Translations under genes and position numbers: made by a program
Source of the DNA: an uncultured Tenacibaculum sp.
GTDB taxonomy: Bacteria; Bacteroidota; Bacteroidia; Flavobacteriales; Flavobacteriaceae
Assembly: GCF_947495995.1 (NCBI RefSeq)
Contig: NZ_CANMAX010000004.1
Location: 186,001 to 250,000 of the forward strand
Direction: 5' to 3'
Length of the DNA stretch: 64,000 bases
Shown here: positions 1-64,000 of the stretch, piece by piece
How the letters are laid out: every line of letters begins with the position of its first letter
How positions within the stretch are numbered: the first letter of the stretch is position 1
Notes under the pieces: generated by a model
The model's database searches: none
Told to the model about the DNA's origin: nothing
The model's input: the letters and a program-made list of their open reading frames with translations, nothing else

Positions 1-126
1 ACATTGAATATTCGTGTTTATGCAGAAGAAAAACCATCGGAAGAATTTGAAGCAGCTAAAGCACAGTTAGACGATGTATATTTTATCGCTTTAAAATCAG
101 ACGAACCTAAAGTTACTTTAGCTTAA
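1..126 (+). CDS. C-terminal end of an ABC transporter ATP-binding protein (partial)
   Basis: An open frame enters from the left edge and ends at TAA 124-126, leaving 41 residues. The tail (ending DDVYFIALKSDEPKVTLA) resembles the C-terminal end of ABC-2 type ATPases. It lies 16 bp upstream of an ABC-2 permease/peptidase fusion in the same direction, so it is most likely the ATPase partner of that permease in one operon. The catalytic motifs are outside the window, so the call rests on context and the short tail. Confidence 0.55.
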   Translation, partial: TLNIRVYAEEKPSEEFEAAKAQLDDVYFIALKSDEPKVTLA

Positions 127-142
127 TCAATACTTTATAACT

Positions 143-3100
143 ATGTTTTCAACAATATTTAAACACGAGGTAAGGTATTGGTTTAAGAAACCAGCCTTTT
201 ATATATATTTAGTCATACTGTTCTTTGTTTCTATCTTTTTTGCTGCAGCTACTGCTGGTATTTTTGATAGTATCACAGTTAGTACAGGAGGTCATAAAAT
301 TGTAAATTCTCCTAAAGGAGTTAATGACTTATTTAATGGGATGAGTCAGCTGATTTACTTTTTATTACCATCAATAATAGGGGTAACTATTTTTAGAGAT
401 TATAAGAGTGAAATGCACTCTATTTTATATTCATATCCATTCACAAAAACCAATTATTTATTTGCTAAGTTTTTAAGTGGGTTAACTATAGTAACGCTCA
501 TTGTTTTTGCTATAGGTTTAGGATTAATTTTAGGTTTTAGATTACCAGGAACTAATCCAGAAATTGTAGGAGCTTTTAGTTTTGGATCATATGTGCATTC
601 TTATTTTATTTATGTAATTCCGAATCTAATATTATTTGGAGCTATTGTTTTTGCTGTAGTTACTTTCAGTAGAAATATTGCAGCAGGTTTTATTAGCGTT
701 TTAGCTGTTATGTTGATTCAAGGGTTATTAGTGTCTATGGTTGCAGAACAAGACAATAGATTATTAACAGGGTTGTTAGACCCTTATGGTTTTGGAGCAA
801 TGGATTACTATACTCGTTATTGGACGATCGCTGAGCAAAATGAATCACCATTACCAATTGGTAGTGTGATTATATACAATAGATTAATCTGGTTAGGTGT
901 ATCTGCGTTAGTATTCGGATTTGTATTTAAAAAATTCTCTTTCTCTCAAGGAGCTTTTACATTCAATTGGTTTAAGAAAGAAAAAGAAATACGAGCAATT
1001 AAGAAAAACTTTGGAGGAATCACTAGAATTAGCTTACCAAAGGTAACATACACACATTCACTTTCACATCATTTAAAAAGTGTTTGGAAACTTTCTAAAA
1101 TAGATTTCAAATATGTAGTAAAATCTTTGCCTTTTATTTCGATTGCTTTAGTTGGATTAATTATATCTGTAATAGGATTATCACAAACCGGATTAGTATT
1201 TGGAGCTGAAACTTTACCAGTAACATGGAAAATGTTACAAATTAGTATGAACGGTTTCAATATCTCAATGATTATCATCACATTTTTATATGCTGGATTA
1301 TTAGTTCACAGAGGAAGAATGGTTAATGCGAATCATTTGGTTGATGTAACTCCAACACCAAATTGGGTATTATGGTTATCTAAATTTACAGCATTATTAA
1401 AAGTTCAGTTGATTATTTTATCACTAGTAATGCTTTCAGGAGTTATTTATCAAACATATAAAGGATATTATAACTACGAATTTGGTCATTATTTTTATGA
1501 ATTATTCGTTTTAAAATTTTGGCATTTTGCAATTTGGGCAGTATTAGCATTATTTGTACAAACCTTATTACGTAATCCGTATGTTGGATTGGTAGTTTTA
1601 TTAGTCTTAAGTATCGGAATTCCGTTGTTAGGAAATATTGGAATAGAACAATCAATATTTAAATTTAATCAAGGAGCCGGATTTAATTATTCTGATATGA
1701 ATGGTTACGGATCTTCATTAAAAGGATATTTTATTTATAAAACTTACTGGGGACTGTTTTGTTTAGTATTATTAATCTTAACCGGATTATTTTGGGTACG
1801 TGGTCTTCCACATTCATTTAAAGAGCGTTTATCAATTCTTAAACAAAGATTCAATCTTAAAAGCGGAGCAGCTCTAGCAGTGATTTTAGTAGTCTTTTTA
1901 GGTTTAGGAGGAAGAATCTATTATGAAAATAATATTAAAAACGAACGTACTTCTAGTAAGGAAAGAGAAGAGCTTCGAGTAAAATGGGAAAAAGATTATA
2001 AAAAGTATGAAGGAAAAGCACAGCCTAGAATTGTAGCGGTGAATGTAAATATGGATATTTTCCCTAATTCATATGATTTTAAATCTGCTGGAACCTATAA
2101 AATGATTAATAAAACAAATGAAGTAATAGATAGTTTGTTTTTAAATCATAATAATTATCCAAGTACTTTTAAGTTTAATAAAGCTACAGATTTAGTTCAT
2201 GAAGATACAATTCAGAACTTCGATATTTATAAACTGAAAACACCATTACAGCCAGGAGATAGTTTAGAATTAGCTTTTACTGTGAAGAATAAACCAAATA
2301 CATTTTGGAGAAAGAATTCACCTGTACGAGAGAATGGAACATTTATGAATAGTAGTATTTTTCCTTCTTTTGGATATTCAGATGATGGTGAGTTAAGAGA
2401 TGATAGTACTCGTAAAAAGTACGGTTTAGGAAAGAATGATTTAAAGCCTCATCCTTCAGATAGTACGGCTTTAGGTGATACTTATATTTCAAAAGATAGC
2501 GATTGGATTGATTTTGAAGCAACAGTATCTACAAGTGAAGATCAAATAGCAATTGCTCCAGGATATTTACAAAAAGAGTGGAAGAAAGATGGACGTCGAT
2601 ATTTCCATTATAAAATGGATAGTAAAATTTTAAATTTCTATGCTTTCAATTCTGCTCGTTATGAAATTAAAAAAGACAAATGGAAAGATGTAAATCTTGA
2701 AATTTATTATCATAAAGGTCATGAGTTCAATTTAGATCGAATGATGGAAGGAATTAAAGCGTCATTAGAATATAATTCAAAAAGCTTTAGTCCGTATCAA
2801 CATAAACAAGTACGCATTATTGAGTTTCCTAAAACTGGAGGAAGTTTTGCACAATCTTTTCCAAATACAATTCCATATTCAGAATCTATAGGATTTATTG
2901 CAGATGTAAATAAAGAAGACGAAGGTGTAGATTATCCTTTCTCTGTAACAGTACACGAGTTGGCGCATCAATGGTGGGCACATCAAGTTATTGGAGCAGA
3001 TGTGTTAGGTGCAACGATGCTTTCAGAAAGTTTATCAGAGTATGTTTCTTTAAAAGTTCTAGAACATAAAGCAGGAAAAACAGAAATGCGTAAATTTTTA

Positions 3101-3796
3101 AAGAAAGCTTTAGATGGTTATTTAACTCAGAGAACTTTTGAGAGAAAACGAGAAAAACCATTAATGTATAACGACGGACAAGGTTATATTCATTACCAAA
3201 AAGGATCATTAATTTTTTATGCTTTGAGTGATTATATTGGTGAAGAAAACTTAAATAATGCTTTAAAATCGTATGTAGAAAAAGTGAAGTTTCAAGTTCC
3301 TCCTTATACAACTTCAATTGAAATGGTAGATTACATTCGTGAGAAAACTCCAGATAGTTTACAGTATGTAATTAAAGACATGTTTGAAACTATTACATTA
3401 TACAGGAATAAGATTGTAAAAGCATCTACAAAAGAGCTTGAAAATGGTAAATATCAAGTTGATATAGAATTTAATGTAAGTAAGTATAGAAACGATGATA
3501 AAGGAAAACGTTACTTTGGAGAAAAATCTGGAGATACAATTTCTTATAAAACTGAAAAAATGAAAAAGCCAATTCTTTCTGTGCCATTAGCAGATTATAT
3601 TGATATTGGAATTTTCGGTGAAGAAGAAGTTGACGGAAAGGTAAAAGAAACGGAGTTATATCTTAAGAAGCATAAGATAACTGCGATAAACAATACTATT
3701 TCAATTATTGTTGATAAAAAGCCAATTGAAGTAGGAGTTGATCCTTATAATAAACTGATTGATACACAATCAGGTGATAATCGAAGGAAATTATAA
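143..3796 (+). CDS. ABC-2 type permease fused to an M1-family aminopeptidase
   Basis: The protein has 1217 residues. The N-terminal half (about 1-600) is hydrophobic, with two sets of membrane helices typical of ABC-2 permeases. The C-terminal half (about 620-1217) is an M1/gluzincin peptidase domain. The zinc motif HELAH is at residues 938-942 and is followed by QWW as in M1 enzymes; the third ligand is probably E962, one residue further on than the usual 18-residue gap. The order ATPase then fusion permease suggests an inner-membrane transporter whose peptidase faces the periplasm. Such fusions are known in Bacteroidota and are usually annotated 'ABC transporter permease/M1 family aminopeptidase'. 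The substrate is unknown. A strong terminator follows the stop codon. Confidence 0.9.
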   Translation: MFSTIFKHEVRYWFKKPAFYIYLVILFFVSIFFAAATAGIFDSITVSTGGHKIVNSPKGVNDLFNGMSQLIYFLLPSIIGVTIFRDYKSEMHSILYSYPFTKTNYLFAKFLSGLTIVTLIVFAIGLGLILGFRLPGTNPEIVGAFSFGSYVHSYFIYVIPNLILFGAIVFAVVTFSRNIAAGFISVLAVMLIQGLLVSMVAEQDNRLLTGLLDPYGFGAMDYYTRYWTIAEQNESPLPIGSVIIYNRLIWLGVSALVFGFVFKKFSFSQGAFTFNWFKKEKEIRAIKKNFGGITRISLPKVTYTHSLSHHLKSVWKLSKIDFKYVVKSLPFISIALVGLIISVIGLSQTGLVFGAETLPVTWKMLQISMNGFNISMIIITFLYAGLLVHRGRMVNANHLVDVTPTPNWVLWLSKFTALLKVQLIILSLVMLSGVIYQTYKGYYNYEFGHYFYELFVLKFWHFAIWAVLALFVQTLLRNPYVGLVVLLVLSIGIPLLGNIGIEQSIFKFNQGAGFNYSDMNGYGSSLKGYFIYKTYWGLFCLVLLILTGLFWVRGLPHSFKERLSILKQRFNLKSGAALAVILVVFLGLGGRIYYENNIKNERTSSKEREELRVKWEKDYKKYEGKAQPRIVAVNVNMDIFPNSYDFKSAGTYKMINKTNEVIDSLFLNHNNYPSTFKFNKATDLVHEDTIQNFDIYKLKTPLQPGDSLELAFTVKNKPNTFWRKNSPVRENGTFMNSSIFPSFGYSDDGELRDDSTRKKYGLGKNDLKPHPSDSTALGDTYISKDSDWIDFEATVSTSEDQIAIAPGYLQKEWKKDGRRYFHYKMDSKILNFYAFNSARYEIKKDKWKDVNLEIYYHKGHEFNLDRMMEGIKASLEYNSKSFSPYQHKQVRIIEFPKTGGSFAQSFPNTIPYSESIGFIADVNKEDEGVDYPFSVTVHELAHQWWAHQVIGADVLGATMLSESLSEYVSLKVLEHKAGKTEMRKFLKKALDGYLTQRTFERKREKPLMYNDGQGYIHYQKGSLIFYALSDYIGEENLNNALKSYVEKVKFQVPPYTTSIEMVDYIREKTPDSLQYVIKDMFETITLYRNKIVKASTKELENGKYQVDIEFNVSKYRNDDKGKRYFGEKSGDTISYKTEKMKKPILSVPLADYIDIGIFGEEEVDGKVKETELYLKKHKITAINNTISIIVDKKPIEVGVDPYNKLIDTQSGDNRRKL

Positions 3797-3810
3797 ATAA
3801 TGAAACGTAA

Positions 3811-3838
3811 AAAGACTGTTGTAAACAACAGTCTTTTT
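3811..3838. terminator. Bidirectional intrinsic terminator
   Basis: The stem AAAGACTGTTG (3811-3821) pairs with CAACAGTCTTT (3826-3836) around a 4-nt loop. A-rich sequence lies on the left and a T run on the right. It separates convergent genes ending at 3796 (+) and 3876 (-), so it can serve both. Confidence 0.85.
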
Positions 3839-3875
3839 TATTTTAATAATATTTAATTGATAATGAATTCCTTGT

Positions 3876-5342
3876 TTAAGGGTGTAATCTCGCTCTTGAG
3901 TCTATGTAAAATGTTATTGTTTTGCTTATCGAATTATTATTACAATCAGTAGCGTTCATTGTTAGTCGATACTCATTTTTTATATATTGAAGCGATAAAC
4001 TAGTTCCTATATACATATTAAAACGGTTTCTAAGATCTACAACAAAATCATCTCCGCTTAAATTTAATCCTGTTAAAGTTTCTGTTATTCCTGTATTAAC
4101 TTCTGTAAGTGTTAAACTATAATTAGAAACTCCTTTTGATAACCACGGATTAAAAGTAACAGGTTCATTATTTCCATGAAAAACAGTTGTTACACGATGT
4201 GGATTACTATTAGGTGGGTGTAAATATTGTTGAGCTCTGTTAACACTATAATCTAAATTCTCTTTAGTTTCATAATGCATGAAAAGTTCTAAATACGGAG
4301 AGTTAATCGTGGAAATACTAAAATATCCACCAAGATTTGTAGTACCATTACTATAAAAAATCTGTAAGAAATAACTACCTGGAGTAATAGGAGTATTTTC
4401 AGTGTAGACGAAAAATTTATTAGTAGGATCTATGGTCAAGCTTCCAGTTCCACCAGAACCATTGTATACCGCTTTCGTTACTCCACCTGATGTTTTTAAT
4501 ACAACTGAATTGATATTATTTCTATAGTAGTAATTACCTAAAACGCTTTCTCCATCTTTAATAAGTGTTAAATTAACACTAGTAGCATTACTTCCAGTAC
4601 AGATTTCAGTGCTTTGTGTAGAAAGGTTTGAAAGAGGGAAAGTAGAATTGTTATTACTACTATAGAAATAAGATTGATTAGTACTTAAAAATAAGTTAGG
4701 ATAGATGTCTAAAATATAATCTAATCCGAATTTATCTTCTGGATATAAACTTTCATAAATTGAATTAAAAATATTCTTGAAAGTTTTTTCTCCTTTTAAA
4801 ATATCATCTCTAATTCCAATAGCAGCAGAAGGAAGAACATCATCTTTAATTGTTTTTACCCTAAGCATTACATGATCTTCAGTAACAAAATCTTCTACTA
4901 ACATTGCAATATTATCTTCAAAAATATTAGGAGAAACATTTAAAATAAGATGATCTTCAAAAACTTGATGAGCAGGAACTTCAAAACGCTTTTCTTCAAA
5001 AGAATTGTTCGTTAACATTATAATATCATCTTCAAAAACAAAATCTGTTCTCATCATTACATGATCTTCAAATACATATCCTTGAAATTGCGTATTACTG
5101 TGTTTAACAGCATTTTTTTCAACAGTTAAAGATAAATCTTTACTTACTCCATCTAAAGCGAGTATTTTGTTGAATACAGTAGCAGCTTTTTGATGTAAAG
5201 TAATTTCGCGATTGTTTTTAGTTTTTTCTTTTAAGACTAAAGCATCTTTTTCAATCTCTGTTGAAGTTTCGATTAATTCTTTTTCTGAACATCCAATTGC
5301 CAGAAAAAGACTTGCCATACCAATGGCTAGTAATTTTTTCAT
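3876..5342 (-). CDS. Lipoprotein with 12-13 residue FEDH/DIIM repeats, function unknown
   Basis: The protein has 488 residues. A lipoprotein signal (MKKLLAIGMASLFLAIGCSE) puts the lipidated Cys at residue 18. Residues 90-170 hold about seven short repeats of the form (V/I)FED-h-h-h-M-L, starting near residues 90, 102, 114, 127, 140, 153 and 165. The rest (about 200-488) looks beta-rich and Ser/Thr/Asn-rich, as in surface adhesin-like proteins, but no family was recognised. It is a single gene, convergent with the ABC/M1 fusion and divergent from the small DUF5522 gene. It is likely anchored in the outer membrane. No catalytic motif is visible, and no function is proposed. Confidence 0.75.
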   Translation of the reverse strand: MKKLLAIGMASLFLAIGCSEKELIETSTEIEKDALVLKEKTKNNREITLHQKAATVFNKILALDGVSKDLSLTVEKNAVKHSNTQFQGYVFEDHVMMRTDFVFEDDIIMLTNNSFEEKRFEVPAHQVFEDHLILNVSPNIFEDNIAMLVEDFVTEDHVMLRVKTIKDDVLPSAAIGIRDDILKGEKTFKNIFNSIYESLYPEDKFGLDYILDIYPNLFLSTNQSYFYSSNNNSTFPLSNLSTQSTEICTGSNATSVNLTLIKDGESVLGNYYYRNNINSVVLKTSGGVTKAVYNGSGGTGSLTIDPTNKFFVYTENTPITPGSYFLQIFYSNGTTNLGGYFSISTINSPYLELFMHYETKENLDYSVNRAQQYLHPPNSNPHRVTTVFHGNNEPVTFNPWLSKGVSNYSLTLTEVNTGITETLTGLNLSGDDFVVDLRNRFNMYIGTSLSLQYIKNEYRLTMNATDCNNNSISKTITFYIDSRARLHP

Positions 5343-5505
5343 AATTTTAGATTTAATAGGTTTATAATTACTTCAAAACTAGTTTCAATGGATGGTTTAA
5401 AAGTGCTAAAGTTTCCGAATCAAGCAAAAAAGCTTTTGAAAGGTTTTATTTGTTTTGTAAGTGAAAAGTATGTTCTGAAAAGAGGAAGGTAAATTGATAA
5501 TAATT

Positions 5506-5513
5506 TATCTTTG
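5506..5513 (+). promoter_or_regulatory. Bacteroidota -7 box TATCTTTG for the DUF5522 gene
   Basis: TATCTTTG matches the Bacteroidota primary-sigma -7 consensus TAnnTTTG exactly and ends only 5 nt before the ATG at 5519. The transcript would have almost no leader. No clear -33 TTG is seen. Confidence 0.5.
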
Positions 5514-5518
5514 TTGAT

Positions 5519-5680
5519 ATGAAAAAAATATTGAAGGCTGAACCTCATGAGTATTATACGAATGAACAGGGATATAGAGTTTTTAAAGAAGAATATCATT
5601 TAAGAAGAGGTTATTGTTGTAAAAGTGGATGTAAACATTGTCCGTATGGATATGATAAGAATACAGATAGCTTTAAATAA
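5519..5680 (+). CDS. Small Cys-rich DUF5522 family protein
   Basis: This 53-codon gene encodes MKKILKAEPHEYYTNEQGYR followed by a Cys/His-rich core RGYCCKSGCKHCPYGY (residues 30-45). The RGYCCxxGCxHCPY motif marks the DUF5522 family found across Bacteroidota. The four Cys and one His could bind a metal ion or cluster, but its role is unknown. It reads in the same direction as the DUF4197 gene 57 bp downstream, though that gene appears to have its own promoter. The gene is short but convincing because of the motif and the promoter box just upstream. Confidence 0.75.
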   Translation: MKKILKAEPHEYYTNEQGYRVFKEEYHLRRGYCCKSGCKHCPYGYDKNTDSFK

Positions 5681-5681
5681 T

Positions 5682-5707
5682 TGTGACCTTATTAGATAAA
5701 ATGTATC
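5682..5707 (+). promoter_or_regulatory. ECF-sigma-like promoter TGTGAC-N14-TGTATC upstream of the DUF4197 gene
   Basis: TGTGAC (5682-5687) and TGTATC (5702-5707) are separated by exactly 14 bp. This two-block layout (GTGAC/GTAAC-like -35, CGTC/TGTC-like -10) is typical of extracytoplasmic-function sigma factors. The same blocks with the same 14-bp spacer occur three times in the RNA array at 18557-18992. The expected start is about 5713-5715, giving a leader of roughly 24 nt before ATG 5738. Confidence 0.55.
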
Positions 5708-5737
5708 CTAAATAATTAGTAAATAAATTTAAAACAC

Positions 5738-6448
5738 ATGATTAAAAGAATTTTAATAGTTTGTATCGCATTACAATTTGTTGGTTGCGACGAATTACAA
5801 AAAATAGCAAGTCAGTTACCTAAAACAGGAGCTTTAACCCAAGCACAAATAGGAGCAGGATTACGACAAGCTTTAGATAACGGAATTCAACATCAAGTAA
5901 AGAAACTTACAGCGAAAGATGGTTTTTATAGAAATGAGCTAGTAAAAATTGTTCTTCCTAAAGAATTGAAAGCTGTAGATAGCGGATTAAGAAAAATAGG
6001 ATTAAGTAAATTAGCCGATGAAGGAATAAAGGCTTTGAATAGAGCTGCTGAAGATGCAGTAAAAACTGCGACACCAATTTTTGTAACTGCGGTTAAAGAC
6101 ATTACGTTTAATGATGCTAAAAAGATATTATTAGGAAGTGATAGAGCGGCGACTAGTTATTTAGAAGGAAAAACTAAAAGCCCGTTATATTCAAAGTTTA
6201 ATCCAGTTATTAAAAAATCTTTTGGTAGAGTAGGAGCAGATCAAATTTGGGCTAATTTAATTACTAAATACAACGGAATTCCTTTCGTAAAAAAGGTAAA
6301 TCCAGATTTAACAGATTATGTAACTACTGAAGCTTTAAAAGGAGTTTTTACAATGATCGCTGTTGAAGAAAAAGGAATTAGAAATAAGGTAGGATTACGT
6401 AATACAGATTTACTTAGAAGAGTCTTTGCTTTACAAGACAAGAGGTAG
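5738..6448 (+). CDS. DUF4197 family lipoprotein
   Basis: The protein has 236 residues. The signal MIKRILIVCIALQFVGCDE places the lipid-modified Cys at residue 17. The mature part is mostly helical (ALTQAQIGAGLRQALDNGI, then the block around KILLGSDRAATSYLEGKT) and matches the DUF4197 family, whose function is not known. It is probably a periplasmic or outer-membrane lipoprotein. An ECF-type promoter lies 31 bp upstream, of the same type as those in the RNA array at 18.5-19.2 kb, so it may belong to an envelope-related regulon. The family call is firm; the regulon is inferred. Confidence 0.85.
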   Translation: MIKRILIVCIALQFVGCDELQKIASQLPKTGALTQAQIGAGLRQALDNGIQHQVKKLTAKDGFYRNELVKIVLPKELKAVDSGLRKIGLSKLADEGIKALNRAAEDAVKTATPIFVTAVKDITFNDAKKILLGSDRAATSYLEGKTKSPLYSKFNPVIKKSFGRVGADQIWANLITKYNGIPFVKKVNPDLTDYVTTEALKGVFTMIAVEEKGIRNKVGLRNTDLLRRVFALQDKR

Positions 6449-6475
6449 GTTAAGTCTTTGTTTTTCAGATTTTTA

Positions 6476-6493
6476 TTTCTATATTTATAGAAA
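6476..6493. repeat. Inverted repeat TTTCTATA-TT-TATAGAAA
   Basis: A perfect 8-bp inverted repeat with a 2-bp centre lies 14 bp before the small gene at 6508. It could be an operator for a dimeric regulator or a weak hairpin. It is AT-rich, so chance is not excluded. Confidence 0.3.
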
Positions 6494-6507
6494 TAATCGC
6501 TTAAACT

Positions 6508-6693
6508 ATGTCACGCTTAACTCAACTTCATCGCTATAGAGAACATTTAGAAGAACGCTATTCAAAATTAATAGAACGGTCTAATGATTATAGGTATGAA
6601 GATGAAGCTAAGAGTGACATAGCTTTTTATAAAGCTCTAAAGATTTTAGAAAAAATCAATAGAGTTAGGTATTTAGATAATTCGTTGGTGTAA
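6508..6693 (+). CDS. Small conserved-looking hypothetical protein (61 aa)
   Basis: The gene encodes a charged, helical protein of 61 residues (MSRLTQLHRYREHLEERYSK...) with no signal peptide or membrane segment. The pattern suggests a short coiled or helical-hairpin protein. Its last 21 bp overlap the 3' end of the convergent BtuF-like gene, which is compact but normal. I do not recognise a function. Its amino-acid composition looks like a real protein rather than a shadow frame. Confidence 0.65.
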   Translation: MSRLTQLHRYREHLEERYSKLIERSNDYRYEDEAKSDIAFYKALKILEKINRVRYLDNSLV

Positions 6694-7473
6694 TTTTTTG
6701 AAATAATCAAAAGATTTTAAAAGTCTACTTCCATACCACGAAAAAAGCTCTCCGTCTACAAATACAGTTTTGGCATGGTGTGTACATCTTCCAATTTCGA
6801 AAGCATGTTCTTCTTTAAAAGGATAAGGTTCGGAAGATAAAAAAACTAAATCAGGATCACCTTCAAGACGTATTTTTTTTAGTTCTATTTCAGGATACCT
6901 TTCTTTATTCTTATAAATGTTTTCAAACTTATTCAATTCTAGAATATGATTGATAAAAGTATTATTCGCAGCAGTCATCCAAGGATTTCTCCAGATAAAA
7001 TAAGCTACTTTCTTAGAGGGTATATCTTTAATGAATTCTTTAAAGTCAGTAATCTTAAATTGTAGTTTTTGAATTATTTTCTGCGATTCTGTTCTACAAG
7101 AAAATAACTTACCATATTGTTCTATAAGTTCAATAGCGTCATCAAGTGTAAAAATATCAGAAACATGAACAGTAGTAATTCCTTCACAAGCCTCAACAAT
7201 TTCTTTGGTATTTTCTTCTTTATTACATAAGATGATATCAGGATTTAATGCCTTTATTTTTTCAATCTTTATGTTTTTTGTTCCTCCAACAATAGTTTTG
7301 GTTTGTTTTAAATGGTATGGGTGTACACAGAATTTAGTTAGGCCAACAATACTGTCTTCTAAACCTAAATCGTATAAAAGTTCAGTCTGACTTGGAACTA
7401 GTGAGATAATTCGTTTTGGAGTTTTATCTAAAGAGATTAATCTATTAAGCTGATCTTTAATTTCAATATTCAT
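6673..7473 (-). CDS. BtuF-like helical-backbone substrate-binding protein without signal peptide
   Basis: The protein has 266 residues. The opening KTPKRIISLVPSQTELLYDLGL and the block KALNPDIILCNKEEN are typical of the cobalamin/siderophore periplasmic-binding fold (BtuF/FhuD type), as are SWYGSRLL near the C-terminus and the conserved W in IWRNPWM. There is no signal peptide or lipobox at this start, and nothing in-frame upstream supplies one. It may therefore act in the cytoplasm, as short BtuF-like proteins of Bacteroidota appear to do. No permease or ATPase lies next to it. The fold is confident; the ligand (corrinoid or other) is inferred only from the family. Confidence 0.8.
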   Translation of the reverse strand: MNIEIKDQLNRLISLDKTPKRIISLVPSQTELLYDLGLEDSIVGLTKFCVHPYHLKQTKTIVGGTKNIKIEKIKALNPDIILCNKEENTKEIVEACEGITTVHVSDIFTLDDAIELIEQYGKLFSCRTESQKIIQKLQFKITDFKEFIKDIPSKKVAYFIWRNPWMTAANNTFINHILELNKFENIYKNKERYPEIELKKIRLEGDPDLVFLSSEPYPFKEEHAFEIGRCTHHAKTVFVDGELFSWYGSRLLKSFDYFKKLHQRII

Positions 7474-7500
7474 CGCATCGAAATTAATAAAATAATCGGA

Positions 7501-8274
7501 TTATTTGATTCCCATTAACTCTTGAAATTCTTTCTTGTAACCTTTACTAACTCTAAATGTAGTTTTTACGTCAGCAATTTTCACGTCAGTTTCACCATAA
7601 TTAGAAACGATTATTTCTTCGATAAATTCAGAGTTGATTATTGTAGATCTATGAATTCTCATAAACTTAGGAGAATTAAGTCTACGTATTAAACTCGATA
7701 GCGATTCACGAAGTAAATGCATTCTATTGTCAGTAGTAAATATTTCAACATAATAACCCGAAGCAGAAATGTGTTTAATTGTATCTGTTTCTATAAAAAG
7801 AATTTTATTTCCAGTTTTAACGCTAATCTTTTTTTGCTCTGTAGCTTCTTTTTGCTGAATTATATTAAGTATGTCTGCTATACTTGTTTGAATGTTCAGT
7901 AAGTCGTCTTTTTTCTTATGAGCAATAATATTGTTAATACATTGATAAAACCTATTATCGCTAAATGGTTTTAACAAGTAATCAAAAGCAAGGTAATCGA
8001 AAGCTTTATGGGCAAAATCATTACGTTCAGTAATAAAAACAAATAGAGGTTTACTATCTTTTGAGACTCCATCTATAATATCAAATCCTGTAATGTCTTC
8101 TAATTCAATGTCTAAAAAAACCACGTCAGGTTTTAAAAAGTTTATATGATCTATAGCTTCTGTACCATTAGATAAACTACCAACATTTTGAAAAGAATTA
8201 AAATTGTTTAGTAATTTTTCTATTCTAGTTCTAGCAACTTTTTGATTATCAACTATAATGTATTTCAAATTCAT
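7501..8274 (-). CDS. LytTR-family response regulator
   Basis: From ATG 8274 the protein has 257 residues (MNLKYIIVDNQKVARTRIEKLL). The receiver domain covers about 1-120, with the phospho-acceptor Asp in VVFLDIELED and the KPF motif; the LytTR DNA-binding domain covers about 155-255. A longer frame opens at 8382, but the added 36 residues are not receiver-like, and a -7-like box TACTTTCG on the minus strand (8308-8315) would lie inside them. No histidine kinase is adjacent. The gene is divergent from susC, and 21-bp-spaced direct repeats typical of LytTR operators lie between the two, so it probably controls the susCD genes. Confidence 0.85.
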   Translation of the reverse strand: MNLKYIIVDNQKVARTRIEKLLNNFNSFQNVGSLSNGTEAIDHINFLKPDVVFLDIELEDITGFDIIDGVSKDSKPLFVFITERNDFAHKAFDYLAFDYLLKPFSDNRFYQCINNIIAHKKKDDLLNIQTSIADILNIIQQKEATEQKKISVKTGNKILFIETDTIKHISASGYYVEIFTTDNRMHLLRESLSSLIRRLNSPKFMRIHRSTIINSEFIEEIIVSNYGETDVKIADVKTTFRVSKGYKKEFQELMGIK

Positions 8275-8307
8275 AATGTCTTTATAATTATTGAGTTGAT
8301 CGGGCGA

Positions 8308-8315
8308 CGAAAGTA
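8308..8315 (-). promoter_or_regulatory. Candidate -7 box TACTTTCG for the LytTR gene
   Basis: On the minus strand the sequence reads TACTTTCG, one mismatch from TAnnTTTG, 33 bp before ATG 8274. It supports the shorter start of the LytTR gene. Confidence 0.4.
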
Positions 8316-8411
8316 TAAAAGTAAATGCTTTTTTTAGTAAAATATTATGTTCTTTAACATGGTTATAACTAGAATTTAACATTTGAGTTTTTTATCACTT
8401 AAAAACGACTA

Positions 8412-8443
8412 CTTACATCAAAAAAAGGGCGCTTTACTTCAAA
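8412..8443 (+). promoter_or_regulatory. Direct repeats CTTACATCAAA / TTTACTTCAAA (putative LytTR operator)
   Basis: CTTACATCAAA (8412-8422) and TTTACTTCAAA (8433-8443) start exactly 21 bp apart, two helical turns, which is the layout LytTR regulators bind. The exact 11-mer CTTACATCAAA recurs at 13187. The second repeat ends 28 bp before a -7-like box TAAATTTA (8471-8478). Confidence 0.6.
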
Positions 8444-8470
8444 AGGATTTTAACAAAGATAGATTGGGAA

Positions 8471-8478
8471 TAAATTTA
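8471..8478 (+). promoter_or_regulatory. Candidate -7 box TAAATTTA for susC
   Basis: TAAATTTA differs from TAnnTTTG at one position and ends 30 bp before the susC ATG. It has no -33 TTG, as expected for an activator-dependent promoter; the direct repeats occupy about -70 to -39. Confidence 0.45.
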
Positions 8479-8508
8479 GCCCCCTAATCAATTAAATTAA
8501 ATAATTTT

Positions 8509-11505
8509 ATGAAATTTCGTTTTAAAAATGCAATGTACTTGCTATTGTTTTTGAGCGTTATCTTTAAAGTAAACGCACAAGACAAAACAGTAAGTGGTGT
8601 TGTATCAGATGATGTTGGCCCACTACCAGGTGTTAACGTAATTATTAAAAACACTTCTCGTGGTACTGAAACAGACGGAGATGGAAGATATTCAATCAAA
8701 ACTAAGCCAGGTGAGGTTCTAGTGTTTAGTTTCGTTGGAATGCAAACTGAAGAAAGAAAAGTTGGTGTTTCAAATAAAATTGATGTTACTTTAAAGAGTG
8801 ACCAAATTTTAGAAGAGATTGTAGTTATCGGATATGGTTCTGCTAAAAAAGTAGGTTCTGTAGTTGGTGCGATATCAAGTGTTTCTAGCGAAGTTATTCA
8901 AGATAAGCCATCTGCAAACGTAATGGATGGATTACAAGGTAGAGTACCAGGTTTACAAGTTTTAACTTCTTCTGGTGAGCCTTCTGCTACTCCTACATTC
9001 AGACTTCACGGTACTGGATCTTTAAGTGGAGGTTCTACTCCTTTAGTAGTATTAGACGGAGTTCCTGTTAATTCATCTACATTAACGTCTTTAAACTCAA
9101 ATGATTTTGAAAGTGTTACTGTATTAAAAGATGCATCTGCTACTTCTATCTACGGATCGAGAGCTGCAAACGGTGTAATCTACATTACTTCTAAGAAAGG
9201 TAGAATTAACACTGATCCTAAAGTAACTATCAGAACTCAGTATAGTATTTCTAACTTAGCGAATACAGATTTCTTCGAAAATGTATTAAACAGTAGACAA
9301 TTAGCAGATTTCCAAGTTGAAACTGGTTTCAGAACTAGAGCTAATGCTGATCAATTATTATTAGATAATCCTAATGATACAAAATGGTATCAAGTATACT
9401 ATAAAGAAAATGTTGGTTTAACTCAGAACGATATCTCTATTTCTGGAGGTGGTGAGAAAACTACATACTATATTTCTGCAAGTCAGACTAATCAAGAAGG
9501 TATTGCTTACCAATCAGATTTCGAAAGATATACTTTCAGAACTAACTTAGACTCTAAAGTTAAAGATTGGTTACGTGTTGGTGTAAATTTATCTTTAGGA
9601 TATGACGAAAGAGAGTTAAATCCTTCAGGATCTAACAGTACAAACAGAGGTTTAGCTTGGTTAGCACAACCTTGGTTCTCACCAGTTGATGAGAATGGAG
9701 TACGTTTCGATAGAATTCCAGGATGGGGTAGATTTCACCCAGCATATAGAGAAGAAAAATTCCAAAATGATGCTGAAAGAATTCAGTTAAACCCATCTGG
9801 TTATGTACAGGTTGAGCCATTCAAAAACTTAAAGATTAAAACTCAAGCAGGTTTAGACTTCTTCGATTTTACTCAAAATAATGTAAGACTTCCTTCTTTC
9901 ATTGGAAGTTTAGGAAATGGATCAATTTCAAGACGTACTGATAGATCTACAACATTAACAGTTACGAATACTGCAGAATACAAATTTAAAATCAACGATT
10001 CTAACAGCTTCACAGCTTTAGTTGGTCACGAGATTTTAGATAACAACTTTAGATCTTTTGGAGCTAGCTCTAATGGATTAACTGATGATCGTTTAATAGA
10101 GTTAGACTTAGGTCCAGATAACAGAGATGTATTTGAAGATAACTCTAGTTTTGTATTTGAATCTTACTTTGGTAGATTAGAATATGATTATAACAATAAG
10201 TATTTCTTCGATTTTTCTGTAAGACAAGATGGATCTTCTAGATTTGGAGCAAACAACAGAAGTGCAACATTCTGGTCTGTTGGAGGTTTATGGAAAATCA
10301 AAAAAGAAAACTTCTTAGATAATGTTAATTGGTTAAACGATTTATCTTTAAGAGGTAGTTACGGTACAAGTGGTAACGCTGGTAACACAGATGTTGATTT
10401 AGCTAACATCGGTCAGTCTATCGCTATCAACTTCCAGTCTATTGCAACTGCAGGAGCAAATCAATATAATGGAGGTACAGGTTTCCAAATTGGAAATCCA
10501 GGTAACCCTAACTTAACTTGGGAAGAGCAATCAAAATTATCTGTTGGTTTTTCTGCTGAATTATTTAATAGAGTTCGTTTAGGAGTAGATTACTATAACA
10601 GAAAGACTAGCGCGATGTTATTAGATGTGCCAATCGGATTAACTACTGGTGTTGAAGATATCAGAAGTAACGTTGGTGAATTAACTAACCAAGGTGTTGA
10701 TGTTAACTTAAGTTTTGATTTACTTTCTGGAGAAGATTTCTACTTCAGTCCTTACATCAACATTAACTACAACCAAGAAAGAGTAACTGAATTATTCGAC
10801 GGTAACGATTTCTGGATTATTCCAAATACAGGAGTTGCTTGGGCTGTTGGTCAACCTGTAACATATTTCTATCCAATCCATGCTGGAGTTAACCCACAAA
10901 CTGGTTTATCTGAATGGTATTTACCAAATGCAGATCCAAGTCAAGTTGTTAACCCTAACACAGATAGAAACAATGTAACTTCTAATTTTAATACAGCTGC
11001 TTTACAACAAAGTACTGGTATTAAGAGAAATGCACCAATCAATGGAGGTTTCGGATTCTCTTCTGCATACAAAGGATTCTCTTTACAAGCTGATTTCGCT
11101 TTTTCTAGTGGAAAATACTTAATCAACAACGATAGATTCTTCTCAGAAAATCCAAATGTATTCGCTGGATTTAACCAATCTACAAGAGTATTAGATTACT
11201 GGAAACAACCAGGAGATGTAACTACTTTCCCAAGATTTGATGGACCTAACTTTACACAATTTGATTCTACTTTAATTGAAGATGCATCTTTCATCAGATT
11301 AAAGAACATCATTTTAGCTTATAACGTACCAAGTGATATCGTTAAGCGTGTTGGATTAGAGAATGTAAGATTATTTACAGTAGGAAGAAATTTATTAACA
11401 TTTACAGACTATTTAGGTGTTGATCCAGAAGTGGATTCTAACATTGCATTAGGTTCTAACCCTAATACTAAGCAAGTATCTTTTGGTCTAGAAGTTAAAT
11501 TTTAA
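8509..11505 (+). CDS. SusC/RagA family TonB-linked outer-membrane protein
   Basis: The protein has 998 residues. A signal peptide (about 1-24, ending KVNAQ) is followed by a carboxypeptidase-regulatory-like domain (about 26-100, VSGVVSDDVGPLPGVNVIIK), the SusC plug (EEIVVIGYGSAKK...; LDGVPVNS; SIYGSRAANGVIYITSKKG) and a 22-strand-type barrel to the C-terminus. There is no STN domain, so it is not a classical FecA-type transducer. With the SusD gene 10 bp downstream it forms a nutrient-importing pedal-bin complex. No glycosidase, peptidase or sulfatase is linked, so the substrate cannot be named. Codon use is more GC-rich and regular than that of its neighbours, suggesting high expression. A LytTR regulator is divergent. 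Confidence 0.95.
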   Translation: MKFRFKNAMYLLLFLSVIFKVNAQDKTVSGVVSDDVGPLPGVNVIIKNTSRGTETDGDGRYSIKTKPGEVLVFSFVGMQTEERKVGVSNKIDVTLKSDQILEEIVVIGYGSAKKVGSVVGAISSVSSEVIQDKPSANVMDGLQGRVPGLQVLTSSGEPSATPTFRLHGTGSLSGGSTPLVVLDGVPVNSSTLTSLNSNDFESVTVLKDASATSIYGSRAANGVIYITSKKGRINTDPKVTIRTQYSISNLANTDFFENVLNSRQLADFQVETGFRTRANADQLLLDNPNDTKWYQVYYKENVGLTQNDISISGGGEKTTYYISASQTNQEGIAYQSDFERYTFRTNLDSKVKDWLRVGVNLSLGYDERELNPSGSNSTNRGLAWLAQPWFSPVDENGVRFDRIPGWGRFHPAYREEKFQNDAERIQLNPSGYVQVEPFKNLKIKTQAGLDFFDFTQNNVRLPSFIGSLGNGSISRRTDRSTTLTVTNTAEYKFKINDSNSFTALVGHEILDNNFRSFGASSNGLTDDRLIELDLGPDNRDVFEDNSSFVFESYFGRLEYDYNNKYFFDFSVRQDGSSRFGANNRSATFWSVGGLWKIKKENFLDNVNWLNDLSLRGSYGTSGNAGNTDVDLANIGQSIAINFQSIATAGANQYNGGTGFQIGNPGNPNLTWEEQSKLSVGFSAELFNRVRLGVDYYNRKTSAMLLDVPIGLTTGVEDIRSNVGELTNQGVDVNLSFDLLSGEDFYFSPYININYNQERVTELFDGNDFWIIPNTGVAWAVGQPVTYFYPIHAGVNPQTGLSEWYLPNADPSQVVNPNTDRNNVTSNFNTAALQQSTGIKRNAPINGGFGFSSAYKGFSLQADFAFSSGKYLINNDRFFSENPNVFAGFNQSTRVLDYWKQPGDVTTFPRFDGPNFTQFDSTLIEDASFIRLKNIILAYNVPSDIVKRVGLENVRLFTVGRNLLTFTDYLGVDPEVDSNIALGSNPNTKQVSFGLEVKF

Positions 11506-11515
11506 TTAGAAAACA

Positions 11516-13009
11516 ATGAAATTCAATAAAATCATAATAAACTCTTTAATAGTTTTAGGTCTAGGATTATCATCTTGTGATGATTTAGAAAGATTTCCTA
11601 CAGACGAAATTTCTATTGATGATAGTTTTGAATCAATTAACGATGCGCGTGCCTGGAATAATGGTATGTATGCGAACTTAAGAGCTAACGTATATGGTAA
11701 CAGAATGTTCACTCAAGATGTTCAAGCTGACCAAGTAAATGCTTCTTTAACATACGGAAATAGAAATGGAGCACCTCATAGATGGTTACCATTTTTAGCT
11801 GATGCAGGAATAATCGAAGATTATTGGTTTGGTGCTTACCAAGGAATTGCTGATATTAACTTAGCAATCGAAAATTTTGATAACATAGAAACTGCTGACG
11901 CTACTGAAGCAGGTGAGTTAAATGCATTCAAAGGAGAAGCACATTTAGCAAGAGCATATTACTACCATAGATTAGTTGTACGTTATGCTAAAATGTATGA
12001 TCCAGCTTCTGCTGCTACTGATTTAGGTGTGCCTTTAGTACTTCAATTTGATTTAACTGAAAAGCCATCAAGAAATACAGTTGAAGAAGTATACACTCAA
12101 ATTTTAAATGATATTGCTGAGGCTAAAACTTTATTAGCAGGTGTTAATGGAGCTTCAGGAGCAATCAAATTTAATATTGATGTAGCAAAAGCTTTAGAAG
12201 CAAGAGTTTTATTTTACAAGCAAGATTATGCTAACGCAAAAACTGTTGCAGAAGAATTAATTAATAGTGGAAACTATCCTTTAATTACTACTGAAGCACA
12301 ATTAAGAAACATGTGGACAAATGACTTCCACCAAGAAGTAATTTCTAGTCTTTTTGTTTCTGCTCCAAATGAATTAGGTAGAGCAAATAACATCTACTTA
12401 GGGTTAATCGCAGCTACAGGTAACTATGCACCAGATTTTATTCCATCTCAATGGGTTGTTGATGCATACGAAGATGCAGATTTCAGAAAAAACATTTATT
12501 TTGAGCAAAAAGATGTTGAGCAAGAAAATATTGTATACCCAGATATCTGGTTAGTAAACAAGTATCCAGGAAACCCAGCTTTATTTACAGGGGCAAATTC
12601 AAACTTCCAACATGCACCAATCTTATTCAGAATTGCTGAAATGTATTTAATTTCTGCTGAATCTGATTTAAATGGAGGTTTAGGAGATCCTTTAGTAAGA
12701 TTAAATCAATTAAGACAAGCTCGTAATGCTTCTATGTTAACTGGTTTATCAGGTACAGGTTTACAGGATGCTGTAAGAATGGAAAGATTTAGAGAGTTAG
12801 CTTTCGAAGGATTCAGATTAGATGACTTAAGAAGATGGAATTTAGGAATCACAAGAAGAGATCCTCAAAATACTACGTTGTTACAAACAGGTACTCAGTT
12901 TGATCAATTAACTCAACCAGCAGGAGCTGATAAATTCACTTGGGGAATTCCTACAAGAGATTTAACAGTTAATCCTAACTTAAGAGATCAACAAAATCCA
13001 GGTTGGTAA
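11516..13009 (+). CDS. RagB/SusD family nutrient-uptake lipoprotein
   Basis: The protein has 497 residues. A lipoprotein signal (LGLGLSSCDDLE) puts the lipidated Cys at 21. The SusD fold is seen in the helical N-terminal part (INDARAWNNGMYANLRA; FKGEAHLARAYYYHRLV, a TPR-like segment) and in the typical C-terminal blocks LFRIAEMYLISAE and RFRELAFEGFRLDDLRRW. It is the surface lid that binds the substrate imported by the SusC protein directly upstream (10-bp gap, same operon). A terminator follows at 13101. The substrate is unknown. Confidence 0.95.
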   Translation: MKFNKIIINSLIVLGLGLSSCDDLERFPTDEISIDDSFESINDARAWNNGMYANLRANVYGNRMFTQDVQADQVNASLTYGNRNGAPHRWLPFLADAGIIEDYWFGAYQGIADINLAIENFDNIETADATEAGELNAFKGEAHLARAYYYHRLVVRYAKMYDPASAATDLGVPLVLQFDLTEKPSRNTVEEVYTQILNDIAEAKTLLAGVNGASGAIKFNIDVAKALEARVLFYKQDYANAKTVAEELINSGNYPLITTEAQLRNMWTNDFHQEVISSLFVSAPNELGRANNIYLGLIAATGNYAPDFIPSQWVVDAYEDADFRKNIYFEQKDVEQENIVYPDIWLVNKYPGNPALFTGANSNFQHAPILFRIAEMYLISAESDLNGGLGDPLVRLNQLRQARNASMLTGLSGTGLQDAVRMERFRELAFEGFRLDDLRRWNLGITRRDPQNTTLLQTGTQFDQLTQPAGADKFTWGIPTRDLTVNPNLRDQQNPGW

Positions 13010-13100
13010 TCCCAATCTTTTAATAATCCCCAAAAAGAACCCAATCGGGATACTAATGTGAAGTTAAATTTGTTTAATAAATTTTAGTATTAGTTAGTAA

Positions 13101-13130
13101 AAAGGCTGTCAATTTTTGACAGCCTTTTTT
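13101..13130 (+). terminator. Intrinsic terminator of the susCD operon
   Basis: The stem AAAGGCTGTCAA (13101-13112) pairs with TTGACAGCCTTT (13116-13127) around TTT, followed by a T run. It lies 91 bp after the susD stop codon. Confidence 0.85.
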
Positions 13131-13145
13131 ATGTGTTTAAATCAG

Positions 13146-13197
13146 TTTAATTCAAAGTTGACACGTTTAATTCAAAATTCAAGCAGCTTACATCAAA
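13146..13197 (+). promoter_or_regulatory. Three direct repeats TTTAATTCAAA / TTTAATTCAAA / CTTACATCAAA (putative LytTR operator)
   Basis: The repeats lie at 13146-13156, 13166-13176 and 13187-13197, with start-to-start spacing of 20 and 21 bp. The last is identical to the 8412 repeat in front of susC and also ends 28 bp before a -7 box. The placement after the susCD terminator suggests it drives a separate transcript. Confidence 0.6.
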
Positions 13198-13224
13198 GTT
13201 ACTTTAGGGTGCTTGAAAACGCAG

Positions 13225-13232
13225 TATTTTTG
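13225..13232 (+). promoter_or_regulatory. -7 box TATTTTTG of the small-RNA candidate
   Basis: This is an exact TAnnTTTG match. It lies 28 bp after the last LytTR-type repeat and has no -33 TTG, the same layout as upstream of susC. The predicted start is near 13236. Confidence 0.5.
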
Positions 13233-13235
13233 AGT

Positions 13236-13316
13236 AAGCAACTATAAATCATTGTATAGTTGTTTGAATTAATCAATCAAATAAGTCAAGGAGTTGTTAA
13301 CCTTGACTTTTTTTAT
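13236..13316 (+). ncRNA. Candidate small RNA between susD and pyrF
   Basis: The predicted transcript of about 75-80 nt starts just after the -7 box at 13225. It opens with a hairpin (CAACTATA 13239-13246 pairing TATAGTTG 13255-13262, extendable by a G-U and two A-U pairs), then has a single-stranded AU-rich stretch, and ends in an intrinsic terminator (AAGTCAAGG 13283-13291 pairing CCTTGACTT 13301-13309, then a T run). It contains no convincing reading frame. It would be co-regulated with susCD if the repeats bind the LytTR protein. This is inference from the promoter, structure and terminator only. Confidence 0.5.
13283..13316 (+). terminator. Intrinsic terminator after the small-RNA candidate
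   Basis: A 9-bp stem AAGTCAAGG / CCTTGACTT with a 9-nt loop is followed by about seven T. On the minus strand the pairing also exists, but it has only a short T run for pyrF. Confidence 0.75.
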
Positions 13317-13318
13317 TT

Positions 13319-14131
13319 TTAGTTGAGTATAGTACTCATTTGTTCTTGTAATTCTTTTGCTTTTTCCGCCGCAGCTTTAGCAAAGTTTTCGTCATTTCCA
13401 GCGTAGATAATTCCTCTAGAAGAATTTATTAATAAGCCAACAGAAGAATTCATTCCGTATTTACAAACATCTTGTAAATTACCTCCCTGAGCTCCTACAC
13501 CTGGAACTAATAAAAAACTATCAGGAATAATTTGACGAATATCTTTTAAATATTCTGCTTTAGTAGCACCAACTACATACATCAGATTCTGAGAGTTTTT
13601 CCATGTTTTAGATGTTTCTAAGACATGTTTATAGACTTCTTTATGGTCTATTTTCTGTGTTTGAAAATCAAAAGCACCAGTATTTGAAGTTAATGCTAAC
13701 ACAATAGTATGCTTGTCTTCAAAAGCTAAAAATGGTTCAACAGAATCTTTTCCCATATATGGAGCTACAGTTACAGAGTCAAAAGATAAATCTTCGAAAA
13801 AAGCTTTAGCGTACATTGTAGAAGTATTTCCAATATCTCCTCTTTTAGCATCAGCAATTGTAAAAATATTAGGATGATTCTCGTTAATATAATTGATAGT
13901 TTTTTCAAGAGATTTCCATCCTTTTATACCATAAGCTTCATAAAAAGCTGTATTTGGTTTATATGCGACACAAAGATGATGAGTTGCGTCTATAATAGCT
14001 TTGTTAAATTCAAAAATAGGATCTTCTAATTCTAATAAATGTTTAGGGATTTTATTTAAATCTACATCTAATCCAATGCATAGAAACGATTTTTTTTGTT
14101 GAATTTCAGCGACTAGTTGTTCAGTTGTCAT
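13319..14131 (-). CDS. pyrF: Orotidine 5'-phosphate decarboxylase
   Basis: The protein has 270 residues. The signature [11 protein letters not shown] (residues 94-104) contains the catalytic Lys96 and Asp99 pair; FLCIGLDVD and [10 protein letters not shown] (Lys58) are also typical. Length and motifs place it in the longer PyrF type common in Bacteroidota and Actinobacteria. It catalyses OMP to UMP, the last step of pyrimidine synthesis, in the cytoplasm. It is a single gene, divergent from the permease at 14196, and no other pyr genes are close. Confidence 0.95.
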
Positions 14132-14180
14132 TTTTTGTTCTTAAAAAGTTAAGCAAAAGTAACTATTTTAAAGTTTCTGT

Positions 14181-14188
14181 TATCTTTG
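14181..14188 (+). promoter_or_regulatory. -7 box TATCTTTG before the DppB-like permease gene
   Basis: An exact TAnnTTTG match ends 7 nt before ATG 14196, predicting a leader of only a few bases. Confidence 0.45.
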
Positions 14189-14195
14189 TTTCAGT

Positions 14196-15272
14196 ATGTT
14201 TCAATATATATCAACCAAAATTTTTCAAGGCTTTTTTACACTTTTTGGTGTAGTAACTGTTGTTTTTTTTCTATTCAATGTTTTACCAGGTGATCCTGCT
14301 AGAATGTTAATGGGACAAAGAGAAGATAGTGAGCAGCTAGAAGTGATTAGAAAGAAATACGGATTTAATGAATCTGTAACTACTCAGTATTTATACTATT
14401 TAAACGATTTGTCTCCGATATCATTTCACAGTAAAAATCAAGAAAATTATACAAGTTTATCTTCAGGGAAATACAAATCACAAACCTTGTTTTCAGTATT
14501 TAATAGCGATGTGGTTTTAAAATATCCATATTTACGAGAATCATTTCAGAAAAATGGAAAAGCTGTCACAAGTGTCATTTCAGAAACATTGCCTAATACA
14601 TTTGTGTTAGCCATAGTTGCAATAACAATTGCACTTATTTTAGGAATCATTCTCGGAGTTTTTTCAGCAGTTACGGTGAATAGTTTTTTCGATAAACTCA
14701 TTGCAGTCATTAGTACTTTGGGAATGAGTTTACCTTCATTTTTTTCGGCTATACTATTTGCCTGGTTTTTTGGTTTTGTATTACATAAATATACTGGTTT
14801 AGAAATGACAGGAAGTTTGTATCGAGTCGATGATTTTGGTGAAGGAATTTACATTCAATGGAAAAATTTAATTCTACCAGCAGTAGTTTTAGGTATCCGT
14901 CCTTTAGCAGTTGTAATTCAACTTACTAGGAATTCATTATTAGAAATACTAAGTCAAGATTATATTAGAACAGCAAGAGCGAAAGGTTTAACGAGTGTTC
15001 AAGTGATAAAAAATCATGCATTAAAAAATGCATTAAATCCAGTTGTAACTGCGATTTCTGGTTGGTTTGCGTCAATGCTAGCAGGAGCAGTTTTTATAGA
15101 GTATATTTTTAACTGGAATGGTTTAGGAAAAGAAATAGTTAACGCTCTAGACACTTTAGATTTACCAATTATAATGGGAAGTGTTTTAGTAATTTCTAGC
15201 TTATTTATTATAATAAATATATTGGTTGATATCGTTTATGTTTGGTTAGATCCGAGAGTTAAATTGAATTAA
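14196..15272 (+). CDS. DppB/OppB-type ABC transporter permease (orphan)
   Basis: The protein has 358 residues. The N-terminal helix (about 8-30) leads into the conserved VLPGDPARMLMGQR, and the binding-protein-dependent permease domain (about 130-355) contains the EAA-type loop DYIRTARAKGLTSVQVIKNHALKNALNP that contacts the ATPase. A periplasmic insert of about 90 residues separates helix 1 from the core, as in peptide/nickel permeases. It should be one of two permeases of an oligopeptide-type importer, but the partner permease, ATPases and binding protein are not in the neighbourhood. It is followed without a gap by a thioredoxin-fold lipoprotein gene. Confidence 0.9.
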   Translation: MFQYISTKIFQGFFTLFGVVTVVFFLFNVLPGDPARMLMGQREDSEQLEVIRKKYGFNESVTTQYLYYLNDLSPISFHSKNQENYTSLSSGKYKSQTLFSVFNSDVVLKYPYLRESFQKNGKAVTSVISETLPNTFVLAIVAITIALILGIILGVFSAVTVNSFFDKLIAVISTLGMSLPSFFSAILFAWFFGFVLHKYTGLEMTGSLYRVDDFGEGIYIQWKNLILPAVVLGIRPLAVVIQLTRNSLLEILSQDYIRTARAKGLTSVQVIKNHALKNALNPVVTAISGWFASMLAGAVFIEYIFNWNGLGKEIVNALDTLDLPIIMGSVLVISSLFIIINILVDIVYVWLDPRVKLN

Positions 15273-15734
15273 ATGAAATACGTATATATAGTTTTAGTTG
15301 GGATACTAGCAAGTTGTGCTTCTCCGAAACAATTTACAAATGAAGCATTGAAAGAAAACTTATTGACTTTAGACAGAAAGCCGATTACGTTTCAAGAGGT
15401 GTTAGAAAAAAATAAAGGGAAGAAAATTTTCGCACAAATTTTTGCTAGTTATTGTCCGGTAAGTCAAGATAGTTTCGATGATGTGTTGAAATTTCAAAAG
15501 GAAAATCCAGATCATACTTTTATCTTTCTATCTGTCGATCATTCATATTATGATTGGAAGCGTGGTTTAGAATATGTGAAACCTAAAGGTCAGTTTTATT
15601 ATATAGAAGAAAAAGGAGATGGAGCTTTAGGAAAGTTTTTAAAACTTAAGAGTATTCCTCGTTTTCTTAAAATAGATGAACAAGGTAATATCGTAGTATA
15701 CAAAACATCAAAAGTTTCTGATAAACTTAAATAA
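15273..15734 (+). CDS. Thioredoxin-fold lipoprotein with degenerate CPVS active site
   Basis: The protein has 153 residues. A lipobox (GILASC) puts the lipidated Cys at 15. The thioredoxin/TlpA-like fold is seen in KKIFAQIFASYCPVSQDSF, with SIPRFLKID providing the cis-Pro loop. The usual CxxC is CPVS here, so the resolving Cys is missing. The start ATG directly follows the TAA of the permease gene, implying co-transcription. The next gene is a paralogue with a normal CSDC motif. It is probably periplasmic and could be a monothiol reductant, peroxidase-like or non-catalytic; the exact role is unknown. Confidence 0.8.
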   Translation: MKYVYIVLVGILASCASPKQFTNEALKENLLTLDRKPITFQEVLEKNKGKKIFAQIFASYCPVSQDSFDDVLKFQKENPDHTFIFLSVDHSYYDWKRGLEYVKPKGQFYYIEEKGDGALGKFLKLKSIPRFLKIDEQGNIVVYKTSKVSDKLK

Positions 15735-15735
15735 G

Positions 15736-16218
15736 ATGAGATACTTAGTCCTTATTATTTGTTTCGTTTTATCAAGCTGTACCTTTAGAGTGGAAACAGA
15801 TTTTTCTAAAGAAGCATTAGAGGAACAGTTTTACACATTAGATAATAAAAAAATCACTTTCGAGAAGATTTTAGAAAAATATAAAGGACAAAAAATAGTA
15901 ATAGATGTTTGGGCTTCTTGGTGTTCAGATTGTTTAGAATCGTTGCCAACTATTAAAAGTATTCAAAGAAAACATCCAAATGTAGTTTTCTTATTTTTAT
16001 CTATAGATTATACTTTATCTGATTTACAAGCAGGTATTAAAAAATACGATGTGCAAGGAGAACATTATTTATTACCGTCTGGATGGGATGGTAATTTCGC
16101 TGATTTTCTAGGTTTATCGTGGATACCAAGATATTTGGTTGTAGATGAAAATGGAGGTATAGCTGTCTTCAATGCTGTGAAAGCTAACGATAAACGTATA
16201 CTGTCTGCATTAGAGTAA
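15736..16218 (+). CDS. TlpA-like thioredoxin-fold lipoprotein (CSDC)
   Basis: The protein has 160 residues. The signal MRYLVLIICFVLSSCTF puts the lipidated Cys at 15. The core KIVIDVWASWCSDCLESLPT carries an intact C-S-D-C redox site, and SWIPRYLVVDENG supplies the cis-Pro loop. It is a TlpA/ResA-like membrane-anchored thiol-disulfide oxidoreductase of the periplasm. It lies 1 bp after its paralogue at 15273 and reads as part of the same operon as the orphan permease. Its partner protein is not evident. Confidence 0.88.
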   Translation: MRYLVLIICFVLSSCTFRVETDFSKEALEEQFYTLDNKKITFEKILEKYKGQKIVIDVWASWCSDCLESLPTIKSIQRKHPNVVFLFLSIDYTLSDLQAGIKKYDVQGEHYLLPSGWDGNFADFLGLSWIPRYLVVDENGGIAVFNAVKANDKRILSALE

Positions 16219-16277
16219 AATATTACGTTTTCGTAAAAAAATAAACTCATAACGTTTTAACTTCATGATTAAAAAAG

Positions 16278-16285
16278 TAGTTTTG
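16278..16285 (+). promoter_or_regulatory. -7 box TAGTTTTG for the tpiA operon
   Basis: An exact TAnnTTTG match lies about 90 bp before the tpiA ATG; it would give a leader of roughly 85 nt. No -33 TTG is clear. Confidence 0.4.
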
Positions 16286-16374
16286 TGAGAATTCGTCATA
16301 CATATAATTGATGAATCGTTATCAAATCAAATTTATAATCAAACTTCACAATTGAAGTACTTTACAACTAAACA

Positions 16375-17133
16375 ATGAGACAAAAAATTGTAGCAGGTAA
16401 CTGGAAGATGAATAATACTCTTGGTGAAACTAAGGAGTTATTAAAAGGATTAAAAAAAGAATTAAAAGGTTTAAAATTAGATAATACGCGTGTTATTATT
16501 GCGCCAACATTCGTAAACCTACAACATACAGTTAAAAAAACAGAAAAAAGTAGTATTGAAGTTTCAGCTCAAAATTTACACGAAGCTCAAAATGGAGCTT
16601 ATACAGGTGAAATTTCTGCAGATATGTTATTAGACATTGGAGTGAAGAATGTAATTTTAGGACACTCAGAAAGAAGAGCATATTTTAATGAAACAGATGA
16701 GGCTTTAGCTCAAAAAGTAAATACAGCTGTAGGTAAAGGTTTAAATGTTATTTTTTGTTTTGGAGAGCAATTAGAAGATAGAAATAGTGGAAATCATTTT
16801 GCTGTTGTTGAAGATCAATTGAAAAAAGCTCTTTTCGGATTACAGTCAGAAGCATTTAAAAATATTATCTTAGCCTACGAACCTGTTTGGGCAATTGGAA
16901 CAGGACAAACAGCTACTGCAGATCAAGCTCAAGAAATGCATGAGTTTATTAGAGGTTTGTTAGCTAAAGCTTACGATGCTAAATTGGCTGATGGAGTTTC
17001 TATTTTATATGGTGGAAGTGTAAAACCAAATAATGCAAAAGAAATTTTCTCTAAGCCAGATGTAGATGGAGGATTAATCGGAGGAGCATCATTAAAAGCT
17101 AAAGATTTTTCAGAGATAGTAAAATCAATTTAA
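16375..17133 (+). CDS. tpiA: Triose-phosphate isomerase
   Basis: The protein has 252 residues, standard length. Catalytic residues are visible: Lys11 in AGNWKMN, His97 in ILGHSERR, Glu169 in AYEPVWAIGTG. The phosphate-binding loops GTGQTA and YGGSVKPNN are intact. It interconverts dihydroxyacetone phosphate and glyceraldehyde 3-phosphate in the cytoplasm. It is the first gene of the run tpiA-prmA-clpS-orf, whose members are 0-2 bp apart, so all four are probably one transcript. Confidence 0.97.
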   Translation: MRQKIVAGNWKMNNTLGETKELLKGLKKELKGLKLDNTRVIIAPTFVNLQHTVKKTEKSSIEVSAQNLHEAQNGAYTGEISADMLLDIGVKNVILGHSERRAYFNETDEALAQKVNTAVGKGLNVIFCFGEQLEDRNSGNHFAVVEDQLKKALFGLQSEAFKNIILAYEPVWAIGTGQTATADQAQEMHEFIRGLLAKAYDAKLADGVSILYGGSVKPNNAKEIFSKPDVDGGLIGGASLKAKDFSEIVKSI

Positions 17134-17967
17134 TTGGATAATATATATATAGAGTATTCTTTTACAGTAAACCCAAAAGTACCAGCAACAGAGATTTTAA
17201 TTGCTGAGTTAGGGGAGATGCAGTTTGAAAGTTTTGTAGAAAATGAAACCGGTTTACTAGCGTACATTCAAAAAAAAGACTGGAACGAAAATGTTCTGAG
17301 CGAAATTTTTATTTTACAATCAACAGAGTTTGATATAAAGTATACTTTTAAAGAAGTAGAACAAACGAATTGGAATGAAGAATGGGAAAAACATTTTAAT
17401 CCAATTCAAGTAGAAGATAAAGTAAGTATTAGAGCACCATTTCATGAAAATCCTAATTTAGATTACGATATTGTAATTGAACCAAAAATGAGTTTTGGAA
17501 CTGGGCATCATGAAACTACTCATATGATGGTTCAACATTTATTATCTTTAGATGTAAAAGATAAAAAAGTGTTAGACATGGGGTGTGGTACTGGAGTTCT
17601 TGCTATTTTTGCAGAGATGAAAGGTGCTAAACCTATCGATGCTATAGATATAGATAACTGGTGTTATGTTAATTCTTTAGAAAACGTAGAACGAAATTCT
17701 TGTAGTAATATTTCAGTATATGAAGGAGATGCTTCGTTATTAATTAATAAGGAATACGATGTTATTATAGCTAATATCAATAGAAATATACTTTTAAAAG
17801 ACATGAAAACATATATGAATTGTTTAAATGATTCAGGAGTGTTACTTTTAAGTGGTTTTTATAAAGAAGATATACCAATTATAGATAAAGAAGTAAGTCA
17901 GTATAATATGACACTCGACACTGTAATTGATAGAAATAACTGGGTAGCATTAAAATATGTAAAATAG
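17134..17967 (+). CDS. prmA: Ribosomal protein L11 methyltransferase
   Basis: The protein has 277 residues. An N-terminal substrate-recognition part is followed by IEPKMSFGTGHHETTHMM (about 115-132), the SAM motif KVLDMGCGTGVLAIFA (145-160) and the active-site loop IIANINRN (211-218). It trimethylates ribosomal protein L11. The start is an unusual TTG directly after the tpiA stop codon; no earlier ATG exists in frame and the next Met (residue 29) would remove the first strand, so TTG is preferred. Confidence 0.93.
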   Translation: MDNIYIEYSFTVNPKVPATEILIAELGEMQFESFVENETGLLAYIQKKDWNENVLSEIFILQSTEFDIKYTFKEVEQTNWNEEWEKHFNPIQVEDKVSIRAPFHENPNLDYDIVIEPKMSFGTGHHETTHMMVQHLLSLDVKDKKVLDMGCGTGVLAIFAEMKGAKPIDAIDIDNWCYVNSLENVERNSCSNISVYEGDASLLINKEYDVIIANINRNILLKDMKTYMNCLNDSGVLLLSGFYKEDIPIIDKEVSQYNMTLDTVIDRNNWVALKYVK

Positions 17968-17969
17968 AA

Positions 17970-18251
17970 ATGAAGATGAGTACTATTGAAAAAATTCAGG
18001 AAGAACTAGATGTACTAGTGCAAGAGACAAGTAAGCATGAGATTATTTTGTATAATGACGATGTAAATACATTTGATTTTGTAATCGATAGCTTAATAGA
18101 TGTTTGTGAACATACTTTAGAACAAGCTGAACAATGTACGATTCTAGTTCATTATAAAGGAAAATGTGCTGTTAAAACAGGTGAGTATAAAGATTTAGAA
18201 CCTAGATGTACTAGATTATTAGAGTTAGGTTTATCTGCTGAAATCGTTTAA
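17970..18251 (+). CDS. clpS: ATP-dependent Clp protease adaptor ClpS
   Basis: The protein has 93 residues. The signature LYNDDVNTFDFVID (27-40) forms the N-degron pocket, and the CEHTLEQAEQCTILVHYKGKCAVKTGEY block is typical. ClpS hands N-end-rule substrates to ClpAP. Two starts are close (ATG 17970 and ATG 17976); the first is used here. It lies 2 bp after prmA in the tpiA operon. Confidence 0.94.
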   Translation: MKMSTIEKIQEELDVLVQETSKHEIILYNDDVNTFDFVIDSLIDVCEHTLEQAEQCTILVHYKGKCAVKTGEYKDLEPRCTRLLELGLSAEIV

Positions 18252-18252
18252 A

Positions 18253-18525
18253 ATGGAGAATGTTTTAAAATATTATGATTTTTCTGATTTTTTTGAAGAC
18301 AAATCAACAGCATTTTCTGGAAACGAAATCGCATTTACCGAGTTAAACGCAGAGCATTTTTTAATTTTTGAAAAAACTTCTGAAAATTTTAATTTGTACG
18401 TATCTAAATTTCTGAAAGAAAAAGATATTGGAGTGAATCCACCAGAAATACTAGAATTATTAGTAGAAAATTACGATAAATCTATTCCTGAACATAGAAT
18501 TATCTTACGAAAATACCTTCACTAA
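18253..18525 (+). CDS. Hypothetical protein (90 aa) downstream of clpS
   Basis: An acidic, soluble 90-residue protein without signal peptide (MENVLKYYDFSDFFEDKSTA...) begins 1 bp after the clpS stop. It is the last gene of the tpiA-prmA-clpS run and is followed at once by a terminator. No motif or family was recognised. Position and codon use argue it is real; a link to proteolysis would be guesswork. Confidence 0.7.
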   Translation: MENVLKYYDFSDFFEDKSTAFSGNEIAFTELNAEHFLIFEKTSENFNLYVSKFLKEKDIGVNPPEILELLVENYDKSIPEHRIILRKYLH

Positions 18526-18553
18526 AAAACTCAATTTAATTGAGTTTTTTCTT
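18525..18553 (+). terminator. Intrinsic terminator of the tpiA operon
   Basis: The stem ACTCAA (18529-18534) pairs with TTGAGT (18540-18545), flanked by A and T runs, at the stop codon of the last gene. The T run leads straight into the first ECF-like promoter of the RNA array. Confidence 0.8.
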
Positions 18554-18556
18554 TTT

Positions 18557-18582
18557 TGTGACCTTTTTAAAAATCTTGTGTC
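18557..18582 (+). promoter_or_regulatory. ECF-like promoter of RNA unit A (TGTGAC-N14-TGTGTC)
   Basis: TGTGAC is at 18557-18562 and TGTGTC at 18577-18582, 14 bp apart. The spacer contains TTTTTAAAAA, shared with the two following units. Confidence 0.6.
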
Positions 18583-18587
18583 TTATT

Positions 18588-18742
18588 AAATGTAACAGTA
18601 AAGTAATACTGTTCAATTTTTAAGACGTTCATTGTATTTATATAAAGTTACTTTTAAGTTATAACAATACTTGTAGTTAGTTAAAAACTAAGTTTGATAA
18701 CCAAAGGAGACTTGAGATAAAATTTTTAGCCTCCTTTTTGTG
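18588..18742 (+). ncRNA. Structured RNA unit A of a tandem array
   Basis: The predicted transcript of about 150 nt starts near 18588. Elements in order: hairpin 1 (AACAGTA 18594-18600 / TACTGTT 18607-18613), the conserved box GTTCATTG, hairpin 4 (TTAGTT 18677-18682 / AACTAA 18686-18691), TAAGTTTG (18689-18696) and a terminator (AAGGAGACT 18704-18712 / AGCCTCCTT 18728-18736, one mismatch, then T run). It has no coding frame worth reporting. It is the shortest of the three complete units; the middle hairpins of units B and C are not clear here. The function is unknown. Confidence 0.6.
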
Positions 18743-18764
18743 ACTTTTTAAAAACCGATGTGTC
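18739..18764 (+). promoter_or_regulatory. ECF-like promoter of RNA unit B (TGTGAC-N14-TGTGTC)
   Basis: TGTGAC is at 18739-18744 and TGTGTC at 18759-18764, 14 bp apart. It abuts the T run of unit A's terminator, so each unit is a self-contained promoter-RNA-terminator cassette. Confidence 0.6.
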
Positions 18765-18769
18765 TTACT

Positions 18770-18968
18770 AAATGTAACAGTTTAATTAAACTGTTTTTAA
18801 AAGAAGTTCATTGTAATCCCTGTAAATAACTCCAAGTTATATTAAGTAATCCAAAGAACTATTAACTGTATTGTTAATAGTGATAAAAATAGTAGTAGTT
18901 AGTTTTTATACTAAGTTTGGTTAGACAAGGAGACTTAAAATATTTTTCATTTCTAGTCTCCTTTTTTG
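18770..18968 (+). ncRNA. Structured RNA unit B of a tandem array
   Basis: The predicted transcript is about 200 nt. Elements: hairpin 1 (AACAGTTT 18776-18783 / AAACTGTT 18788-18795), GTTCATTG box, hairpin 2 (ATAACT-CCA-AGTTAT, 18826-18840), TAATCC box, hairpin 3 (ACTATTAAC 18858-18866 / GTTAATAGT 18873-18881), hairpin 4 (TTAGT 18899-18903 / ACTAA 18910-18914) overlapping TAAGTTTG, then the terminator (AAGGAGACT 18927-18935 / AGTCTCCTT 18955-18963). Hairpins 2 and 3 differ in sequence from unit C but keep pairing. The 48 bp at 18885-18932 are identical to 19271-19318 in fragment D. Confidence 0.65.
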
Positions 18969-18992
18969 TGACTTTTTAAAAAAAGATGTGTC
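18967..18992 (+). promoter_or_regulatory. ECF-like promoter of RNA unit C (TGTGAC-N14-TGTGTC)
   Basis: TGTGAC is at 18967-18972 and TGTGTC at 18987-18992, 14 bp apart, directly behind the T run of unit B's terminator. Confidence 0.6.
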
Positions 18993-18997
18993 ATAAT

Positions 18998-19224
18998 AAT
19001 GTAACAAGGTTTTAAAGGTTACAAATCATAATAAAGAAAAGTTCATTAGAATAAAAATATAAGGTAATTCCCAATTACATTAAATAATCCCTAAGCTATG
19101 CAAATAGCAATAAAATTTAAGTAGTGTAAATAGTTTGAATAGTAAGTAGTAGTTAGTTTTAAAACTAAATTTGGTTAAAGAAGGGAACTGAGAAGATGGA
19201 GAAGTTTAAAAGTTCCCTTTTTAT
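18998..19224 (+). ncRNA. Structured RNA unit C of a tandem array
   Basis: The predicted transcript is about 225 nt. Elements: hairpin 1 (GTAAC 19001-19005 / GTTAC 19018-19022), GTTCATTA box, hairpin 2 (GTAATT-CCC-AATTAC, 19064-19078), TAATCC box, hairpin 3 (GCTAT-GCAA-ATAGC, 19095-19108), hairpin 4 (TTAGTTTT/AAAACTAA, 19153-19168), TAAATTTG (19166-19173) and the terminator (AAGGGAACT 19181-19189 / AGTTCCCTT 19211-19219). Compared with unit B, the hairpin 2 and terminator stems show compensatory base-pair changes. No reading frame longer than a few codons is present. Confidence 0.65.
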
Positions 19225-19260
19225 TTTACTATCAAATAAGAAATTAAAAAAGAAAATAGT

Positions 19261-19350
19261 TTAAGTAGTTAAAAATAGTAGTAGTTAGTTTTTATACTAA
19301 GTTTGGTTAGACAAGGAGGCTTCAATTAATTTTGAAGTCTTCTTTTTTTG
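19261..19350 (+). repeat. 3' fragment of the RNA unit (copy D)
   Basis: This copy retains hairpin 4 (TTAGT 19285-19289 / ACTAA 19296-19300), TAAGTTTG (19298-19305) and a 13-bp terminator stem (19313-19325 / 19332-19344, two G-U pairs) with a T run. It lacks the TGTGAC/TGTGTC promoter and the 5' half. It may be a decayed copy, or a short RNA driven by the TAAGTTTG box. Confidence 0.6.
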
Positions 19351-19352
19351 TT

Positions 19353-19805
19353 ATGTTATATAATTCAATAAAATTTACTGTTTTTGTTCTTTGGTTAAAT
19401 ATTTCATAATTAAAATTATGTTTTACGACTTTTTTTGATGTTTTTTAGATGGATGAATAGCATGGTTTTTCTTTTTCTCTACTTTTTTGATAGGATTTAT
19501 AGAGCATTCATTTCTCTTATAAATCAATTTTTACAGTTTAATTTTATGTTAATTTTTAAGTTTTAGGTTTAAACTTAGTTTCAGATTTTAACTATTTCTC
19601 TTCAATTCAGTTGTTAAAATTCATTATGTTCTATATCAATAGGTTACTGTTTTTTTTTGTTAAAAATGTTAAAATTTTATCCTCATTGTTATTTTATAAA
19701 CATCAAATTTAATTTTGTGTAAAAACCAATAAATGTTAAAATGATAAATAAAAAGTTATAATTTCGTTAAAAATTAATTATAAACCATTAAAAAACCATT
19801 TAAAA
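19353..19805. other. AT-rich gene-free stretch upstream of the metzincin gene
   Basis: About 450 bp with no supported reading frame, no repeat of the preceding RNA units and no clear hairpin terminator. A -7-like box TAATTTCG lies at 19759-19766, 40 bp before the next ATG, and may serve the gene at 19806. Nothing else is seen. Confidence 0.5.
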
Positions 19806-20642
19806 ATGAAGAAAATGAAATTCTCCCGAATTGCATTATTATTGGTTGGTGCGAGTTTTTTCGCATGTCAATCAGAGGACAACAATCAGCCAGAAGCTGC
19901 GGCTGAAAACGGAGTATCTACAGAAATCGTTGCTAGATTAGCAGATTTTGACATGAATACTAACGGTGTTAAAAAGGTAAATTTTGTATTACCAAACGGT
20001 GAGTTTACTCCTATGTATCAAGTTGAAGGTGATATTCATATGACTGAAGACAAGATTAATAGCTTACCTGATTTACAAGATCTTTCTGGAAGAAACTACT
20101 ATACTAACAATTTAGTAGCTCAAAACACTGTAATTAACATTATCGGATTTACTGGTGGTGGAGGTTTCGGTCTTTCTAATAAAGCACAAACTGCTTTACA
20201 ATGGGCTGTTAACAACTACAATAGATTAAATTTAAGTATCCGATTCAATTTAACTTTTGGTACAAACTACCAACCACAAGATATGGTAGTGTATAACAAT
20301 CCAAACCAAAACGGTTCAGGAGGGTCTGCTGGTTTCCCAACAAATGGTAATCCTTTCAAGTTTGTTCAAATTTTTGGATTAGAGGGGTTTTCTACTAATG
20401 TAAACGAGCATGTTATCACTCACGAAATTGGTCACTCAGTTGGTTTCCGTCATACAGATTACCAAACTAGACAAAGTTGTGGACAAAATACTAATGAAGG
20501 TACTGCTGGCGTAGGAGCTAATCCAGTTCCAGGTACTCCTGCAGGTTACGATCCAACTTCTGTTATGATTGCTTGTTTTAATTCAAGTGATGATGGTGAG
20601 TTCGGTCCTAACGATATTATAGCGTTACAGTTCTTATACTAA
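19806..20642 (+). CDS. HEIGH-type metzincin lipoprotein protease (M57-like)
   Basis: The protein has 278 residues. The lipobox ASFFACQ puts the lipidated Cys at 21. The zinc motif HEIGHSVGFRH gives His206, His210 and His216 with catalytic Glu207, and a Met-turn is likely at Met254 (TSVMIAC). This matches the dual-action HEIGH metallopeptidase family. A propeptide-like region (about 25-100) precedes the catalytic part. It is expected on the outer membrane or cell surface. It is a single gene with its own terminator; the upstream RNA array may be unrelated. Confidence 0.9.
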   Translation: MKKMKFSRIALLLVGASFFACQSEDNNQPEAAAENGVSTEIVARLADFDMNTNGVKKVNFVLPNGEFTPMYQVEGDIHMTEDKINSLPDLQDLSGRNYYTNNLVAQNTVINIIGFTGGGGFGLSNKAQTALQWAVNNYNRLNLSIRFNLTFGTNYQPQDMVVYNNPNQNGSGGSAGFPTNGNPFKFVQIFGLEGFSTNVNEHVITHEIGHSVGFRHTDYQTRQSCGQNTNEGTAGVGANPVPGTPAGYDPTSVMIACFNSSDDGEFGPNDIIALQFLY

Positions 20643-20671
20643 TTAGAACTTTAAGAAATTACTTTTAAAAG

Positions 20672-20708
20672 AAAATCCTGAGATTATATCTCAGGATTTT
20701 TGTTTTTT
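20672..20708. terminator. Bidirectional intrinsic terminator
   Basis: The 13-bp stem AAAATCCTGAGAT (20672-20684) / ATCTCAGGATTTT (20688-20700) with a 3-nt loop lies between convergent genes ending at 20642 and 20708, with T runs on both strands. Confidence 0.88.
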
Positions 20709-21103
20709 TAATAAAATACTTTTTGTGAATAATCTACAATTCTTAAAAGCTTATCTAATAATTTTATATTTATCTGAGGATAGTTAATGTCGTTATACTC
20801 ATTTTTAATTGATAAATTAATGTCTTCAGGAAGTACTTTTTTCTCTTCTCCGTTAAACTTCAAATAGTACTTACCTTCTCTAAGCGCTAATTCAGCTGTT
20901 TCTACAACTAATTCGTTTTTGTTCTCGTCTACTAGTTCTATTTTAATGAACTCAACCTTACCAACTTCATATAAGTCTATGTTAATCTTATATTCAGTAT
21001 CTGTTTTTTCTACAAAAGAATAAAATACAGATCCTTCTCTGTTTTGACTAAAAGAGGTCATTGAGATTAAAATGAAACAGATAATAAAAGTAATTTTCTT
21101 CAT
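20708..21103 (-). CDS. Hypothetical secreted protein (131 aa)
   Basis: A signal peptide (MKKITFIICFILISMTSFSQ) is cut after the typical flavobacterial ...FSQ, leaving about 110 charged residues predicted to be beta-rich (KINIDLYEVGKVEFIKIELV). No family was recognised. A -7 box TAAATTTG on the minus strand (21127-21134) lies 23 bp upstream of the ATG. It is probably periplasmic; no function is proposed. Confidence 0.7.
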   Translation of the reverse strand: MKKITFIICFILISMTSFSQNREGSVFYSFVEKTDTEYKINIDLYEVGKVEFIKIELVDENKNELVVETAELALREGKYYLKFNGEEKKVLPEDINLSIKNEYNDINYPQINIKLLDKLLRIVDYSQKVFY

Positions 21104-21126
21104 TACGAATTGATTTATTTATGATG

Positions 21127-21134
21127 CAAATTTA
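21127..21134 (-). promoter_or_regulatory. -7 box TAAATTTG for the gene at 20708-21103
   Basis: An exact TAnnTTTG match on the minus strand, with a leader of roughly 20 nt. Confidence 0.45.
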
Positions 21135-21228
21135 TAAAAGTTATTTACACATTAATTATTTACGTGTAAAATATAACCAAGTTCATGCCAAAACGATTTT
21201 CGTAAGAATTAATTTTATAGAACCACAA

Positions 21229-21260
21229 AAAAAATCCTCACCAAAGCGGTGAGGATTTTT
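21229..21260 (-). terminator. Intrinsic terminator of the S8 protease gene
   Basis: On the minus strand ATCCTCACC pairs with GGTGAGGAT around GCTTT and runs into eight T. It lies 30 bp after the stop codon of the gene ending at 21290. Confidence 0.85.
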
Positions 21261-21289
21261 AGGATTATTTTGTTGTGAATAATTTTCTG

Positions 21290-22786
21290 TTATTGTACAG
21301 CTTTTAAAGCGTTAATGTTACCGTAACCGAAGTTAGAATTTCTGTTTGGATAAAATTCTCCAGCTCTTTTCATTTTGTCTAATACTTGAGAACGTGTCCA
21401 AGTTGGGTTTTTAGCCCATACTAGTGCAGCAATACCAGCAGTTGTTGCAGTAGCTACAGAAGAACCTCCAACATAATTAGCGGCATTGTTGTAAGAACTT
21501 AACACAGGAACAAAGTTTCCAGAGTTTCTTTCCATTTCGATAGTAAAATCAATTTTAGAACCTGAGTGACAGTTTCCACATCTTGTATATCTACCTTCTT
21601 TTAATCCAGTAACAGCAACTGTTTCATTCATGTTTGCTGGGAAAATAACTCCGTACCAAGTTGTAAATGAAGTTGAAGTACCACCAGCAGCGATAATCAT
21701 TTTTCCTCTATTGTATGCATATTTAATTGCATCTCTAACTCTAGAAATTCCAAAAGGAGAACCAATAGACATAGAAATAATTTTAACATCACTTCTGTTT
21801 CCTAATGCAGTTAATGCTTCAGCAACTCCTCTTTTTTCATGATAATCATCAATTAATACATTTTGTACAGCTCTATAACTAACTAAATTAGCATTGTAAG
21901 CAACACCAACAGGTAAGTTATTTCCGTTTCTAGGTGCTGTAGCTACAGAAGCCATGCTTGTACCATGTCCACATTTATCGTTAACTCCATCGTAGTTATT
22001 AGACCAAGGCCAGATAGAATCTACATAAGTTCCAAATTTTTGTACAGATCTACCAGAAGATTGACCAGTATTAAAGTTTTGATTCATAAATCTTTGATCT
22101 GGAGATAAACCAGAATCAATTACAGCTACAGTAATTCCTCTACCTGTACTATAATTCCAAGCAGCTGGAATATTATGAATATCAAAATTCCAAGGCACTC
22201 TAGCAGCAGGAGAAACAGTTCTAAAATCTGAAGAAGCAATGTTCTGAGATCTGAAACCACATCCAAATCCTTCACCAGATCTAGCACTTACCCCGTTGTC
22301 TTCTTGAAAACTATATGAAGCAGGCTCTAAGTAACGAACTGTGTTATCTTCTAATAAAGCTTGAATAGTTGCGATATTTTCAACTTTAATATCAATAACA
22401 TTAATGTTTTCATCTACATATAAGTCATCTGTAGCTCTAGATGCAGTAGCTCCCTTTTCATTTTCAATAGATCTAACTAAGTTGATAAGTTTGTCTTTTA
22501 TTCCGTTAGAAGCAGCACTTCTTTGAAATTGACTTGGATCATTACCATATCCAATAGTTAGTAAGTTGTTTCCGTGTTTAACAGCACTCCAAATTGTTTG
22601 TGCATTAGTGTCCATCCAGTCAAAATCACCCTTAGTTTCTAAGGATTCTTGAATTACAGAATTGATTTTGCTTTTAGATAAAAGTTCAGTTTGAGTTTCA
22701 GGGGTTGGTTGATCGATGACTTCGTCGTTATTAGAACACGACACGATAGCCCCAGCCACCGCTAGGGTAAGTAGTAATTTTTTCAT
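21290..22786 (-). CDS. S8 family subtilisin-like protease lipoprotein
   Basis: The protein has 498 residues. The lipobox GAIVSC puts the lipidated Cys at 17. A prodomain (about 30-160) precedes the catalytic domain (about 195-495). The triad is Asp224 (AVIDSG), His274 (CGHGTSMAS) and Ser443 (GGSSVATATTAG). The oxyanion-hole Asn of subtilisins (AAGN) is replaced by Gly369 (IIAAGGTS). Paired Cys residues (272; 403/406) may form disulfides. It is expected at the outer membrane or surface. The Asn to Gly change could lower activity, so it may be a slow protease or a binding protein. Confidence 0.92.
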   Translation of the reverse strand: MKKLLLTLAVAGAIVSCSNNDEVIDQPTPETQTELLSKSKINSVIQESLETKGDFDWMDTNAQTIWSAVKHGNNLLTIGYGNDPSQFQRSAASNGIKDKLINLVRSIENEKGATASRATDDLYVDENINVIDIKVENIATIQALLEDNTVRYLEPASYSFQEDNGVSARSGEGFGCGFRSQNIASSDFRTVSPAARVPWNFDIHNIPAAWNYSTGRGITVAVIDSGLSPDQRFMNQNFNTGQSSGRSVQKFGTYVDSIWPWSNNYDGVNDKCGHGTSMASVATAPRNGNNLPVGVAYNANLVSYRAVQNVLIDDYHEKRGVAEALTALGNRSDVKIISMSIGSPFGISRVRDAIKYAYNRGKMIIAAGGTSTSFTTWYGVIFPANMNETVAVTGLKEGRYTRCGNCHSGSKIDFTIEMERNSGNFVPVLSSYNNAANYVGGSSVATATTAGIAALVWAKNPTWTRSQVLDKMKRAGEFYPNRNSNFGYGNINALKAVQ

Positions 22787-22970
22787 TCTTTGAAGGGTTT
22801 TTTAATTTGTTGACACGAATATATTAAAAAAAATGATAAAATTTTAAATAATATTCATTTTAAGGGTTTTTAATTGTGTTTTTGATAAATAAATACAGAA
22901 ATGAGTTCGTTTTTGTTAGGTTTTACTTGTTTTAGTAGGGTTGATTAAGGTTCGGATGGTAAATCAATAA

Positions 22971-23004
22971 AAAAAGCACAACCAAATTGTAGGTTGTGCT
23001 TTTT
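22971..23004 (-). terminator. Intrinsic terminator of the M28 peptidase gene
   Basis: AAAAAGCACAACC (22971-22983) pairs with GGTTGTGCTTTTT (22992-23004). T runs occur on both strands; it lies 28 bp after the stop of the minus-strand gene ending at 23033. Confidence 0.85.
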
Positions 23005-23032
23005 TTATGAGTTAGTTTTGTGAATATGCTAT

Positions 23033-24115
23033 TTATTCTTCAAGTGTAATTCTGGTAGGTGTATCTTTTCCGTTAATAATAGATTGCGTTCCTACAAAAA
23101 CAGCTTTAATAGTTTCTGATAATATGGAAACATTTAAAGTCTCAGCTTCATCTGTTACTTGATGATAATCTTTGTCTAAATCTATAGGAGTAGTACAAAA
23201 TGTATGAGACGGAACTCCTAATCGAGCTAATGATGCATTATCGGATCTAAAAAATAAGCGATATTTCTTATAAGGATCTGGATATAATTTGTATCCAGTA
23301 CCTTCTAAATTCTTCTGAATAATTTTTCCAAAACTAGATCTTTCAAAACCAGTTAACCAAGCAGTTTTTGGTCCGGTTTTAGGTTCTTTACCAATCAATT
23401 CTAAATTAATACCAGCTATAAATTTTTTAGGATCTATTTGTTTTCCAAAGTAAGTCGAACCAATTAATCCCATTTCTTCAGCAGTAAAACAAGCAAATAA
23501 AATACTCCTTTCGTTATCACCTTTTTTAGCTAAATATTTCGCTAAAGTTAATACACCAACAACACCAGAAGCATCGTCGTTTGCACCATTGTATATAATG
23601 TCGCCTTCACCGTTTTTCTTTACACCTAAGTGATCGTAATGAGCAGACACAATTACAAATTCATCTTTCTTACTTTTTCCTTCTAATACACCTAAAACAT
23701 TGAACATTTTAATACCTTTTTGTTCAAAGTTTTGACGATAAGTTTTTAGGTTTTGAAACTTTTTTAATCCAATTTTTTTGAATTCATTTTCTATATATTG
23801 AGCAGCTTTTTCAATACCAGGTGTACCAGTTGCTCTTCCTTCCATTTCGTCTGAAGCTAGAGTGTATAAATGTTTTCTAACTAAAGTTGTGTCGATAACG
23901 AGCACTTCTTTTTTACCTTTAGTATTTTTACTAGTATTGGGTGAAGCTTGACTTATTCCATCAGCTCCATTCTTACCATTTTTTCCAATTTGACCATTTC
24001 TAGCGTCTTCACCTTTAGTTCCATTAGTTCCGTCTGTTCCTTTGGTATTAATAGCGCAACTAACAATAAGAGTTAATAAAAATATAAGAGGTAACTTTAA
24101 AAGAATAGATTTCAT
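23033..24115 (-). CDS. M28 family metallopeptidase lipoprotein with collagen-like stalk
   Basis: The protein has 360 residues. The lipobox TLIVSC puts the lipidated Cys at 20. Residues 26-53 are ten Gly-X-Y-like triplets with Gly at 26, 29, 32, 35, 41, 44, 47, 50 and 53 (Ala at 38), a short collagen-like stalk. The M28 catalytic domain (about 80-345) shows His159 (AHYDHLG), Asp180 (GANDDASG), Glu213-Glu214 (TAEEMGL) and His318 (DYHQVTDE); the usual Asp in NLD is Glu239 (NLELIG). It is a zinc aminopeptidase-type enzyme tethered to the envelope. It is divergent from kdsA and has its own terminator. Confidence 0.92.
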   Translation of the reverse strand: MKSILLKLPLIFLLTLIVSCAINTKGTDGTNGTKGEDARNGQIGKNGKNGADGISQASPNTSKNTKGKKEVLVIDTTLVRKHLYTLASDEMEGRATGTPGIEKAAQYIENEFKKIGLKKFQNLKTYRQNFEQKGIKMFNVLGVLEGKSKKDEFVIVSAHYDHLGVKKNGEGDIIYNGANDDASGVVGVLTLAKYLAKKGDNERSILFACFTAEEMGLIGSTYFGKQIDPKKFIAGINLELIGKEPKTGPKTAWLTGFERSSFGKIIQKNLEGTGYKLYPDPYKKYRLFFRSDNASLARLGVPSHTFCTTPIDLDKDYHQVTDEAETLNVSILSETIKAVFVGTQSIINGKDTPTRITLEE

Positions 24116-24134
24116 AAGTAAATAAATTAAAAGC

Positions 24135-24142
24135 TAAAGATA
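24135..24142 (-). promoter_or_regulatory. Candidate -7 box TATCTTTA for the M28 gene
   Basis: One mismatch from TAnnTTTG on the minus strand, 19 bp before the ATG at 24115. Confidence 0.35.
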
Positions 24143-24157
24143 GCTAATATTATTCCT

Positions 24158-24165
24158 TAAATTTG
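24158..24165 (+). promoter_or_regulatory. -7 box TAAATTTG for kdsA
   Basis: An exact TAnnTTTG match ends 14 nt before ATG 24180, so the leader is about 10 nt. Confidence 0.5.
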
Positions 24166-24179
24166 TCAAAATTTTGATA

Positions 24180-24998
24180 ATGGATTTAAATCTTATACCT
24201 AAAATAAAACATACAAATGCTAACAATTTCTTTTTACTTTCTGGGCCTTGTGCGATAGAAGGAGAAGATATGGCTTTGCGAATTGCTGAGAAAATAGTAG
24301 CAATAACAGATAAATTAGAAATTCCTTATGTTTTCAAAGGAAGTTTTAAAAAAGCCAACAGAAGTAGAATTGATAGTTTTACAGGTATTGGAAATGAAAA
24401 AGCTTTAAAAATTTTAAAGAAAGTTTCTGAAACATTTGATGTGCCTACAGTTACTGATATTCATGAAATAGCTGATGCTGAAATAGCTGCGGAGTATGTT
24501 GATGTTTTACAAATACCAGCATTTTTAGTTCGTCAAACAGATTTAGTAGTTGCTGCTGCAAAAACTGGAAAAGTTGTGAACTTGAAAAAAGGACAATTTA
24601 TGAGTCCGGAAGCTATGAAACATGCAGTGAGAAAAGTAAAAGATTCTGGAAACAATAAAGCTTGGATTACTGAGCGTGGTACTATGTTTGGTTATCAAGA
24701 TTTATTAGTAGATTTCCGTGGAATTCCTACAATGAGAAAATATGCACCAACAGTTTTAGATGTAACACACTCGTTACAACAGCCAAATCAGAGTTCTGGG
24801 GTCACAGGAGGAAGACCAGATATGATTGAAACTATAGCTAGAGCTGGGGTTGTAAATAATGTAGATGGATTATTTATTGAAACACATTTCGATCCTGCAA
24901 ATGCGAAATCTGATGGAGCTAATATGTTACATTTAGATTATTTAGAGCAATTATTATCGAATTTAGTTGCTATTAGAAAAGTAGTAAACTCACTATAA
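24180..24998 (+). CDS. kdsA: 3-deoxy-8-phosphooctulonate synthase
   Basis: From ATG 24180 the protein has 272 residues; a TTG two codons earlier is less likely. The core LLSGPCAIEGED has the Cys of the metal-dependent KdsA class. FKKANRSRIDSFTGIG, ITERGTMFGYQDLLVDFR and DVTHSLQQPNQ, together with the metal-ligand region FIETHFDPANAKSDGANM, complete the picture. It joins arabinose 5-phosphate and PEP for Kdo of lipopolysaccharide in the cytoplasm. The next gene starts at the base after its stop codon. Confidence 0.95.
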   Translation: MDLNLIPKIKHTNANNFFLLSGPCAIEGEDMALRIAEKIVAITDKLEIPYVFKGSFKKANRSRIDSFTGIGNEKALKILKKVSETFDVPTVTDIHEIADAEIAAEYVDVLQIPAFLVRQTDLVVAAAKTGKVVNLKKGQFMSPEAMKHAVRKVKDSGNNKAWITERGTMFGYQDLLVDFRGIPTMRKYAPTVLDVTHSLQQPNQSSGVTGGRPDMIETIARAGVVNNVDGLFIETHFDPANAKSDGANMLHLDYLEQLLSNLVAIRKVVNSL

Positions 24999-25568
24999 AT
25001 GAATTTAGATTTTCCAATTACTGCTGATCTACCTTTATCAATCGCAACACGAGAATTAGGCATTAGTAATTGGAAAAATCTAGTTTCTTACATTCAAAAA
25101 TTACCTTACGGAAGAAATAAAAACAGACAAGATTTATCTTTAGTTTTAAAAGAAAAGAAAGGAAGCTGTAGTTCTAAACATGGTTTTTTAAAAGCTGTTG
25201 CGCAAGAAAATAAACAAGATGCTGTTACTTTAATTTTAGCCATTTATAAAATGAATGGAGAGAATACAGGAATAGGATCTGTAATAGAAACTACAGGTTT
25301 ATCTTACATTCCAGAAGCACATTGTTATTTGAAAATAGAAAACGAAAGAATAGATATTACTTCATCTAGTGCTGCTTTTGATAATTTAAAAGAAGTAATA
25401 CTTTCAGAAATTGAAATTACTCCAGATCAAGTAACAACATTTAAAGTAGCATATCATCAAGAATTTTTAAAAAATTGGATTGAAGAAATTCAATTAAATA
25501 AAACTTTCGAAGAAGTTTGGGAAATCAGAGAAAGTTGTATTCAATACTTATCCTCACAATCAAATTAA
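24999..25568 (+). CDS. Hypothetical protein with possible transglutaminase-like Cys/His/Asp triad
   Basis: The 189-residue cytoplasmic protein starts directly behind the kdsA stop codon. The arrangement GSCSSKHGFLKAVA (Cys57), EAHCYLKIEN (His108) and ERIDITS (Asp119) recalls the transglutaminase-like cysteine-protease fold, where the Cys begins a helix and the His and Asp sit on strands. I do not recognise a named family. Co-transcription with kdsA is likely, but a role in lipopolysaccharide synthesis is not shown. Confidence 0.65.
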   Translation: MNLDFPITADLPLSIATRELGISNWKNLVSYIQKLPYGRNKNRQDLSLVLKEKKGSCSSKHGFLKAVAQENKQDAVTLILAIYKMNGENTGIGSVIETTGLSYIPEAHCYLKIENERIDITSSSAAFDNLKEVILSEIEITPDQVTTFKVAYHQEFLKNWIEEIQLNKTFEEVWEIRESCIQYLSSQSN

Positions 25569-25572
25569 AGTT

Positions 25573-26448
25573 TTATTTAAATCGTATAAATATAGGTTTT
25601 TCAAAATAATAACTAGGTGTATATACAGGTAAATTTGAAGAGAATTTATACCAAGGAGATATATTATCATCTTCAAAATTTTTAAGTAAACACACACTTT
25701 GCGCAGGAGTATTTCCTTGAGCTAAGAGAAAAAGTTTTTCTCCTTTATCATTAATAACTTCATCAACAATAATTTCGATATGTCCAGGATATCCTGGTTG
25801 AACTAGCATATCACCAATTTGCAGATCTTTAATTTGTACTTTTTTAAGTTCGCTATGTAAAGACGCAGTTCCAGCATAAGTATAAATTAAATTCAGGTAT
25901 TTGTAAAAGTTTGCTTTAGAGTGATTTGGATTTGCAGTTTTATGAGAACTAACTTTATTACCTTTTACTTTAGCTCGAAATCCTTCAGCATATTTTTTCC
26001 AAGAACAATAGTGTCCAGAAGTAAATTTAAATCCGATTTCGTTTTTACGATTCTGATCCCATAAATACTCAGCTCTAATTCGCATTAAAGCATCGGCGCA
26101 CTGCTGTAATCCGTTTTTAGGAACAGGAATTTCTAAAATAGCATCATGCCAATTTTGGGCAAAATATTTAGTGCCATCATGATTTATGATTTCTGTACCA
26201 TGTTTTTTTAATTTGTAGTTTCTTAAATATTGCTGAAAAGATGTATTTTTAATCGTACTTCGTTTATAACCTTTGGGTGGTTTTACACGAGTTTTAATTG
26301 TTTCTCCTTCTTTATTAATTAAACTTTCTTGAGGAGATAAAATTAGAGCTTCAATGTGATTGGTATATTGTTTTCCTTTCGTAGTTGTTCTTAATAAAAG
26401 AAACAGCGCTAAAAGAGCAATGATTGTTAGTGAGAGTATTTTTTTCAT
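25573..26448 (-). CDS. DUF4846 domain-containing protein
   Basis: The protein has 291 residues. An N-terminal hydrophobic segment (4-20) anchors or exports it. The body shows DUF4846 features: HDAILEIPVPKNGLQQCADALMRIRAEYLW, FKFTSGHYCSWKKYAEGFR and the C-terminal block QIGDMLVQPGYPGHIEIIVDE with GHIEI, similar in look to NlpC/P60-type folds. The biochemical function is unknown. It is convergent with the previous gene (4 bp between the stops) and divergent from the frameshifted gene at 26528. Confidence 0.85.
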   Translation of the reverse strand: MKKILSLTIIALLALFLLLRTTTKGKQYTNHIEALILSPQESLINKEGETIKTRVKPPKGYKRSTIKNTSFQQYLRNYKLKKHGTEIINHDGTKYFAQNWHDAILEIPVPKNGLQQCADALMRIRAEYLWDQNRKNEIGFKFTSGHYCSWKKYAEGFRAKVKGNKVSSHKTANPNHSKANFYKYLNLIYTYAGTASLHSELKKVQIKDLQIGDMLVQPGYPGHIEIIVDEVINDKGEKLFLLAQGNTPAQSVCLLKNFEDDNISPWYKFSSNLPVYTPSYYFEKPIFIRFK

Positions 26449-26499
26449 AGTGTTTTAATATTGAATTTACCTTTTCATACCGTTTTCTAAATTAAAGAA

Positions 26500-26507
26500 T
26501 ATTTTTG
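26500..26507 (+). promoter_or_regulatory. -7 box TATTTTTG upstream of the frameshifted secreted-protein gene
   Basis: An exact TAnnTTTG match lies 20 bp before ATG 26528, which supports 26528 as the true start of the broken gene. Confidence 0.45.
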
Positions 26508-26527
26508 TACTCCTAATATTTATAAAA

Positions 26528-27104
26528 ATGAAAATTAAAAGTATAGTTCTAATACTTGTCCTAAGCTTTGTTTTTTTAGAAAATATCTGCTCAAACAGCT
26601 AAGGTTGAAATCATGCATTATCCAAAGAAATGGAAGTTTGAAAAGATTTCATTTCCACTTGATTTTGCTAAAGATATTACATGGAAGAGATTTGAAGAAC
26701 TACGTTTTTCTCCAGGAATGTTTAAAGTTGAAAGCAAAGAATATTTCACGTATTATTTTGGAATGAAGGTAGAGGAGAAGACAGTTATTAGTGAGGAAAC
26801 TATAAAAGATATGCTTGAAAAATATTACAAAGGATTATGTAAAGCTGTTAATAGTCAAGGAAAATTTAAAATTGATTATGAAAAAATAGTCGCAAAAGTG
26901 TCTAGAAAAGATGCTCAAACTTTTAAAATTTCAGTTGTTTTCTTCGATAGTTTTACAAATGGAAATCAAGTACTATTATCTATGCTATTAACAACAAAAA
27001 AGAAGAATAATGCTACAATGTTGTTGGCTTCTGTAGCTCCCAAGAAAAGTGAAGGTAATTTGATAGAATTACATCGAAAGAATTTAGAGTTTAATTTCAA
27101 TTAA
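26528..27104 (+). pseudogene. Secreted protein gene with a frameshift in its signal peptide
   Basis: Reading from ATG 26528 gives MKIKSIVLILVLSFVFLE and then stops within a few codons. Removing one A from the four-A run at 26580-26583 joins it to ...ISAQTAKVEIMHYPKKWKFEK in the downstream frame, a textbook flavobacterial signal peptide ending SAQ. The rest runs to 27104, about 190 residues in total. The downstream part alone could start at ATG 26613 (163 aa) but would lack export. The product family is unknown; the composition (KDITWKRFEELRFSPGMF) is that of a soluble envelope protein. Either a recent mutation or a sequencing error. Confidence 0.7.
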
Positions 27105-27105
27105 A

Positions 27106-27142
27106 AATAAAAAAACAGCTACAAATTAGTAGCTGTTTTTTT
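27106..27142. terminator. Intrinsic terminator between convergent genes
   Basis: AAAAACAGCTAC near 27110-27121 pairs with GTAGCTGTTTTT near 27130-27141 and is followed by T. It separates the gene ending at 27104 (+) from that ending at 27159 (-). Confidence 0.75.
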
Positions 27143-27158
27143 ATTCTTAAAAATAGCT

Positions 27159-29606
27159 TTATTCAGATCGTAAAGAATTTACAGGATTAGAACTTGCTGC
27201 TTGAATAGTTTTAATACTGATTACAATTAGAGCAAAAACAATCATTATAAAACCACTGATTAGAAAAGTCATAAAACCAATGTCTGTTCTGTAAGAGAAA
27301 TCTTGTAGCCATGTATGAATTCCGTACCAAGCAATAGGAGAAGCCAATACAAAAGCAATACTTACTAAAATTAAAAACTCTTTACATAACAATGTGTTTA
27401 TTTGTAAAACAGAAGCTCCAAGAACTTTTCGCATTCCAATTTCTTTTACACGCCTGTTAGTGGTGTAAATTACAAGTCCCCATAAACCTAAACAACTAAT
27501 TAAAATCGAAAGTCCGGTTGCCCAACTTAATAGTTTAGAAACTTTATTTTCTTTGTTGTAAAACTTAGCAATAGTTTCATCCATGAATTCGATACGATAA
27601 TCTTCTATTTCGCTATAAACTTCACCATAAATATTTTTAATTTGATCTAAAGTCTTTTTAAAATCTTCATTAGATAAATCATGAAAAGCAACATGCACAG
27701 CCATGTATCTACTATATCTAGGTCTATACCAATCTCCAGTTAGCGCCAATGGTGAAATATCGAATCGAAGCGATTGCTGATTGAAATCAGACATAACACC
27801 TACAATAGGAGTTTTTGAATCTCCAAAATCTAAGGATTTACCTATAGCATCTTGAGGTGATTTAAATCCAAAAGTTTTGCTCGCAGTTTCATTAATGACC
27901 AATTCTCTTACAGTATCATTTCTAAACATTTTACCAGCTAAAAGTTTCAATTCAAATAATTCAGCATAATTGGTGTCTCCAAAAATAAATTGAATATCAG
28001 ACTGTATTTTTTTTTCTCCATCGGTATACGTTGTAGTAGAAGTATTATAACTGTTGGAAGCTGGAGGTACACCACCAATACTCAAATGTTTAATTTGTGG
28101 AACAGCTTTTAGCTTTTGTAAGTACAATTCTTTTTTAGCTAATTCTCGCTCACCTCTTGGACTATAAATTGAAGCAATAGCATCAGTTTTAAATCCTACA
28201 TCTTTATTCAACAAAAAAGTAATTTGCTTGCCAACCAATAAGGTAGCTATAATAAAAATTTGAGCAATAGTAAATTGAAATATTGTTAAGAATTTTCTCA
28301 ATAAAGCCTTTTTTTCTCCCGATCCTAAGTTGTTTTTTAACACAGCAATTACATTGAATCTAGACATGATTAATGCTGGATAAAACCCAGATAAAAACGT
28401 AACAATTAATAATAATAGAATAATTGCTATGATGATTGCAGGATTTCCAAATAACGAAAATGTTAGTCCTTGTTGAACAAAGTCAGAAAATACATTGATT
28501 AACCATTTTGAAAGGATTAATGATAAAACTCCAGAAAGAAAAACAAGTAAAAATGTTTCTCCCATAAATTGCATTATCAATTGTTTTCTAGAACTTCCTA
28601 AAGCTTTACGGATACCAATTTCTTTAGATCTTTGAGTAGCTTGAGCGGTATTTAAATTGATAAAGTTGATACAGCCTAATAACAATAGGAAAATTGCAAC
28701 TAATCCTAAGTTTCTTAATAAAGGTTTACTGGCTTGACTTCTTTCCCAATCATAGGTTCCGTAACTATCATTAAAATGTATGTCATGTAATGGTTGAAGA
28801 ACAAATTCTTTAGATTGATTGTGTTTACGAGAAAAATCATCTAAATGCTTAGCCGCTAAATCATTCAATTCTTTTCGAATTTGATCTAAATTATTGTTCG
28901 AACTTACTTTTACATAAAGTTGAGAACTTGAGTTTGTAGAATTCCAGTTTTTGTTGATAAAATCACCACGCAGTCTGGTGTTTAAAATGGTAGGTTTAGA
29001 GATAAATTCTTGAAAAATAAAATCTGTTCTACCTTTTAAATTCTCTACAATTCCGCTCACTTTTATATTCAAAGAATCGTTGTAGACTAAAGTTTTACCA
29101 ATAATTTCTGATGGATTTAACTTTGGAAAATATTCTTTAGCTCTAGTATCTGTTAAAATCACCTGATTAGGATTTTCTAAAGCGTCATTTTTATTTCCTG
29201 CTAAAAAGTTATATTCGAAAATATCAAAGTATTCAGGTGTAGTGAAGATCACATGATTCGGCCATTTCTTAACAATGCTTTCTTCTTTATTTTCTACAAT
29301 TGAAGGTCTTTCAACAGTAAATCCGTTAATAACTTCAAAGTTAGAATTCTCTTTAATAGCATCTTCTAAAGCAACAGTAACTCCAGAGTTGAAAAACTTT
29401 CCGTTTGGACCACTAAAGTTAGAAACGACTCTATAAATTCGATCACTGTTTTTATGAAAATTATCAAAAGTAAAATCATAATAAATCATTAAGCCTATAA
29501 TAAAAGAGGCGCTTAAACCTATGGTAAGTCCAATAACATTTATTAAAGAAAACACTTTGTGTTTCATAATGTTTCTCCATGCTATTTTGAAATAATTTTT
29601 AAGCAT
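27159..29606 (-). CDS. FtsX-like ABC transporter permease (MacB type)
   Basis: The protein has 815 residues. It opens MLKNYFKIAWRNIMKHKVFSLINVIGLTIGLS, the standard start of Bacteroidota FtsX/MacB permeases. Two halves each have a periplasmic MacB-PCD domain and membrane helices; conserved cytoplasmic loops RSKEIGIRKALGSSRKQLI and RVKEIGMRKVLGASVLQI contact the ATPase. It is the third gene of the operon HlyD adaptor (31587) - ATPase (30315) - permease. The likely role is mechanotransmission-type efflux of a small molecule, peptide or lipid. No TolC gene is nearby. Confidence 0.92.
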   Translation of the reverse strand: MLKNYFKIAWRNIMKHKVFSLINVIGLTIGLSASFIIGLMIYYDFTFDNFHKNSDRIYRVVSNFSGPNGKFFNSGVTVALEDAIKENSNFEVINGFTVERPSIVENKEESIVKKWPNHVIFTTPEYFDIFEYNFLAGNKNDALENPNQVILTDTRAKEYFPKLNPSEIIGKTLVYNDSLNIKVSGIVENLKGRTDFIFQEFISKPTILNTRLRGDFINKNWNSTNSSSQLYVKVSSNNNLDQIRKELNDLAAKHLDDFSRKHNQSKEFVLQPLHDIHFNDSYGTYDWERSQASKPLLRNLGLVAIFLLLLGCINFINLNTAQATQRSKEIGIRKALGSSRKQLIMQFMGETFLLVFLSGVLSLILSKWLINVFSDFVQQGLTFSLFGNPAIIIAIILLLLIVTFLSGFYPALIMSRFNVIAVLKNNLGSGEKKALLRKFLTIFQFTIAQIFIIATLLVGKQITFLLNKDVGFKTDAIASIYSPRGERELAKKELYLQKLKAVPQIKHLSIGGVPPASNSYNTSTTTYTDGEKKIQSDIQFIFGDTNYAELFELKLLAGKMFRNDTVRELVINETASKTFGFKSPQDAIGKSLDFGDSKTPIVGVMSDFNQQSLRFDISPLALTGDWYRPRYSRYMAVHVAFHDLSNEDFKKTLDQIKNIYGEVYSEIEDYRIEFMDETIAKFYNKENKVSKLLSWATGLSILISCLGLWGLVIYTTNRRVKEIGMRKVLGASVLQINTLLCKEFLILVSIAFVLASPIAWYGIHTWLQDFSYRTDIGFMTFLISGFIMIVFALIVISIKTIQAASSNPVNSLRSE

Positions 29607-29637
29607 AACGTAAGGCTTTGTTTTTAAAGGTTAATAA

Positions 29638-30315
29638 TTAAGCTAAAATGTTTTCAGTAACTTTTTGTCCGTCTAACATTCGAATAATTCGATGACTATA
29701 TTTAGCGTCGTGTTCACTATGTGTCACCATAACAACTGTAGTTCCAGATTCATTTAAATCAATAAGTAAATCCATAACTTCGTTTCCGTTACTACTGTCA
29801 AGATTTCCTGTAGGTTCGTCTGCTAAAATTAATTTCGGATTATTAACAACAGCTCTAGCAACGGCAACACGTTGTTGCTGTCCACCAGATAATTGTTGAG
29901 GAAGATGATTTCTACGATGCATGATTTGCATTTTTTCTAAAACTTCTTCAACTCTCTTTTTACGTTCGCTTGATTTTACTCCAGTATAGATTAAAGGAAG
30001 CTCAACGTTTTCAAAAACAGTAAGTTCATCGATTAGGTTAAAACTTTGAAAAACAAAACCAATATTGTGTTTTCTTAAGTTTGCTCGTTTGCGTTCGTTG
30101 TAATTAGAAACTTCAATTCCATTGAATTTAAAGCTTCCTCCATCAGGATCGTCTAATAAACCAAGAATGTTAAGTAAGGTAGATTTTCCACATCCCGATG
30201 GTCCCATTATTGCTACAAATTCTCCTTCTTTAACTTCAAAAGATAATTTGTTTAAAGCAATGGTTTGTACTTCTTCTGTTTTGTAAAATTTTTGTAAGTC
30301 AGTAATCTGTATCAT
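29638..30315 (-). CDS. ABC transporter ATP-binding protein (LolD/MacB family)
   Basis: The protein has 225 residues. Walker A GPSGCGKST, signature LSGGQQQRVAVARA, Walker B LILADEPTGNLD and switch His in MVTHSEHDAK are all intact. It belongs to the MacB/LolD group that drives FtsX-like permeases. It lies between the adaptor and permease genes with short gaps (21 and 31 bp), so it is the ATPase of that complex. Confidence 0.94.
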   Translation of the reverse strand: MIQITDLQKFYKTEEVQTIALNKLSFEVKEGEFVAIMGPSGCGKSTLLNILGLLDDPDGGSFKFNGIEVSNYNERKRANLRKHNIGFVFQSFNLIDELTVFENVELPLIYTGVKSSERKKRVEEVLEKMQIMHRRNHLPQQLSGGQQQRVAVARAVVNNPKLILADEPTGNLDSSNGNEVMDLLIDLNESGTTVVMVTHSEHDAKYSHRIIRMLDGQKVTENILA

Positions 30316-30336
30316 AGTACTTTCTATTTATTTTTT

Positions 30337-31587
30337 TTATTGTAATATCAATTCTTCTATGTCTTTATATGCGTCATAACTAGAGGTAATCACTTTATCA
30401 CCAGAAGTTAATCCGTCTAAAATTTCGTAGAAACTGGAATTTTGACTTCCAAGTCTAGTAGCAACACGATATGCTCTTTTACCATCTTCACTAACTTTAA
30501 AAATCCAATTTCCATTTGTTTGCTGATAGAAACTTCCTTTAGGAACAAGTAAGGCTTGTTTTTCAGCACTTAAAGCTACTTTAATTTGAAGGTTTTGTCC
30601 TCTTCGAATTCCTTTCGGAACTTCATCTTTAAATTTCATATCGACTTGAAATTTCCCATTATTCACTTGAGTAAAAACCTTTTTTATGACTAAAGTATAT
30701 TTTTTGTTTTGAAGTGTTAAACTTCCTGTTTGACCAGGATAAATTCTAGAGATATAATGTTCATCCATGGCAAGTCTAACTTTATAATCAGAAGTAACAT
30801 CTACCTGGCCCAAACGAGTTCCTTTATTAATTGACTGTCCAATTTCTGTATCAAAAGAAGTAAGTTGTCCATCTATTGGTGAACGAACAATTAAATCACC
30901 TACTTTTTTACGCATTAATTCTAGAGCATTTTGAGTTCTTCTGTAGGAACTTTTAGCTTTATTAATTTCTAAATTTGAAGCAATAGAATCTTCAGATAAA
31001 ACCTGTTTTGCCAGTTTTAATCGTTCTTTTTGATAGTTATAGTTGTTTTGAGAAGATTCAAAATCTTGACGAGAAATTACTCCTTTTTCATACAATTTCT
31101 TGTTCAATTTATATTCTCGAGTCGCTTCAATATGACTACTTTCTACATCAGTATATCTATTTTTTCTATTGATAGTATTCTGACGAGCTGCATTTTGAGA
31201 AATTTGCATTTGCGTCAATAAATTATACACAGATGTTTCTTGATTAATCAGGTTTAATTCTAAATCAGTATTAGAAAGTTTCAAAATAGGTTGTCCTTTT
31301 TTTAATGTAGCGCCATCTTCAACATATTTTTCTACAACATTACCACCTTCTAAAGCATCTAAATAAATGGTTGTGATTGGTAATACAATTCCATTGATCG
31401 GAATATTTTCTTGAAATACGTCATTTACAATAGTACTCACGGCAATACGCTCTTTTTTAACATTCAGTTTTGTGTTTCCAGATGACTGTGTAAATATGTA
31501 CACCAGCAATACAACAAATAATAAAGCGCCAATCATAATTATGATATGTTGATTTGAAAACCTTTTCTTTTGTAGTTGAATATCCAT
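30337..31587 (-). CDS. HlyD-family periplasmic adaptor (membrane fusion protein)
   Basis: The protein has 416 residues. One N-terminal helix (about 16-33) is followed by a barrel-sandwich/biotinyl-lipoyl-like part (VVEKYVEDGATLKKGQPILKLSN; VRSPIDGQLTSFDTEIGQSINKGTRLGQV), a long coiled-coil hairpin (about 120-215) and a beta-barrel domain. It should bridge the MacB-type permease to an outer-membrane channel. It is the first gene of its operon and is divergent from the NtrC-type regulator, with repeated AGTGT/ACACT motifs between them. Confidence 0.93.
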   Translation of the reverse strand: MDIQLQKKRFSNQHIIIMIGALLFVVLLVYIFTQSSGNTKLNVKKERIAVSTIVNDVFQENIPINGIVLPITTIYLDALEGGNVVEKYVEDGATLKKGQPILKLSNTDLELNLINQETSVYNLLTQMQISQNAARQNTINRKNRYTDVESSHIEATREYKLNKKLYEKGVISRQDFESSQNNYNYQKERLKLAKQVLSEDSIASNLEINKAKSSYRRTQNALELMRKKVGDLIVRSPIDGQLTSFDTEIGQSINKGTRLGQVDVTSDYKVRLAMDEHYISRIYPGQTGSLTLQNKKYTLVIKKVFTQVNNGKFQVDMKFKDEVPKGIRRGQNLQIKVALSAEKQALLVPKGSFYQQTNGNWIFKVSEDGKRAYRVATRLGSQNSSFYEILDGLTSGDKVITSSYDAYKDIEELILQ

Positions 31588-31654
31588 TGTAATAATTTTT
31601 ACGTTACTTCATTCATATTCAATATAATGCCAAAAACACAAGACTCTGTATGTC

Positions 31655-31736
31655 AGTGTTTTAGGTTTTTGTTGCGTTTTTAAAGTGTTCGGTTTTGATA
31701 CACTTAATGTTCAAAAATGCACACTTTTGCTAGTGT
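31655..31736. promoter_or_regulatory. Cluster of five AGTGT/ACACT half-sites between the efflux operon and the regulator
   Basis: AGTGT occurs at 31655-31659, 31684-31688 and 31732-31736; ACACT at 31700-31704 and 31721-31725. Two inverted pairs result: AGTGT...ACACT (31684-31704) and ACACT-N6-AGTGT (31721-31736). Such clusters suit an enhancer for the adjacent NtrC-family regulator. No convincing -24/-12 sigma-54 promoter was found. Confidence 0.4.
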
Positions 31737-31794
31737 TATATTTTTTAGTTTTCTAATTTTTAAAACCTAGTCATAAAATCGTAATATTGTAGTA

Positions 31795-33147
31795 ATGGTA
31801 TTAAAAAAAGCTACAGTTTTAGTCATTGATGACGATGCAGATGTACTCACTGCTATACGTTTGTTACTTAAACCTTTGGTAAAAGCTATTGTGACAGAAA
31901 AGAATCCTAGCAATATAATTTCTCAAATAGAAAAAGCTACTTACGAAATTGTAATTCTTGATATGAATTTTAATGGTTTGGTAAATACTGGAAATGAAGG
32001 AATTTTTTGGTTACGAAAAATTAAGGAATATCAACCAGAAACAGCTGTTGTTCTCATGACTGCTTATGCAGATATTGATTTAGCGATAAGAGGTTTAAAA
32101 GAAGGAGCATCTGATTTTTTAATGAAACCATGGAAAAATGAAAAGTTACTAGATGCTATTGGTACTATTTTAAATAAGAAAAAAACAGAAGCTAAAAAGA
32201 CTAATACTTTACAAATAGGTAGTGCAACTATTATTGGTGAAAGTGAAGTTATGCAAGATGTTTTTACTAAACTTAAAAAAGTTGCCCCAACAGATGCTAA
32301 CGTTTTAATTCTTGGAGAAAACGGAACCGGAAAAGATTTAATAGCAAGAGCAATACATGATAATTCTAATAGAAAAGATAAACCATTTATAAAAGTTGAT
32401 GTAGGAGCTTTAACAACGACATTGTTTGAAAGTGAATTGTTTGGTTATAAAAAAGGAGCTTTTACAGGAGCAAATGAAGATCGAATTGGTCGTTTTGAAG
32501 CGGCAAATGGAGGAACTTTATTTTTAGATGAAATTGGTAATATTTCATTAGGTCAGCAAGTACGGTTATTAACTGTTTTACAAAACAGATATATCACTCC
32601 GTTAGGTTCTAATAAAGAAGTTCCGATTGATATTCGATTAATCTGTGCAACAAACCTAACTCCTGAAGAGTTAGCAGACGAAGGAAAATTCAGAAAAGAT
32701 TTAATTTATCGAATTAATACAGTAGACATTATTGTGCCGCCTTTAAGAAATCGAGGAACAGATATTACGATGTTGTCTAAACATTTTGTGGCATATTATG
32801 CTGAAAAATACAATAAGAGTAATTTTAATTTTGATGCTGGATTTATAAGTAAACTTAAAAATCACGATTTTCCTGGAAATGTTAGAGAATTACAATATGT
32901 TCTAGAGCGTGCTGTGATTATGACTGATGGATCTGTTTTAAAAGCTGAAGATTTGGTGTTTTCTTCAATAGAGCGATCTGTAACACTAAAAACAAGTAAA
33001 AATGAAAGCTTGAATTTAGAAGAGGTAGAAAAGAAAGCTATTCTTACGGTTTTAGAAAAACACCAAGGTAATATTTCAAAATCAGCAAAAGAATTAGGAA
33101 TTACTAGAGCAGCATTGTACAGACGTTTAGCTAAATATGAATTATAA
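31795..33147 (+). CDS. NtrC-family sigma-54-dependent response regulator
   Basis: The protein has 450 residues. Receiver domain about 8-125 with the phospho-acceptor Asp56 (IVILDMNF); AAA+ domain about 147-375 with Walker A GENGTGKD (174-181), the sigma-54 contact loop GAFTGA (221-226) and Walker B TLFLDEIG (241-248); Fis-type HTH about 410-450 (NISKSAKELGITRAALYRRL). It is a transcription activator acting with RpoN. It overlaps the kinase gene by 11 bp and is divergent from the efflux operon, which is its most likely target. Confidence 0.94.
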   Translation: MVLKKATVLVIDDDADVLTAIRLLLKPLVKAIVTEKNPSNIISQIEKATYEIVILDMNFNGLVNTGNEGIFWLRKIKEYQPETAVVLMTAYADIDLAIRGLKEGASDFLMKPWKNEKLLDAIGTILNKKKTEAKKTNTLQIGSATIIGESEVMQDVFTKLKKVAPTDANVLILGENGTGKDLIARAIHDNSNRKDKPFIKVDVGALTTTLFESELFGYKKGAFTGANEDRIGRFEAANGGTLFLDEIGNISLGQQVRLLTVLQNRYITPLGSNKEVPIDIRLICATNLTPEELADEGKFRKDLIYRINTVDIIVPPLRNRGTDITMLSKHFVAYYAEKYNKSNFNFDAGFISKLKNHDFPGNVRELQYVLERAVIMTDGSVLKAEDLVFSSIERSVTLKTSKNESLNLEEVEKKAILTVLEKHQGNISKSAKELGITRAALYRRLAKYEL

Positions 33148-34477
33148 GAGTTTCATTTTAAAAATATTTTTTAGAGTTATACTTATGGTAAGTGTAATTC
33201 TAGCTATTGTATATTTCTCATACACAAATGGGTTTACTTACGCTATTCTCTCAGGTTTAGGATTATTCGTTATAATATTTAACACATACACTTTTGTAAA
33301 ACGTCGTTTCTTAGTTATTGAAGATTTCTTTAATGCAGTTAAATATCGTGATTTCTCCAGAGGTTTTCCCGAAAACGTAGCAGCGAAAGACATTCGTTTC
33401 TTGTATAAAGGATTTAATCAAATTCATCAAACGATTAAAGAGATTAATACACAAAATCATGCGCAATATGTTTATCTGCAAAAGATTTTAGAAATGGTAG
33501 ATATAGGTATTATTGCATATAATTTAGAAACTGGAAGAGTGTTATGGAGTAATGATTCTTTTCTAAAGATTCTAGATGTTCCTTCATTTAAAAATATCAG
33601 TTTCATAGAGCGACGAAAGCCAGAGTTATTCACAACTATTTTTGAAACTTTTCATAGAGAAGAAGATTCAGTAGTAATAAACTTAGAAAATGAAAAAATA
33701 AAAACTTTAGTTTCTGATACAATTTTTGAGGTTGAAGAAGATACGTTCAAATTATTAGTGATTCAAAATATAGATAATACATTAAATAAAAATGAATCAG
33801 AATCATGGAAGAAGTTATTAAGTGTAATGACTCATGAAATCATGAATTCAATAACACCAATTGCATCGTTAGCCAATACTTTAGAAAGAAATTTAGATGG
33901 ATTAATTTCTGAAAATGATGAAGCTTCTGAGTTGATAGATTTAAATGCAGGAATTAAAACCATAAAAAATAGGAGTGAAGGCTTGTTGAAATTTGCAAAA
34001 ACTTACCGAAGTCTTAATAAAGTAACCAATCTTAATTTGCAAAAAATAAGAGTAACAGAATTATTTACAAATATTCAGTTACTAATGGAACCTTCTATAA
34101 AAGCAAAAGGAATTCAAATAGATTTTTTAAATACCAATGATCGTTTAATGTTACATATTGATGTGCATTTGATAGAACAAGTATTAATAAATTTATTATT
34201 AAACGCTGTTGATGCTTGTAAAGAAAAAGAAGAAGCACATATTCGAGTTGAAGCAATAGAAAGCATTAATCGAAATATAGTAATCAAAGTATATGATAAT
34301 GGAATCGGAATTCCAGAAGATATACAAGAAAACATTTTTGTTCCTTTCTTTACAAGTAAAGAAACAGGCAGCGGAATTGGCTTAAGTTTGTGTAAACAGA
34401 TCATGCTGTTGCATAAAGGAAGAATACAGGTAAAAAGTGTTATAGAAGAAGGAACAGTTTTTTCGCTAGTTTTTTAA
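33137..34477 (+). CDS. Sensor histidine kinase paired with the NtrC-type regulator
   Basis: The protein has 446 residues. Two membrane helices (about 10-28 and 33-53) are separated by only a few residues, so there is no periplasmic sensor domain. A PAS-like region (about 112-215) is followed by a HisKA segment with His233 ([15 protein letters not shown]) and an HATPase domain ([33 protein letters not shown]). It probably senses a membrane or cytoplasmic signal and phosphorylates Asp56 of the overlapping regulator. Confidence 0.93.
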
Positions 34478-34600
34478 TCAAAGAATGATAGTAAAGAATA
34501 AAAAACCATTTGCTTGTATCAAAGAGTTTTTTACTAGATACTTTGTATACTTGTATTTGATGTTATTCATTTTTAAAATTTAAGGTATAGTTATTGATAA

Positions 34601-35560
34601 ATGATGCGTATGAGATTATTTACACTGATTTTTTTCACAGTTTTAGTATCCACAGCACAAGATTTTTCAGCAGTAAATGAAAAAGTGAACGGATACCCAG
34701 GTATTATTACCGTTGATAAGTTGGCAAACAGAATACAAAAAGATTTCCCTAAAAAAGAGCATCAGGTAAAAGCTTTGTATCGTTGGTTAACTAAACATAT
34801 TCGTTACGATTTGCAAGAGTTTTACAATCCGAATAGACAAACACGAACGACATTTAGATATCGAACTGAAGAAGAGAAGCAACAAAAAATTAAAGCGATA
34901 AACGACAAGATAGTCAAGAAAACTTTACGAACTCGTAAAGCAGTTTGCGAAGGTTATGCAAGAACATTTGCAGAAGTATGTTCACTTTTAAATATCGAAA
35001 ATGAAGTAGTTACTGGTCACGTTAGAAATTCAGCTCAGGTTATAGGAAATTCATCATTAAGTGCAAATCATGCTTGGAATGCAGTTAAGCTTAATGGAAA
35101 ATGGATTTATATAGATGCAACTTGGGGAGCAGGAGCAGAGACTAATGGAAGATGGATAAGAAAATTCAATCCGTATTATTATAACATACCAAAGAAGAAA
35201 TATTTTAAAACTCACTTTCCAGAAGAAAGTATATGGAGATTAAGAGTTGGTAGAATAACAAAAGAACAATATTACAATCAGCCTATTTATAGTAATGATT
35301 TTTTAAAATCGAATGTAACTTTAAAATCTCCAAACTCTGGAATTTTAAAAAGAGGAAAAGGAAATGCTGTAACGATAAAACTAGGTAATGCTAAACAGAA
35401 AGAATTTTTTGTTGGTTTTTTAGGAAGTAGCAGAGCTGTAAAACCTGAGAAAATTGTAGGTAAATCAACGACAACAGTTCGATTTGTTCCACCTCCAGGA
35501 GCTAAACAATGCTTCTTATTAATGGACAGAGAAGTAGCGATAGAATTTTTAATAGATTAA
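34601..35560 (+). CDS. Secreted transglutaminase-like protein (paralogue 1)
   Basis: The protein has 319 residues. A signal peptide ends at ...LVSTAQ (20). The transglutaminase-core triad is Cys116 (KAVCEGYARTF), His157 (NHAWNAVKLNGKW) and Asp172 (YIDATWGAG). The C-terminal 90 residues form a beta-rich domain. Two paralogues of identical length lie at 39677 and 40718. Such proteins often act as peptidases in the periplasm; the substrate is unknown. It is a single gene with a strong terminator. Nearby in-frame starts exist (ATG 34601, 34604 and 34610). Confidence 0.88.
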   Translation: MMRMRLFTLIFFTVLVSTAQDFSAVNEKVNGYPGIITVDKLANRIQKDFPKKEHQVKALYRWLTKHIRYDLQEFYNPNRQTRTTFRYRTEEEKQQKIKAINDKIVKKTLRTRKAVCEGYARTFAEVCSLLNIENEVVTGHVRNSAQVIGNSSLSANHAWNAVKLNGKWIYIDATWGAGAETNGRWIRKFNPYYYNIPKKKYFKTHFPEESIWRLRVGRITKEQYYNQPIYSNDFLKSNVTLKSPNSGILKRGKGNAVTIKLGNAKQKEFFVGFLGSSRAVKPEKIVGKSTTTVRFVPPPGAKQCFLLMDREVAIEFLID

Positions 35561-35562
35561 AT

Positions 35563-35596
35563 AAAAATCCCCTTGATTTCGTCAAGGGGATTTTTG
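35563..35596. terminator. Bidirectional intrinsic terminator
   Basis: The 14-bp stem AAAAATCCCCTTGA (35563-35576) / TCAAGGGGATTTTT (35582-35595) with a TTTCG loop lies between convergent genes. Confidence 0.92.
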
Positions 35597-35599
35597 TTC

Positions 35600-38500
35600 T
35601 TATTTTTTAGCAATAAAATCTTCTTTACTAAGTAGTTTAATTTGCTTTTTGTCAGCTTTCAGTTTACGCTTTTCGAATTTTGAAATCTCTTTATTTTTGA
35701 TTTTTTCGAAATCTTTTTTAGCTTTTTGTAATCGAGTTTCTAATACCTCTTTATTCTCAAGCTGAGATAATGAAGGTTTTTCAAACTGATTAGCAACTTC
35801 AGCATATAAGTCTGAAAGTTTTTCTCTTAATTCTGGTTCGGCTTCACCAACATAACTATCTCCAGTTGTAACTACTAAACTTTCTTTTAATGGTTGTAGT
35901 AGATTAATCACTTTAGTAGCAGTTTTCTTTAATTTAGGATCAGCTTTAATAGCTGCATTAGCATCTTTAATATGAGTGTCAATTTGATATACTAAATACG
36001 CTAAATCTTCCATGTCATCATACAGTTCTAGAGTAGTTTTATGCTGAGCGATTCTATCTTCATTAGAAATTAAAGATTTAGGATCGTTTTTCACTTGAAT
36101 AGTATTTACATACTCTTTTCTCCCTTTTTTAAGTACAACTTTGTAAGTTCCTGCAGGTACACGAGGTGCTGTAAAACCACCAAAAGTAAAGTTTTTACCA
36201 GCTGCAACTTTTGGATTCTTCTGTCTGAATCCCCAGTTTACAACATTTATACCTTTTGATTTACCAGGTACAAGAGTAATTAACTCTTTATCATTCTGAT
36301 CTTTGATAGTTAACGTCATTTTTCCGAATGTATGACGTTTTTTCAAGTAGTAAATGATTTTAGCAGTAGTACTCGGATTATTACCAACAAACTGTAATTC
36401 TGTACTTCCGCCTCCAAAACCACCTTGTTCTTTAATAACTGCAGGTTTTGAATTGAAGAAATGTACATTTTTAGCTAACATTTGCTGATTTACTTCACGT
36501 AAAGGAGAAATATCATCAATAATAATAACTCCACGACCGTGTGTTCCTAAAACTAAATCGTTTGTTTGTTTTTGAAGATCAATAAAATGTACAGCAGTAG
36601 CAGGCATATTGTTTGTAAAACGAGACCAGTTTTTACCACCATCAATAGTAATGAATAGACCGAATTCAGTACCTAAGAATAATAAATCTTTGTTTACATA
36701 ATCTTCTTGAATGTTTCTAGCGAATCCAACAATATCTTTAGTAGCGATAGATTTCCAAGATTTACCAAAATCAGTTGTTTTGTATACATACGTATTCATG
36801 TCACCAGAAGTATGTCCGTCAAATACGGCATAAGCTGTACCTTTATCATGAGAACTCGCTTCTATATGGTATACCCAAGTATTTTTAGGTAAACCAGAAA
36901 TATTTGCTACTGTATTTTCCCAAGTTTTACCACCGTCTTTTGTAATTTGAACATTTCCATCATCGGTACCTACCCAAATTACTTTTTCATCTAAAGGAGA
37001 TTCAGCAATGGTAAAAATAGTTGTATGTGTTTCTGCACCAGATTTATCAACAGAAATTCCACCTGATTCTTTATCTTGTTTCTTAGGATCGTTTGTAGTT
37101 AAATCTGGAGAAATTTTAGTCCAATTATCTCCCATATCTTCACTAACATGTAAAAATTGACTACCCATGTAAAAACGATCTGGTTGATGAGCACTTACTG
37201 CCATTGGAGCGTTCCAGTTAAAACGTAAATCAGCTTCACCTTTAATCGGTAATGGTTGAATATTTCTGTTATAGTTTTTATCAACATCATATCTCCAAAC
37301 TTGTTGTGCACCTTGCATTTCAGAATAAATAATATTCTTAGTAGGATGTTTTAATACTCTAAATCCGTCTCCAACACCAACACGTTTCCAGTCTCTAGCT
37401 TCAACACCACCAGGAGAAGAAGAAGGTCCGTACCAAGAACCATTATCTTGTAATCCTCCATAAATGTTATACGGCTCTTCATTATCGACACTAATTTGAT
37501 AAAATTGAGAAAGCGGAAGATTATCTACCATATCTAAAGTAGCACCACCATCCCAGCTTCTGTAAACACCACCATCTGTTCCTACGAACATTGCATCTGG
37601 ATTTTTGATATCAAATACAATATCATGAATATCAGAATGCATTTGACCTAGATTTTTAAATGTTTTACCTCCATCTCTAGAAATAGAACCATTTAATCCA
37701 CCTTTTACTAAAATATCTGGATTTGTAGGATGAACAACTAATCGAGAAAAGTAGAAAGGGCGAACAACTAAACCGAAATCACTATTTAAAAGTTTCCAGT
37801 TTTTTCCAGCATCATCAGAACGATATAAACCTTTATCTTTTTTGCTTTCTACTACAGCAAACACAGTATTTGGTTGTGAAGGCGCAATTGCAATCGCGAA
37901 ACGACCTAAATCTCCTTCTGGAAAACCATTATGAATTTTATTCCAAGTTTTTCCAGCATCAGTAGATTTGTATAAAGCACTACCTGGACCTCCAGAATTA
38001 AATCCCCAACCTGTTCTTCTAAATTCCCACATAGAAGCATATAGTGTGTTAGGATCTTTAGAGTCCATAATTAAATCACTAGCACCAGTTTTTTCATCAA
38101 CATAAAGAATTCTTTCCCATGTTTTACCACCATCTAATGTTTTGTAAATTCCACGTTCATCACTATCGCTCCATAATGCTCCAAGTACAGCAACATATAC
38201 TTCATTAGAATTATTTGGATTGATTTTAATGCTACTGATTCTTTCAGATTTTTCAAATCCAATTTTTTTCCAGTTTGCACCACCGTCTTTAGATTTATAA
38301 AGTCCGTCACCTAAAGAAACACTATTTCTAGTCCAAATTTCTCCAGTTCCTACCCAAACAGTATTGTCAGGATCACTTGGATCTAAAGCAACTGCACCAA
38401 TAGATTGCGCATATTCATCGAAAATAGGAGTAAAAGTAGCTCCAGCATTTTCAGATTTCCAAACACCACCACCAGCGGTTCCGGTATAGATAATTTTAGG

Positions 38501-38674
38501 ATTTGTTGGGTGATTTTCTAAGTCGATAATTCGACCACTCATTAAAGCCGGACCAATATGTCTTGCTTTTAAATTTCCGAAAAGTTCTTTCCCTTTTAGA
38601 ACTATATCTTGTGCAGTAACACTTGTAGATACAACAAGAGAACCACAAACTATGAATTTAAATATCTTGTTCAT
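35600..38674 (-). CDS. Large secreted BNR/VPS10-like beta-propeller protein
   Basis: From ATG 38674 the protein has 1024 residues with signal peptide MNKIFKFIVCGSLVVSTSVTAQ; a TTG start 30 bp upstream would bury this signal and is rejected. The body has many sialidase-type Asp-box/BNR motifs (for example SKDGGANWKK, TLDGGKTWER, SADAGKTWN-like blocks, ITKDGGKTWEN) forming two beta-propellers as in sortilin/VPS10-like 'glycosyl hydrolase' proteins of Bacteroidota. The last 200 residues are a helical Lys-rich domain. It is probably periplasmic or surface-exposed; true glycosidase activity is doubtful. It is followed by a LolA-like gene on the same strand. Confidence 0.88.
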   Translation of the reverse strand: MNKIFKFIVCGSLVVSTSVTAQDIVLKGKELFGNLKARHIGPALMSGRIIDLENHPTNPKIIYTGTAGGGVWKSENAGATFTPIFDEYAQSIGAVALDPSDPDNTVWVGTGEIWTRNSVSLGDGLYKSKDGGANWKKIGFEKSERISSIKINPNNSNEVYVAVLGALWSDSDERGIYKTLDGGKTWERILYVDEKTGASDLIMDSKDPNTLYASMWEFRRTGWGFNSGGPGSALYKSTDAGKTWNKIHNGFPEGDLGRFAIAIAPSQPNTVFAVVESKKDKGLYRSDDAGKNWKLLNSDFGLVVRPFYFSRLVVHPTNPDILVKGGLNGSISRDGGKTFKNLGQMHSDIHDIVFDIKNPDAMFVGTDGGVYRSWDGGATLDMVDNLPLSQFYQISVDNEEPYNIYGGLQDNGSWYGPSSSPGGVEARDWKRVGVGDGFRVLKHPTKNIIYSEMQGAQQVWRYDVDKNYNRNIQPLPIKGEADLRFNWNAPMAVSAHQPDRFYMGSQFLHVSEDMGDNWTKISPDLTTNDPKKQDKESGGISVDKSGAETHTTIFTIAESPLDEKVIWVGTDDGNVQITKDGGKTWENTVANISGLPKNTWVYHIEASSHDKGTAYAVFDGHTSGDMNTYVYKTTDFGKSWKSIATKDIVGFARNIQEDYVNKDLLFLGTEFGLFITIDGGKNWSRFTNNMPATAVHFIDLQKQTNDLVLGTHGRGVIIIDDISPLREVNQQMLAKNVHFFNSKPAVIKEQGGFGGGSTELQFVGNNPSTTAKIIYYLKKRHTFGKMTLTIKDQNDKELITLVPGKSKGINVVNWGFRQKNPKVAAGKNFTFGGFTAPRVPAGTYKVVLKKGRKEYVNTIQVKNDPKSLISNEDRIAQHKTTLELYDDMEDLAYLVYQIDTHIKDANAAIKADPKLKKTATKVINLLQPLKESLVVTTGDSYVGEAEPELREKLSDLYAEVANQFEKPSLSQLENKEVLETRLQKAKKDFEKIKNKEISKFEKRKLKADKKQIKLLSKEDFIAKK

Positions 38675-38741
38675 AATATGTAGAGTGTCCAGTACTGAAA
38701 ACAATACTGGATTTATATTTAAAGTTGGTTAGTAAGAGAAA

Positions 38742-39479
38742 TTATTTTTTAGCTGGTAACGCAAAAGACGCAGCATCAACTTCTGGATTTAACTTGATCT
38801 CTTTAAATTCCATTGTTTGAAACTGACTTCCCATACTAAAAGGAAAATAAATTCCATCAACTTCTTGATAATCACTAAGTGTAGATTTTACTGTTTGTCC
38901 TTTCATTGGTCCTTGATTTACTGTGCTTTCAACAACGATAGGAACAAAGTTTTCAGTATCAAAGTAGTAGTGTGTAATGTTTGGTAAAGATTCACCATTT
39001 ACTAGAACAGGTTTTTTAGTCAATTTAATTTTGAACGTTTCTGCTCCGTCAATAGTTTCTTTTCCAATTAATTCTACAGTATATCCTTTTTCTTTATAGT
39101 TTAAAAATGGATCTGGAAATTGAGCTAATTCATTTTTTAAATTTTGAGTAGCTTCATTATCACTTTTTTCAGCTTCCATAGTCATTTGGTTTCTTTGCCA
39201 AGAAACTTGCCCGTCAAAAGCAGACCAAACCATTTTGTTTCCTTGTAATTCTATAGAAACTAATTGTTTTCCGTCTTTTGTAGATAATTGTTCGAAAGGA
39301 ATTTCCATGCCTTGCATTTTCATATTCCCAATCATTTGAATTCCTTTAAGCTTCTCTAGCTTTTCTTTCCCTCCAATATTTTCGATGTAATTATTAATAA
39401 TTTCGTCTGCAGTTTGTGCATAACTACTTACAGAAAACATAAGCGCTAACGCAATAGATAAAGTTTTTAGTTTTTTCAT
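38742..39479 (-). CDS. LolA/LolB-fold outer-membrane lipoprotein-sorting-like protein
   Basis: The protein has 245 residues. The signal peptide ends ...SVSSYAQ (22). The mature part TADEIINNYIENIGGKEKLEKLKG and repeated long beta-strands (YTVELIGKETIDGAETFKIKLT; HYYFDTENFVPIVVES) match the half-barrel fold of LolA/LolB-like periplasmic proteins common in Bacteroidota. It lies upstream of the BNR protein gene with a 67-bp gap and may be co-transcribed with it. The ligand is unknown. Confidence 0.82.
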   Translation of the reverse strand: MKKLKTLSIALALMFSVSSYAQTADEIINNYIENIGGKEKLEKLKGIQMIGNMKMQGMEIPFEQLSTKDGKQLVSIELQGNKMVWSAFDGQVSWQRNQMTMEAEKSDNEATQNLKNELAQFPDPFLNYKEKGYTVELIGKETIDGAETFKIKLTKKPVLVNGESLPNITHYYFDTENFVPIVVESTVNQGPMKGQTVKSTLSDYQEVDGIYFPFSMGSQFQTMEFKEIKLNPEVDAASFALPAKK

Positions 39480-39676
39480 TGTATTTGATGTTTAAGGTTG
39501 TACTATTCTAATAGGAAGAATAAAAATAGAAAATGTTACAGTTTTTTCTTAAAATTTTTAGGTATTTGTATCAAATGTTTTAAAACTTATCTGAGTTGCT
39601 ATTTTTTGATGGTGTTTTTAATAAAGTTGTAATTCTATAACTTATTTTTTATTTTTAGCTAACTAAGCTATGTATA

Positions 39677-40636
39677 ATGAAAAAGTTTTCCCTTTTATTG
39701 TTTTTAATTCCATTAATAACATTTCCGCAAGATTTTACTAAAGTAGATAATGTAACACGTGCTGCTTATAAAAAAGTAACAACTATTGATGCGCTAGCAG
39801 AGCGTATTAATAATGATTTTGAAACTGATATAGAAAAAGTGAGATCTGTGTTTACTTGGTTGACATTTAATGTTTCATACCGTTTGCATTATTCTAAGAC
39901 ACTTGAAGCTCCTGAGTTTTTTGTGTATTTAAATGATGAAGATTTAGAAAAGGTTTTAATAGCAAAAGAAGAGAAAAAAATAACGGATGCTTTTTATAAT
40001 CGTCAAGCTGTATGCGAAGGTTATTCTTTACTGTTCAAAAGAATATGTGATCTGTTAAAAATAGAAAACGAAATGGTTTTTGGATATACAAAAGCTTCTG
40101 GAGATTATGTTGGAGTTATACCTAAAGGTAAAAATCATGTTTGGAATGCCGTAAAAGTCAACAATAAATGGATGATGATAGATGCTACTTATGGAGCAGG
40201 ATATATTTCTAAGAATATTTGGATTAAAAAATTTAATGATACTTTTTTTGATGCTAAAAAGAAAGTTCTTAATGGAACACATTATCCGGGAGATCCTAAA
40301 TGGAGACGTTTTTTAGGTCAGAAAGAATTGAGAGAGTTTTGTCAAGATCCAGTAGTTAAGAGCGCATATTTTAAACATAACTTAGATGTTTTAGAACCAA
40401 AACAAGGTGTTATTGATTTAAAGAATAAAAGTCATCTAAAATTCAAAATAAAAGGATTAAAGCACATGCAATCATTGTTGTATGTTTATGGGAAAGAAGG
40501 AATGATTAGAACACCAGAAGTATCAGGCAAAAAAGAATATAGAGATTATTACTTCAAAAAGCCAAAAGAAGATACTACACTACACATTTATGTAGATAAT
40601 GAGTTGGCTTTGGAGTATATCGTAAAAGTAGAATAA
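39677..40636 (+). CDS. Secreted transglutaminase-like protein (paralogue 2)
   Basis: The protein has 319 residues. The signal peptide ends ...LITFPQ (18). The triad is Cys113 (QAVCEGYSLLF), His154 (NHVWNAVKVNNKW) and Asp169 (MIDATYGAG). It is very similar to the following gene at 40718 (for example KPKEDTTLHIY near the C-terminus in both), showing a recent tandem duplication. It is divergent from the LolA-like gene. The role is unknown; it may process or crosslink envelope peptides. Confidence 0.88.
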   Translation: MKKFSLLLFLIPLITFPQDFTKVDNVTRAAYKKVTTIDALAERINNDFETDIEKVRSVFTWLTFNVSYRLHYSKTLEAPEFFVYLNDEDLEKVLIAKEEKKITDAFYNRQAVCEGYSLLFKRICDLLKIENEMVFGYTKASGDYVGVIPKGKNHVWNAVKVNNKWMMIDATYGAGYISKNIWIKKFNDTFFDAKKKVLNGTHYPGDPKWRRFLGQKELREFCQDPVVKSAYFKHNLDVLEPKQGVIDLKNKSHLKFKIKGLKHMQSLLYVYGKEGMIRTPEVSGKKEYRDYYFKKPKEDTTLHIYVDNELALEYIVKVE

Positions 40637-40717
40637 CTACCTTTTTTTGATGATTTTCTTAAAAGTTGTAAATCATTAATCAAATGTTTAATTTCCCGCT
40701 TTAAAGCTATTTTTTGA

Positions 40718-41677
40718 ATGAAGAAGTACACATTACTACTATTACTATTCCCTTTTATAATTTCAGCACAAGATTTTACCATGGTTGATAATGTTGTAAG
40801 ATCTGCATATAAGAACGTAACAAGTATCGAAAATTTAGCCAAGCGTATTGATTATGATTTTAAAACGGATGTAGAAAAAACTAGAGCTGTTTTTACTTGG
40901 CTAACTCATAATGTAAGATACCAAGAACATTATTCTAAATTATTGAAAGAACCTGAGTTCTTAGTTTATTTTAGTGAAGACCATTTAAAACGAATCATAA
41001 AAACTAAACAAGAAAAAAAGATAAAAGAAGCTTTTGAAGATAGAACAGCAGTATGTGAAGGTTTTTCACTTTTGTTCAAACGAATTTGTGATTTAATGAA
41101 TCTTGAAAATGAATTGATTTATGGATATACAAAACCGTCAGGAGATTATGTTGGAATTTTAGCAACCACAAAAAATCATGTTTGGAATGCTGTAAAAGTC
41201 AATAATAAATGGATAATTATAGATCCAACTTACGGAGCTGGACAATCGTATAATGGAGTATGGATAAGAGAATTTAATCCTACTTTTTTTAATACTAGTA
41301 TGAGTATATTGAACAGAACGCATTTTCCATCAGAAACAAAATGGTTAAACTTCCAAAAGCAACAAAAATTAGAAAAGTTTTGTAGCGAACCTGTTGTAAG
41401 AAATGCTTTTTTTAAGCATAAAGTAGATATCGTTGAACCAAAAAAAGGAGTTATTGATGTAAAAGATAATAATTTGATTAAGTTTAAAATAAGAGGAGTA
41501 AAGAATATAAAATCGTTACTTTATGTCTTTACAAATGATGGAACAGTGAGAACTCCGAAAGTTAGAAATAAAGAAGGTTACAACGATTATTATTTTCAGA
41601 AACCAAAAGAAGATACTACACTACACATATATATAAATAACGAGTTAGCATTAGAATATGCCGTAAAAGTAGAGTAG
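40718..41677 (+). CDS. Secreted transglutaminase-like protein (paralogue 3)
   Basis: The protein has 319 residues. The signal peptide ends ...FIISAQ (18). Cys113 (TAVCEGFSLLF), His154 and Asp169 (IIDPTYGAG) occupy the same positions as in the gene directly upstream. The two upstream regions also share ATCAAATGTTT and GCTATTTTTTGA, so the promoter was duplicated with the gene. It is convergent with the DUF1801 gene (8 bp between the stops). Confidence 0.88.
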   Translation: MKKYTLLLLLFPFIISAQDFTMVDNVVRSAYKNVTSIENLAKRIDYDFKTDVEKTRAVFTWLTHNVRYQEHYSKLLKEPEFLVYFSEDHLKRIIKTKQEKKIKEAFEDRTAVCEGFSLLFKRICDLMNLENELIYGYTKPSGDYVGILATTKNHVWNAVKVNNKWIIIDPTYGAGQSYNGVWIREFNPTFFNTSMSILNRTHFPSETKWLNFQKQQKLEKFCSEPVVRNAFFKHKVDIVEPKKGVIDVKDNNLIKFKIRGVKNIKSLLYVFTNDGTVRTPKVRNKEGYNDYYFQKPKEDTTLHIYINNELALEYAVKVE

Positions 41678-41685
41678 GCAAAAAT

Positions 41686-42057
41686 CTATTTTTTGCGCCA
41701 AAATCCTTGCTCTTTATTTTTATTGGCTAAAGTCAATACATCGACTAAAATGTCACTATTTATATCTTCGATAGTTGTATATCGAAGTGACCTGACTTTT
41801 TTTCTGCCTTCAGAAATTAAAATATCATCGTATTGTTCTAAACCGTTAATACCATAAAAACCAACATCTACATATTTCTTTTTCTTAGAAGGATTTAGAA
41901 AACAAAATGGATTTCCGTCTAAATAATAAAAAGGAATTTTCCATTTAAATTCTAATACAACTTCAGGGAAATTCTGTTCTATAATTAATTGAAGATGAAG
42001 CAAAATAGATTTAAAAGGTTCTTCTTGAGATAATATATAGGCTTCAGCAGGTTTCAT
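41686..42057 (-). CDS. DUF1801 family protein
   Basis: The cytoplasmic 123-residue protein has the DUF1801 (YdhG-like) pattern: an N-terminal helix, EFKWKIPFYYLDGNPFCFLNP and KKYVDVGFYGINGLEQYDDIL, ending in a Lys-rich tail. The function of the family is not established. It is a single gene, divergent from the membrane-protein/regulator unit at 42128. Confidence 0.82.
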   Translation of the reverse strand: MKPAEAYILSQEEPFKSILLHLQLIIEQNFPEVVLEFKWKIPFYYLDGNPFCFLNPSKKKKYVDVGFYGINGLEQYDDILISEGRKKVRSLRYTTIEDINSDILVDVLTLANKNKEQGFWRKK

Positions 42058-42102
42058 AAATTAAAAGTATAATTTTTTTGGATAACTACTTTTTTTATTT
42101 TT

Positions 42103-42119
42103 ACTTTGTATTTCAAAGT
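42103..42119. promoter_or_regulatory. Operator-like inverted repeat ACTTTG-N5-CAAAGT (site 1)
   Basis: A perfect 6-bp inverted repeat with a TATTT centre lies 8 bp before ATG 42128. The same repeat with a different centre occurs at 43066-43082. It is the probable binding site of the winged-helix protein encoded at 42752. Confidence 0.6.
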
Positions 42120-42127
42120 ACTTTACT

Positions 42128-42736
42128 ATGAGTTCAGAAGAATACTTAAAAGACATTACAGAAATTAAAAATTTAATGAATAAATCTTCACGTTTTATTT
42201 CATTAAGTGGTTTATCTGGAATCTTAGCAGGAACCTATGCTTTAATAGGTGCTGCTTATGCTTATTGGTTAGTAACTTCTAGCGAAAGAGGTTATTTGAT
42301 TTTAGATGGTAAGATTTTTAAGTTAGTATTGTTAGATATGTTTTTAGTGTTGTTTTTTAGTGTAGCAACAGCTATTTATTTAACGACATTAAAAGCGAAG
42401 AAGAATGATGAACGAATTTGGGATGCAACGACAAAAAGGTTATTAGCTAACTTTTTAATACCATTGTTTGCAGGAGGTATTTACACACTAATTATTTTAA
42501 ATCAACAACGATACGGACAAACGGGTGCATTAATGCTTTTATTTTATGGTTTAGCTTTAATAAATGCATCTAAATATACTTTAGGTTACGTAAAATATTT
42601 AGGTTACACGCAAACAATTTTAGGTTTATTATGTGCCGTTTATCCAGGTTACGGATTTTGGTTTTGGGTTTTAGGTTTTGGTGTAATGCACATCATTTAT
42701 GGAATTTTAATGTATTTTAAATACGAAAGAAAATAA
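42128..42736 (+). CDS. Hypothetical multi-pass membrane protein
   Basis: The protein has 202 residues with about five or six predicted membrane helices (near 25-47, 65-85, 108-126, 133-150, 156-172 and 175-195) and a soluble N-terminus (MSSEEYLKDITEIKNLMNKS). I do not recognise a function. It is the first gene of a two-gene unit with the winged-helix regulator, preceded by an operator-like palindrome, so its expression is probably controlled by that regulator. Confidence 0.75.
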   Translation: MSSEEYLKDITEIKNLMNKSSRFISLSGLSGILAGTYALIGAAYAYWLVTSSERGYLILDGKIFKLVLLDMFLVLFFSVATAIYLTTLKAKKNDERIWDATTKRLLANFLIPLFAGGIYTLIILNQQRYGQTGALMLLFYGLALINASKYTLGYVKYLGYTQTILGLLCAVYPGYGFWFWVLGFGVMHIIYGILMYFKYERK

Positions 42737-42751
42737 TATAAATCAGCATTT

Positions 42752-43048
42752 TTGAAAAACTTACTTAACAATATCAATAAAGCTTTCGATCACCGAATTA
42801 GACTTGGAATTATGTCTGTTTTGGTGGTAAATGAATATGCAGATTTTAAAACATTGAAAGAATTGTTAGGAGCTACAGATGGGAATTTAGCAAGCCATTC
42901 TAAAGCTCTAGAAAAAGTGGGGTTTATTCGAGTAGAAAAACAGTTTATAGGTAGAAAGCCAAATACAAAATACTATGCAACAGCATTAGGAAAAGAAGAA
43001 TTTAAAAAGCATGTAGAAGCATTAGAAAGATTACTCAAAGGGGAGTAA
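42752..43048 (+). CDS. Winged-helix DNA-binding transcriptional regulator
   Basis: The protein has 98 residues starting at TTG 42752; the next Met would cut into the first helix. The fold is a MarR/ArsR-like winged helix: AFDHRIRLGIMSVLVV, DFKTLKELLGATDGNLASHSKALEKVGFIRVEKQ (recognition helix) and the wing KPNTKYYATALGKEEF. It lies between a membrane-protein gene and creD. Two identical inverted repeats ACTTTG-N5-CAAAGT precede both units, so it most likely represses its own unit and creD. The inducer is unknown. Confidence 0.88.
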   Translation: MKNLLNNINKAFDHRIRLGIMSVLVVNEYADFKTLKELLGATDGNLASHSKALEKVGFIRVEKQFIGRKPNTKYYATALGKEEFKKHVEALERLLKGE

Positions 43049-43065
43049 AATTTTTTTAAAAATAA

Positions 43066-43082
43066 ACTTTGAAATTCAAAGT
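43066..43082. promoter_or_regulatory. Operator-like inverted repeat ACTTTG-N5-CAAAGT (site 2)
   Basis: A perfect 6-bp inverted repeat with an AAATT centre lies between the regulator gene and creD, 107 bp before the creD ATG. It has the same arms and spacing as site 1. Confidence 0.6.
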
Positions 43083-43189
43083 ACTTTTAATAAGTCGTTA
43101 AGGGGAAATTGCTAACAACTACCCAGCTAAAGAACTCAGTTTTTTGGTAGGGTAGTTTTCAAAAGAAATTATTAAAACAGTTATATAAA

Positions 43190-44599
43190 ATGGAAAAAGT
43201 AGAACAACAATCAGGAAACAAAATAGGGAAGTGGTTAAAACAATCAATTTCTGCAAGAATGTTAATGATCGGCGCATTAATTTTAGTGCTCTTAATTCCT
43301 TTGTCTTACGTGAAAGATTTAATTCGAGAACGAAAATATAGACAAAAAGAGGTGATTAATGAGATCAATCAGAAGTGGGGAGGAGAAGTATTACTGTATG
43401 GCCCGATGTTAAAAGTACCTTACAAAACATACAGTGTAAAGAAAATTTATAATTCGACTACAAAAACACATCAAGAAGAAATAGTAAGCAAAGTGAATTA
43501 TGCATATTTCTTTCCAAAAGAATTAGATATTAAAACTACAGTAAATCCACAACCCAAAAAACGTGGTATATATGAAACTGCAGTATACGGAAGTGAAATT
43601 TATTTAAATGGAAGTTTTACAAAACCAGATTTTAGTGAAGTAGATGTAAAAGAGCAAGATATATTATGGGAGAAGTCGAGGTTGATTATAGAAACTTCTA
43701 ACTTAAAAGGAGTTAGTAGTTTAGTTGAAATTCAGTTTAATAAAAATAAATATGCATTTGAATCGAAATATGATGGAGGAAACTCAAACTCAGGAAAGGT
43801 ATACGAACATGATGTAGATACATACAGATATGTGAATCTGCATAAATTGGAAAGTAAATCGATAAAAAAGACAGATTTACCAGTAGAAAAAGATGTTGAT
43901 TTTGCTTTAACGATGAATGTGAATGGAAGCAAACAAATTCGTTTTATTCCTATTGGGAAAGAAACAAATGTAAATATTACTTCAAACTGGAAAACAGCTA
44001 ATTTCTTAGGAGGATATTTACCTTATAATCCAGATAAAATTAATGATAATGGTTTCGATGCAAAATGGAAAGTTTTAGATATCAATAGACCATTTCCACA
44101 ACAATCATTTAAAGGAATTCCGAATTTAAAGAGTTATGCATTCGGAGTGAACTTTATGATACCAGTAGATCAATATCAAAAAAGTGAACGTACAACAAAG
44201 TATGGTTTTTTAGTAATTGGACTTACATTTTTGGTGTTCTTTTTAATACAAACCATGAGTAAGATTTTAATTCATCCGTTTCAATATCTAATGATTGGTA
44301 TTGCATTGGTGATGTTTTACACATTATTAATTTCAATTTCAGAACACAGTAACTTCTTAAATGCTTATTTGATAGCATCTACAGCTGTAGTTGTATTGAT
44401 TTCATTATACTCAAAATCAATTCTTAAAATTCTAAAATTTCCTTTATTTATAGGAACTTCACTAACGATTCTTTACACATTTATTTTTGTAATAATTCAG
44501 TTAGAAAGTTATGCTTTATTAGTGGGAAGTGTTGGCTTATTCGTAATATTAGCATCAGTAATGTATGCATCAAGAAAAATAGATTGGCAAAATGGATAA
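43190..44599 (+). CDS. creD: CreD-like cell-envelope inner-membrane protein
   Basis: The protein has 469 residues. An N-terminal helix (about 28-46) is followed by a large periplasmic domain (about 50-335), then about five to six C-terminal helices (340-465). Motifs WGGEVLLYGPMLKVPYKTY and the SFKGIPNLKSYAFGVNFMIPVDQYQKSER block are typical of CreD/'cell envelope integrity protein'. In enterobacteria CreD belongs to the CreBC response; no creBC is present here. The winged-helix gene upstream and a palindrome suggest local control. The gene overlaps the next by 8 bp. Confidence 0.9.
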   Translation: MEKVEQQSGNKIGKWLKQSISARMLMIGALILVLLIPLSYVKDLIRERKYRQKEVINEINQKWGGEVLLYGPMLKVPYKTYSVKKIYNSTTKTHQEEIVSKVNYAYFFPKELDIKTTVNPQPKKRGIYETAVYGSEIYLNGSFTKPDFSEVDVKEQDILWEKSRLIIETSNLKGVSSLVEIQFNKNKYAFESKYDGGNSNSGKVYEHDVDTYRYVNLHKLESKSIKKTDLPVEKDVDFALTMNVNGSKQIRFIPIGKETNVNITSNWKTANFLGGYLPYNPDKINDNGFDAKWKVLDINRPFPQQSFKGIPNLKSYAFGVNFMIPVDQYQKSERTTKYGFLVIGLTFLVFFLIQTMSKILIHPFQYLMIGIALVMFYTLLISISEHSNFLNAYLIASTAVVVLISLYSKSILKILKFPLFIGTSLTILYTFIFVIIQLESYALLVGSVGLFVILASVMYASRKIDWQNG

Positions 44600-44972
44600 A
44601 AAAGTATTTCGTTTCGATGGTAAAAGTTTTATAATCTTCATACTACTATTTCTAGTAGAATTAGTAATTGCAAAAACAAAAGGATTTATAAGACATACAT
44701 TTGGTGATTTTTTAGTGGTTATTTTACTGTATTATTTAGTGAAATCATTTGTGAATTTTACACCTAAAAAAATTGCTATTGGAGTTTTGTGTTTTTCTTT
44801 TGCAGTTGAAATATTACAGTACTTTAAAATTGTAGAAATACTAGGTTTACAAGATAATAAGCTGATGAGAATTGTAATAGGAAGTACTTTTTCTTTCGGA
44901 GATTTAATCGCCTATACTTTAGGAATAATTACAGTTTACTTCATTGAAACTTATAAAAAGAGAGCTGCTTAA
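44592..44972 (+). CDS. DUF2809 family membrane protein
   Basis: The 126-residue protein has about four membrane helices and the DUF2809 pattern (KTKGFIRHTFGDFLVVILLYYL; FAVEILQYFKIVEILGL). The function of the family is unknown. It overlaps the end of creD by 8 bp and is translationally coupled, forming an operon with the following membrane-protein genes. Confidence 0.82.
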   Translation: MDKKVFRFDGKSFIIFILLFLVELVIAKTKGFIRHTFGDFLVVILLYYLVKSFVNFTPKKIAIGVLCFSFAVEILQYFKIVEILGLQDNKLMRIVIGSTFSFGDLIAYTLGIITVYFIETYKKRAA

Positions 44973-44995
44973 AATTTAAGCTGAATTATTTAAAA

Positions 44996-45685
44996 ATGAA
45001 GTTGCTTAAAAAAAGTTTACAAGTAATAATAATTATTGGAGTAGCTACAGTAGTTTTTTCATTGCTTATGGAGCCATTTAAAGATTATGAATTATTTCAA
45101 AAAGAACATGTAAAACTAGGATCGTCTTTAAATTCAAATAAAACAAGATTGTTTTTTGAATTAAGAGAGAAACATCTAACTGTTAAATATCATCTTTTTG
45201 ATTACGGAATGACTACTGTAGTACTCTCAATATTTTTACTGTTTATAGTGATTAAAAACAAGAAGTTAAAAACCTACAATAAGAAAAACTCGGTTTTTCT
45301 ATTAGGATTGATGTCTTTTCTAACACTTACAGGTTCAATGTTTATACATTTATTTATAGATTTTGGTAGAGAATGTTTTCCATATTGGGCTGACACAATT
45401 GCAATTCCGATGTTTTATCTAGGAATATTTTCAATTTGGATATTACTATATTTTCTATTGAATACTATCGGTTTATTATTGCCGTTTAACACAGGAGTTT
45501 CATTAAAAGATTATACTCTAAGTTTTAAAAATTTTAGTTACTGGTATGGATTTCAATTTATAGGAGCTTTTTTTATTCTAATACTATGTATTAATAGAGG
45601 AATGTTTATTTCTGTATTTAGTGTTCTCTTATGGCTTAGCTTTTTTTACTCAATGTTTGTTGGAAGATTAAAATTGAAAGTATGA
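44996..45685 (+). CDS. Hypothetical membrane protein (229 aa)
   Basis: Five predicted membrane helices (around 8-26, 68-88, 102-124, 140-164 and 184-222) are separated by short loops. No family was recognised. It lies 23 bp after the DUF2809 gene and overlaps the next gene by 4 bp (ATGA), so it belongs to the creD run. Confidence 0.65.
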   Translation: MKLLKKSLQVIIIIGVATVVFSLLMEPFKDYELFQKEHVKLGSSLNSNKTRLFFELREKHLTVKYHLFDYGMTTVVLSIFLLFIVIKNKKLKTYNKKNSVFLLGLMSFLTLTGSMFIHLFIDFGRECFPYWADTIAIPMFYLGIFSIWILLYFLLNTIGLLLPFNTGVSLKDYTLSFKNFSYWYGFQFIGAFFILILCINRGMFISVFSVLLWLSFFYSMFVGRLKLKV

Positions 45686-46128
45686 TATATATTGTTATAG
45701 TTTTAATTCTGTTAGTAATATCAGGCTGGATAGCTAGTAAAGTTTCACTATTAATGAATTTTAAAAATGAGATCAATAAAATAACTTTTATTTCATTTAG
45801 TACTCTTGTATTTATAGTGCTAATTCCCTTATTATTAGTGTATAATTATTTATATTATCCTAACAAAGCTTTCGACAAGAAAATCTGGAATTCAGTGGTA
45901 CATGTGAGATATGAAATGTCAAAAAATATTATTGAAAAAGAATTATTAATCGGAAAATCTAAACAAGAAGTGATTCAATTATTGGGAACTAAAGAGTTTT
46001 ATACAGAAGATAATAGAATTATGTACACTATTGGTCACATACCAAGTTTATTTAATATCGATCCAAACATTCTTTGTGTCGAACTGGAAAATGATATAGT
46101 AGTAAGCGTTTTTCAATACGAATCATAA
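45682..46128 (+). CDS. Hypothetical membrane-anchored protein with BamE/SmpA-like tail
   Basis: The protein has 148 residues. Two N-terminal helices (about 2-20 and 33-56) precede a soluble part in which IEKELLIGKSKQEVIQLLGTKEFYTEDNRIMYTIG resembles the small helix-helix-strand unit of BamE/SmpA-type folds. The similarity is seen by eye only. It overlaps the previous gene by ATGA. Confidence 0.6.
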   Translation: MIYIVIVLILLVISGWIASKVSLLMNFKNEINKITFISFSTLVFIVLIPLLLVYNYLYYPNKAFDKKIWNSVVHVRYEMSKNIIEKELLIGKSKQEVIQLLGTKEFYTEDNRIMYTIGHIPSLFNIDPNILCVELENDIVVSVFQYES

Positions 46129-46139
46129 TCAAAAAAATC

Positions 46140-46787
46140 ATGACAAAATTTCTAACAAAACAACAGAGTGGCGTATTAATGTTGGTATTAATGTGTAGTT
46201 TTTTAGTCTTTTTAAGAGTGCAAATTACTCAGACAATATTTTTTACATACATGCTTTGGAATATATTTTTAGCATTAATTCCTTACTTTGTTACCGAGTA
46301 TGTTAAGAGACTTAATCTAGAGAAAACCTCAAAAATTAAACAAGCATTCTTATTTATGGTGTGGTTGTTTTTCTTGCCAAACGCACCATACATTATTACA
46401 GATTTTATTCATTTAGATACCAGTCCTAAAAATCCTTTAGTTTGGTATGATTTACTCTTACTTTTTTGTTCGGCAATCACTGGATTAATGCTAACCATGT
46501 TATCACTCAGAGATATTTATGAAATCATAATTAAACGATGGGGAAAAACAAAAGCATCAGTAAGTATTCCTATCATTTGTTTTTTATCTGGCTTCGGAAT
46601 TTATTTAGGACGTTTTTTACGCTTCAATTCTTGGGATGTAGTTACTGCTCCAATAACTTTAGTAGAAAAAACCATGTACAGTTTTAAATTGCCAAAAGCT
46701 TGGTACGTAACGATAGGTTTTGGAATGTTATTATGGTTATTTTTCTATGTTTTTTTAAGTTTTTTCCAAGGAAGAGAAAAAAAATAA
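46140..46787 (+). CDS. DUF1361 family membrane protein
   Basis: The 215-residue protein has about six helices and the DUF1361 hallmarks FLPNAPYIITDFIHLD and GFGIYLGRFLRFNSWDVVTAP. The function of the family is unknown. It is the last gene of the creD-linked membrane-protein run (11-bp gap). Confidence 0.85.
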   Translation: MTKFLTKQQSGVLMLVLMCSFLVFLRVQITQTIFFTYMLWNIFLALIPYFVTEYVKRLNLEKTSKIKQAFLFMVWLFFLPNAPYIITDFIHLDTSPKNPLVWYDLLLLFCSAITGLMLTMLSLRDIYEIIIKRWGKTKASVSIPIICFLSGFGIYLGRFLRFNSWDVVTAPITLVEKTMYSFKLPKAWYVTIGFGMLLWLFFYVFLSFFQGREKK

Positions 46788-46960
46788 TGGTTTTGTAATT
46801 ACAAGGGTTTGTTGTGTAACGTGTTGTAAAAGAGTGGTTAAATTCTTTGTTTTTTTAAATGAAGAAATATTTAAGTTTTAAAGTGTTGTTAAAAAAGTTT
46901 TTTTCGTGTAATGGTCAGATTTTTTTTCGACCAAAAGCCGATACTTAAAAAACTTTAATA

Positions 46961-47863
46961 ATGAAAAAAAATCTACGATTAGCACTATCAATATTAGGGA
47001 TGATAGGCTTATCAACAATTACAAACGCTCAAGGAATGTTAGATGGTTTTTCTCCAAAAAAAGGAGCATTATCAATTACAGCTTCATACTCTAGAAGTCA
47101 GTTTGATGAATTCTATTTAGGAAAAGAAAAAGTAGATGGAGTACCTGTACATGGAGAAATCAACCAAAATATTTTTTCTCTTTATGCGAAGTATGGAATC
47201 ACAGATCGTTTATCTGTAGCAGTAAATTTACCTTTTATTTCAGCTGATAACACTAGTGGTTTAGGAGATCCTGTAAATGGAGAAAACTCAATTTCTGATT
47301 TACAAGATATTTCTATTGCTTTAAAATTAAATGCACATACTTTTAAGTTTAATAGAGCAGATTTAAATATTATTACAGGAGTTACAGCTGTAATTCCAAC
47401 AGGATATGAGCCTAACGGAATTTTAAGTGTTGGTAGTGGAGCATTTGGAGTAGATGTTACTGCAGGTTTACACTTAAACACAGATGTTGGATTTTTCTCA
47501 ACAATCTTAGCTGGATATAACTTAAGAGGAGATGCTGATAACGATTTAACTCCAGGTGGAGATTTTGGAGTGCCAAATGCATTTGTTACAACTGGTAAAA
47601 TAGGATATTCTAGTAGTTTTATTTATGTTGAAGCTTGGGCAGATTATCAAAATTCTGAAGAAGGAGTAGATATCGGAACTCCAGCTTTCGTTGGAAATTT
47701 CCCAGAAACAAATGTAGATTACAGTAGAGTAGGACTTACAGTGTATAAAAACATTATTCCATCTTTAGGAGTAAGTTTAGGATACGGAAGAGTAATCGAT
47801 GGTCGTAACCTTGGAAACTCTCAAATCTATACAGCTGGATTAACATATAACTTATCAATCTAA
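46961..47863 (+). CDS. Putative outer-membrane beta-barrel protein
   Basis: The protein has 300 residues. The signal peptide ends ...STITNAQ (24). The mature part is a series of amphipathic strands (GALSITASYSRSQ; QNIFSLYAKYGITDRLSVAVNLPF; YTAGLTYNLSI as the last strand), the pattern of a 12-14 strand barrel related to 'transporter' or MetA-pathway phenol-degradation-like barrels. The substrate is unknown. The 170-bp upstream region is AT-rich with no clear consensus promoter. A palindromic terminator follows. Confidence 0.75.
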   Translation: MKKNLRLALSILGMIGLSTITNAQGMLDGFSPKKGALSITASYSRSQFDEFYLGKEKVDGVPVHGEINQNIFSLYAKYGITDRLSVAVNLPFISADNTSGLGDPVNGENSISDLQDISIALKLNAHTFKFNRADLNIITGVTAVIPTGYEPNGILSVGSGAFGVDVTAGLHLNTDVGFFSTILAGYNLRGDADNDLTPGGDFGVPNAFVTTGKIGYSSSFIYVEAWADYQNSEEGVDIGTPAFVGNFPETNVDYSRVGLTVYKNIIPSLGVSLGYGRVIDGRNLGNSQIYTAGLTYNLSI

Positions 47864-47888
47864 AATATAGATAAGTTTAGTTATTGTA

Positions 47889-47919
47889 TGAAAAAAGGCG
47901 TTTTAAAACGCCTTTTTTT
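47889..47919. terminator. Bidirectional intrinsic terminator
   Basis: The stem AAAAAAGGCGTTTT (47891-47904) pairs with AAAACGCCTTTTTT (47905-47918) between convergent genes ending at 47863 and 47919. Confidence 0.85.
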
Positions 47920-48134
47920 TATCTTCTTATTTTTCTTAAAATATCTTCTAGCCCGTTTAGTTTTAGTTCATATACTAAACCCATCATTTGACCAAGTTTT
48001 CCTTTAGGAAAGCCTTTGTTTTTATACCAAACCATGTAATATTCAGGAATATCAATTAAGAAAGTTCCTTTATATTTTCCAAAAGGCATTTTCATATTAG
48101 CAGTATCTACTAAAAACTGTTTATCGGGAGTCAT
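47919..48134 (-). CDS. DUF3820 family protein
   Basis: A 71-residue cytoplasmic protein with the DUF3820 signature MPFGKYKGTFLIDIPEYYMVWYKNKGFPKGKLGQMM. The function is not established; related modules occur next to exonuclease domains in other proteins. It lies 9 bp downstream of the TIGR02117-like gene on the same strand. Confidence 0.85.
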   Translation of the reverse strand: MTPDKQFLVDTANMKMPFGKYKGTFLIDIPEYYMVWYKNKGFPKGKLGQMMGLVYELKLNGLEDILRKIRR

Positions 48135-48143
48135 GTATTATTG

Positions 48144-48782
48144 TTAATATTTATTAAGTAATCCAAAATCAAAAAGAGTCCAATACGATGCTTTAATTCC
48201 GCTTTCTTTAAATCCATCGTTAACCCAAGTATTACAGGTTTTAACAGGAGAATAAGAACCATTGGCTTTAAATAATTGTGATTTCGGATACATAGTTTGT
48301 TGAATAACAATCTTTTCTTTATTCTGATTCAATAGAAAAGTATTTTCTATAAATACATTTAATTTTAAAAGTTGTTTGCTATTCACAGGAACTTTAGTCC
48401 ATTTTTTTTGTTTGTATCGATGTTTAGAAACTTCAATTAATGTCGGATTATTCAGAAAAAGAGCACCAAAAGCATAAGAAAATTTAAAATCATTCCAAGT
48501 AGGAGTATTCATATAAAAATTTTCATCACCCCATCCGAAACGAATAAAATTAGTAGTATAATTTATAGCTAGATCATTAGTTAAATTTGGAGATAAATTA
48601 TCTTTTGGGATTATAACACTTAAATGAATTCCGTTAGAACTTAAGTACACAAATTTATCTTGATTTTCGTGGTGTTCTTCGTTAACTGTAATGTAACTTA
48701 TAAGAATAGCAATACCAAGATATAAAAGGATACCCAAAAAAGAGTATCCTGTATATTTCAGTATTTGCTTTATAAATTTCAT
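48144..48782 (-). CDS. TIGR02117/DUF2459 family protein
   Basis: The protein has 212 residues. One N-terminal helix (about 12-32) anchors a domain with VYLSSNGIHLSVIIP, FIRFGWGDENFYMNTPTWNDF and CNTWVNDGFKESGIKASYWTLFDFGLL, typical of DUF2459. The conserved H, Cys and Asn/Trp suggest a cysteine-hydrolase-like fold, but the activity is unknown. It begins at the base after the stop of the dehydrogenase gene, so they share a transcript. Confidence 0.85.
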   Translation of the reverse strand: MKFIKQILKYTGYSFLGILLYLGIAILISYITVNEEHHENQDKFVYLSSNGIHLSVIIPKDNLSPNLTNDLAINYTTNFIRFGWGDENFYMNTPTWNDFKFSYAFGALFLNNPTLIEVSKHRYKQKKWTKVPVNSKQLLKLNVFIENTFLLNQNKEKIVIQQTMYPKSQLFKANGSYSPVKTCNTWVNDGFKESGIKASYWTLFDFGLLNKY

Positions 48783-49991
48783 TTATTCTTTACCATCTAC
48801 ATAATCTTGTAAATAACGATAACGTTCAGTTAATTCACCATTGTTATTTGTCATTTTAGCACGTGCTAAAATTCCATCTTTATCATCATTGTAAAATGCA
48901 GGAATAACATGACTTAAAAACATGTCTCCAAATCCTTCACTTGCGTCTTTTGGAAGCTCACAAGGTAAATTATCTACAGCCATTACTACAATCGCATTAT
49001 CATCTTTATAATCAATTTCAGATTCAGAAGCTGCATCATATCCATAAATAGGATCAGCAATTGTAGAAGCTCTTAATGTAGTTGCTACCGGACCATCAAC
49101 ATCACAAGAAATATCAGCTACATACTTGATGTTAAAATCTTCAGATTTTACATCATTACGAGTAAATAAATATGGAGCGCCATCACCGTAGAAATGTCCA
49201 GCTATAAAAAAGTCTGTTTCTTTAGCATATGGCATAAAATTACTTTCGTAACCCGATGGATCTTTATAAAACTCAAATCGATCACCAACTTTTCCGTCAG
49301 TTCTTTTAGCGTACTCCATTACATCTACCATGCAATACACAGGTTCTGTAAATTTAGATGTTAAATATAACGCATCACTTACTTCTTTAATACCTAAATG
49401 ATCTAAAATTTCTTTAGCACCATGTGCTACTTTTCCTGTTCCAGAAAGTAAAATTTTAATATTAGGAAGCGTGATTTTATCTAATTCTCTTTTAACCTCA
49501 TCTAAATCAGCTAAAGATTCAACTTTTGGTAATTCAAAAGAGTTTTCTTTTAAACCAATTGCTCTAAAACCATTGTAAGCACCAACTAAACCGGCGTATC
49601 TACCAAAACCGATTAAACGAGCACCGTTTGCTTTAATAATAGTTTCATGATCGAACATTTCGATATTCTTTTCTAGCATAGCTTGCAACAATTTTCTGTT
49701 GTAAGGCTGTTTTTTAATAGTATGACTAAAAAAGAAATATTTTTTATTCGGAATTAAGTTCTCTACTGGAACTTCTTTTACCCCCAATAAAACATCACAG
49801 TCAGATAAATCTGAAACTATTTCAAATCCAGCATCTTTATATTGTTGATCTGAAAACACTCTAATATCTGAACTTTCAACAACGATTTCAGCTTGTAGAA
49901 ACTGTTGTTTGAACTCTTTAAGTTTATTTGGTGCGAATACTACTCTTTTATCAGGTGGGTTTTTACGTTCTTTTATAATTCCGAATTTCAT
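48783..49991 (-). CDS. Saccharopine/alanine-dehydrogenase-like NAD(P)-dependent oxidoreductase
   Basis: The protein has 402 residues. The N-terminal AlaDH/PNT-like domain opens MKFGIIKERKNPPDKRVVFAP, and a Rossmann domain follows (KILLSGTGKVAHGAKEILDHLG). The blocks VYCMVDVMEYAKRTDGKVGDRFEFYK, YVADISCDVDGPVATTLRASTIADPIYGYD resemble lysine-forming saccharopine dehydrogenase (Lys1 type). Whether it acts on saccharopine, alanine or another amino acid cannot be told. It is the first gene of a unit with the DUF2459 and DUF3820 genes. Confidence 0.85.
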   Translation of the reverse strand: MKFGIIKERKNPPDKRVVFAPNKLKEFKQQFLQAEIVVESSDIRVFSDQQYKDAGFEIVSDLSDCDVLLGVKEVPVENLIPNKKYFFFSHTIKKQPYNRKLLQAMLEKNIEMFDHETIIKANGARLIGFGRYAGLVGAYNGFRAIGLKENSFELPKVESLADLDEVKRELDKITLPNIKILLSGTGKVAHGAKEILDHLGIKEVSDALYLTSKFTEPVYCMVDVMEYAKRTDGKVGDRFEFYKDPSGYESNFMPYAKETDFFIAGHFYGDGAPYLFTRNDVKSEDFNIKYVADISCDVDGPVATTLRASTIADPIYGYDAASESEIDYKDDNAIVVMAVDNLPCELPKDASEGFGDMFLSHVIPAFYNDDKDGILARAKMTNNNGELTERYRYLQDYVDGKE

Positions 49992-50188
49992 GTATGTCTA
50001 TAAAATTTAAACAATTATCGTGGTATTTGTTGAAAATTACAACAGATGTATGCGAAAATACTTGATTTAGATATACTGTACAAGTAGTATTTTTTTATCT
50101 TTGCGATCCGCATTTTTTGAGACAATTATTATTTTGAAGAATGTGTTTTAAAATGTCAAAAAGTCTGTACTTACTTATTGGTACATAT

Positions 50189-50215
50189 TTTGTAGCTATT
50201 ATTTTAAATTCTTTG
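50189..50215 (+). promoter_or_regulatory. Weak candidate promoter of tmRNA
   Basis: TTTG (50189-50192) and ATTCTTTG (50208-50215, one transposition from TAnnTTTG) lie just before the tmRNA 5' end at 50223, with a 15-bp spacer. An exact box TATCTTTG at 50096-50103 is an alternative, but it would need a 120-nt leader to be removed. Confidence 0.35.
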
Positions 50216-50222
50216 ACATATT

Positions 50223-50617
50223 GGGGACGACTGGTTTTGACAGCAAGATTAGTAAAATTGTAAGCATACCGAGGACTGAAATGATTCTCGTTAAACTTAT
50301 TTCAACAATTTAAATGGCGAAAATAATTACGCTTTAGCTGCTTAATAATCCGAATTATAGTAAGATTCAAGCCTCGGCGCACAAGGTGCGCAAGCTAAAT
50401 GTCCACGGAAAGCCTTGGTTTACGGCGTTTCATTTCTGGGCATCATAAAAGTAAACATAGAAAATCTAAAGCTTCGATAGGTTTTCGAAATTAAAGAAGA
50501 TAAGCTAAAAGTGGATCGTTTTTAGTCAGCTTTTAGTCGAAAATTAAATAAAAACTAAGTATGTAGAAAGCTCTTGAGCTACTTGTTTGGACCCGAGTTC
50601 GATTCTCGGCGTCTCCA
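50223..50617 (+). ncRNA. ssrA: Transfer-messenger RNA (tmRNA)
   Basis: The 5' end GGGGACGACTGGTTTTGACA pairs with the 3' end GTCTCC (50611-50616), and the T-arm GGACCCGAGTTCGATTCTCGG precedes it, forming the tRNA-like domain. The resume codon GGC at 50316 starts the tag GENNYALAA, stop TAA 50343-50345, the tag type found in Flavobacteriaceae. The CCA tail is not fully encoded after ACA. The RNA rescues stalled ribosomes with SmpB. A terminator follows directly. Confidence 0.96.
50316..50345 (+). other. tmRNA tag-peptide reading frame GENNYALAA
   Basis: Codons GGC GAA AAT AAT TAC GCT, then TTA GCT GCT TAA, encode the degradation tag ending in ALAA, recognised by ClpXP-type proteases. Confidence 0.95.
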
Positions 50618-50621
50618 CAAA

Positions 50622-50660
50622 AAAAACACCTTTTCAATAGAGTTTGAAAAGGTGTTTTTG
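50622..50660. terminator. Bidirectional intrinsic terminator after tmRNA
   Basis: The 16-bp stem AAAAACACCTTTTCAA (50622-50637) / TTGAAAAGGTGTTTTT (50644-50659) lies between tmRNA (+) and the gene ending at 50680 (-). Confidence 0.9.
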
Positions 50661-50679
50661 TTTTTAAAATTAAGTAGAA

Positions 50680-51648
50680 TTATTTAACTATCCCTAAGTG
50701 AATAATTCTACTACCAGTTTGTCCAATTGGATTAGTGCTTTTACCTATAACAATTCCAGCTTCTGGGGCAAAATATTCTTTTAAAATTGTTCCAAAAACA
50801 TCTCTTACTGTTGCAATTAAATCTCCTTTTTTTAAATGTTGTGTTAAATCACAATGAACTTGAATTATTCCACCAATTTGGCTGTAAATCCAGTATGATT
50901 TTTTACAGATAATCGCTTTTTGATCTTCTTTATCTATAGTTTCATCATACATTTTTAAAAATGAAAGTGTGTTATATACACCAGTTAAACTGGAACGAAT
51001 CATTCCTTTTTGGAATTTATCAGGATCACCAACTTCAACAGTAATTGCATCAATTCCTAAATCGGCAGCAGCTCCTCTAAGAGTTCCATCTTTTGGAGGA
51101 GCATTAAGAATTATTTGTGGGTTTTGCATAAGAGCTAATTGTTTCGCAATTTTAGAAGACAAATCAGCTCTTATGTAATAAGAATTTACTCTACCAAAAC
51201 TAGCAGTATGGAGATCTAGTAAGTAATCAAAATTTTTAACTATTCGATTAACTATCCTATTGGCATAAACTTTACTTCTGTTACCATCTTTATCACCAGG
51301 CATTATTCTATTTAAATCAACTCCATCAACAAATCTTCTTTCATTAGTCAAAATGGAAGGAACATTTACTACAGGAATACCGATTATTGTTCCTGAAAGT
51401 TTTTCCAAATCAATAGAGTTAAATAATCGTTGAATTACAGACATTCCATTTAATTCATTACCATGAACTACAGCTGTAATACCTAAAACAGGCCCGTCTT
51501 TTATTCCTTTACCAATAATTACAGGAACATAAATTGGCTGAGCAATACCGTTCGAAACTAAATGTATCCATCGATAGGATAACGAGTTATTTTCGTATTG
51601 GTCTAGTTTAATTCTTTTGATGATAGGAACTTTCTGGAATTTTGCCAT
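50680..51648 (-). CDS. Succinylglutamate desuccinylase/aspartoacylase family zinc hydrolase
   Basis: The protein has 322 residues. The zinc site is HGNE (His62, Glu65) with the third ligand His147 (LDLHTAS); Arg in DLNR (111-114) binds the carboxylate and Glu205 (VEVGD) is the expected catalytic residue. The C-terminal barrel-like part (about 235-322) is as in AstE-like proteins. It removes an acyl or amino-acyl group from an amide substrate. Its ATG overlaps the TAA of the ATP-grasp gene by one base, so the two are translated together, suggesting a ligase/hydrolase pair acting on one compound. Confidence 0.88.
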   Translation of the reverse strand: MAKFQKVPIIKRIKLDQYENNSLSYRWIHLVSNGIAQPIYVPVIIGKGIKDGPVLGITAVVHGNELNGMSVIQRLFNSIDLEKLSGTIIGIPVVNVPSILTNERRFVDGVDLNRIMPGDKDGNRSKVYANRIVNRIVKNFDYLLDLHTASFGRVNSYYIRADLSSKIAKQLALMQNPQIILNAPPKDGTLRGAAADLGIDAITVEVGDPDKFQKGMIRSSLTGVYNTLSFLKMYDETIDKEDQKAIICKKSYWIYSQIGGIIQVHCDLTQHLKKGDLIATVRDVFGTILKEYFAPEAGIVIGKSTNPIGQTGSRIIHLGIVK

Positions 51649-53072
51649 TATATAATTTCTTTAATTAATGAATCATCATCGTTTAACGATTTGAATAGTT
51701 TACGTTTAAAAGTGCCTTTTTTATTTAATAGTTGAATAGCCATTTTATCAATAGCTATTGAAGTTAATACAGTCTGAATATAAGCCTCTATTAAGTCATC
51801 TAAGCCAATACCTAAGTTGTTAAACTCTTTTCTTTCCATTAATAATAGCCTGTTTGTATCTGAGCCCCAATCACCATTTTCTTTTTTGAAAGATAAGTTT
51901 GTACCTAAAATATCCCATGAAGCTTTTCCGTCTTGTAATGTATCCTTTAAAGGAGCTTTAGCTCGTCTAGAGTAAATAGAAATTGGTTTGTAACCTTCTT
52001 TAGTAGCGTGAATCATCATTCTAAAGTCTAAAACATAAGATTGTCCTTTTTGATTTGGAACAGTTCCTACATGATAGTATTTTCCTTCAGAAGTGGTAGA
52101 ACTCCAATTGTAATTACCTACTAAACTTTGAACAATGAATTTATTATAATCGAAATCCATTTTCATAAAATCTTCTAATTCTTGTTCATTAACTATAGTA
52201 AAAACTCCTTGTCCTGCATTACTATATGGTGTTTTCACAACGGCTTTTCCGCCTAAATTCTCAACCCATAATGGTATTTCATTTTTATTAACATCCCAAA
52301 TTGTATGTGGAGTAATAATTTTAAGGTTTTTATGTTGTAATTCTGAATTGTAAAATGAATATGCTTTAGAGGCAATTAATTTATTTCTTCCACCAGCTAA
52401 ACAAACAATAGTAGGATTAATAATTTTAGTTTTTGAAGAAATTGGTAATCGGTTCCAAGGTTTTTGAGTTAAGTATCTAAAAACTAAATCTAATTGTATC
52501 CATTCGTCACCAACTTTTAATTGAATATAGTCAGTAGAGATATTAACATGACTTTTATCTAAATCATTATAAAAAGGAACAAGGTAAACCTTCTTATTTA
52601 ACATGTCAGCCATTGCATGTGCATAACCAGAAGCTTCCATATAGTTTTTGTCATAAATAACAGCTACAGCATTATTTATTTTCTTTTTTAATAAAGGTTT
52701 TATGGTATGTTCCATGAATTTTCTATAACCACCTTGTTCTTTAAATTCATTTAAAAGTGGCATAGATTTTTGTCCAGAAGGACAAGAGTTGTTTTCTATA
52801 ATTACCATTTGTCTTTTTCCTTTTTCAGTAGTTACATGAAGTAAATCTGCACCAGATAAATGGTAATATTTAGGTTTGTAGTTTAAAATCTCTTTTAGAT
52901 CATCACTATTTACTTTAGGATTTAAATGGCAATAACGTTTTACTATTCTATCATTGGTTAAGTTTAAAAAATAACTTACCATAGGATGAATAGTTGCATT
53001 AAGAGATTTTTCATACCAATGATTTTCAGGTTCAAAGGTATGAGGTGCTATAATTTCTGTATGTTTAATCAC
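51648..53072 (-). CDS. ATP-grasp domain protein, possible amide ligase
   Basis: The protein has 474 residues with no signal peptide. The ATP-grasp hallmarks are GGKAVVKTPYSNAGQGVFTI (Lys280 and glycine loop 284-290), KFIVQSLVGNYNWSS and VLDFRMMIHATKEGYKPI. The N-terminal part (VIIENNSCPSGQKSMPLL; NAVAVIYDK) is unlike RimK. The family has no assigned substrate that I know. It is translationally coupled to an aspartoacylase-type hydrolase and lies downstream of the polyamine operon, so an amine or amino-acid substrate is plausible but unproven. Confidence 0.75.
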   Translation of the reverse strand: MIKHTEIIAPHTFEPENHWYEKSLNATIHPMVSYFLNLTNDRIVKRYCHLNPKVNSDDLKEILNYKPKYYHLSGADLLHVTTEKGKRQMVIIENNSCPSGQKSMPLLNEFKEQGGYRKFMEHTIKPLLKKKINNAVAVIYDKNYMEASGYAHAMADMLNKKVYLVPFYNDLDKSHVNISTDYIQLKVGDEWIQLDLVFRYLTQKPWNRLPISSKTKIINPTIVCLAGGRNKLIASKAYSFYNSELQHKNLKIITPHTIWDVNKNEIPLWVENLGGKAVVKTPYSNAGQGVFTIVNEQELEDFMKMDFDYNKFIVQSLVGNYNWSSTTSEGKYYHVGTVPNQKGQSYVLDFRMMIHATKEGYKPISIYSRRAKAPLKDTLQDGKASWDILGTNLSFKKENGDWGSDTNRLLLMERKEFNNLGIGLDDLIEAYIQTVLTSIAIDKMAIQLLNKKGTFKRKLFKSLNDDDSLIKEII

Positions 53073-53132
53073 GAATTGAAAAAAATGTTTTTATTTTAAA
53101 TTTCAGTAATTATATGTTTTCATGTTAGAAGA

Positions 53133-53179
53133 AAATTAAAATCAATTCAACAGTGAGAAAGGTGAACTGATTTTAATTT
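53133..53179 (-). terminator. Long hairpin between the VOC and ATP-grasp genes
   Basis: AAATTAAAATCA (53133-53144) pairs with TGATTTTAATTT (53168-53179); after one mismatch TTCA/TGAA extends the stem. On the minus strand it ends in a weak TTTTC tract, so it may be a leaky terminator of the polyamine operon or a leader structure of the ATP-grasp gene. Confidence 0.45.
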
Positions 53180-53198
53180 AAAATAAGTTTACTAACAA

Positions 53199-53612
53199 TT
53201 ACATGAAAATTTCATCAGACCTTTTAAAGGTTTTAAATTCGATGTAATAACCATTAGGATCTTTAACTATGAATGTATCATGTTCTCCGTTTTGATCTTC
53301 GAAAAAAGTTTTCTTAATGATGGTATCATAAGACCATTGTCTATTTACTGTATCATAAGTATTATCCCAAGTTTCATTATCTAAAACCACTCCAAAATGA
53401 AAAGAAGGTAACTGTTCACTATCTAAAGAGTAGAAAGGAAATTGAAAATCAAATTTTTCTATGAGTACAAATGTAACTTGATGACCAAATAAATTAATAT
53501 CAACCCAATTGTTAGTTTTTCTACCTATTTTTAAATCTAATTGATCACGATAATAGCTGATGGTTTCTTCAATATTTTTACAGGGAAGAGATATGTGAAA
53601 AGATGTATTCAT
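53199..53612 (-). CDS. VOC family (glyoxalase-like) protein
   Basis: A 137-residue cytoplasmic protein with two babab modules: FHISLPCKNIEETISYYRDQLDLKIGRK and FHFGVVLDN...FFEDQNGEHDTFIVKDPNGYYIEFKTF. Metal-site positions are plausible (His7, Glu in YIEF). VOC proteins include glyoxalases, dioxygenases and resistance proteins, so the reaction is open. It is the last gene of the polyamine run, 2 bp after the small gene at 53615. Confidence 0.85.
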   Translation of the reverse strand: MNTSFHISLPCKNIEETISYYRDQLDLKIGRKTNNWVDINLFGHQVTFVLIEKFDFQFPFYSLDSEQLPSFHFGVVLDNETWDNTYDTVNRQWSYDTIIKKTFFEDQNGEHDTFIVKDPNGYYIEFKTFKRSDEIFM

Positions 53613-53614
53613 AG

Positions 53615-53875
53615 TTATATTAATTTTAAATCTTCAAGTTTTAGTACAACGAAATCTTCATCATCAAGATCATCTATAATTTCTGTATAAATGATTTCAA
53701 ATTTTCGTCCTTTACATTTATCTGATTTTAAATCGAATTCTACAAGAATCATTTTATTAATTTCATCAAAATCAATAATATCATTATCCTCTAGTACAAA
53801 AGTATAATCACCGTTTTTGTAACCAGCGTATACACCAGTAACAATCATGCTACTTTCTGCTCTGTAATAATTCAT
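53615..53875 (-). CDS. Small acidic hypothetical protein in the polyamine operon
   Basis: The 86-residue protein (MNYYRAESSMIVTGVYAGYKNGDYTFVLEDNDIIDFDEIN...) is predicted beta-rich and very acidic, with no signal peptide. No family was recognised. It lies between another small acidic gene (53891) and the VOC gene with gaps of 2-15 bp, so it is co-transcribed with the polyamine enzymes. The acidic nature could suit amine binding, but this is speculative. Confidence 0.7.
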   Translation of the reverse strand: MNYYRAESSMIVTGVYAGYKNGDYTFVLEDNDIIDFDEINKMILVEFDLKSDKCKGRKFEIIYTEIIDDLDDEDFVVLKLEDLKLI

Positions 53876-53890
53876 AATTAAAGTTTTAAA

Positions 53891-54163
53891 TTAGAAATTG
53901 TTGTCTGTATAATCGTCAAGATTATTTTCATCAAAAGAATTTTCATCTTCCATGTAATCATCCATAGTTTTTTCAAGCTTTCTACTAATTTTTACTAAAT
54001 AAATAGTATCATCAGTTCTTACTTCTACAGCACTAATGGTTTCTCCTTTCGAATTTTGAAAAGAAATAATATCATCGTAATTATATCCGTCAGGATACTT
54101 TTCTATTAACAAGTCTAATATATTCGCTGTTAATTTTTCGTAATCAACTATTATTCGTTTCAT
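53891..54163 (-). CDS. Small acidic hypothetical protein in the polyamine operon
   Basis: A 90-residue protein (MKRIIVDYEKLTANILDLLIEKYPDGYNYDDIISFQNSKGE...) whose last 25 residues are mostly Asp, Glu and Asn. There is no signal peptide. It starts 5 bp after the deoxyhypusine-synthase-like gene. Small proteins of this look occur next to this enzyme in related bacteria as far as I recall, but I assign no function. Confidence 0.72.
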   Translation of the reverse strand: MKRIIVDYEKLTANILDLLIEKYPDGYNYDDIISFQNSKGETISAVEVRTDDTIYLVKISRKLEKTMDDYMEDENSFDENNLDDYTDNNF

Positions 54164-54168
54164 AAGAA

Positions 54169-55149
54169 TTACATTTTTAATAAATAAGCAAATATTAATG
54201 GTGCCACAATTGTAGCGTCACTTTCAATAATAAATTTAGGAGTATCGATATCTAGTTTTCCCCAAGTAATTTTTTCATTAGGAACAGCTCCAGAATAAGA
54301 ACCATAACTTGTTGTTGAATCTGAAATTTGACAGAAATAACTCCAGAAAGGTGTGTCTTCTCGTTCTAAGTCTTGATAAAGCATTGGTACTACGCAAATA
54401 GGAAAATCACCTGCTATTCCACCACCTATTTGAAAAAATCCTATTCCATTTTTAGAATTTTCTGTATACCAATCAGCTAAAAATGTCATGTATTCAATAC
54501 CAGATTTCATTGTAGAAGCTTTAAGTTCACCTTTAACCACATATGAAGCAAAAATGTTTCCCATAGTTGAATCTTCCCAACCAGGAACTACCATTGGTAA
54601 ATTTTTTTGAGCAGCTGCATACATCCATGAATCTTTAATATCTATTTCATAATGTTCTTCTAAAACTCCTGATAGTAAAAGTTTGTACATGAATTCGTGA
54701 GGAAAATATCGTTCACCTTCTTCTTCTGCTTCTTTCCATATTTTGAAAATATGCTTTTGTAATCTTCTAAAGGCCTCCTCTTCTGGAATACAAGTATCAG
54801 TTACACGATTTAAACCTTTTAACAATAAATCCCATTCATCTTGTGGTGTTAAATCTCTATAATTAGGAACACGTTTATAATGCGAATGAGCAACTAAATT
54901 CATAATGTCTTCTTCAAGGTTGGCACCAGTACAAGAGATGATATGAACTTTATCTTGACGAATAATTTCTGCAAAGATTTTACCTAATTCAGCTGTACTC
55001 ATAGCTCCAGCTAACGAGACTAACATTTTAGATCCATCCTCTAACTGTTTTTCATAAGCTTTTGCTGCATCAACTAGAGCTGCAGCATTGAAATGAAGAA
55101 AGTATTTTTCTATGAATTCAGATACCGGATGTGTATTAGTATTCATCAT
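54169..55149 (-). CDS. Deoxyhypusine-synthase-like enzyme, probable homospermidine synthase
   Basis: The protein has 326 residues. The DHS fold is seen in MLVSLAGAMSTAELGKIFAEIIRQ, VHIISCTGANLEEDIMNLVAHSHY (NAD site), FFQIGGGIAGDFPICVVP and SYSGAVPNEKITWGKLDI with the catalytic Lys298 of the WGK motif. Bacteria lack eIF5A; bacterial DHS-like enzymes are known to make sym-homospermidine from putrescine. The gene overlaps the agmatinase gene by 14 bp, which fits a putrescine-using step. Flavobacteriaceae are reported to contain homospermidine as a main polyamine. Confidence 0.85.
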   Translation of the reverse strand: MMNTNTHPVSEFIEKYFLHFNAAALVDAAKAYEKQLEDGSKMLVSLAGAMSTAELGKIFAEIIRQDKVHIISCTGANLEEDIMNLVAHSHYKRVPNYRDLTPQDEWDLLLKGLNRVTDTCIPEEEAFRRLQKHIFKIWKEAEEEGERYFPHEFMYKLLLSGVLEEHYEIDIKDSWMYAAAQKNLPMVVPGWEDSTMGNIFASYVVKGELKASTMKSGIEYMTFLADWYTENSKNGIGFFQIGGGIAGDFPICVVPMLYQDLEREDTPFWSYFCQISDSTTSYGSYSGAVPNEKITWGKLDIDTPKFIIESDATIVAPLIFAYLLKM

Positions 55150-56083
55150 TATCTTTAAATTTAGTTAGTTTGTTAAAAGGTGATTGGTTGTCATTTTTTT
55201 CGTTAAAATTCTCTTCTTCTACTTCTTCAGTAGATTTGAATTTATAACTCAGCATTTTGTAGTATAATTTAGCAGCTAAAAAATCAGAAGATTTCTCTTT
55301 CTCATTAGGGCAGAGTTCTACAATATCAAACCCTACCACATTTTTTTCTTCAAATACTTTACGAAGAAATTCTAAAGTTTCATACCAAAATAAACCTCCA
55401 GGTTCAGGAGTTCCAGTGCTTGGCATAATTGAAGGATCTATAGCATCTAAATCAAAAGTGATAAAAATATTTCCAGTAAGTTGCTCTAAAACATCATCCA
55501 TCCAGTATTCATTGATAGCCATTTCATGAGCAAAAAAGACTTTATCTCTATTCATTACTCGTGTTTCAGAAATATCCATACTGCGTATTCCAACTTGAAC
55601 TAAATTTGTATTTTGATTTGCTTCGTAAACAGCACAGGCATGATTACAAGAACTACCTTCATATTCTTTGCGTAAATCTGCATGTGCATCTATATGCAAT
55701 ACAGTTAAATTATTAAAACATTCATTAAAGGCTCTTATTGAACCAATTGAAATTGAATGTTCACCTCCGAAAAGAGTAACAAATTTGTTTTTATTTATAT
55801 ATTTTTTCGTGATTTGGTGTACTTCCTCAACCATAGTTTCTGGAGAAGAATTTTCTAATATGGGGTCAGTTAAATAAATTCCTTCTTTATATACTTCACT
55901 ATTGGTTTCGATGTCGTATAATTCCATATTTTCAGAAGCTTGTAAAAAAGCTTCAGGGCCTCTATCAGCTCCTTTTTGCCATGTACTAGTTCCGTCGTAA
56001 GGAACAGGTATTAAAACTATTTTTGAAGTTTCTAATTTTCCATATTTTTCAGGAATACCAGCGTAAGTTCTATTCGTTTTCAT
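55136..56083 (-). CDS. speB: Agmatinase
   Basis: The protein has 315 residues. Manganese ligands: His109 (FGGEHS), Asp132/His134/Asp136 (HIDAHADLR) and Asp211/Asp213 (DLDAIDPSIMP, then GTPEPGG). It hydrolyses agmatine to putrescine and urea. A charged C-terminal extension of about 30 residues (VEEENFNEKNDNQSPF...) is unusual. It overlaps both neighbours by 14 bp, so arginine decarboxylase, agmatinase and the DHS-like enzyme are translationally coupled. Confidence 0.93.
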   Translation of the reverse strand: MKTNRTYAGIPEKYGKLETSKIVLIPVPYDGTSTWQKGADRGPEAFLQASENMELYDIETNSEVYKEGIYLTDPILENSSPETMVEEVHQITKKYINKNKFVTLFGGEHSISIGSIRAFNECFNNLTVLHIDAHADLRKEYEGSSCNHACAVYEANQNTNLVQVGIRSMDISETRVMNRDKVFFAHEMAINEYWMDDVLEQLTGNIFITFDLDAIDPSIMPSTGTPEPGGLFWYETLEFLRKVFEEKNVVGFDIVELCPNEKEKSSDFLAAKLYYKMLSYKFKSTEEVEEENFNEKNDNQSPFNKLTKFKDNDEY

Positions 56084-57470
56084 ATCCTAAAATTGATAGT
56101 AATTCTGTACTTTTTTGTTGTTCTTTAAATAATTGAGTTATAATTTCTCCGTTTTGATTTTTAGTTATCAAAATATGTTTTGGGTGTGGAATTAAACAGT
56201 GCTGTAAACCACCAAATCCACCAATAGATTCTTGATAGGCACCTGTGTTAAAAAAACCAATGTATAAGGGATTGTTTTTTTCGTATTCAGGTAAATAAAT
56301 AGCATTTACATGTTGTTCAGAATTATAATAATCATCACTATCACATGTAAGACCTCCCAGTAAAACGCGCTCATAATTATGGTTCCATTTATTTACAGGA
56401 AGCATTATAAAACGTTTGTTAATTGCCCAACTATCAGGTAAAGTTGTAATGAAAGAGGAGTTTATCATATTCCATTTTTCTCTATCATTTTGTTTTTTTT
56501 GATATAAAACTTCATACAATGCTCCACCACTTTCTCCAACAGTAAAGCTTCCAAATTCTGTAAAAATGTTAGGAGTATCAACACCTTCTTCATCACAAGC
56601 AGTTTTAATTTGATTGACAATTTCTTCAATCATATATTGGTAATCGTACTCAAAAGCTAATGAATTCTTAATAGGAAAACCTCCACCAATATTTAAACTG
56701 TTTAGTGAGGGACATACTTTTTTTAATTGTGTATATACTTTTAAACATTTCAATAATTCATTCCAGTAATATGAATTGTCTTTTATTCCTGTATTTATGA
56801 AAAAGTGAAGCATTTTTAAGGCTACTTGAGGGTTGTTAGCTATTTTTTTTTCATAAAAAGAAACAATGTTTTTATAACCAATACCTAGACGACTCGTATA
56901 AAATTCGAATTTAGGTTCTTCTTCAGAAGCTATTCTAATTCCTATATTTAATTTACTTTTTGTTTCATCTAAAAGTAGATTCAATTCTTCATAATTATCA
57001 ATGATAGGAATACAGTTTTTATGACCTCCTTCGATAAGGTTAACAATATTAGCTATGTATTGATCCCTTTTAAAGCCATTACATAAAACAAAGGCACTAT
57101 CTTTTAGTTTTCCTTGTTTTTTTAGTGATTTAACAATGTCGATATCAAAAGCAGATGAAGTTTCTATATGAATATCATTTAACAAAGCTTCTTCTAAAAC
57201 ATATCGAAAATGTGAGCTTTTGGTGCAATACGAATAATTATAACTACCCTTATAATTAAGTTTTTCAATAGCATTATTAAACCATTTTTGAGCTTTAATA
57301 ATATTCTCTGAGATTTTAGGTAGATACGTGAATTTTAATGGAGTTCCATATTGTTTAATTAACTCCATTAGATTAATGTCATGAAAAAATAATTCTTCAT
57401 GTTTTGTATGAAATTCCTCTTGAGGAAAGTCAAAAGTTTGTTCAATTAAATCTTTATATTTAGTATTCAT
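56070..57470 (-). CDS. speA: Arginine decarboxylase (PLP, alanine-racemase fold)
   Basis: The 466-residue protein is shorter than E. coli SpeA (658 aa) but of the usual Bacteroidota length. The PLP Lys is probably Lys84 (YNYSYCTKSSHF); LNIGGGFPIKNSL provides the phosphate-binding glycines, and TCDSDDYY the active-site Cys region. It decarboxylates arginine to agmatine. It is the first gene of the operon ADC-agmatinase-DHS-like-two small genes-VOC. A leader of about 260 nt with hairpins precedes it. Confidence 0.9.
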   Translation of the reverse strand: MNTKYKDLIEQTFDFPQEEFHTKHEELFFHDINLMELIKQYGTPLKFTYLPKISENIIKAQKWFNNAIEKLNYKGSYNYSYCTKSSHFRYVLEEALLNDIHIETSSAFDIDIVKSLKKQGKLKDSAFVLCNGFKRDQYIANIVNLIEGGHKNCIPIIDNYEELNLLLDETKSKLNIGIRIASEEEPKFEFYTSRLGIGYKNIVSFYEKKIANNPQVALKMLHFFINTGIKDNSYYWNELLKCLKVYTQLKKVCPSLNSLNIGGGFPIKNSLAFEYDYQYMIEEIVNQIKTACDEEGVDTPNIFTEFGSFTVGESGGALYEVLYQKKQNDREKWNMINSSFITTLPDSWAINKRFIMLPVNKWNHNYERVLLGGLTCDSDDYYNSEQHVNAIYLPEYEKNNPLYIGFFNTGAYQESIGGFGGLQHCLIPHPKHILITKNQNGEIITQLFKEQQKSTELLSILGYENE

Positions 57471-57506
57471 TTAATTTCAATTAAAATTATAGACAACAAA
57501 CCCTTT

Positions 57507-57745
57507 AGCTATCTAATAGCTTGATTTGATATAACCAAAATTGAAATTGCGTAACTAAACTATAAGCTCTAAATACACACCTCGTAAACGAAGATTTTGA
57601 AGTATGTTTAAAATAAGTTCGGAAGAAACCTTAATTTTTTCGTTGTGTTTCCCAAACACTAAACAACCTTTTATCTTCCTTAAAAAGTTGTTTACGAAAC
57701 AAGTAAAACTTAACATTTTATTTTACCATGGGTAAATCAAATATA
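57507..57745 (-). promoter_or_regulatory. Long leader and candidate promoter of the polyamine operon
   Basis: In the 480-bp gene-free stretch 57471-57950 a -7 box TATATTTG lies on the minus strand at 57738-57745, giving a leader of about 260 nt to the ADC gene. The leader can form a hairpin at 57661-57693 (AAACAAC / GTTGTTT, with four further A-T pairs after one mismatch) and another at 57507-57521 (AGCTAT-CTA-ATAGCT). No known riboswitch was recognised. The remaining stretch toward 57950 shows nothing clear. Confidence 0.35.
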
Positions 57746-57950
57746 GTTTTTTTTTTTATTCGCCGATAAATTTTGAAAAAATTAAAATAAGAAATTGAAA
57801 TTATTAACACAGTTTTAAATTAAGTTTTGATTATGAGGTGATTATAGTTGGCAACTTTTATCATCAAAATCATATTTCACTGAAAACAGGGTAGCAAACT
57901 AAATTACTCTGATTTATTATTGTAGCATTAAATATAATCTACGTCAATTC

Positions 57951-58784
57951 ATGAGTTATTTTATAAAAGTCAATTGTTTAGGTGAGGGAGATTCTTCTCA
58001 TTCAGAAGAGATAACAATTGTTAAGGCAAATCAGAATAAAGATTTAGTAGTTGAAGATTTAAAAACAATTTTATCTTCAATTAATGCAACTTTATTGTCA
58101 TTCAAAGAAAATGATGAACTTTATGAATTCAATTATATATTAAAAATAGTATATAATGACGAAATGGTAATGCAAGTAATTGAGGGAGAATATGCATTGT
58201 TTCAAGAAGTAGTAAAGCATGAAGAACTTTTTGATGAAACCATATCTTATATTAATACAGCAGCAAAAGGAAGATATAATAACAGAATATGGGAAGACAG
58301 TGAAACACCTTTAGGAAATGGAGCGATATTAAATTTTGTAGAAAAAGATATTAGATACATTGATACTTATATTGATTTTCTCCGAACTTGTGATCTAGAC
58401 CATGAAGTGTCTCAATGGGGAGATATTAGTACTATTATTACAAGCTATAAATGGAAAAAGGAAACATGTAAGCTAGCTGTTGGTAGACTTATGAGTTGTA
58501 GTGGTCAGCATGGAAAAGAACAATTTGAAATTTTTTTAGAAGAAGGATTAACAGATTATATTTCAGAGAATAAATCCACTTTTTTGACATTATTTGTGGA
58601 AGAAACTACATATAGTTTATATCATAACAATTATTACTATAATTATTTAGAAGCACCAAAAACTGAGTTTGTAGAAGATGTTTTAGAAAGTATTACCATA
58701 GTTACCGATATTCTTGAAGATGAAGATATCGAATTTTATAAACAAGAGTTGACAAGATTATGGCTCAAACATAGAGCTAATTAA
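57951..58784 (+). CDS. Hypothetical protein (277 aa)
   Basis: An acidic soluble protein without signal peptide (MSYFIKVNCLGEGDSSHSEE...). The N-terminal 100 residues look beta-rich, the C-terminal half helical. Local motifs such as GRYNNRIWEDSETPLGNGAIL and SCSGQHGKEQFEIFLEEGL are not known to me. It is a single gene with a clear terminator, divergent from the polyamine operon. It has no recognised family and no inferred function. Confidence 0.7.
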   Translation: MSYFIKVNCLGEGDSSHSEEITIVKANQNKDLVVEDLKTILSSINATLLSFKENDELYEFNYILKIVYNDEMVMQVIEGEYALFQEVVKHEELFDETISYINTAAKGRYNNRIWEDSETPLGNGAILNFVEKDIRYIDTYIDFLRTCDLDHEVSQWGDISTIITSYKWKKETCKLAVGRLMSCSGQHGKEQFEIFLEEGLTDYISENKSTFLTLFVEETTYSLYHNNYYYNYLEAPKTEFVEDVLESITIVTDILEDEDIEFYKQELTRLWLKHRAN

Positions 58785-58843
58785 TGTTTTAGAAATTAAA
58801 TTAAAAGCTTGTTCATTTATTTAGCTTCTTAGCTTATTATAGT

Positions 58844-58874
58844 AAAACCTCAGTGTAAAAACTGAGGTTTTTTT
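58844..58874. terminator. Intrinsic terminator
   Basis: AAAACCTCAGT (58844-58854) pairs with ACTGAGGTTTT (58861-58871), followed by T. It lies between convergent genes ending at 58784 and 58884. Confidence 0.87.
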
Positions 58875-58883
58875 ATTGAAAAA

Positions 58884-59240
58884 TTAGATATAAAGTATCT
58901 TGTGAAAAGACATATATGATAAAGTCAATACTAAAAATAATATCAGAAGTAATAGACTTATAAATATTGAATCTCGATGGGCTATGTGAGCAACGAATGC
59001 TGTGATTAAGAATAATCCGGTTCCTACGTAACTCCATTCTTTAAGGAATATTGGTAGATTAGGAATTATAAGTCCAAAAGCAGCTATAGTCTTTAAAACA
59101 GCTAATTGTATTCTGAAAAAATCTGGAAATCCAAGAGATTTTATACCTTCAATAGTAGTACTACTAAAAATATAACTGTATGAACTAAGTAAAAGGAAAA
59201 CAGAAATTAATGCAGTGCTAATCCAATATAAAATATTCAT
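58884..59240 (-). CDS. DoxX-like membrane protein
   Basis: A 118-residue protein with four membrane helices and the DoxX pattern (STTIEGIKSLGFPDFFRIQLAVLKTIAAFGLI; AHIAHRD). DoxX-like proteins are linked to redox or quinone metabolism. It lies 1 bp after the SDR gene and is the last gene of the TetR-SDR-DoxX unit. Confidence 0.85.
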   Translation of the reverse strand: MNILYWISTALISVFLLLSSYSYIFSSTTIEGIKSLGFPDFFRIQLAVLKTIAAFGLIIPNLPIFLKEWSYVGTGLFLITAFVAHIAHRDSIFISLLLLILFLVLTLSYMSFHKILYI

Positions 59241-59241
59241 T

Positions 59242-60105
59242 TTACAAGAAAAAAGATTGTACTTGATTTACCAATTTTGTTCCGTCAGGATCTCCTACAG
59301 TTTTTAAATGCCCTAATTTTTCTGCCCATTCAGAAGTACGAATACGAATTGGTGGATTTTCAGATAAGGCTACTTTTAAAACAACTTCAGCAACTTCTTT
59401 TCCAGTTTGATAAGGAGATGCTTCTCCATCACCAGCTCTATTTTGCGCTCCACTTATATATTTTTGAAAAATAGGAGCATAATCACCTGTAGCTAGTTCA
59501 CCTTGTTCATTTTGAGTTTTTTCTACAGCATTAGACATAAATTCTGTTGTAATTCCTCCAGGTTCAACTAAAGAAAATTGAATACCAAATGCAGGAGTTA
59601 AATAACTAGCCAAAGCTTCAGTAAAGCCTTCAACAGCAAATTTAGCTCCACAATATAATTCATTAAAAGGTTGACCAACTAAACCGCCAATAGAAGTAAT
59701 ATTAATAATATGTCCGCTTTGTTGTTTTCTCATTTGAGGAATAACAGCTTTAGATGTACGAATTACTCCAGTATAATTAACATCGGTAACCCAATCTATC
59801 TCGTCTTGTGAAGCATGTTCTAAAGTTTTAGCAAAACCAGCACCAGCGTTATTTAGCAGAATATCAAGTTTACCATCTTTATTGATAATAGTTTGAACAG
59901 TGTTTATTATAGAATCGTTTTTAGTTACATCTAATTCAAGTATTTCTATGGATAAATTTCGAACTTTAATTTCTTTTTGTAAAGAGTCACTTTTATTCAA
60001 GTTACGCATTGTTGCATAAACTTTAAAGTTATTTTCAGCAAATAATAATGCAGCTTCAAAACCAACTCCGGTTGATGTTCCTGTAATTAAAATGTTTTTT
60101 TTCAT
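59242..60105 (-). CDS. Short-chain dehydrogenase/reductase
   Basis: The protein has 287 residues. Cofactor motif TGTSTGVG (8-15), NNAG (85-88) and the catalytic Ser138, Tyr151 and Lys155 (YCGAK) are intact. It is a classical SDR; the substrate is unknown, perhaps an aldehyde or ketone controlled by the TetR upstream. An imperfect copy of the TetR operator-like palindrome lies at 60125-60142, just before its start. Confidence 0.93.
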   Translation of the reverse strand: MKKNILITGTSTGVGFEAALLFAENNFKVYATMRNLNKSDSLQKEIKVRNLSIEILELDVTKNDSIINTVQTIINKDGKLDILLNNAGAGFAKTLEHASQDEIDWVTDVNYTGVIRTSKAVIPQMRKQQSGHIINITSIGGLVGQPFNELYCGAKFAVEGFTEALASYLTPAFGIQFSLVEPGGITTEFMSNAVEKTQNEQGELATGDYAPIFQKYISGAQNRAGDGEASPYQTGKEVAEVVLKVALSENPPIRIRTSEWAEKLGHLKTVGDPDGTKLVNQVQSFFL

Positions 60106-60124
60106 GAGTGTTTGTTTTTTTTGG

Positions 60125-60142
60125 ATAGAATATTCATTCCAA
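60125..60142. promoter_or_regulatory. Imperfect TetR operator-like repeat (site 2)
   Basis: ATAGAATATTCATTCCAA matches 15 of 18 positions of the perfect palindrome at 60725-60742. It lies between the TetR stop and the SDR start. Confidence 0.45.
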
Positions 60143-60159
60143 TTTTAAATTAAATTTTT

Positions 60160-60705
60160 TTATGCTTTTATAGCATCCCAAACTAAGTTGAGCTGACTTT
60201 CAACATAGTTAGGATTATTCTGTTGAACATTCCAACGTATTGTTGATAGTAAAGAACCTCCAATAAATTGAAGTAATTCTTGGGTCGGTATATTTTTAAT
60301 AATTCCGTTTGCTTTTCCTGATTCAATCAAATTATGGACTTCTTTAGCTGCATCTTGACCAAATTTTCGACTTTCTTCAGTAATAATAGGGGAAGCGTGT
60401 AATTGCTCCATAAACTGAAAATACTCAATGTTTTGAGTGAAAAATTCTGTGGCGAGTATATAATATGTGAAAAACTGACTTTTAATATTTTCTTCAGGAA
60501 TAAAAGGCTTAAAAATATCTTGTTCTTGAGATTTTACAAATTGATAAATATGATTAATTAAAATCTCTTTATTTGGAAAATAATTATAGATAGTTCCCAT
60601 TCCAGTACCTGCCTCTTTAGCGATTGCAGACATTGGAGTGGCATGAATACCGTTTTTTGAAAGTAAACTTAAAGCGGCTTTTACAATACTATCTTTTTTT
60701 GTCAT
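60160..60705 (-). CDS. TetR/AcrR family transcriptional regulator
   Basis: The protein has 181 residues. The N-terminal HTH (about 3-50) has IVKAALSLLSKNGIHATPMSAIAKEAGTGMGTIYNYFPNKEILINHIY; the helical C-terminal part binds an unknown ligand. It is the first gene of a unit with SDR and DoxX genes. A perfect palindrome 20 bp before its start fits autorepression. Confidence 0.93.
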   Translation of the reverse strand: MTKKDSIVKAALSLLSKNGIHATPMSAIAKEAGTGMGTIYNYFPNKEILINHIYQFVKSQEQDIFKPFIPEENIKSQFFTYYILATEFFTQNIEYFQFMEQLHASPIITEESRKFGQDAAKEVHNLIESGKANGIIKNIPTQELLQFIGGSLLSTIRWNVQQNNPNYVESQLNLVWDAIKA

Positions 60706-60724
60706 GTTACAAATGTATAATTTT

Positions 60725-60742
60725 TTGGAATATTTATTCCAA
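60725..60742. promoter_or_regulatory. TetR operator-like palindrome TTGGAATA-TT-TATTCCAA (site 1)
   Basis: A perfect 8-bp inverted repeat lies 20 bp upstream of the TetR ATG; a near copy precedes the SDR gene. Length and position fit a TetR-family operator. Confidence 0.6.
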
Positions 60743-60760
60743 TCAAATATATTAAAAATA

Positions 60761-60792
60761 AAAAAACCGCTAATTCTAAAAGAACTAGCGGA
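60761..60792 (-). terminator. Intrinsic terminator of the phosphoesterase gene
   Basis: On the minus strand CCGCTAGTTC pairs with GAATTAGCGG (one mismatch) around TTTTA and is followed by seven T, 46 bp after the stop at 60838. Confidence 0.8.
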
Positions 60793-60837
60793 ATAAAGAT
60801 CAAAAAAAATTCTCCCGGTTTTTCTTGATGTGTTTAT

Positions 60838-63120
60838 CTATTTTTTAATAAGTTTCTTTTTGTAGATAATTTCATTGCCTTCTTTAACATGTAAAATGTA
60901 AACTCCTGTTGCTTTTACATTCGGAGTAATTTTTTGGCTTACATTATCGTCAATTACTTGTTTCTTTTGAAATACAACTTTACCATTCATGTCAAATAAA
61001 GTGATTTCAATTGGCGCGCGAAAGTACATCTTTTTTGTAGAAATAATAATGTTATTTACAAAAGGATTTGGACTAACTTCAAAATTTTCAGCAGAGAAAA
61101 TAGGAGGGTGGTTGATTGTATTTTGCTCAGAAGATCTATTAACAGTAGTTCCGCAAGCTCCTAAGAATTCCCAATCGTTAGCAGAAGTACGTAAAAATAA
61201 GTTACCTTGATAAACAACTTTATCCCCAGCTGAATAGCTCACTCCGCTTCTCCATTCAGCAATACCAGCACAAATATCTGGATTAGTAGTATCTCCACCA
61301 GTAGTATAAGAAACAATTAAACGAGCAGCTTTTCCAGATCCACCTTCGTAAGAATCTGCAACACGTTTAGCAGAAGTGCTTGTTAAACTTGTTCCTCTAC
61401 CTTTAATGATAAAACTGAGATTGTTTCCAGAAGTCCATCCACTTTTATTCACTAAACTTTGAACCATATTCTTTAAGTTAGGAGAACGTTGCGCACTTCC
61501 ATTTTGTCCGCTAGACCAAGAACTTGGAGTCCAAACTGTTTTAGCGCTAAATGTATTTCTAGCAGAAACATTATTAGAATTTGAGAAAGCAGCAGAGTTA
61601 CTACTATCGTGTAAGCTAATTTCAAGTTCTGCACTAGCACTATTACTTTCATCTGCATTGAATTGTAAATAAGCACTTGTAATAGTTGCATTTTTAGGAA
61701 GATTTACATTTGTAAAACGCAAACCTATTTTTTGGTAACCATTGTTGTTGTGACTATCGTATACTAATTCTAAATCGCTACTATTAATGTACATAGAACC
61801 ATCTTCACTTTCTTCAACATCATCATTACCAGAAGCAATCGCAACTTCAATAGTTTTGTTATCGTTATCTGAACCACCTCCGCCAGAAGTATTTCTATTG
61901 ATAGTTACTACACTACCATTAGAAGGACTCCAAACATCTAAATTAGAAGGAATTTGAAAAGGATTACTATTTGAAACAGATCCAACATTAGAAGCATTGT
62001 CTACACGAATTGTTCTTGTTTCAATTTTATTTTCATCAACGAATATCCATTTAAATTGATTGAATCTTCCAGAATTACGAGTCCAATCTTTATTGTCATC
62101 ATTAGAACGTAATGGAGCACCCCAACAACCTTCACCAACATAAACAGTTCCGTTAGTATTATCTCTTACAAAACCTTCATCGCTACCAGAACTTGTAGAA
62201 GGTCTTACTGGCCAAGTGGTTTTTACAGTGTGCGCATCACATTCAACAACTAATTGTACTTTGTTATCATAAAAAGTACGAGCCCAATTGCTGTACTGAC
62301 TATTTCCTTCTGATTTGAAACGAACGTGAGGACGCATAGGTTTATGATATTGAGCAATTTTCCACTTTGTACTTGAATTGTTAGCCAAATCACTACGTAA
62401 CCAACTTGTTTGATTTCCTGAAATAGAAATTTCAGTATTTAAAGTGTAGGTTCTTACTAAATTATTTCCAAAAGTAATTGCATAATAAACACTAGAAGAA
62501 GGCGTGTCGAAAAGATTATAAATACTATTATTGCTATCTTCATGATTACCTCTAGCTGCAATAATTGGGAACATTCTTCCGTCTGAAGCAATAGTTAATT
62601 GCCAATCGTTAAACCAAGTTTGCCATTGACTATTTGTATCGTCATCTGTCATATCTCCACCGAATAATACAGCGTGAGGTTTTAATTTAGATACTAATAA
62701 GTTAGCATTTCTTCTAGGAGTTCTGTTGTTTCTAGAGTCTCCACCAGCAATAAAAGATAATCTACTGTTATCTGATGGTGCAGTTTTAAACCATAATCTA
62801 CGACTTGTTCCTTGACTATCTCTAATAACAAAGTAGTAAGCTGTGTTAGGCGTTAATCCAGTTAATCTTACAAAATTATTGTTCATTCCTTTGTAAGATG
62901 AAGTTCTACTAGGAGCTGCTGAATTTGGGTAGCTGCTGTAGTTAGTTCCGAAATCTGTAGTTCCAAAATATACTCTTGGATTACTACCAGAAGTTTGATT
63001 CCATCCTATTACTATTGAAGTTGCAGGATTTCCTCTTAATGTTAAACGATACTTATCGTTGTTGGCGTTAGCGTTAAATCCAATACAAAAAAGGATCGCT
63101 AAAAAAAGAAGTTTTTTCAT
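60838..63120 (-). CDS. T9SS-secreted metallophosphoesterase (purple-acid-phosphatase-like)
   Basis: The protein has 760 residues. The signal peptide ends near NANAN (20). A fibronectin-like domain (about 24-112) is followed by a calcineurin-like phosphoesterase domain (about 120-365) with GGDSR (126-130), GGDMTD (154-159), GNHE (191-194), QYHKPMRPH and ECDAHT. A DNRLRE-like beta domain follows (about 425-610), then a short chitin-binding-like module (about 620-660, EWRSGVSYSAGDKVVYQGNLF), and finally a type IX sorting domain (about 680-760, SPNPFVNNIII...GVYILHV...KKLIKK). It is exported to the cell surface or medium. Substrate: a phosphoester, perhaps on a polysaccharide. Confidence 0.9.
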   Translation of the reverse strand: MKKLLFLAILFCIGFNANANNDKYRLTLRGNPATSIVIGWNQTSGSNPRVYFGTTDFGTNYSSYPNSAAPSRTSSYKGMNNNFVRLTGLTPNTAYYFVIRDSQGTSRRLWFKTAPSDNSRLSFIAGGDSRNNRTPRRNANLLVSKLKPHAVLFGGDMTDDDTNSQWQTWFNDWQLTIASDGRMFPIIAARGNHEDSNNSIYNLFDTPSSSVYYAITFGNNLVRTYTLNTEISISGNQTSWLRSDLANNSSTKWKIAQYHKPMRPHVRFKSEGNSQYSNWARTFYDNKVQLVVECDAHTVKTTWPVRPSTSSGSDEGFVRDNTNGTVYVGEGCWGAPLRSNDDNKDWTRNSGRFNQFKWIFVDENKIETRTIRVDNASNVGSVSNSNPFQIPSNLDVWSPSNGSVVTINRNTSGGGGSDNDNKTIEVAIASGNDDVEESEDGSMYINSSDLELVYDSHNNNGYQKIGLRFTNVNLPKNATITSAYLQFNADESNSASAELEISLHDSSNSAAFSNSNNVSARNTFSAKTVWTPSSWSSGQNGSAQRSPNLKNMVQSLVNKSGWTSGNNLSFIIKGRGTSLTSTSAKRVADSYEGGSGKAARLIVSYTTGGDTTNPDICAGIAEWRSGVSYSAGDKVVYQGNLFLRTSANDWEFLGACGTTVNRSSEQNTINHPPIFSAENFEVSPNPFVNNIIISTKKMYFRAPIEITLFDMNGKVVFQKKQVIDDNVSQKITPNVKATGVYILHVKEGNEIIYKKKLIKK

Positions 63121-63290
63121 GATGAAGTAGGGGTTAATTGGTTAAGCTGTGGCGAAAGTAAAAAAGTTGAAAACTATTTTACTTTCAATTTTAATTCTTA
63201 ATTTAAAATTAAAATACATAACTTTTATTTCAAGTAAATTTAACGTCTTTGTTTTTAATAATTAACCTTCTTTACACGTAATTTGACTTT

Positions 63291-64000
63291 ATGAATAAAC
63301 CTAACCTCCTAAAATTATCTGTTTTTTTTATTTTCATCGGTAGAGCCTGGCAACACTTGTTTTGGGACGCTCCTTATCGAACTTTTTTCTGGGATGAATC
63401 ACTTTTAAAACCTATTGTGGAAAATTGGTTTGGTGTTTCATGGACAACTTATGCGACAAGTCCAAATACAGATGTATTTGTACAATCTTTAATTATAAGT
63501 AAAGGTATTTTATACTGTATTGCTGCTGTAAGTAGTTTGCTGATCACTAAAAAGAATAAGAAAGTTTTTAAGATTCCTATCTATTTGGGAGGATTAAGTT
63601 TAATAATCTTGACATTATTATTAACTAAAGAGAAGTTTTATCATTTCGCTCAATTTTTCGAGCATAGTATTCAGTTCGGTTTACCATTTGTGCTCTTATA
63701 TACTTTGAAAGATAGTTTCAACTTAGATAGGTTAATTTTCACATTAAAGGTTTTAATCGCTATTACTTTCTTTTCACACGGACTTTATGCTTTTGGTGCT
63801 TATCCTGTTCCTGGAAAATTTGTAGACATGGTAATTAATATCATGGGTGTTTCAGAGTCTTTTGCGATTACTTTCTTGTATGTAGCAGGTATTTTAGATT
63901 TTGTTTTAGCGGTTTTAATTTTTATTCCTAAGGTTGATACTTATGCATTAATCTACGCTGTAGCTTGGGGATTGTTAACTGCTTTGGCAAGAATTGTAGC
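63291..64000 (+). CDS. Multi-pass membrane protein, partial (runs off the right edge)
   Basis: ATG 63291 opens a frame with no stop up to the window end (236 codons). The product starts MNKPNLLKLSVFFIFIGRAW and continues QHLFWDAPYRTFFWDESLL. About seven membrane helices can be drawn. It resembles a Bacteroidota family of uncharacterised DoxX-like or MauE-like membrane proteins, but the family was not firmly recognised. It is divergent from the phosphoesterase gene. Confidence 0.75.
   Translation, partial: MNKPNLLKLSVFFIFIGRAWQHLFWDAPYRTFFWDESLLKPIVENWFGVSWTTYATSPNTDVFVQSLIISKGILYCIAAVSSLLITKKNKKVFKIPIYLGGLSLIILTLLLTKEKFYHFAQFFEHSIQFGLPFVLLYTLKDSFNLDRLIFTLKVLIAITFFSHGLYAFGAYPVPGKFVDMVINIMGVSESFAITFLYVAGILDFVLAVLIFIPKVDTYALIYAVAWGLLTALARIV

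Follow-up and report, generated by a model that had tools for sequence, protein, structure and literature searches.

SusCD importers determine the diet of Bacteroidota. In Escherichia coli, the small RNAs (sRNAs) MicA, RybB and OmrA/B are induced by stress or by a regulator, use Hfq-dependent short seeds and block initiation on porin and receptor mRNAs; to our knowledge, none of them is encoded within the locus of a competing importer. RNA control of SusC itself has a precedent in gut Bacteroides, the FopS sRNAs (PMC11697453). In Bacteroides thetaiotaomicron these RNAs, present in 14 copies with canonical promoters and induced by bile salts, bind through a short 5' seed near the start codons of susC-type genes and block translation; the RRM protein RbpB is their partner and counters them, and FopS-10 blocks translation of susC-type mRNAs in vitro (PMC11697453). 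The targets of GibS in B. thetaiotaomicron are a glycoside hydrolase and a hypothetical protein rather than susC, and DonS of Bacteroides fragilis is divergently encoded to its own PUL and acts on that PUL (PMC11697453). Rfp18 of Flavobacterium psychrophilum affects metalloprotease mRNAs (PMC9723704).

Here we describe a locus of an uncultured Tenacibaculum sp., within a window of 64,000 nucleotides (the whole stretch of DNA analysed). We consider it likely that this locus encodes a trans-acting antisense sRNA that is co-induced by a LytTR regulator with a RagAB-like SusCD and blocks translation of a second SusCD. By prediction, the RNA is FopS-like in effect: it is short and pairs at a susC start codon, at positions −26 to +4. 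It differs from FopS in its pairing of ~30 nt and as a single LytTR-type copy beside a SusCD with shared operators. The multicopy character of FopS is not reproduced, the genome carrying one such sRNA and a dissimilar one linked to lipA, and neither is the FopS partner, as a search for RRM_1 (PF00076) found no match in this genome and gave one in a control Bacteroides genome. GibS is likewise inducible and acts, in a carbohydrate context, on regions of translation initiation, but operators linked to SusCD are not described for it (PMC11697453). DonS and similar PUL-linked RNAs resemble the present element as sRNA genes beside a SusCD locus that lower expression of a SusCD system, whereas the predicted target here lies on another contig (C1, with the sRNA on C4). 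Rfp18 is also a conserved regulatory sRNA of the same bacterial family, but no link to SusC has been reported for it (PMC9723704). Rfam identified only a tmRNA in the window and no family for the sRNA loci. We therefore class the element apart within SusC-directed sRNA control, because it is not multicopy, has neither an RRM_1 protein in its genome nor an Rfam match, and DonS adjoins its own target. What is new relative to known control of this kind is that the RNA is encoded in, and by inference co-regulated with, a competing importer.

Table 1 Features of the SusCD locus and of the predicted sRNA gene (window coordinates)
Feature	Position	Strand	Remark
LytTR response regulator (Response_reg + LytTR)	7501..8382	-	inferred activator
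susC-promoter operator pair CTTACATCAAA-N10-TTTACTTCAAA	8412..8443	+	sites 8412-8422 and 8433-8443
susC −7 box TAAATTTA	8471..8478	+	27 nt after operator
Host susC, RagA-like TonB-dependent importer	8509..11505	+	
Host susD	11516..13009	+	
susCD operon terminator	13099..13129	+	between susD and sRNA promoter
Upstream (extra, third) operator repeat TTTAATTCAAA	13146..13156	+	read from sequence; absent in some relatives
Operator site A TTTAATTCAAA	13166..13176	+	with site B, exact pair that occurs twice in 4.54 Mb
Operator site B CTTACATCAAA	13187..13197	+	identical to 8412-8422
−7 box TATTTTTG (TAnnTTTG)	13225..13232	+	27 nt after site B
Predicted sRNA, ~80 nt	13236..13315	+	start inferred
5' hairpin	13235..13266	+	part of antisense seed in loop and 3' arm
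Antisense seed TCATTGTATAGTTGTTTGAATTAATCAATC	13249..13278	+	complementary to −26..+4 of second susC (G000:C1)
Intrinsic terminator AAGTCAAGG-9nt-CCTTGACTT + T run	13283..13314	+	

The element is located between susD and pyrF. The closest solved structure to the host SusC is RagA of P. gingivalis (E 1.4e-189, compared with 1.6e-105 for the next SusC), which suggests that the host SusCD is an oligopeptide importer; the substrate is thus inferred. Three 11-bp repeats, spaced at pitches of 20 and then 21 bp, precede the element, two of them TTTAATTCAAA and one CTTACATCAAA, and the last ends 28 bp before an exact −7 box (a gap of 27 nt). A gap of 27 nt is likewise found in the susC promoter (8443 to 8471), whose −7 box is one letter off consensus. 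Both the repeats and the matching geometry are as the first-pass annotation had read them. A genome-wide search with YTTANWTCAAA-N10-YTTANWTCAAA returned exactly two perfect matches in 4.54 Mb, namely the susC promoter and the sRNA promoter; the sole site with one mismatch falls within a coding frame. An earlier pattern, TTNANNTCAAA, had given no match because site B starts with C.

The same architecture was observed in relatives. The operator pitch was 21 bp in all 26 sRNA-promoter loci examined, each of which had TAnnTTTG or a near form, and the gap from operator to TAnnTTTG/A was 27 nt in 24 loci and 26 nt in the other two. Most susC promoters scored likewise share this spacing. Promoter-architecture scores were 27–32, against a null best of 21.0 ± 1.5 for 170-bp pieces drawn at random from the window.

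LytTR response regulators usually bind two repeats of 9–11 nt with spacers of 11–13 nt (PMC4847170). The operators fit such a site, two direct repeats upstream of a promoter, with 11-mers at a 21-bp pitch; their 10-nt spacer is one short of the published range (PMC4847170), a figure that depends on where the site is cut. Among 166 genomes, 24 carried both the LytTR gene and the sRNA, five the LytTR gene only, three the sRNA only and 134 neither (p = 6e-21); in four to five genomes with the LytTR gene no clear sRNA is seen. From location and co-occurrence we infer that the LytTR protein binds the operators at both promoters. As there are no DNA-binding data, and the genome encodes about 40 homologues of the regulator, the sRNA and its pairing could be real while the shared operators belong to another protein. 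We regard this as unlikely, though it is the alternative that survives best: the sRNA co-occurs strictly with the adjacent LytTR gene, the operators lie within that gene's own intergenic region, and the two-repeat layout fits LytTR sites. Next to a LytTR paralogue at G000:C12 (56% identical) there is neither a susCD nor a strong sRNA match.

The predicted RNA consists of a 5' hairpin and a terminator without a usable reading frame, as had also been proposed. Hairpin and terminator together (81 nt) fold at −21.9 kcal/mol (z = −5.1), and none of 200 shuffles was as low. At the sequence level the element thus has what a trans-acting antisense sRNA gene should have, its own promoter and terminator and no frame: a −7 box, an upstream susCD terminator, its own terminator and no ORF. 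The transcript remains inferred, in the absence of RNA-seq or start-site data; a literature search found no transcriptome covering the sRNA. Over 20 relatives the 5' hairpin had a mean z of −2.8, and its stems vary among lineages yet stay paired (TTATACCAA/TTGGTGTAA, TTACATCAA/TTGATGTAA and CAACTATA/TATAGTTG). The stems were folded individually, with no formal pair count on alignment A4, in which MAFFT displaced the hairpin of three sequences.

The seed is antisense to the start codon and the 26 nt upstream of another susC (G000:C1:17751-17780). The predicted duplex between 13249-13278 and positions −26 to +4 comprises 30 continuous pairs, one of them G-U, at −41.2 kcal/mol; the next best among 93 ORF starts reached −22.4 kcal/mol, and susC1, the neighbour of the target, just −18.5 kcal/mol. 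Cofolding gave an interaction of −26.1 between sRNA and target, compared with −7.0 ± 3.0 for shuffled sRNA. Searched in the 4.54-Mb genome with up to three mismatches, the 24-nt sequence TATAGTTGTTTGAATTAATCAATC occurred only in the sRNA and, as the complement with one mismatch, at G000:C1:17741-17764. Genome-wide specificity of the seed rests on these pattern searches and the 93 local ORF starts. BLAST of the sRNA region further returned short hits across many genomes, on the strand opposite a start codon; every one was a leader of a SusC gene that starts with MKTKFNGILTLLLAL or a similar sequence. The element therefore shows the conserved, specific complementarity to the mRNA of another locus that is expected of a trans-acting antisense sRNA. 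The first-pass annotation had suggested, as an inference, that such an RNA could adjust other outer-membrane proteins; this is supported, with the start region of the second susC as target, although the regulation itself is inferred.

The target operon adjoins rpsL, rpsG and fusA and has the order susC1-susD1, susC2-susD2, a lipoprotein gene and a ribosomal-RNA methyltransferase-like gene. RagA and two other SusC homologues match the target SusC about equally well. Base pairing by itself leaves the sign of regulation undetermined, and the leader of the target shows strong conservation across the genus, so the sRNA might instead stabilize the second susC mRNA or be titrated by it as a sponge. 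This outcome is unlikely, slightly more so than control by another regulator: the pairing covers the AUG and the preceding 26 nt, the usual repressive position, and FopS is repressive at the same position on the susC BT_3983 (PMC11697453).

BLAST of 13130-13330 against 39 related genomes recovered the 3' part in five, at 78–88% identity and in each case behind the homologous susD. A covariance model built from six loci matched strongly in about 25 of the 166 Tenacibaculum-type genomes, again behind the homologous susD; the named records among them are Tenacibaculum isolates and one Polaribacter. Absence of the stretch from relatives that keep the flanking genes would have refuted the first-pass proposal, which passed this check, and the combination of repeats, hairpin and terminator recurs in relatives. 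Within the closest lineage there is almost no variation in the operators, −7 box, seed and terminator, and the spacers have diverged. Weak R1 matches in six other genomes (G111, G062, G049, G078, G052 and G175) were rejected as unrelated terminators with a similar loop.

The seed co-diverges with its target. In the lineage of G000, G087, G144 and G152, GTATAGTTGTTTGAATTAATCAAYC in the sRNA is matched by GATTGATTAATTCAAACAATTATAC in the target, and other lineages carry different variants that are likewise matched between sRNA and leader. For 27 sRNAs, the mean cognate duplex was −39.5, compared with −37.0 ± 0.58 for non-cognate permutations (0/5000 as low) and −14.3 ± 3.4 for shuffled sRNAs. 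This test and that of co-occurrence are inflated by relatedness, as kinship was not removed. The same target-leader variant is also present in some genomes without the sRNA (e.g., G156 and G050), indicating that leader conservation is not due to the LytTR-linked sRNA alone. In G003 the seed is a good match to just one of the two leaders, and no target was found in G012, whose genome is 67% complete.

A mere 3' region of susCD and pyrF, holding a terminator and a relic of an inverted susC leader without functional RNA, would account for T. ovolyticum (L262), which has the same terminator without the antisense part, and for the second copies that sit in the susD 3' UTR of six genomes without operators, but is very improbable, since conservation covers operators, −7 box, hairpin and seed but not the diverging spacers, and the seed co-diverges with its target. 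As T. ovolyticum keeps it, the terminator by itself does not point to an sRNA; G095 likewise retains the terminator and lacks the seed.

Several variants of the module were seen in relatives. The terminator (window 13283-13309; in T. ovolyticum, L262 2834-2914) has a conserved loop, AGTNNTTAA, that is retained here even in the absence of the antisense part, and similar GTCATT(A/T)A loops are also found in unrelated terminators of the genus. The six genomes with second copies (G093, G140, G070, G159, G042 and G123; L164-L169) carry this antisense-plus-terminator module directly in the 3' UTR of a tandem susD, without operators or promoter, and the 3' end of the importer mRNA may therefore serve the same purpose there as the sRNA. 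Tenacibaculum sp. M341 (L256 2381-2462) has a promoterless second copy of the sRNA body 450 bp past the first, adjoining pyrF.

Under the antisense sRNA reading, the LytTR regulator encoded beside susC would bind the paired 11-bp sites and activate the sRNA together with the RagAB-like susCD. Over ~30 nt, the sRNA would then base-pair with the second susC mRNA at its start codon and the 26 nt before it, and this pairing is predicted to occlude initiation of susC2 translation, so that the second importer would no longer be made and one importer would replace the other. Switching on one importer thus very probably turns the other off, with expression and repression both inferred. The finding bears on how one SusCD importer is picked over another. 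An importer locus that carries, under its own regulator, an RNA against the start codon of another importer would give marine Flavobacteriaceae a simple circuit for exchanging importers, found here in a genome without an RRM chaperone.

Leaders of this type are widespread. The non-coding leader of the susC genes encoding MKTKFNG (e.g., L193 12208-12290) is nearly fixed in 105 of 146 genomes, and its conservation extends well past the genomes with the LytTR-linked sRNA. A second sRNA candidate is present in the same genome, in the region between lipA and the cysteine synthase gene (G000:C13:55546-55570; about 3546 on the + strand of L249). Its features are a sigma54-type box (TTGGCAC-N5-TTG), the core GTTTTCATTGTGTAAATTATTTGAATTAG and a terminator, and the genome encodes sigma54. 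The 25-nt core is almost invariant, is present in about 100–105 of the 166 genomes and, with a single bulge, is antisense to the same susC leaders as well; the duplexes in this genome are at −32.4 and −30.1 kcal/mol. Whether the MKTKFNG leader is a genus-wide hub of RNA control on which at least two unrelated sRNA genes converge, one LytTR-driven and importer-linked and the other sigma54-type and lipA-linked, is in our view evenly balanced; if it is, importer choice would be set post-transcriptionally by rival importers and a separate global signal. The lipA-linked element was also seen in relatives (L197-L226), some of which carry two tandem copies.

What the first reader, a model, noticed from the sequence alone, without database searches (positions are those of the whole stretch)
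18557..19350. Tandem array of self-contained structured RNA units with compensatory base changes
Seen directly: three complete units (A, B, C) plus a 3' fragment (D), each ending in hairpin 4 and an AAGGAG-type terminator. The complete units also share hairpin 1 and a GTTCATT box, and each starts with TGTGAC-N14-TGTGTC. Hairpins 2 and 3 are clear in B and C. Hairpin 2 is ATAACT-CCA-AGTTAT in B and GTAATT-CCC-AATTAC in C (two pairs changed on both sides); hairpin 3 and the terminator stems also change together. The T run of one terminator runs into the next promoter. This is what a duplicated small-RNA family looks like, and I know of no described flavobacterial family with this build.
Basis: partly seen in the sequence, partly recalled or inferred. 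Interest (0 to 1): 0.88.

Follow-up and report, generated by a model that had tools for sequence, protein, structure and literature searches.

The report
Stress-sigma-driven tandem small RNA genes
The window holds three tandem small-RNA genes (plus a fragment) that look switched on by a self-activating stress sigma factor, in a family found in dozens of Tenacibaculum and Polaribacter genomes; in some relatives the same slot still encodes a tiny membrane protein with the same RNA tail, so this looks like a protein gene that became a regulatory RNA.

Summary
The array is real. Units A, B and C each have a TGTGAC-N14-TGTGTC promoter, hairpins, a ~37-nt 3' core (near-invariant across the family) and a terminator; D is a promoterless 3' copy. 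The core occurs downstream of prmA-clpS-90-aa ORF throughout Tenacibaculum/Polaribacter, in 1 to at least 6 copies. Terminator stems covary in 11 of 14 pairs; the core hairpin hardly varies, so only its sequence is shown to be conserved. There is no Rfam match. The promoter also lies just upstream of an ECF sigma gene, in 21 of 24 orthologous hits in the genus and 8 of 11 loci from other genera. It is enriched only in sigma-containing genomes, and sigma and RNA co-occur. I infer ECF-sigma-dependent sRNAs, working like MicA/RybB or FoxI/FoxJ. First, in about 14 Polaribacter-clade loci the same promoter and core flank a ~62-aa PID-CTERM protein, with decayed intermediates. Second, CCC runs are displayed in hairpin loops, and a G-rich-loop sRNA sits beside the sigma gene, also with the ECF promoter. 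Transcription, targets and C/G pairing are untested.

The parts
18525..18550 (+). terminator of the upstream prmA-clpS-90aa operon (AAAACTCAATTTAATTGAGTTTTTT), separating it from the array
   Evidence: sequence; equivalent hairpin seen before the promoter in many relatives
18557..18582 (+). unit A promoter TGTGAC-N14-TGTGTC (ECF-sigma type)
   Evidence: same motif upstream of the ECF sigma gene
18594..18613 (+). unit A hairpin 1 AACAGT..ACTGTT
18627..18633 (+). unit A GTTCATT box
18673..18701 (+). unit A diverged 3' core (hairpin 4 TTAGTT-AAA-AACTAA)
18703..18739 (+). unit A terminator AAAGGAG...CTCCTTTTT
18739..18764 (+). unit B promoter
18776..18795 (+). unit B hairpin 1 AACAGT..ACTGTT
18806..18812 (+). 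unit B GTTCATT box
18826..18840 (+). unit B hairpin 2, C-rich loop (ATAACT-CCA-AGTTAT)
18858..18881 (+). unit B hairpin 3 (ACTATTAAC..GTTAATAGT)
18889..18926 (+). unit B near-invariant 3' core ATAGTAGTAGTTAGTTTTTATACTAAGTTTGGTTAGAC
   Evidence: near-identical in dozens of relatives
18927..18967 (+). unit B terminator
   Evidence: terminator stems covary across relatives
18967..18992 (+). unit C promoter
19000..19023 (+). unit C hairpin 1 (TGTAAC..GTTACA)
19041..19047 (+). unit C GTTCATT box
19064..19078 (+). unit C hairpin 2, CCC loop (GTAATT-CCC-AATTAC)
19088..19091 (+). unit C second C box (TCCC)
19145..19178 (+). unit C 3' core (TTAGTTTTAAAACTAA variant)
19180..19224 (+). unit C terminator GAAGGGAACT..AGTTCCCTTTTT
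19275..19312 (+). fragment D, promoterless 3' core
19313..19350 (+). fragment D terminator
   Evidence: 13 pairs

Best explanation
The array is a set of non-coding small-RNA genes transcribed by one autoregulated ECF sigma factor (in this genome at G000:C3:572.2 kb, divergent from rpoD). On envelope stress, sigma transcribes its own gene, envelope-protein genes and several copies of this ~150-240-nt RNA. Each RNA ends in a near-invariant 3' core plus terminator, and its variable 5' half presents C-rich (UCCC) hairpin loops. Most likely it acts post-transcriptionally in trans, giving a positive regulator a repressing arm as sigma-E does through MicA and RybB. The UCCC loops may also bind the G-rich-loop sRNA encoded beside the sigma gene. 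Ancestrally the locus probably encoded a ~62-aa PID-CTERM membrane protein; in Tenacibaculum the ORF was lost, while promoter and 3' core were kept and multiplied. Shown computationally: family, conservation, promoter sharing, co-occurrence, terminator covariation, coding relatives. Inferred: transcription, envelope-stress signal, trans-acting repression, C/G loop pairing, direction of change.
For: Own promoter and terminator per unit. Conserved core at a conserved position in 21 of 36 same-genus genomes and 62 named contig stretches. Terminator covariation. The same promoter lies upstream of the ECF sigma gene in the genus and in other genera; the protein is an ECF sigma (TIGR02937 89.3 bits, cut-off 42.9). 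The motif exceeds its reversed control in sigma-positive genomes (19, 13, 12, 8, 7 against 2, 2, 5, 4, 2) and not in sigma-negative ones (4, 0, 5 against 3, 2, 3). Sigma and RNA co-occur: both 20, sigma only 3, RNA only 1 (a 67%-complete genome), neither 12 of 36. Other motif targets are secreted or envelope proteins recurring between species. CCC runs exceed dinucleotide shuffles, 93 against 54 (sd 4), and sit in loops of stems of at least 6 bp 19 times against 4.1 expected. Coding relatives and decayed intermediates.
Against: No expression data. No mRNA target was found. Neither Hfq (PF17209) nor an RRM_1 protein was found in this genome, so the usual sRNA chaperones are lacking. The G-rich sRNA is only partly complementary beyond UCCC, the duplex energy gain over shuffles is small (-8.9 against -8.2 kcal/mol), and C boxes and G-rich sRNA co-occur only loosely. 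Hairpin 4 shows no covariation. The envelope-stress reading rests on a handful of motif sites recognised from their encoded proteins.
Confidence: 0.66

Rival explanations
1. Decaying multi-copy remnants of a PID-CTERM protein gene, with promoter and terminator surviving by inertia and no RNA function.
For: The slot encodes a PID-CTERM protein in about 14 Polaribacter-clade loci, and some loci show recognisable decay (L083, L109).
Against: The ~37-nt core and the promoter are near-invariant across a diverged genus while the ORF is gone; terminators covary; copies have multiplied with intact promoters; CCC-loop hairpins and the AGTA/GAA hairpin are positively conserved.
Confidence: 0.1
2. The conserved 3' core is a stability, localisation or protein-binding tag; the 3' end is the functional molecule (a 3'UTR-derived sRNA in the coding relatives) and the 5' half is a variable cargo.
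For: The core is the only transcribed part shared by coding and non-coding versions and hardly varies in stem or loop; promoterless 3' copies such as D recur.
Against: Many 5' halves are themselves structured, with recurring elements (GTTCATT, CCC loops, AGTA/GAA hairpin). This rival is compatible with the best explanation rather than exclusive.
Confidence: 0.3
3. The units act mainly as sponges for the G-rich-loop sRNA (GATAGATTTCGGGGGACTTCTATC) next to the sigma gene, by C-loop/G-loop kissing.
For: UCCC loops are enriched; in 10 genomes the G-rich sRNA lies beside the sigma gene and in all of them the array occurs; its second copy has the ECF promoter.
Against: Two of those ten genomes have units without CCC runs (L026, L028), at least one genome without the G-rich sRNA has a CCC loop (L041), and the duplex energy gain is slight.
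Confidence: 0.25
4. The units encode very short peptides ending in SSS.
For: The reading frame ending in AGT AGT AGT TAG is kept in most units.
Against: Only about 3 to 42 codons are open upstream of that stop in non-coding units, with no shared start or sequence.
Confidence: 0.04

Closest known systems
Sigma-E-dependent sRNAs of enterobacteria (MicA, RybB, MicL; PMC12249550, PMC4618604)
   Same: small RNAs with own promoter recognised by an ECF sigma factor that responds to envelope stress
   Different: no sequence match in Rfam; Hfq not found in this genome; tandem copies of one family; coding relatives; targets unknown
FoxI/FoxJ sigma-E-dependent sRNAs of Fusobacterium nucleatum (PMC11005410)
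   Same: ECF-sigma-dependent sRNAs in a non-proteobacterial phylum
   Different: different sigma, sequence and phylum; FoxJ has mRNA activation activity
FopS paralogous sRNAs of Bacteroides thetaiotaomicron with RbpB (PMC11697453)
   Same: multi-copy paralogous sRNA family in Bacteroidota with a long shared motif
   Different: FopS is a single-stranded 5' seed plus terminator bound by an RRM protein; here a long structured 5' part, an ECF promoter, and no RRM_1 protein found
Rfp11 of Flavobacterium psychrophilum (PMC9723704)
   Same: flavobacterial sRNA listed under a putative ECF promoter class (SM6) together with an ECF sigma gene
   Different: sequence not compared; SM6 is described by a CGT box, not GTGAC/GTGTC
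PID-CTERM short proteins (NCBIfam NF046080)
   Same: occupy the same genomic slot with the same promoter and 3' core in Polaribacter-clade relatives
   Different: no such ORF in the window's units

Membership tests
ECF-sigma-dependent sRNA (works like MicA/RybB, FoxI/FoxJ) | promoter of the same type as that of an autoregulated ECF sigma gene | tested here: met
ECF-sigma-dependent sRNA (works like MicA/RybB, FoxI/FoxJ) | intrinsic terminator, no ORF | tested here: met
ECF-sigma-dependent sRNA (works like MicA/RybB, FoxI/FoxJ) | transcript depends on the sigma factor | not testable with these tools
   needs RNA-seq in a sigma mutant
ECF-sigma-dependent sRNA (works like MicA/RybB, FoxI/FoxJ) | base-pairs with envelope mRNAs | not tested
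MicA/RybB/MicL Rfam families | sequence/structure match | tested here: not met
   no Rfam match at gathering; only chance-level matches to other families at E up to 5
FopS (Bacteroides) | match to the FopS family (reported as deposited in Rfam) | tested here: inconclusive
   no Rfam match in the array, but presence of FopS in this Rfam copy was not checked
FopS (Bacteroides) | partner RRM_1 protein RbpB | tested here: not met
   no PF00076 hit in own genome; control genomes ring
Hfq-dependent sRNA | Hfq encoded in the genome | tested here: not met
   no PF17209 hit in own genome; control genomes ring
PID-CTERM protein gene | ORF with GLPID-type C-terminus between promoter and core | tested here: not met
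   window units have only short open stretches; relatives do have it
Rfp11 / Rfp18 (F. psychrophilum) | sequence homology | not tested
   sequences not available in the text read

The most novel reading that the evidence does not exclude
A stress-sigma-controlled small-membrane-protein gene has repeatedly turned into a regulatory RNA gene: the ORF decays while promoter and 3' RNA core persist, then the RNA multiplies in tandem and gains C-rich loops that kiss a G-rich-loop sRNA encoded beside the same sigma factor, forming an RNA-RNA circuit inside one ECF regulon, without Hfq.
Probability: 0.3. Interest if true: 0.86.

Novelty: new variant of a known kind. Interest (0 to 1): 0.72.

Why it matters
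It would be an undescribed sRNA family in Tenacibaculum and Polaribacter, a clade that includes fish pathogens and common marine bacteria and for which I found no described sRNA family, and it names the sigma factor that should control it. It provides a natural series (coding, decayed, single RNA, multi-copy RNA) for watching a protein gene become a regulatory RNA, and a system for asking how sRNAs work where neither Hfq nor an RRM_1 chaperone was found.

Tried and rejected
Rfam: no family. Housekeeping promoter: the -10 side is GTGTC, not TAnnTTTG, and the sigma-70 scan was uninformative. Distribution outside the genus with model R1: matches of at most 47 bits; the loci inspected lack clpS, the promoter and the rest of the core, so they are taken as generic AT-rich terminators. 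A family-wide TTTGGTTAG terminator motif: rare, at most one per genome tested. Phage origin: no match in viral contigs. PID-CTERM elsewhere in own genome: no hit, but the control did not ring, so inconclusive. GTTCATT pairing with the 5' AATG(T)AAC: perfect in some L120 units, but the 5' sequence is also kept where GTTCATT is missing, so not claimed. Constant AGT-AGT-AGT-TAG codons in coding relatives as evidence of RNA constraint: dropped, because the search pattern itself required them.

Full report
OBSERVATION. Units A, B and C carry TGTGAC-N14-TGTGTC at 18557, 18739 and 18967 (zero mismatches), hairpin 1, a GTTCATT box, a TAGTTAG...CTAA hairpin and a terminator. D (19275-19350) repeats only the core and terminator. 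The array begins just after the terminator of the prmA-clpS-90aa operon and ends about 450 bases before the next gene, which starts at 19806. Within the genome the units match one another strongly; other hits are weak.

THE FAMILY. A DNA search of 59 relatives found the 3' core ATAGTAGTAGTTAGTTTTTATACTAAGTTTGGTTAGAC in 21 of 36 same-genus genomes at E below 1e-8. In the loci examined it nearly always lies downstream of prmA-clpS-90aa, in 1 to 6 tandem copies. One pattern scan of named genomes gave 62 stretches, all but a few named Tenacibaculum or Polaribacter; most recognisable cores have the promoter 40-250 bases upstream. The pattern fixed part of the core, but the unfixed flanks (ATAG before, TTAGAC after) and the middle are conserved too. 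Terminator stems vary widely and covary: 33 sequences, 97.2% of cells paired, 11 of 14 terminator pairs changed on both sides, 0 of 500 shuffles as high, and sliding the partners destroys it. Hairpin 4 hardly varies, so covariation neither supports nor refutes it. Rfam has nothing for the RNA.

THE PROMOTER AND ITS SIGMA FACTOR. The motif is not the TAnnTTTG housekeeping element; GTGAC and GTGTC suit an ECF sigma factor. With one mismatch allowed, an own-genome hit lies about 75 bases upstream of an ECF sigma gene that is divergent from rpoD (L059; TIGR02937 89.3 bits against a cut-off of 42.9). Of 24 orthologous sigma hits in the genus, 21 have the GTGAC-N(13-15)-GTGTC motif 50-90 bases upstream; the exceptions are L145, L148 (degenerate) and L149 (a second copy beside L133). 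Eight of 11 loci from other genera also have it close upstream. In five sigma-positive genomes the motif is commoner than its reversed control (19, 13, 12, 8, 7 against 2, 2, 5, 4, 2); in three sigma-negative genomes it is not (4, 0, 5 against 3, 2, 3) and there are no exact matches. Of 36 same-genus genomes, 20 have sigma and RNA, 3 sigma only, 1 RNA only (67% complete) and 12 neither. Relatedness inflates that association, but it points the same way. Other motif targets recurring between species, named here by eye from their sequences, include an M48-like metalloprotease lipoprotein, an OmpA-like protein and a large secreted protein. The sigma factor is wider than the RNA: 75 of 201 family genomes.

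CODING RELATIVES. In L025, L034, L036, L038 and L039, and in Polaribacter-clade named loci, the same promoter and core flank a ~62-aa protein, e.g. MSIKNIIIVILLLLPFIGFAQVVPPPMPPPPPPGLPIDGFSGVLLALGAVYGIRKKYKDSSS, with a PID-CTERM domain (36.2 bits, cut-off 26). The conserved AAAGATAGTAGTAGTTAG encodes its K-D-S-S-S-stop. Units in the window and in Tenacibaculum have only short open stretches. On a tree of the neighbouring proteins, all 20 rows of the Tenacibaculum-dominated side are non-coding; the other side mixes 11 coding and 7 non-coding rows; the tree needs 5 changes (4-5 in bootstraps), although starred branches force only one. L083 and L109 look like decayed ORFs with the core intact. 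I infer repeated ORF loss; the direction is not proven.

WHAT THE 5' HALF CARRIES. CCC runs exceed dinucleotide shuffles (93 against 54, sd 4). Of 84 distinct runs, 19 lie in hairpin loops on stems of at least 6 bp against 4.1 (sd 1.9) expected, while A and T runs show no clear excess at 5 bp. The stems differ (GTAATT/AATTAC, GATAAT/ATTATC, AGATATT/AATATCT) but the loop stays. About 22 units, not those of the window, have a hairpin with AGTA opposite GAA on a covarying stem, often with a flanking G.A, resembling a loop-E/bulged-G motif (the motif name is my own knowledge). Ten Tenacibaculum genomes encode, beside the sigma gene, a G-rich hairpin GATAGATTTCGGGGGACTTCTATC, usually as two tandem RNAs, the second behind the ECF motif and the first behind a TAnnTTTG-like box. 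All ten have the array. Pairing of CCC with GGGGG is plausible but not shown.

MECHANISM. Most likely an ECF-sigma regulon uses these RNAs as its trans-acting arm, as sigma-E uses MicA and RybB (PMC4618604, PMC12249550) and Fusobacterium sigma-E uses FoxI/FoxJ (PMC11005410). Multiple copies would raise dose or spread targets. Neither Hfq nor RRM_1 was found, so FopS-RbpB (PMC11697453) is not the model. F. psychrophilum Rfp11 sits under a putative ECF promoter class together with an ECF sigma gene (PMC9723704), the nearest published flavobacterial parallel I found; its sequence was not compared.

VERDICT. It is a new family with an inferred regulator. The kind (ECF-dependent sRNA) is known; the coding-to-non-coding series and the C/G loop pair are the unusual parts. 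Transcription and targets remain untested.

Noticed in passing
L126:3265-3561 (G000:C3, ~1.2 kb downstream of the ECF sigma gene); same region of L127-L135: Second putative sRNA locus: G-rich-loop hairpin GATAGATTTCGGGGGACTTCTATC, usually two tandem copies with terminators, the second behind the ECF promoter motif; no Rfam match.
   Followed up: partly
window 5682-5707: TGTGACCTTATTAGATAAAATGTATC, a one-mismatch ECF-type promoter just upstream of a small lipoprotein-like gene (MIKRILIVCIALQFVGCDELQK...), possibly in the same regulon.
   Followed up: no
L031, L088, L110, L024, L122, L072 and others, hairpin 3: AGTA/GAA internal loop on a covarying stem, resembling a loop-E/bulged-G motif, in about 22 units of other species but not in the window.
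   Followed up: partly
L157, L159 (other Flavobacteriaceae genera): Apparently short intergenic RNA with AGTTTGGTTAGT before a terminator, preceded in L157 by a TAnnTTTG-like box; similar to the end of the core but elsewhere in the genome.
   Followed up: partly
L022:2837-2914 (-): Marginal Rfam C0465 match (40.8 bits against gathering 40), probably chance.
   Followed up: no
window 50223-50620: Ordinary tmRNA gene.
   Followed up: yes
G000 whole genome: Neither Hfq (PF17209) nor RRM_1 (PF00076) was detected, so any sRNA chaperone here is unknown.
   Followed up: partly
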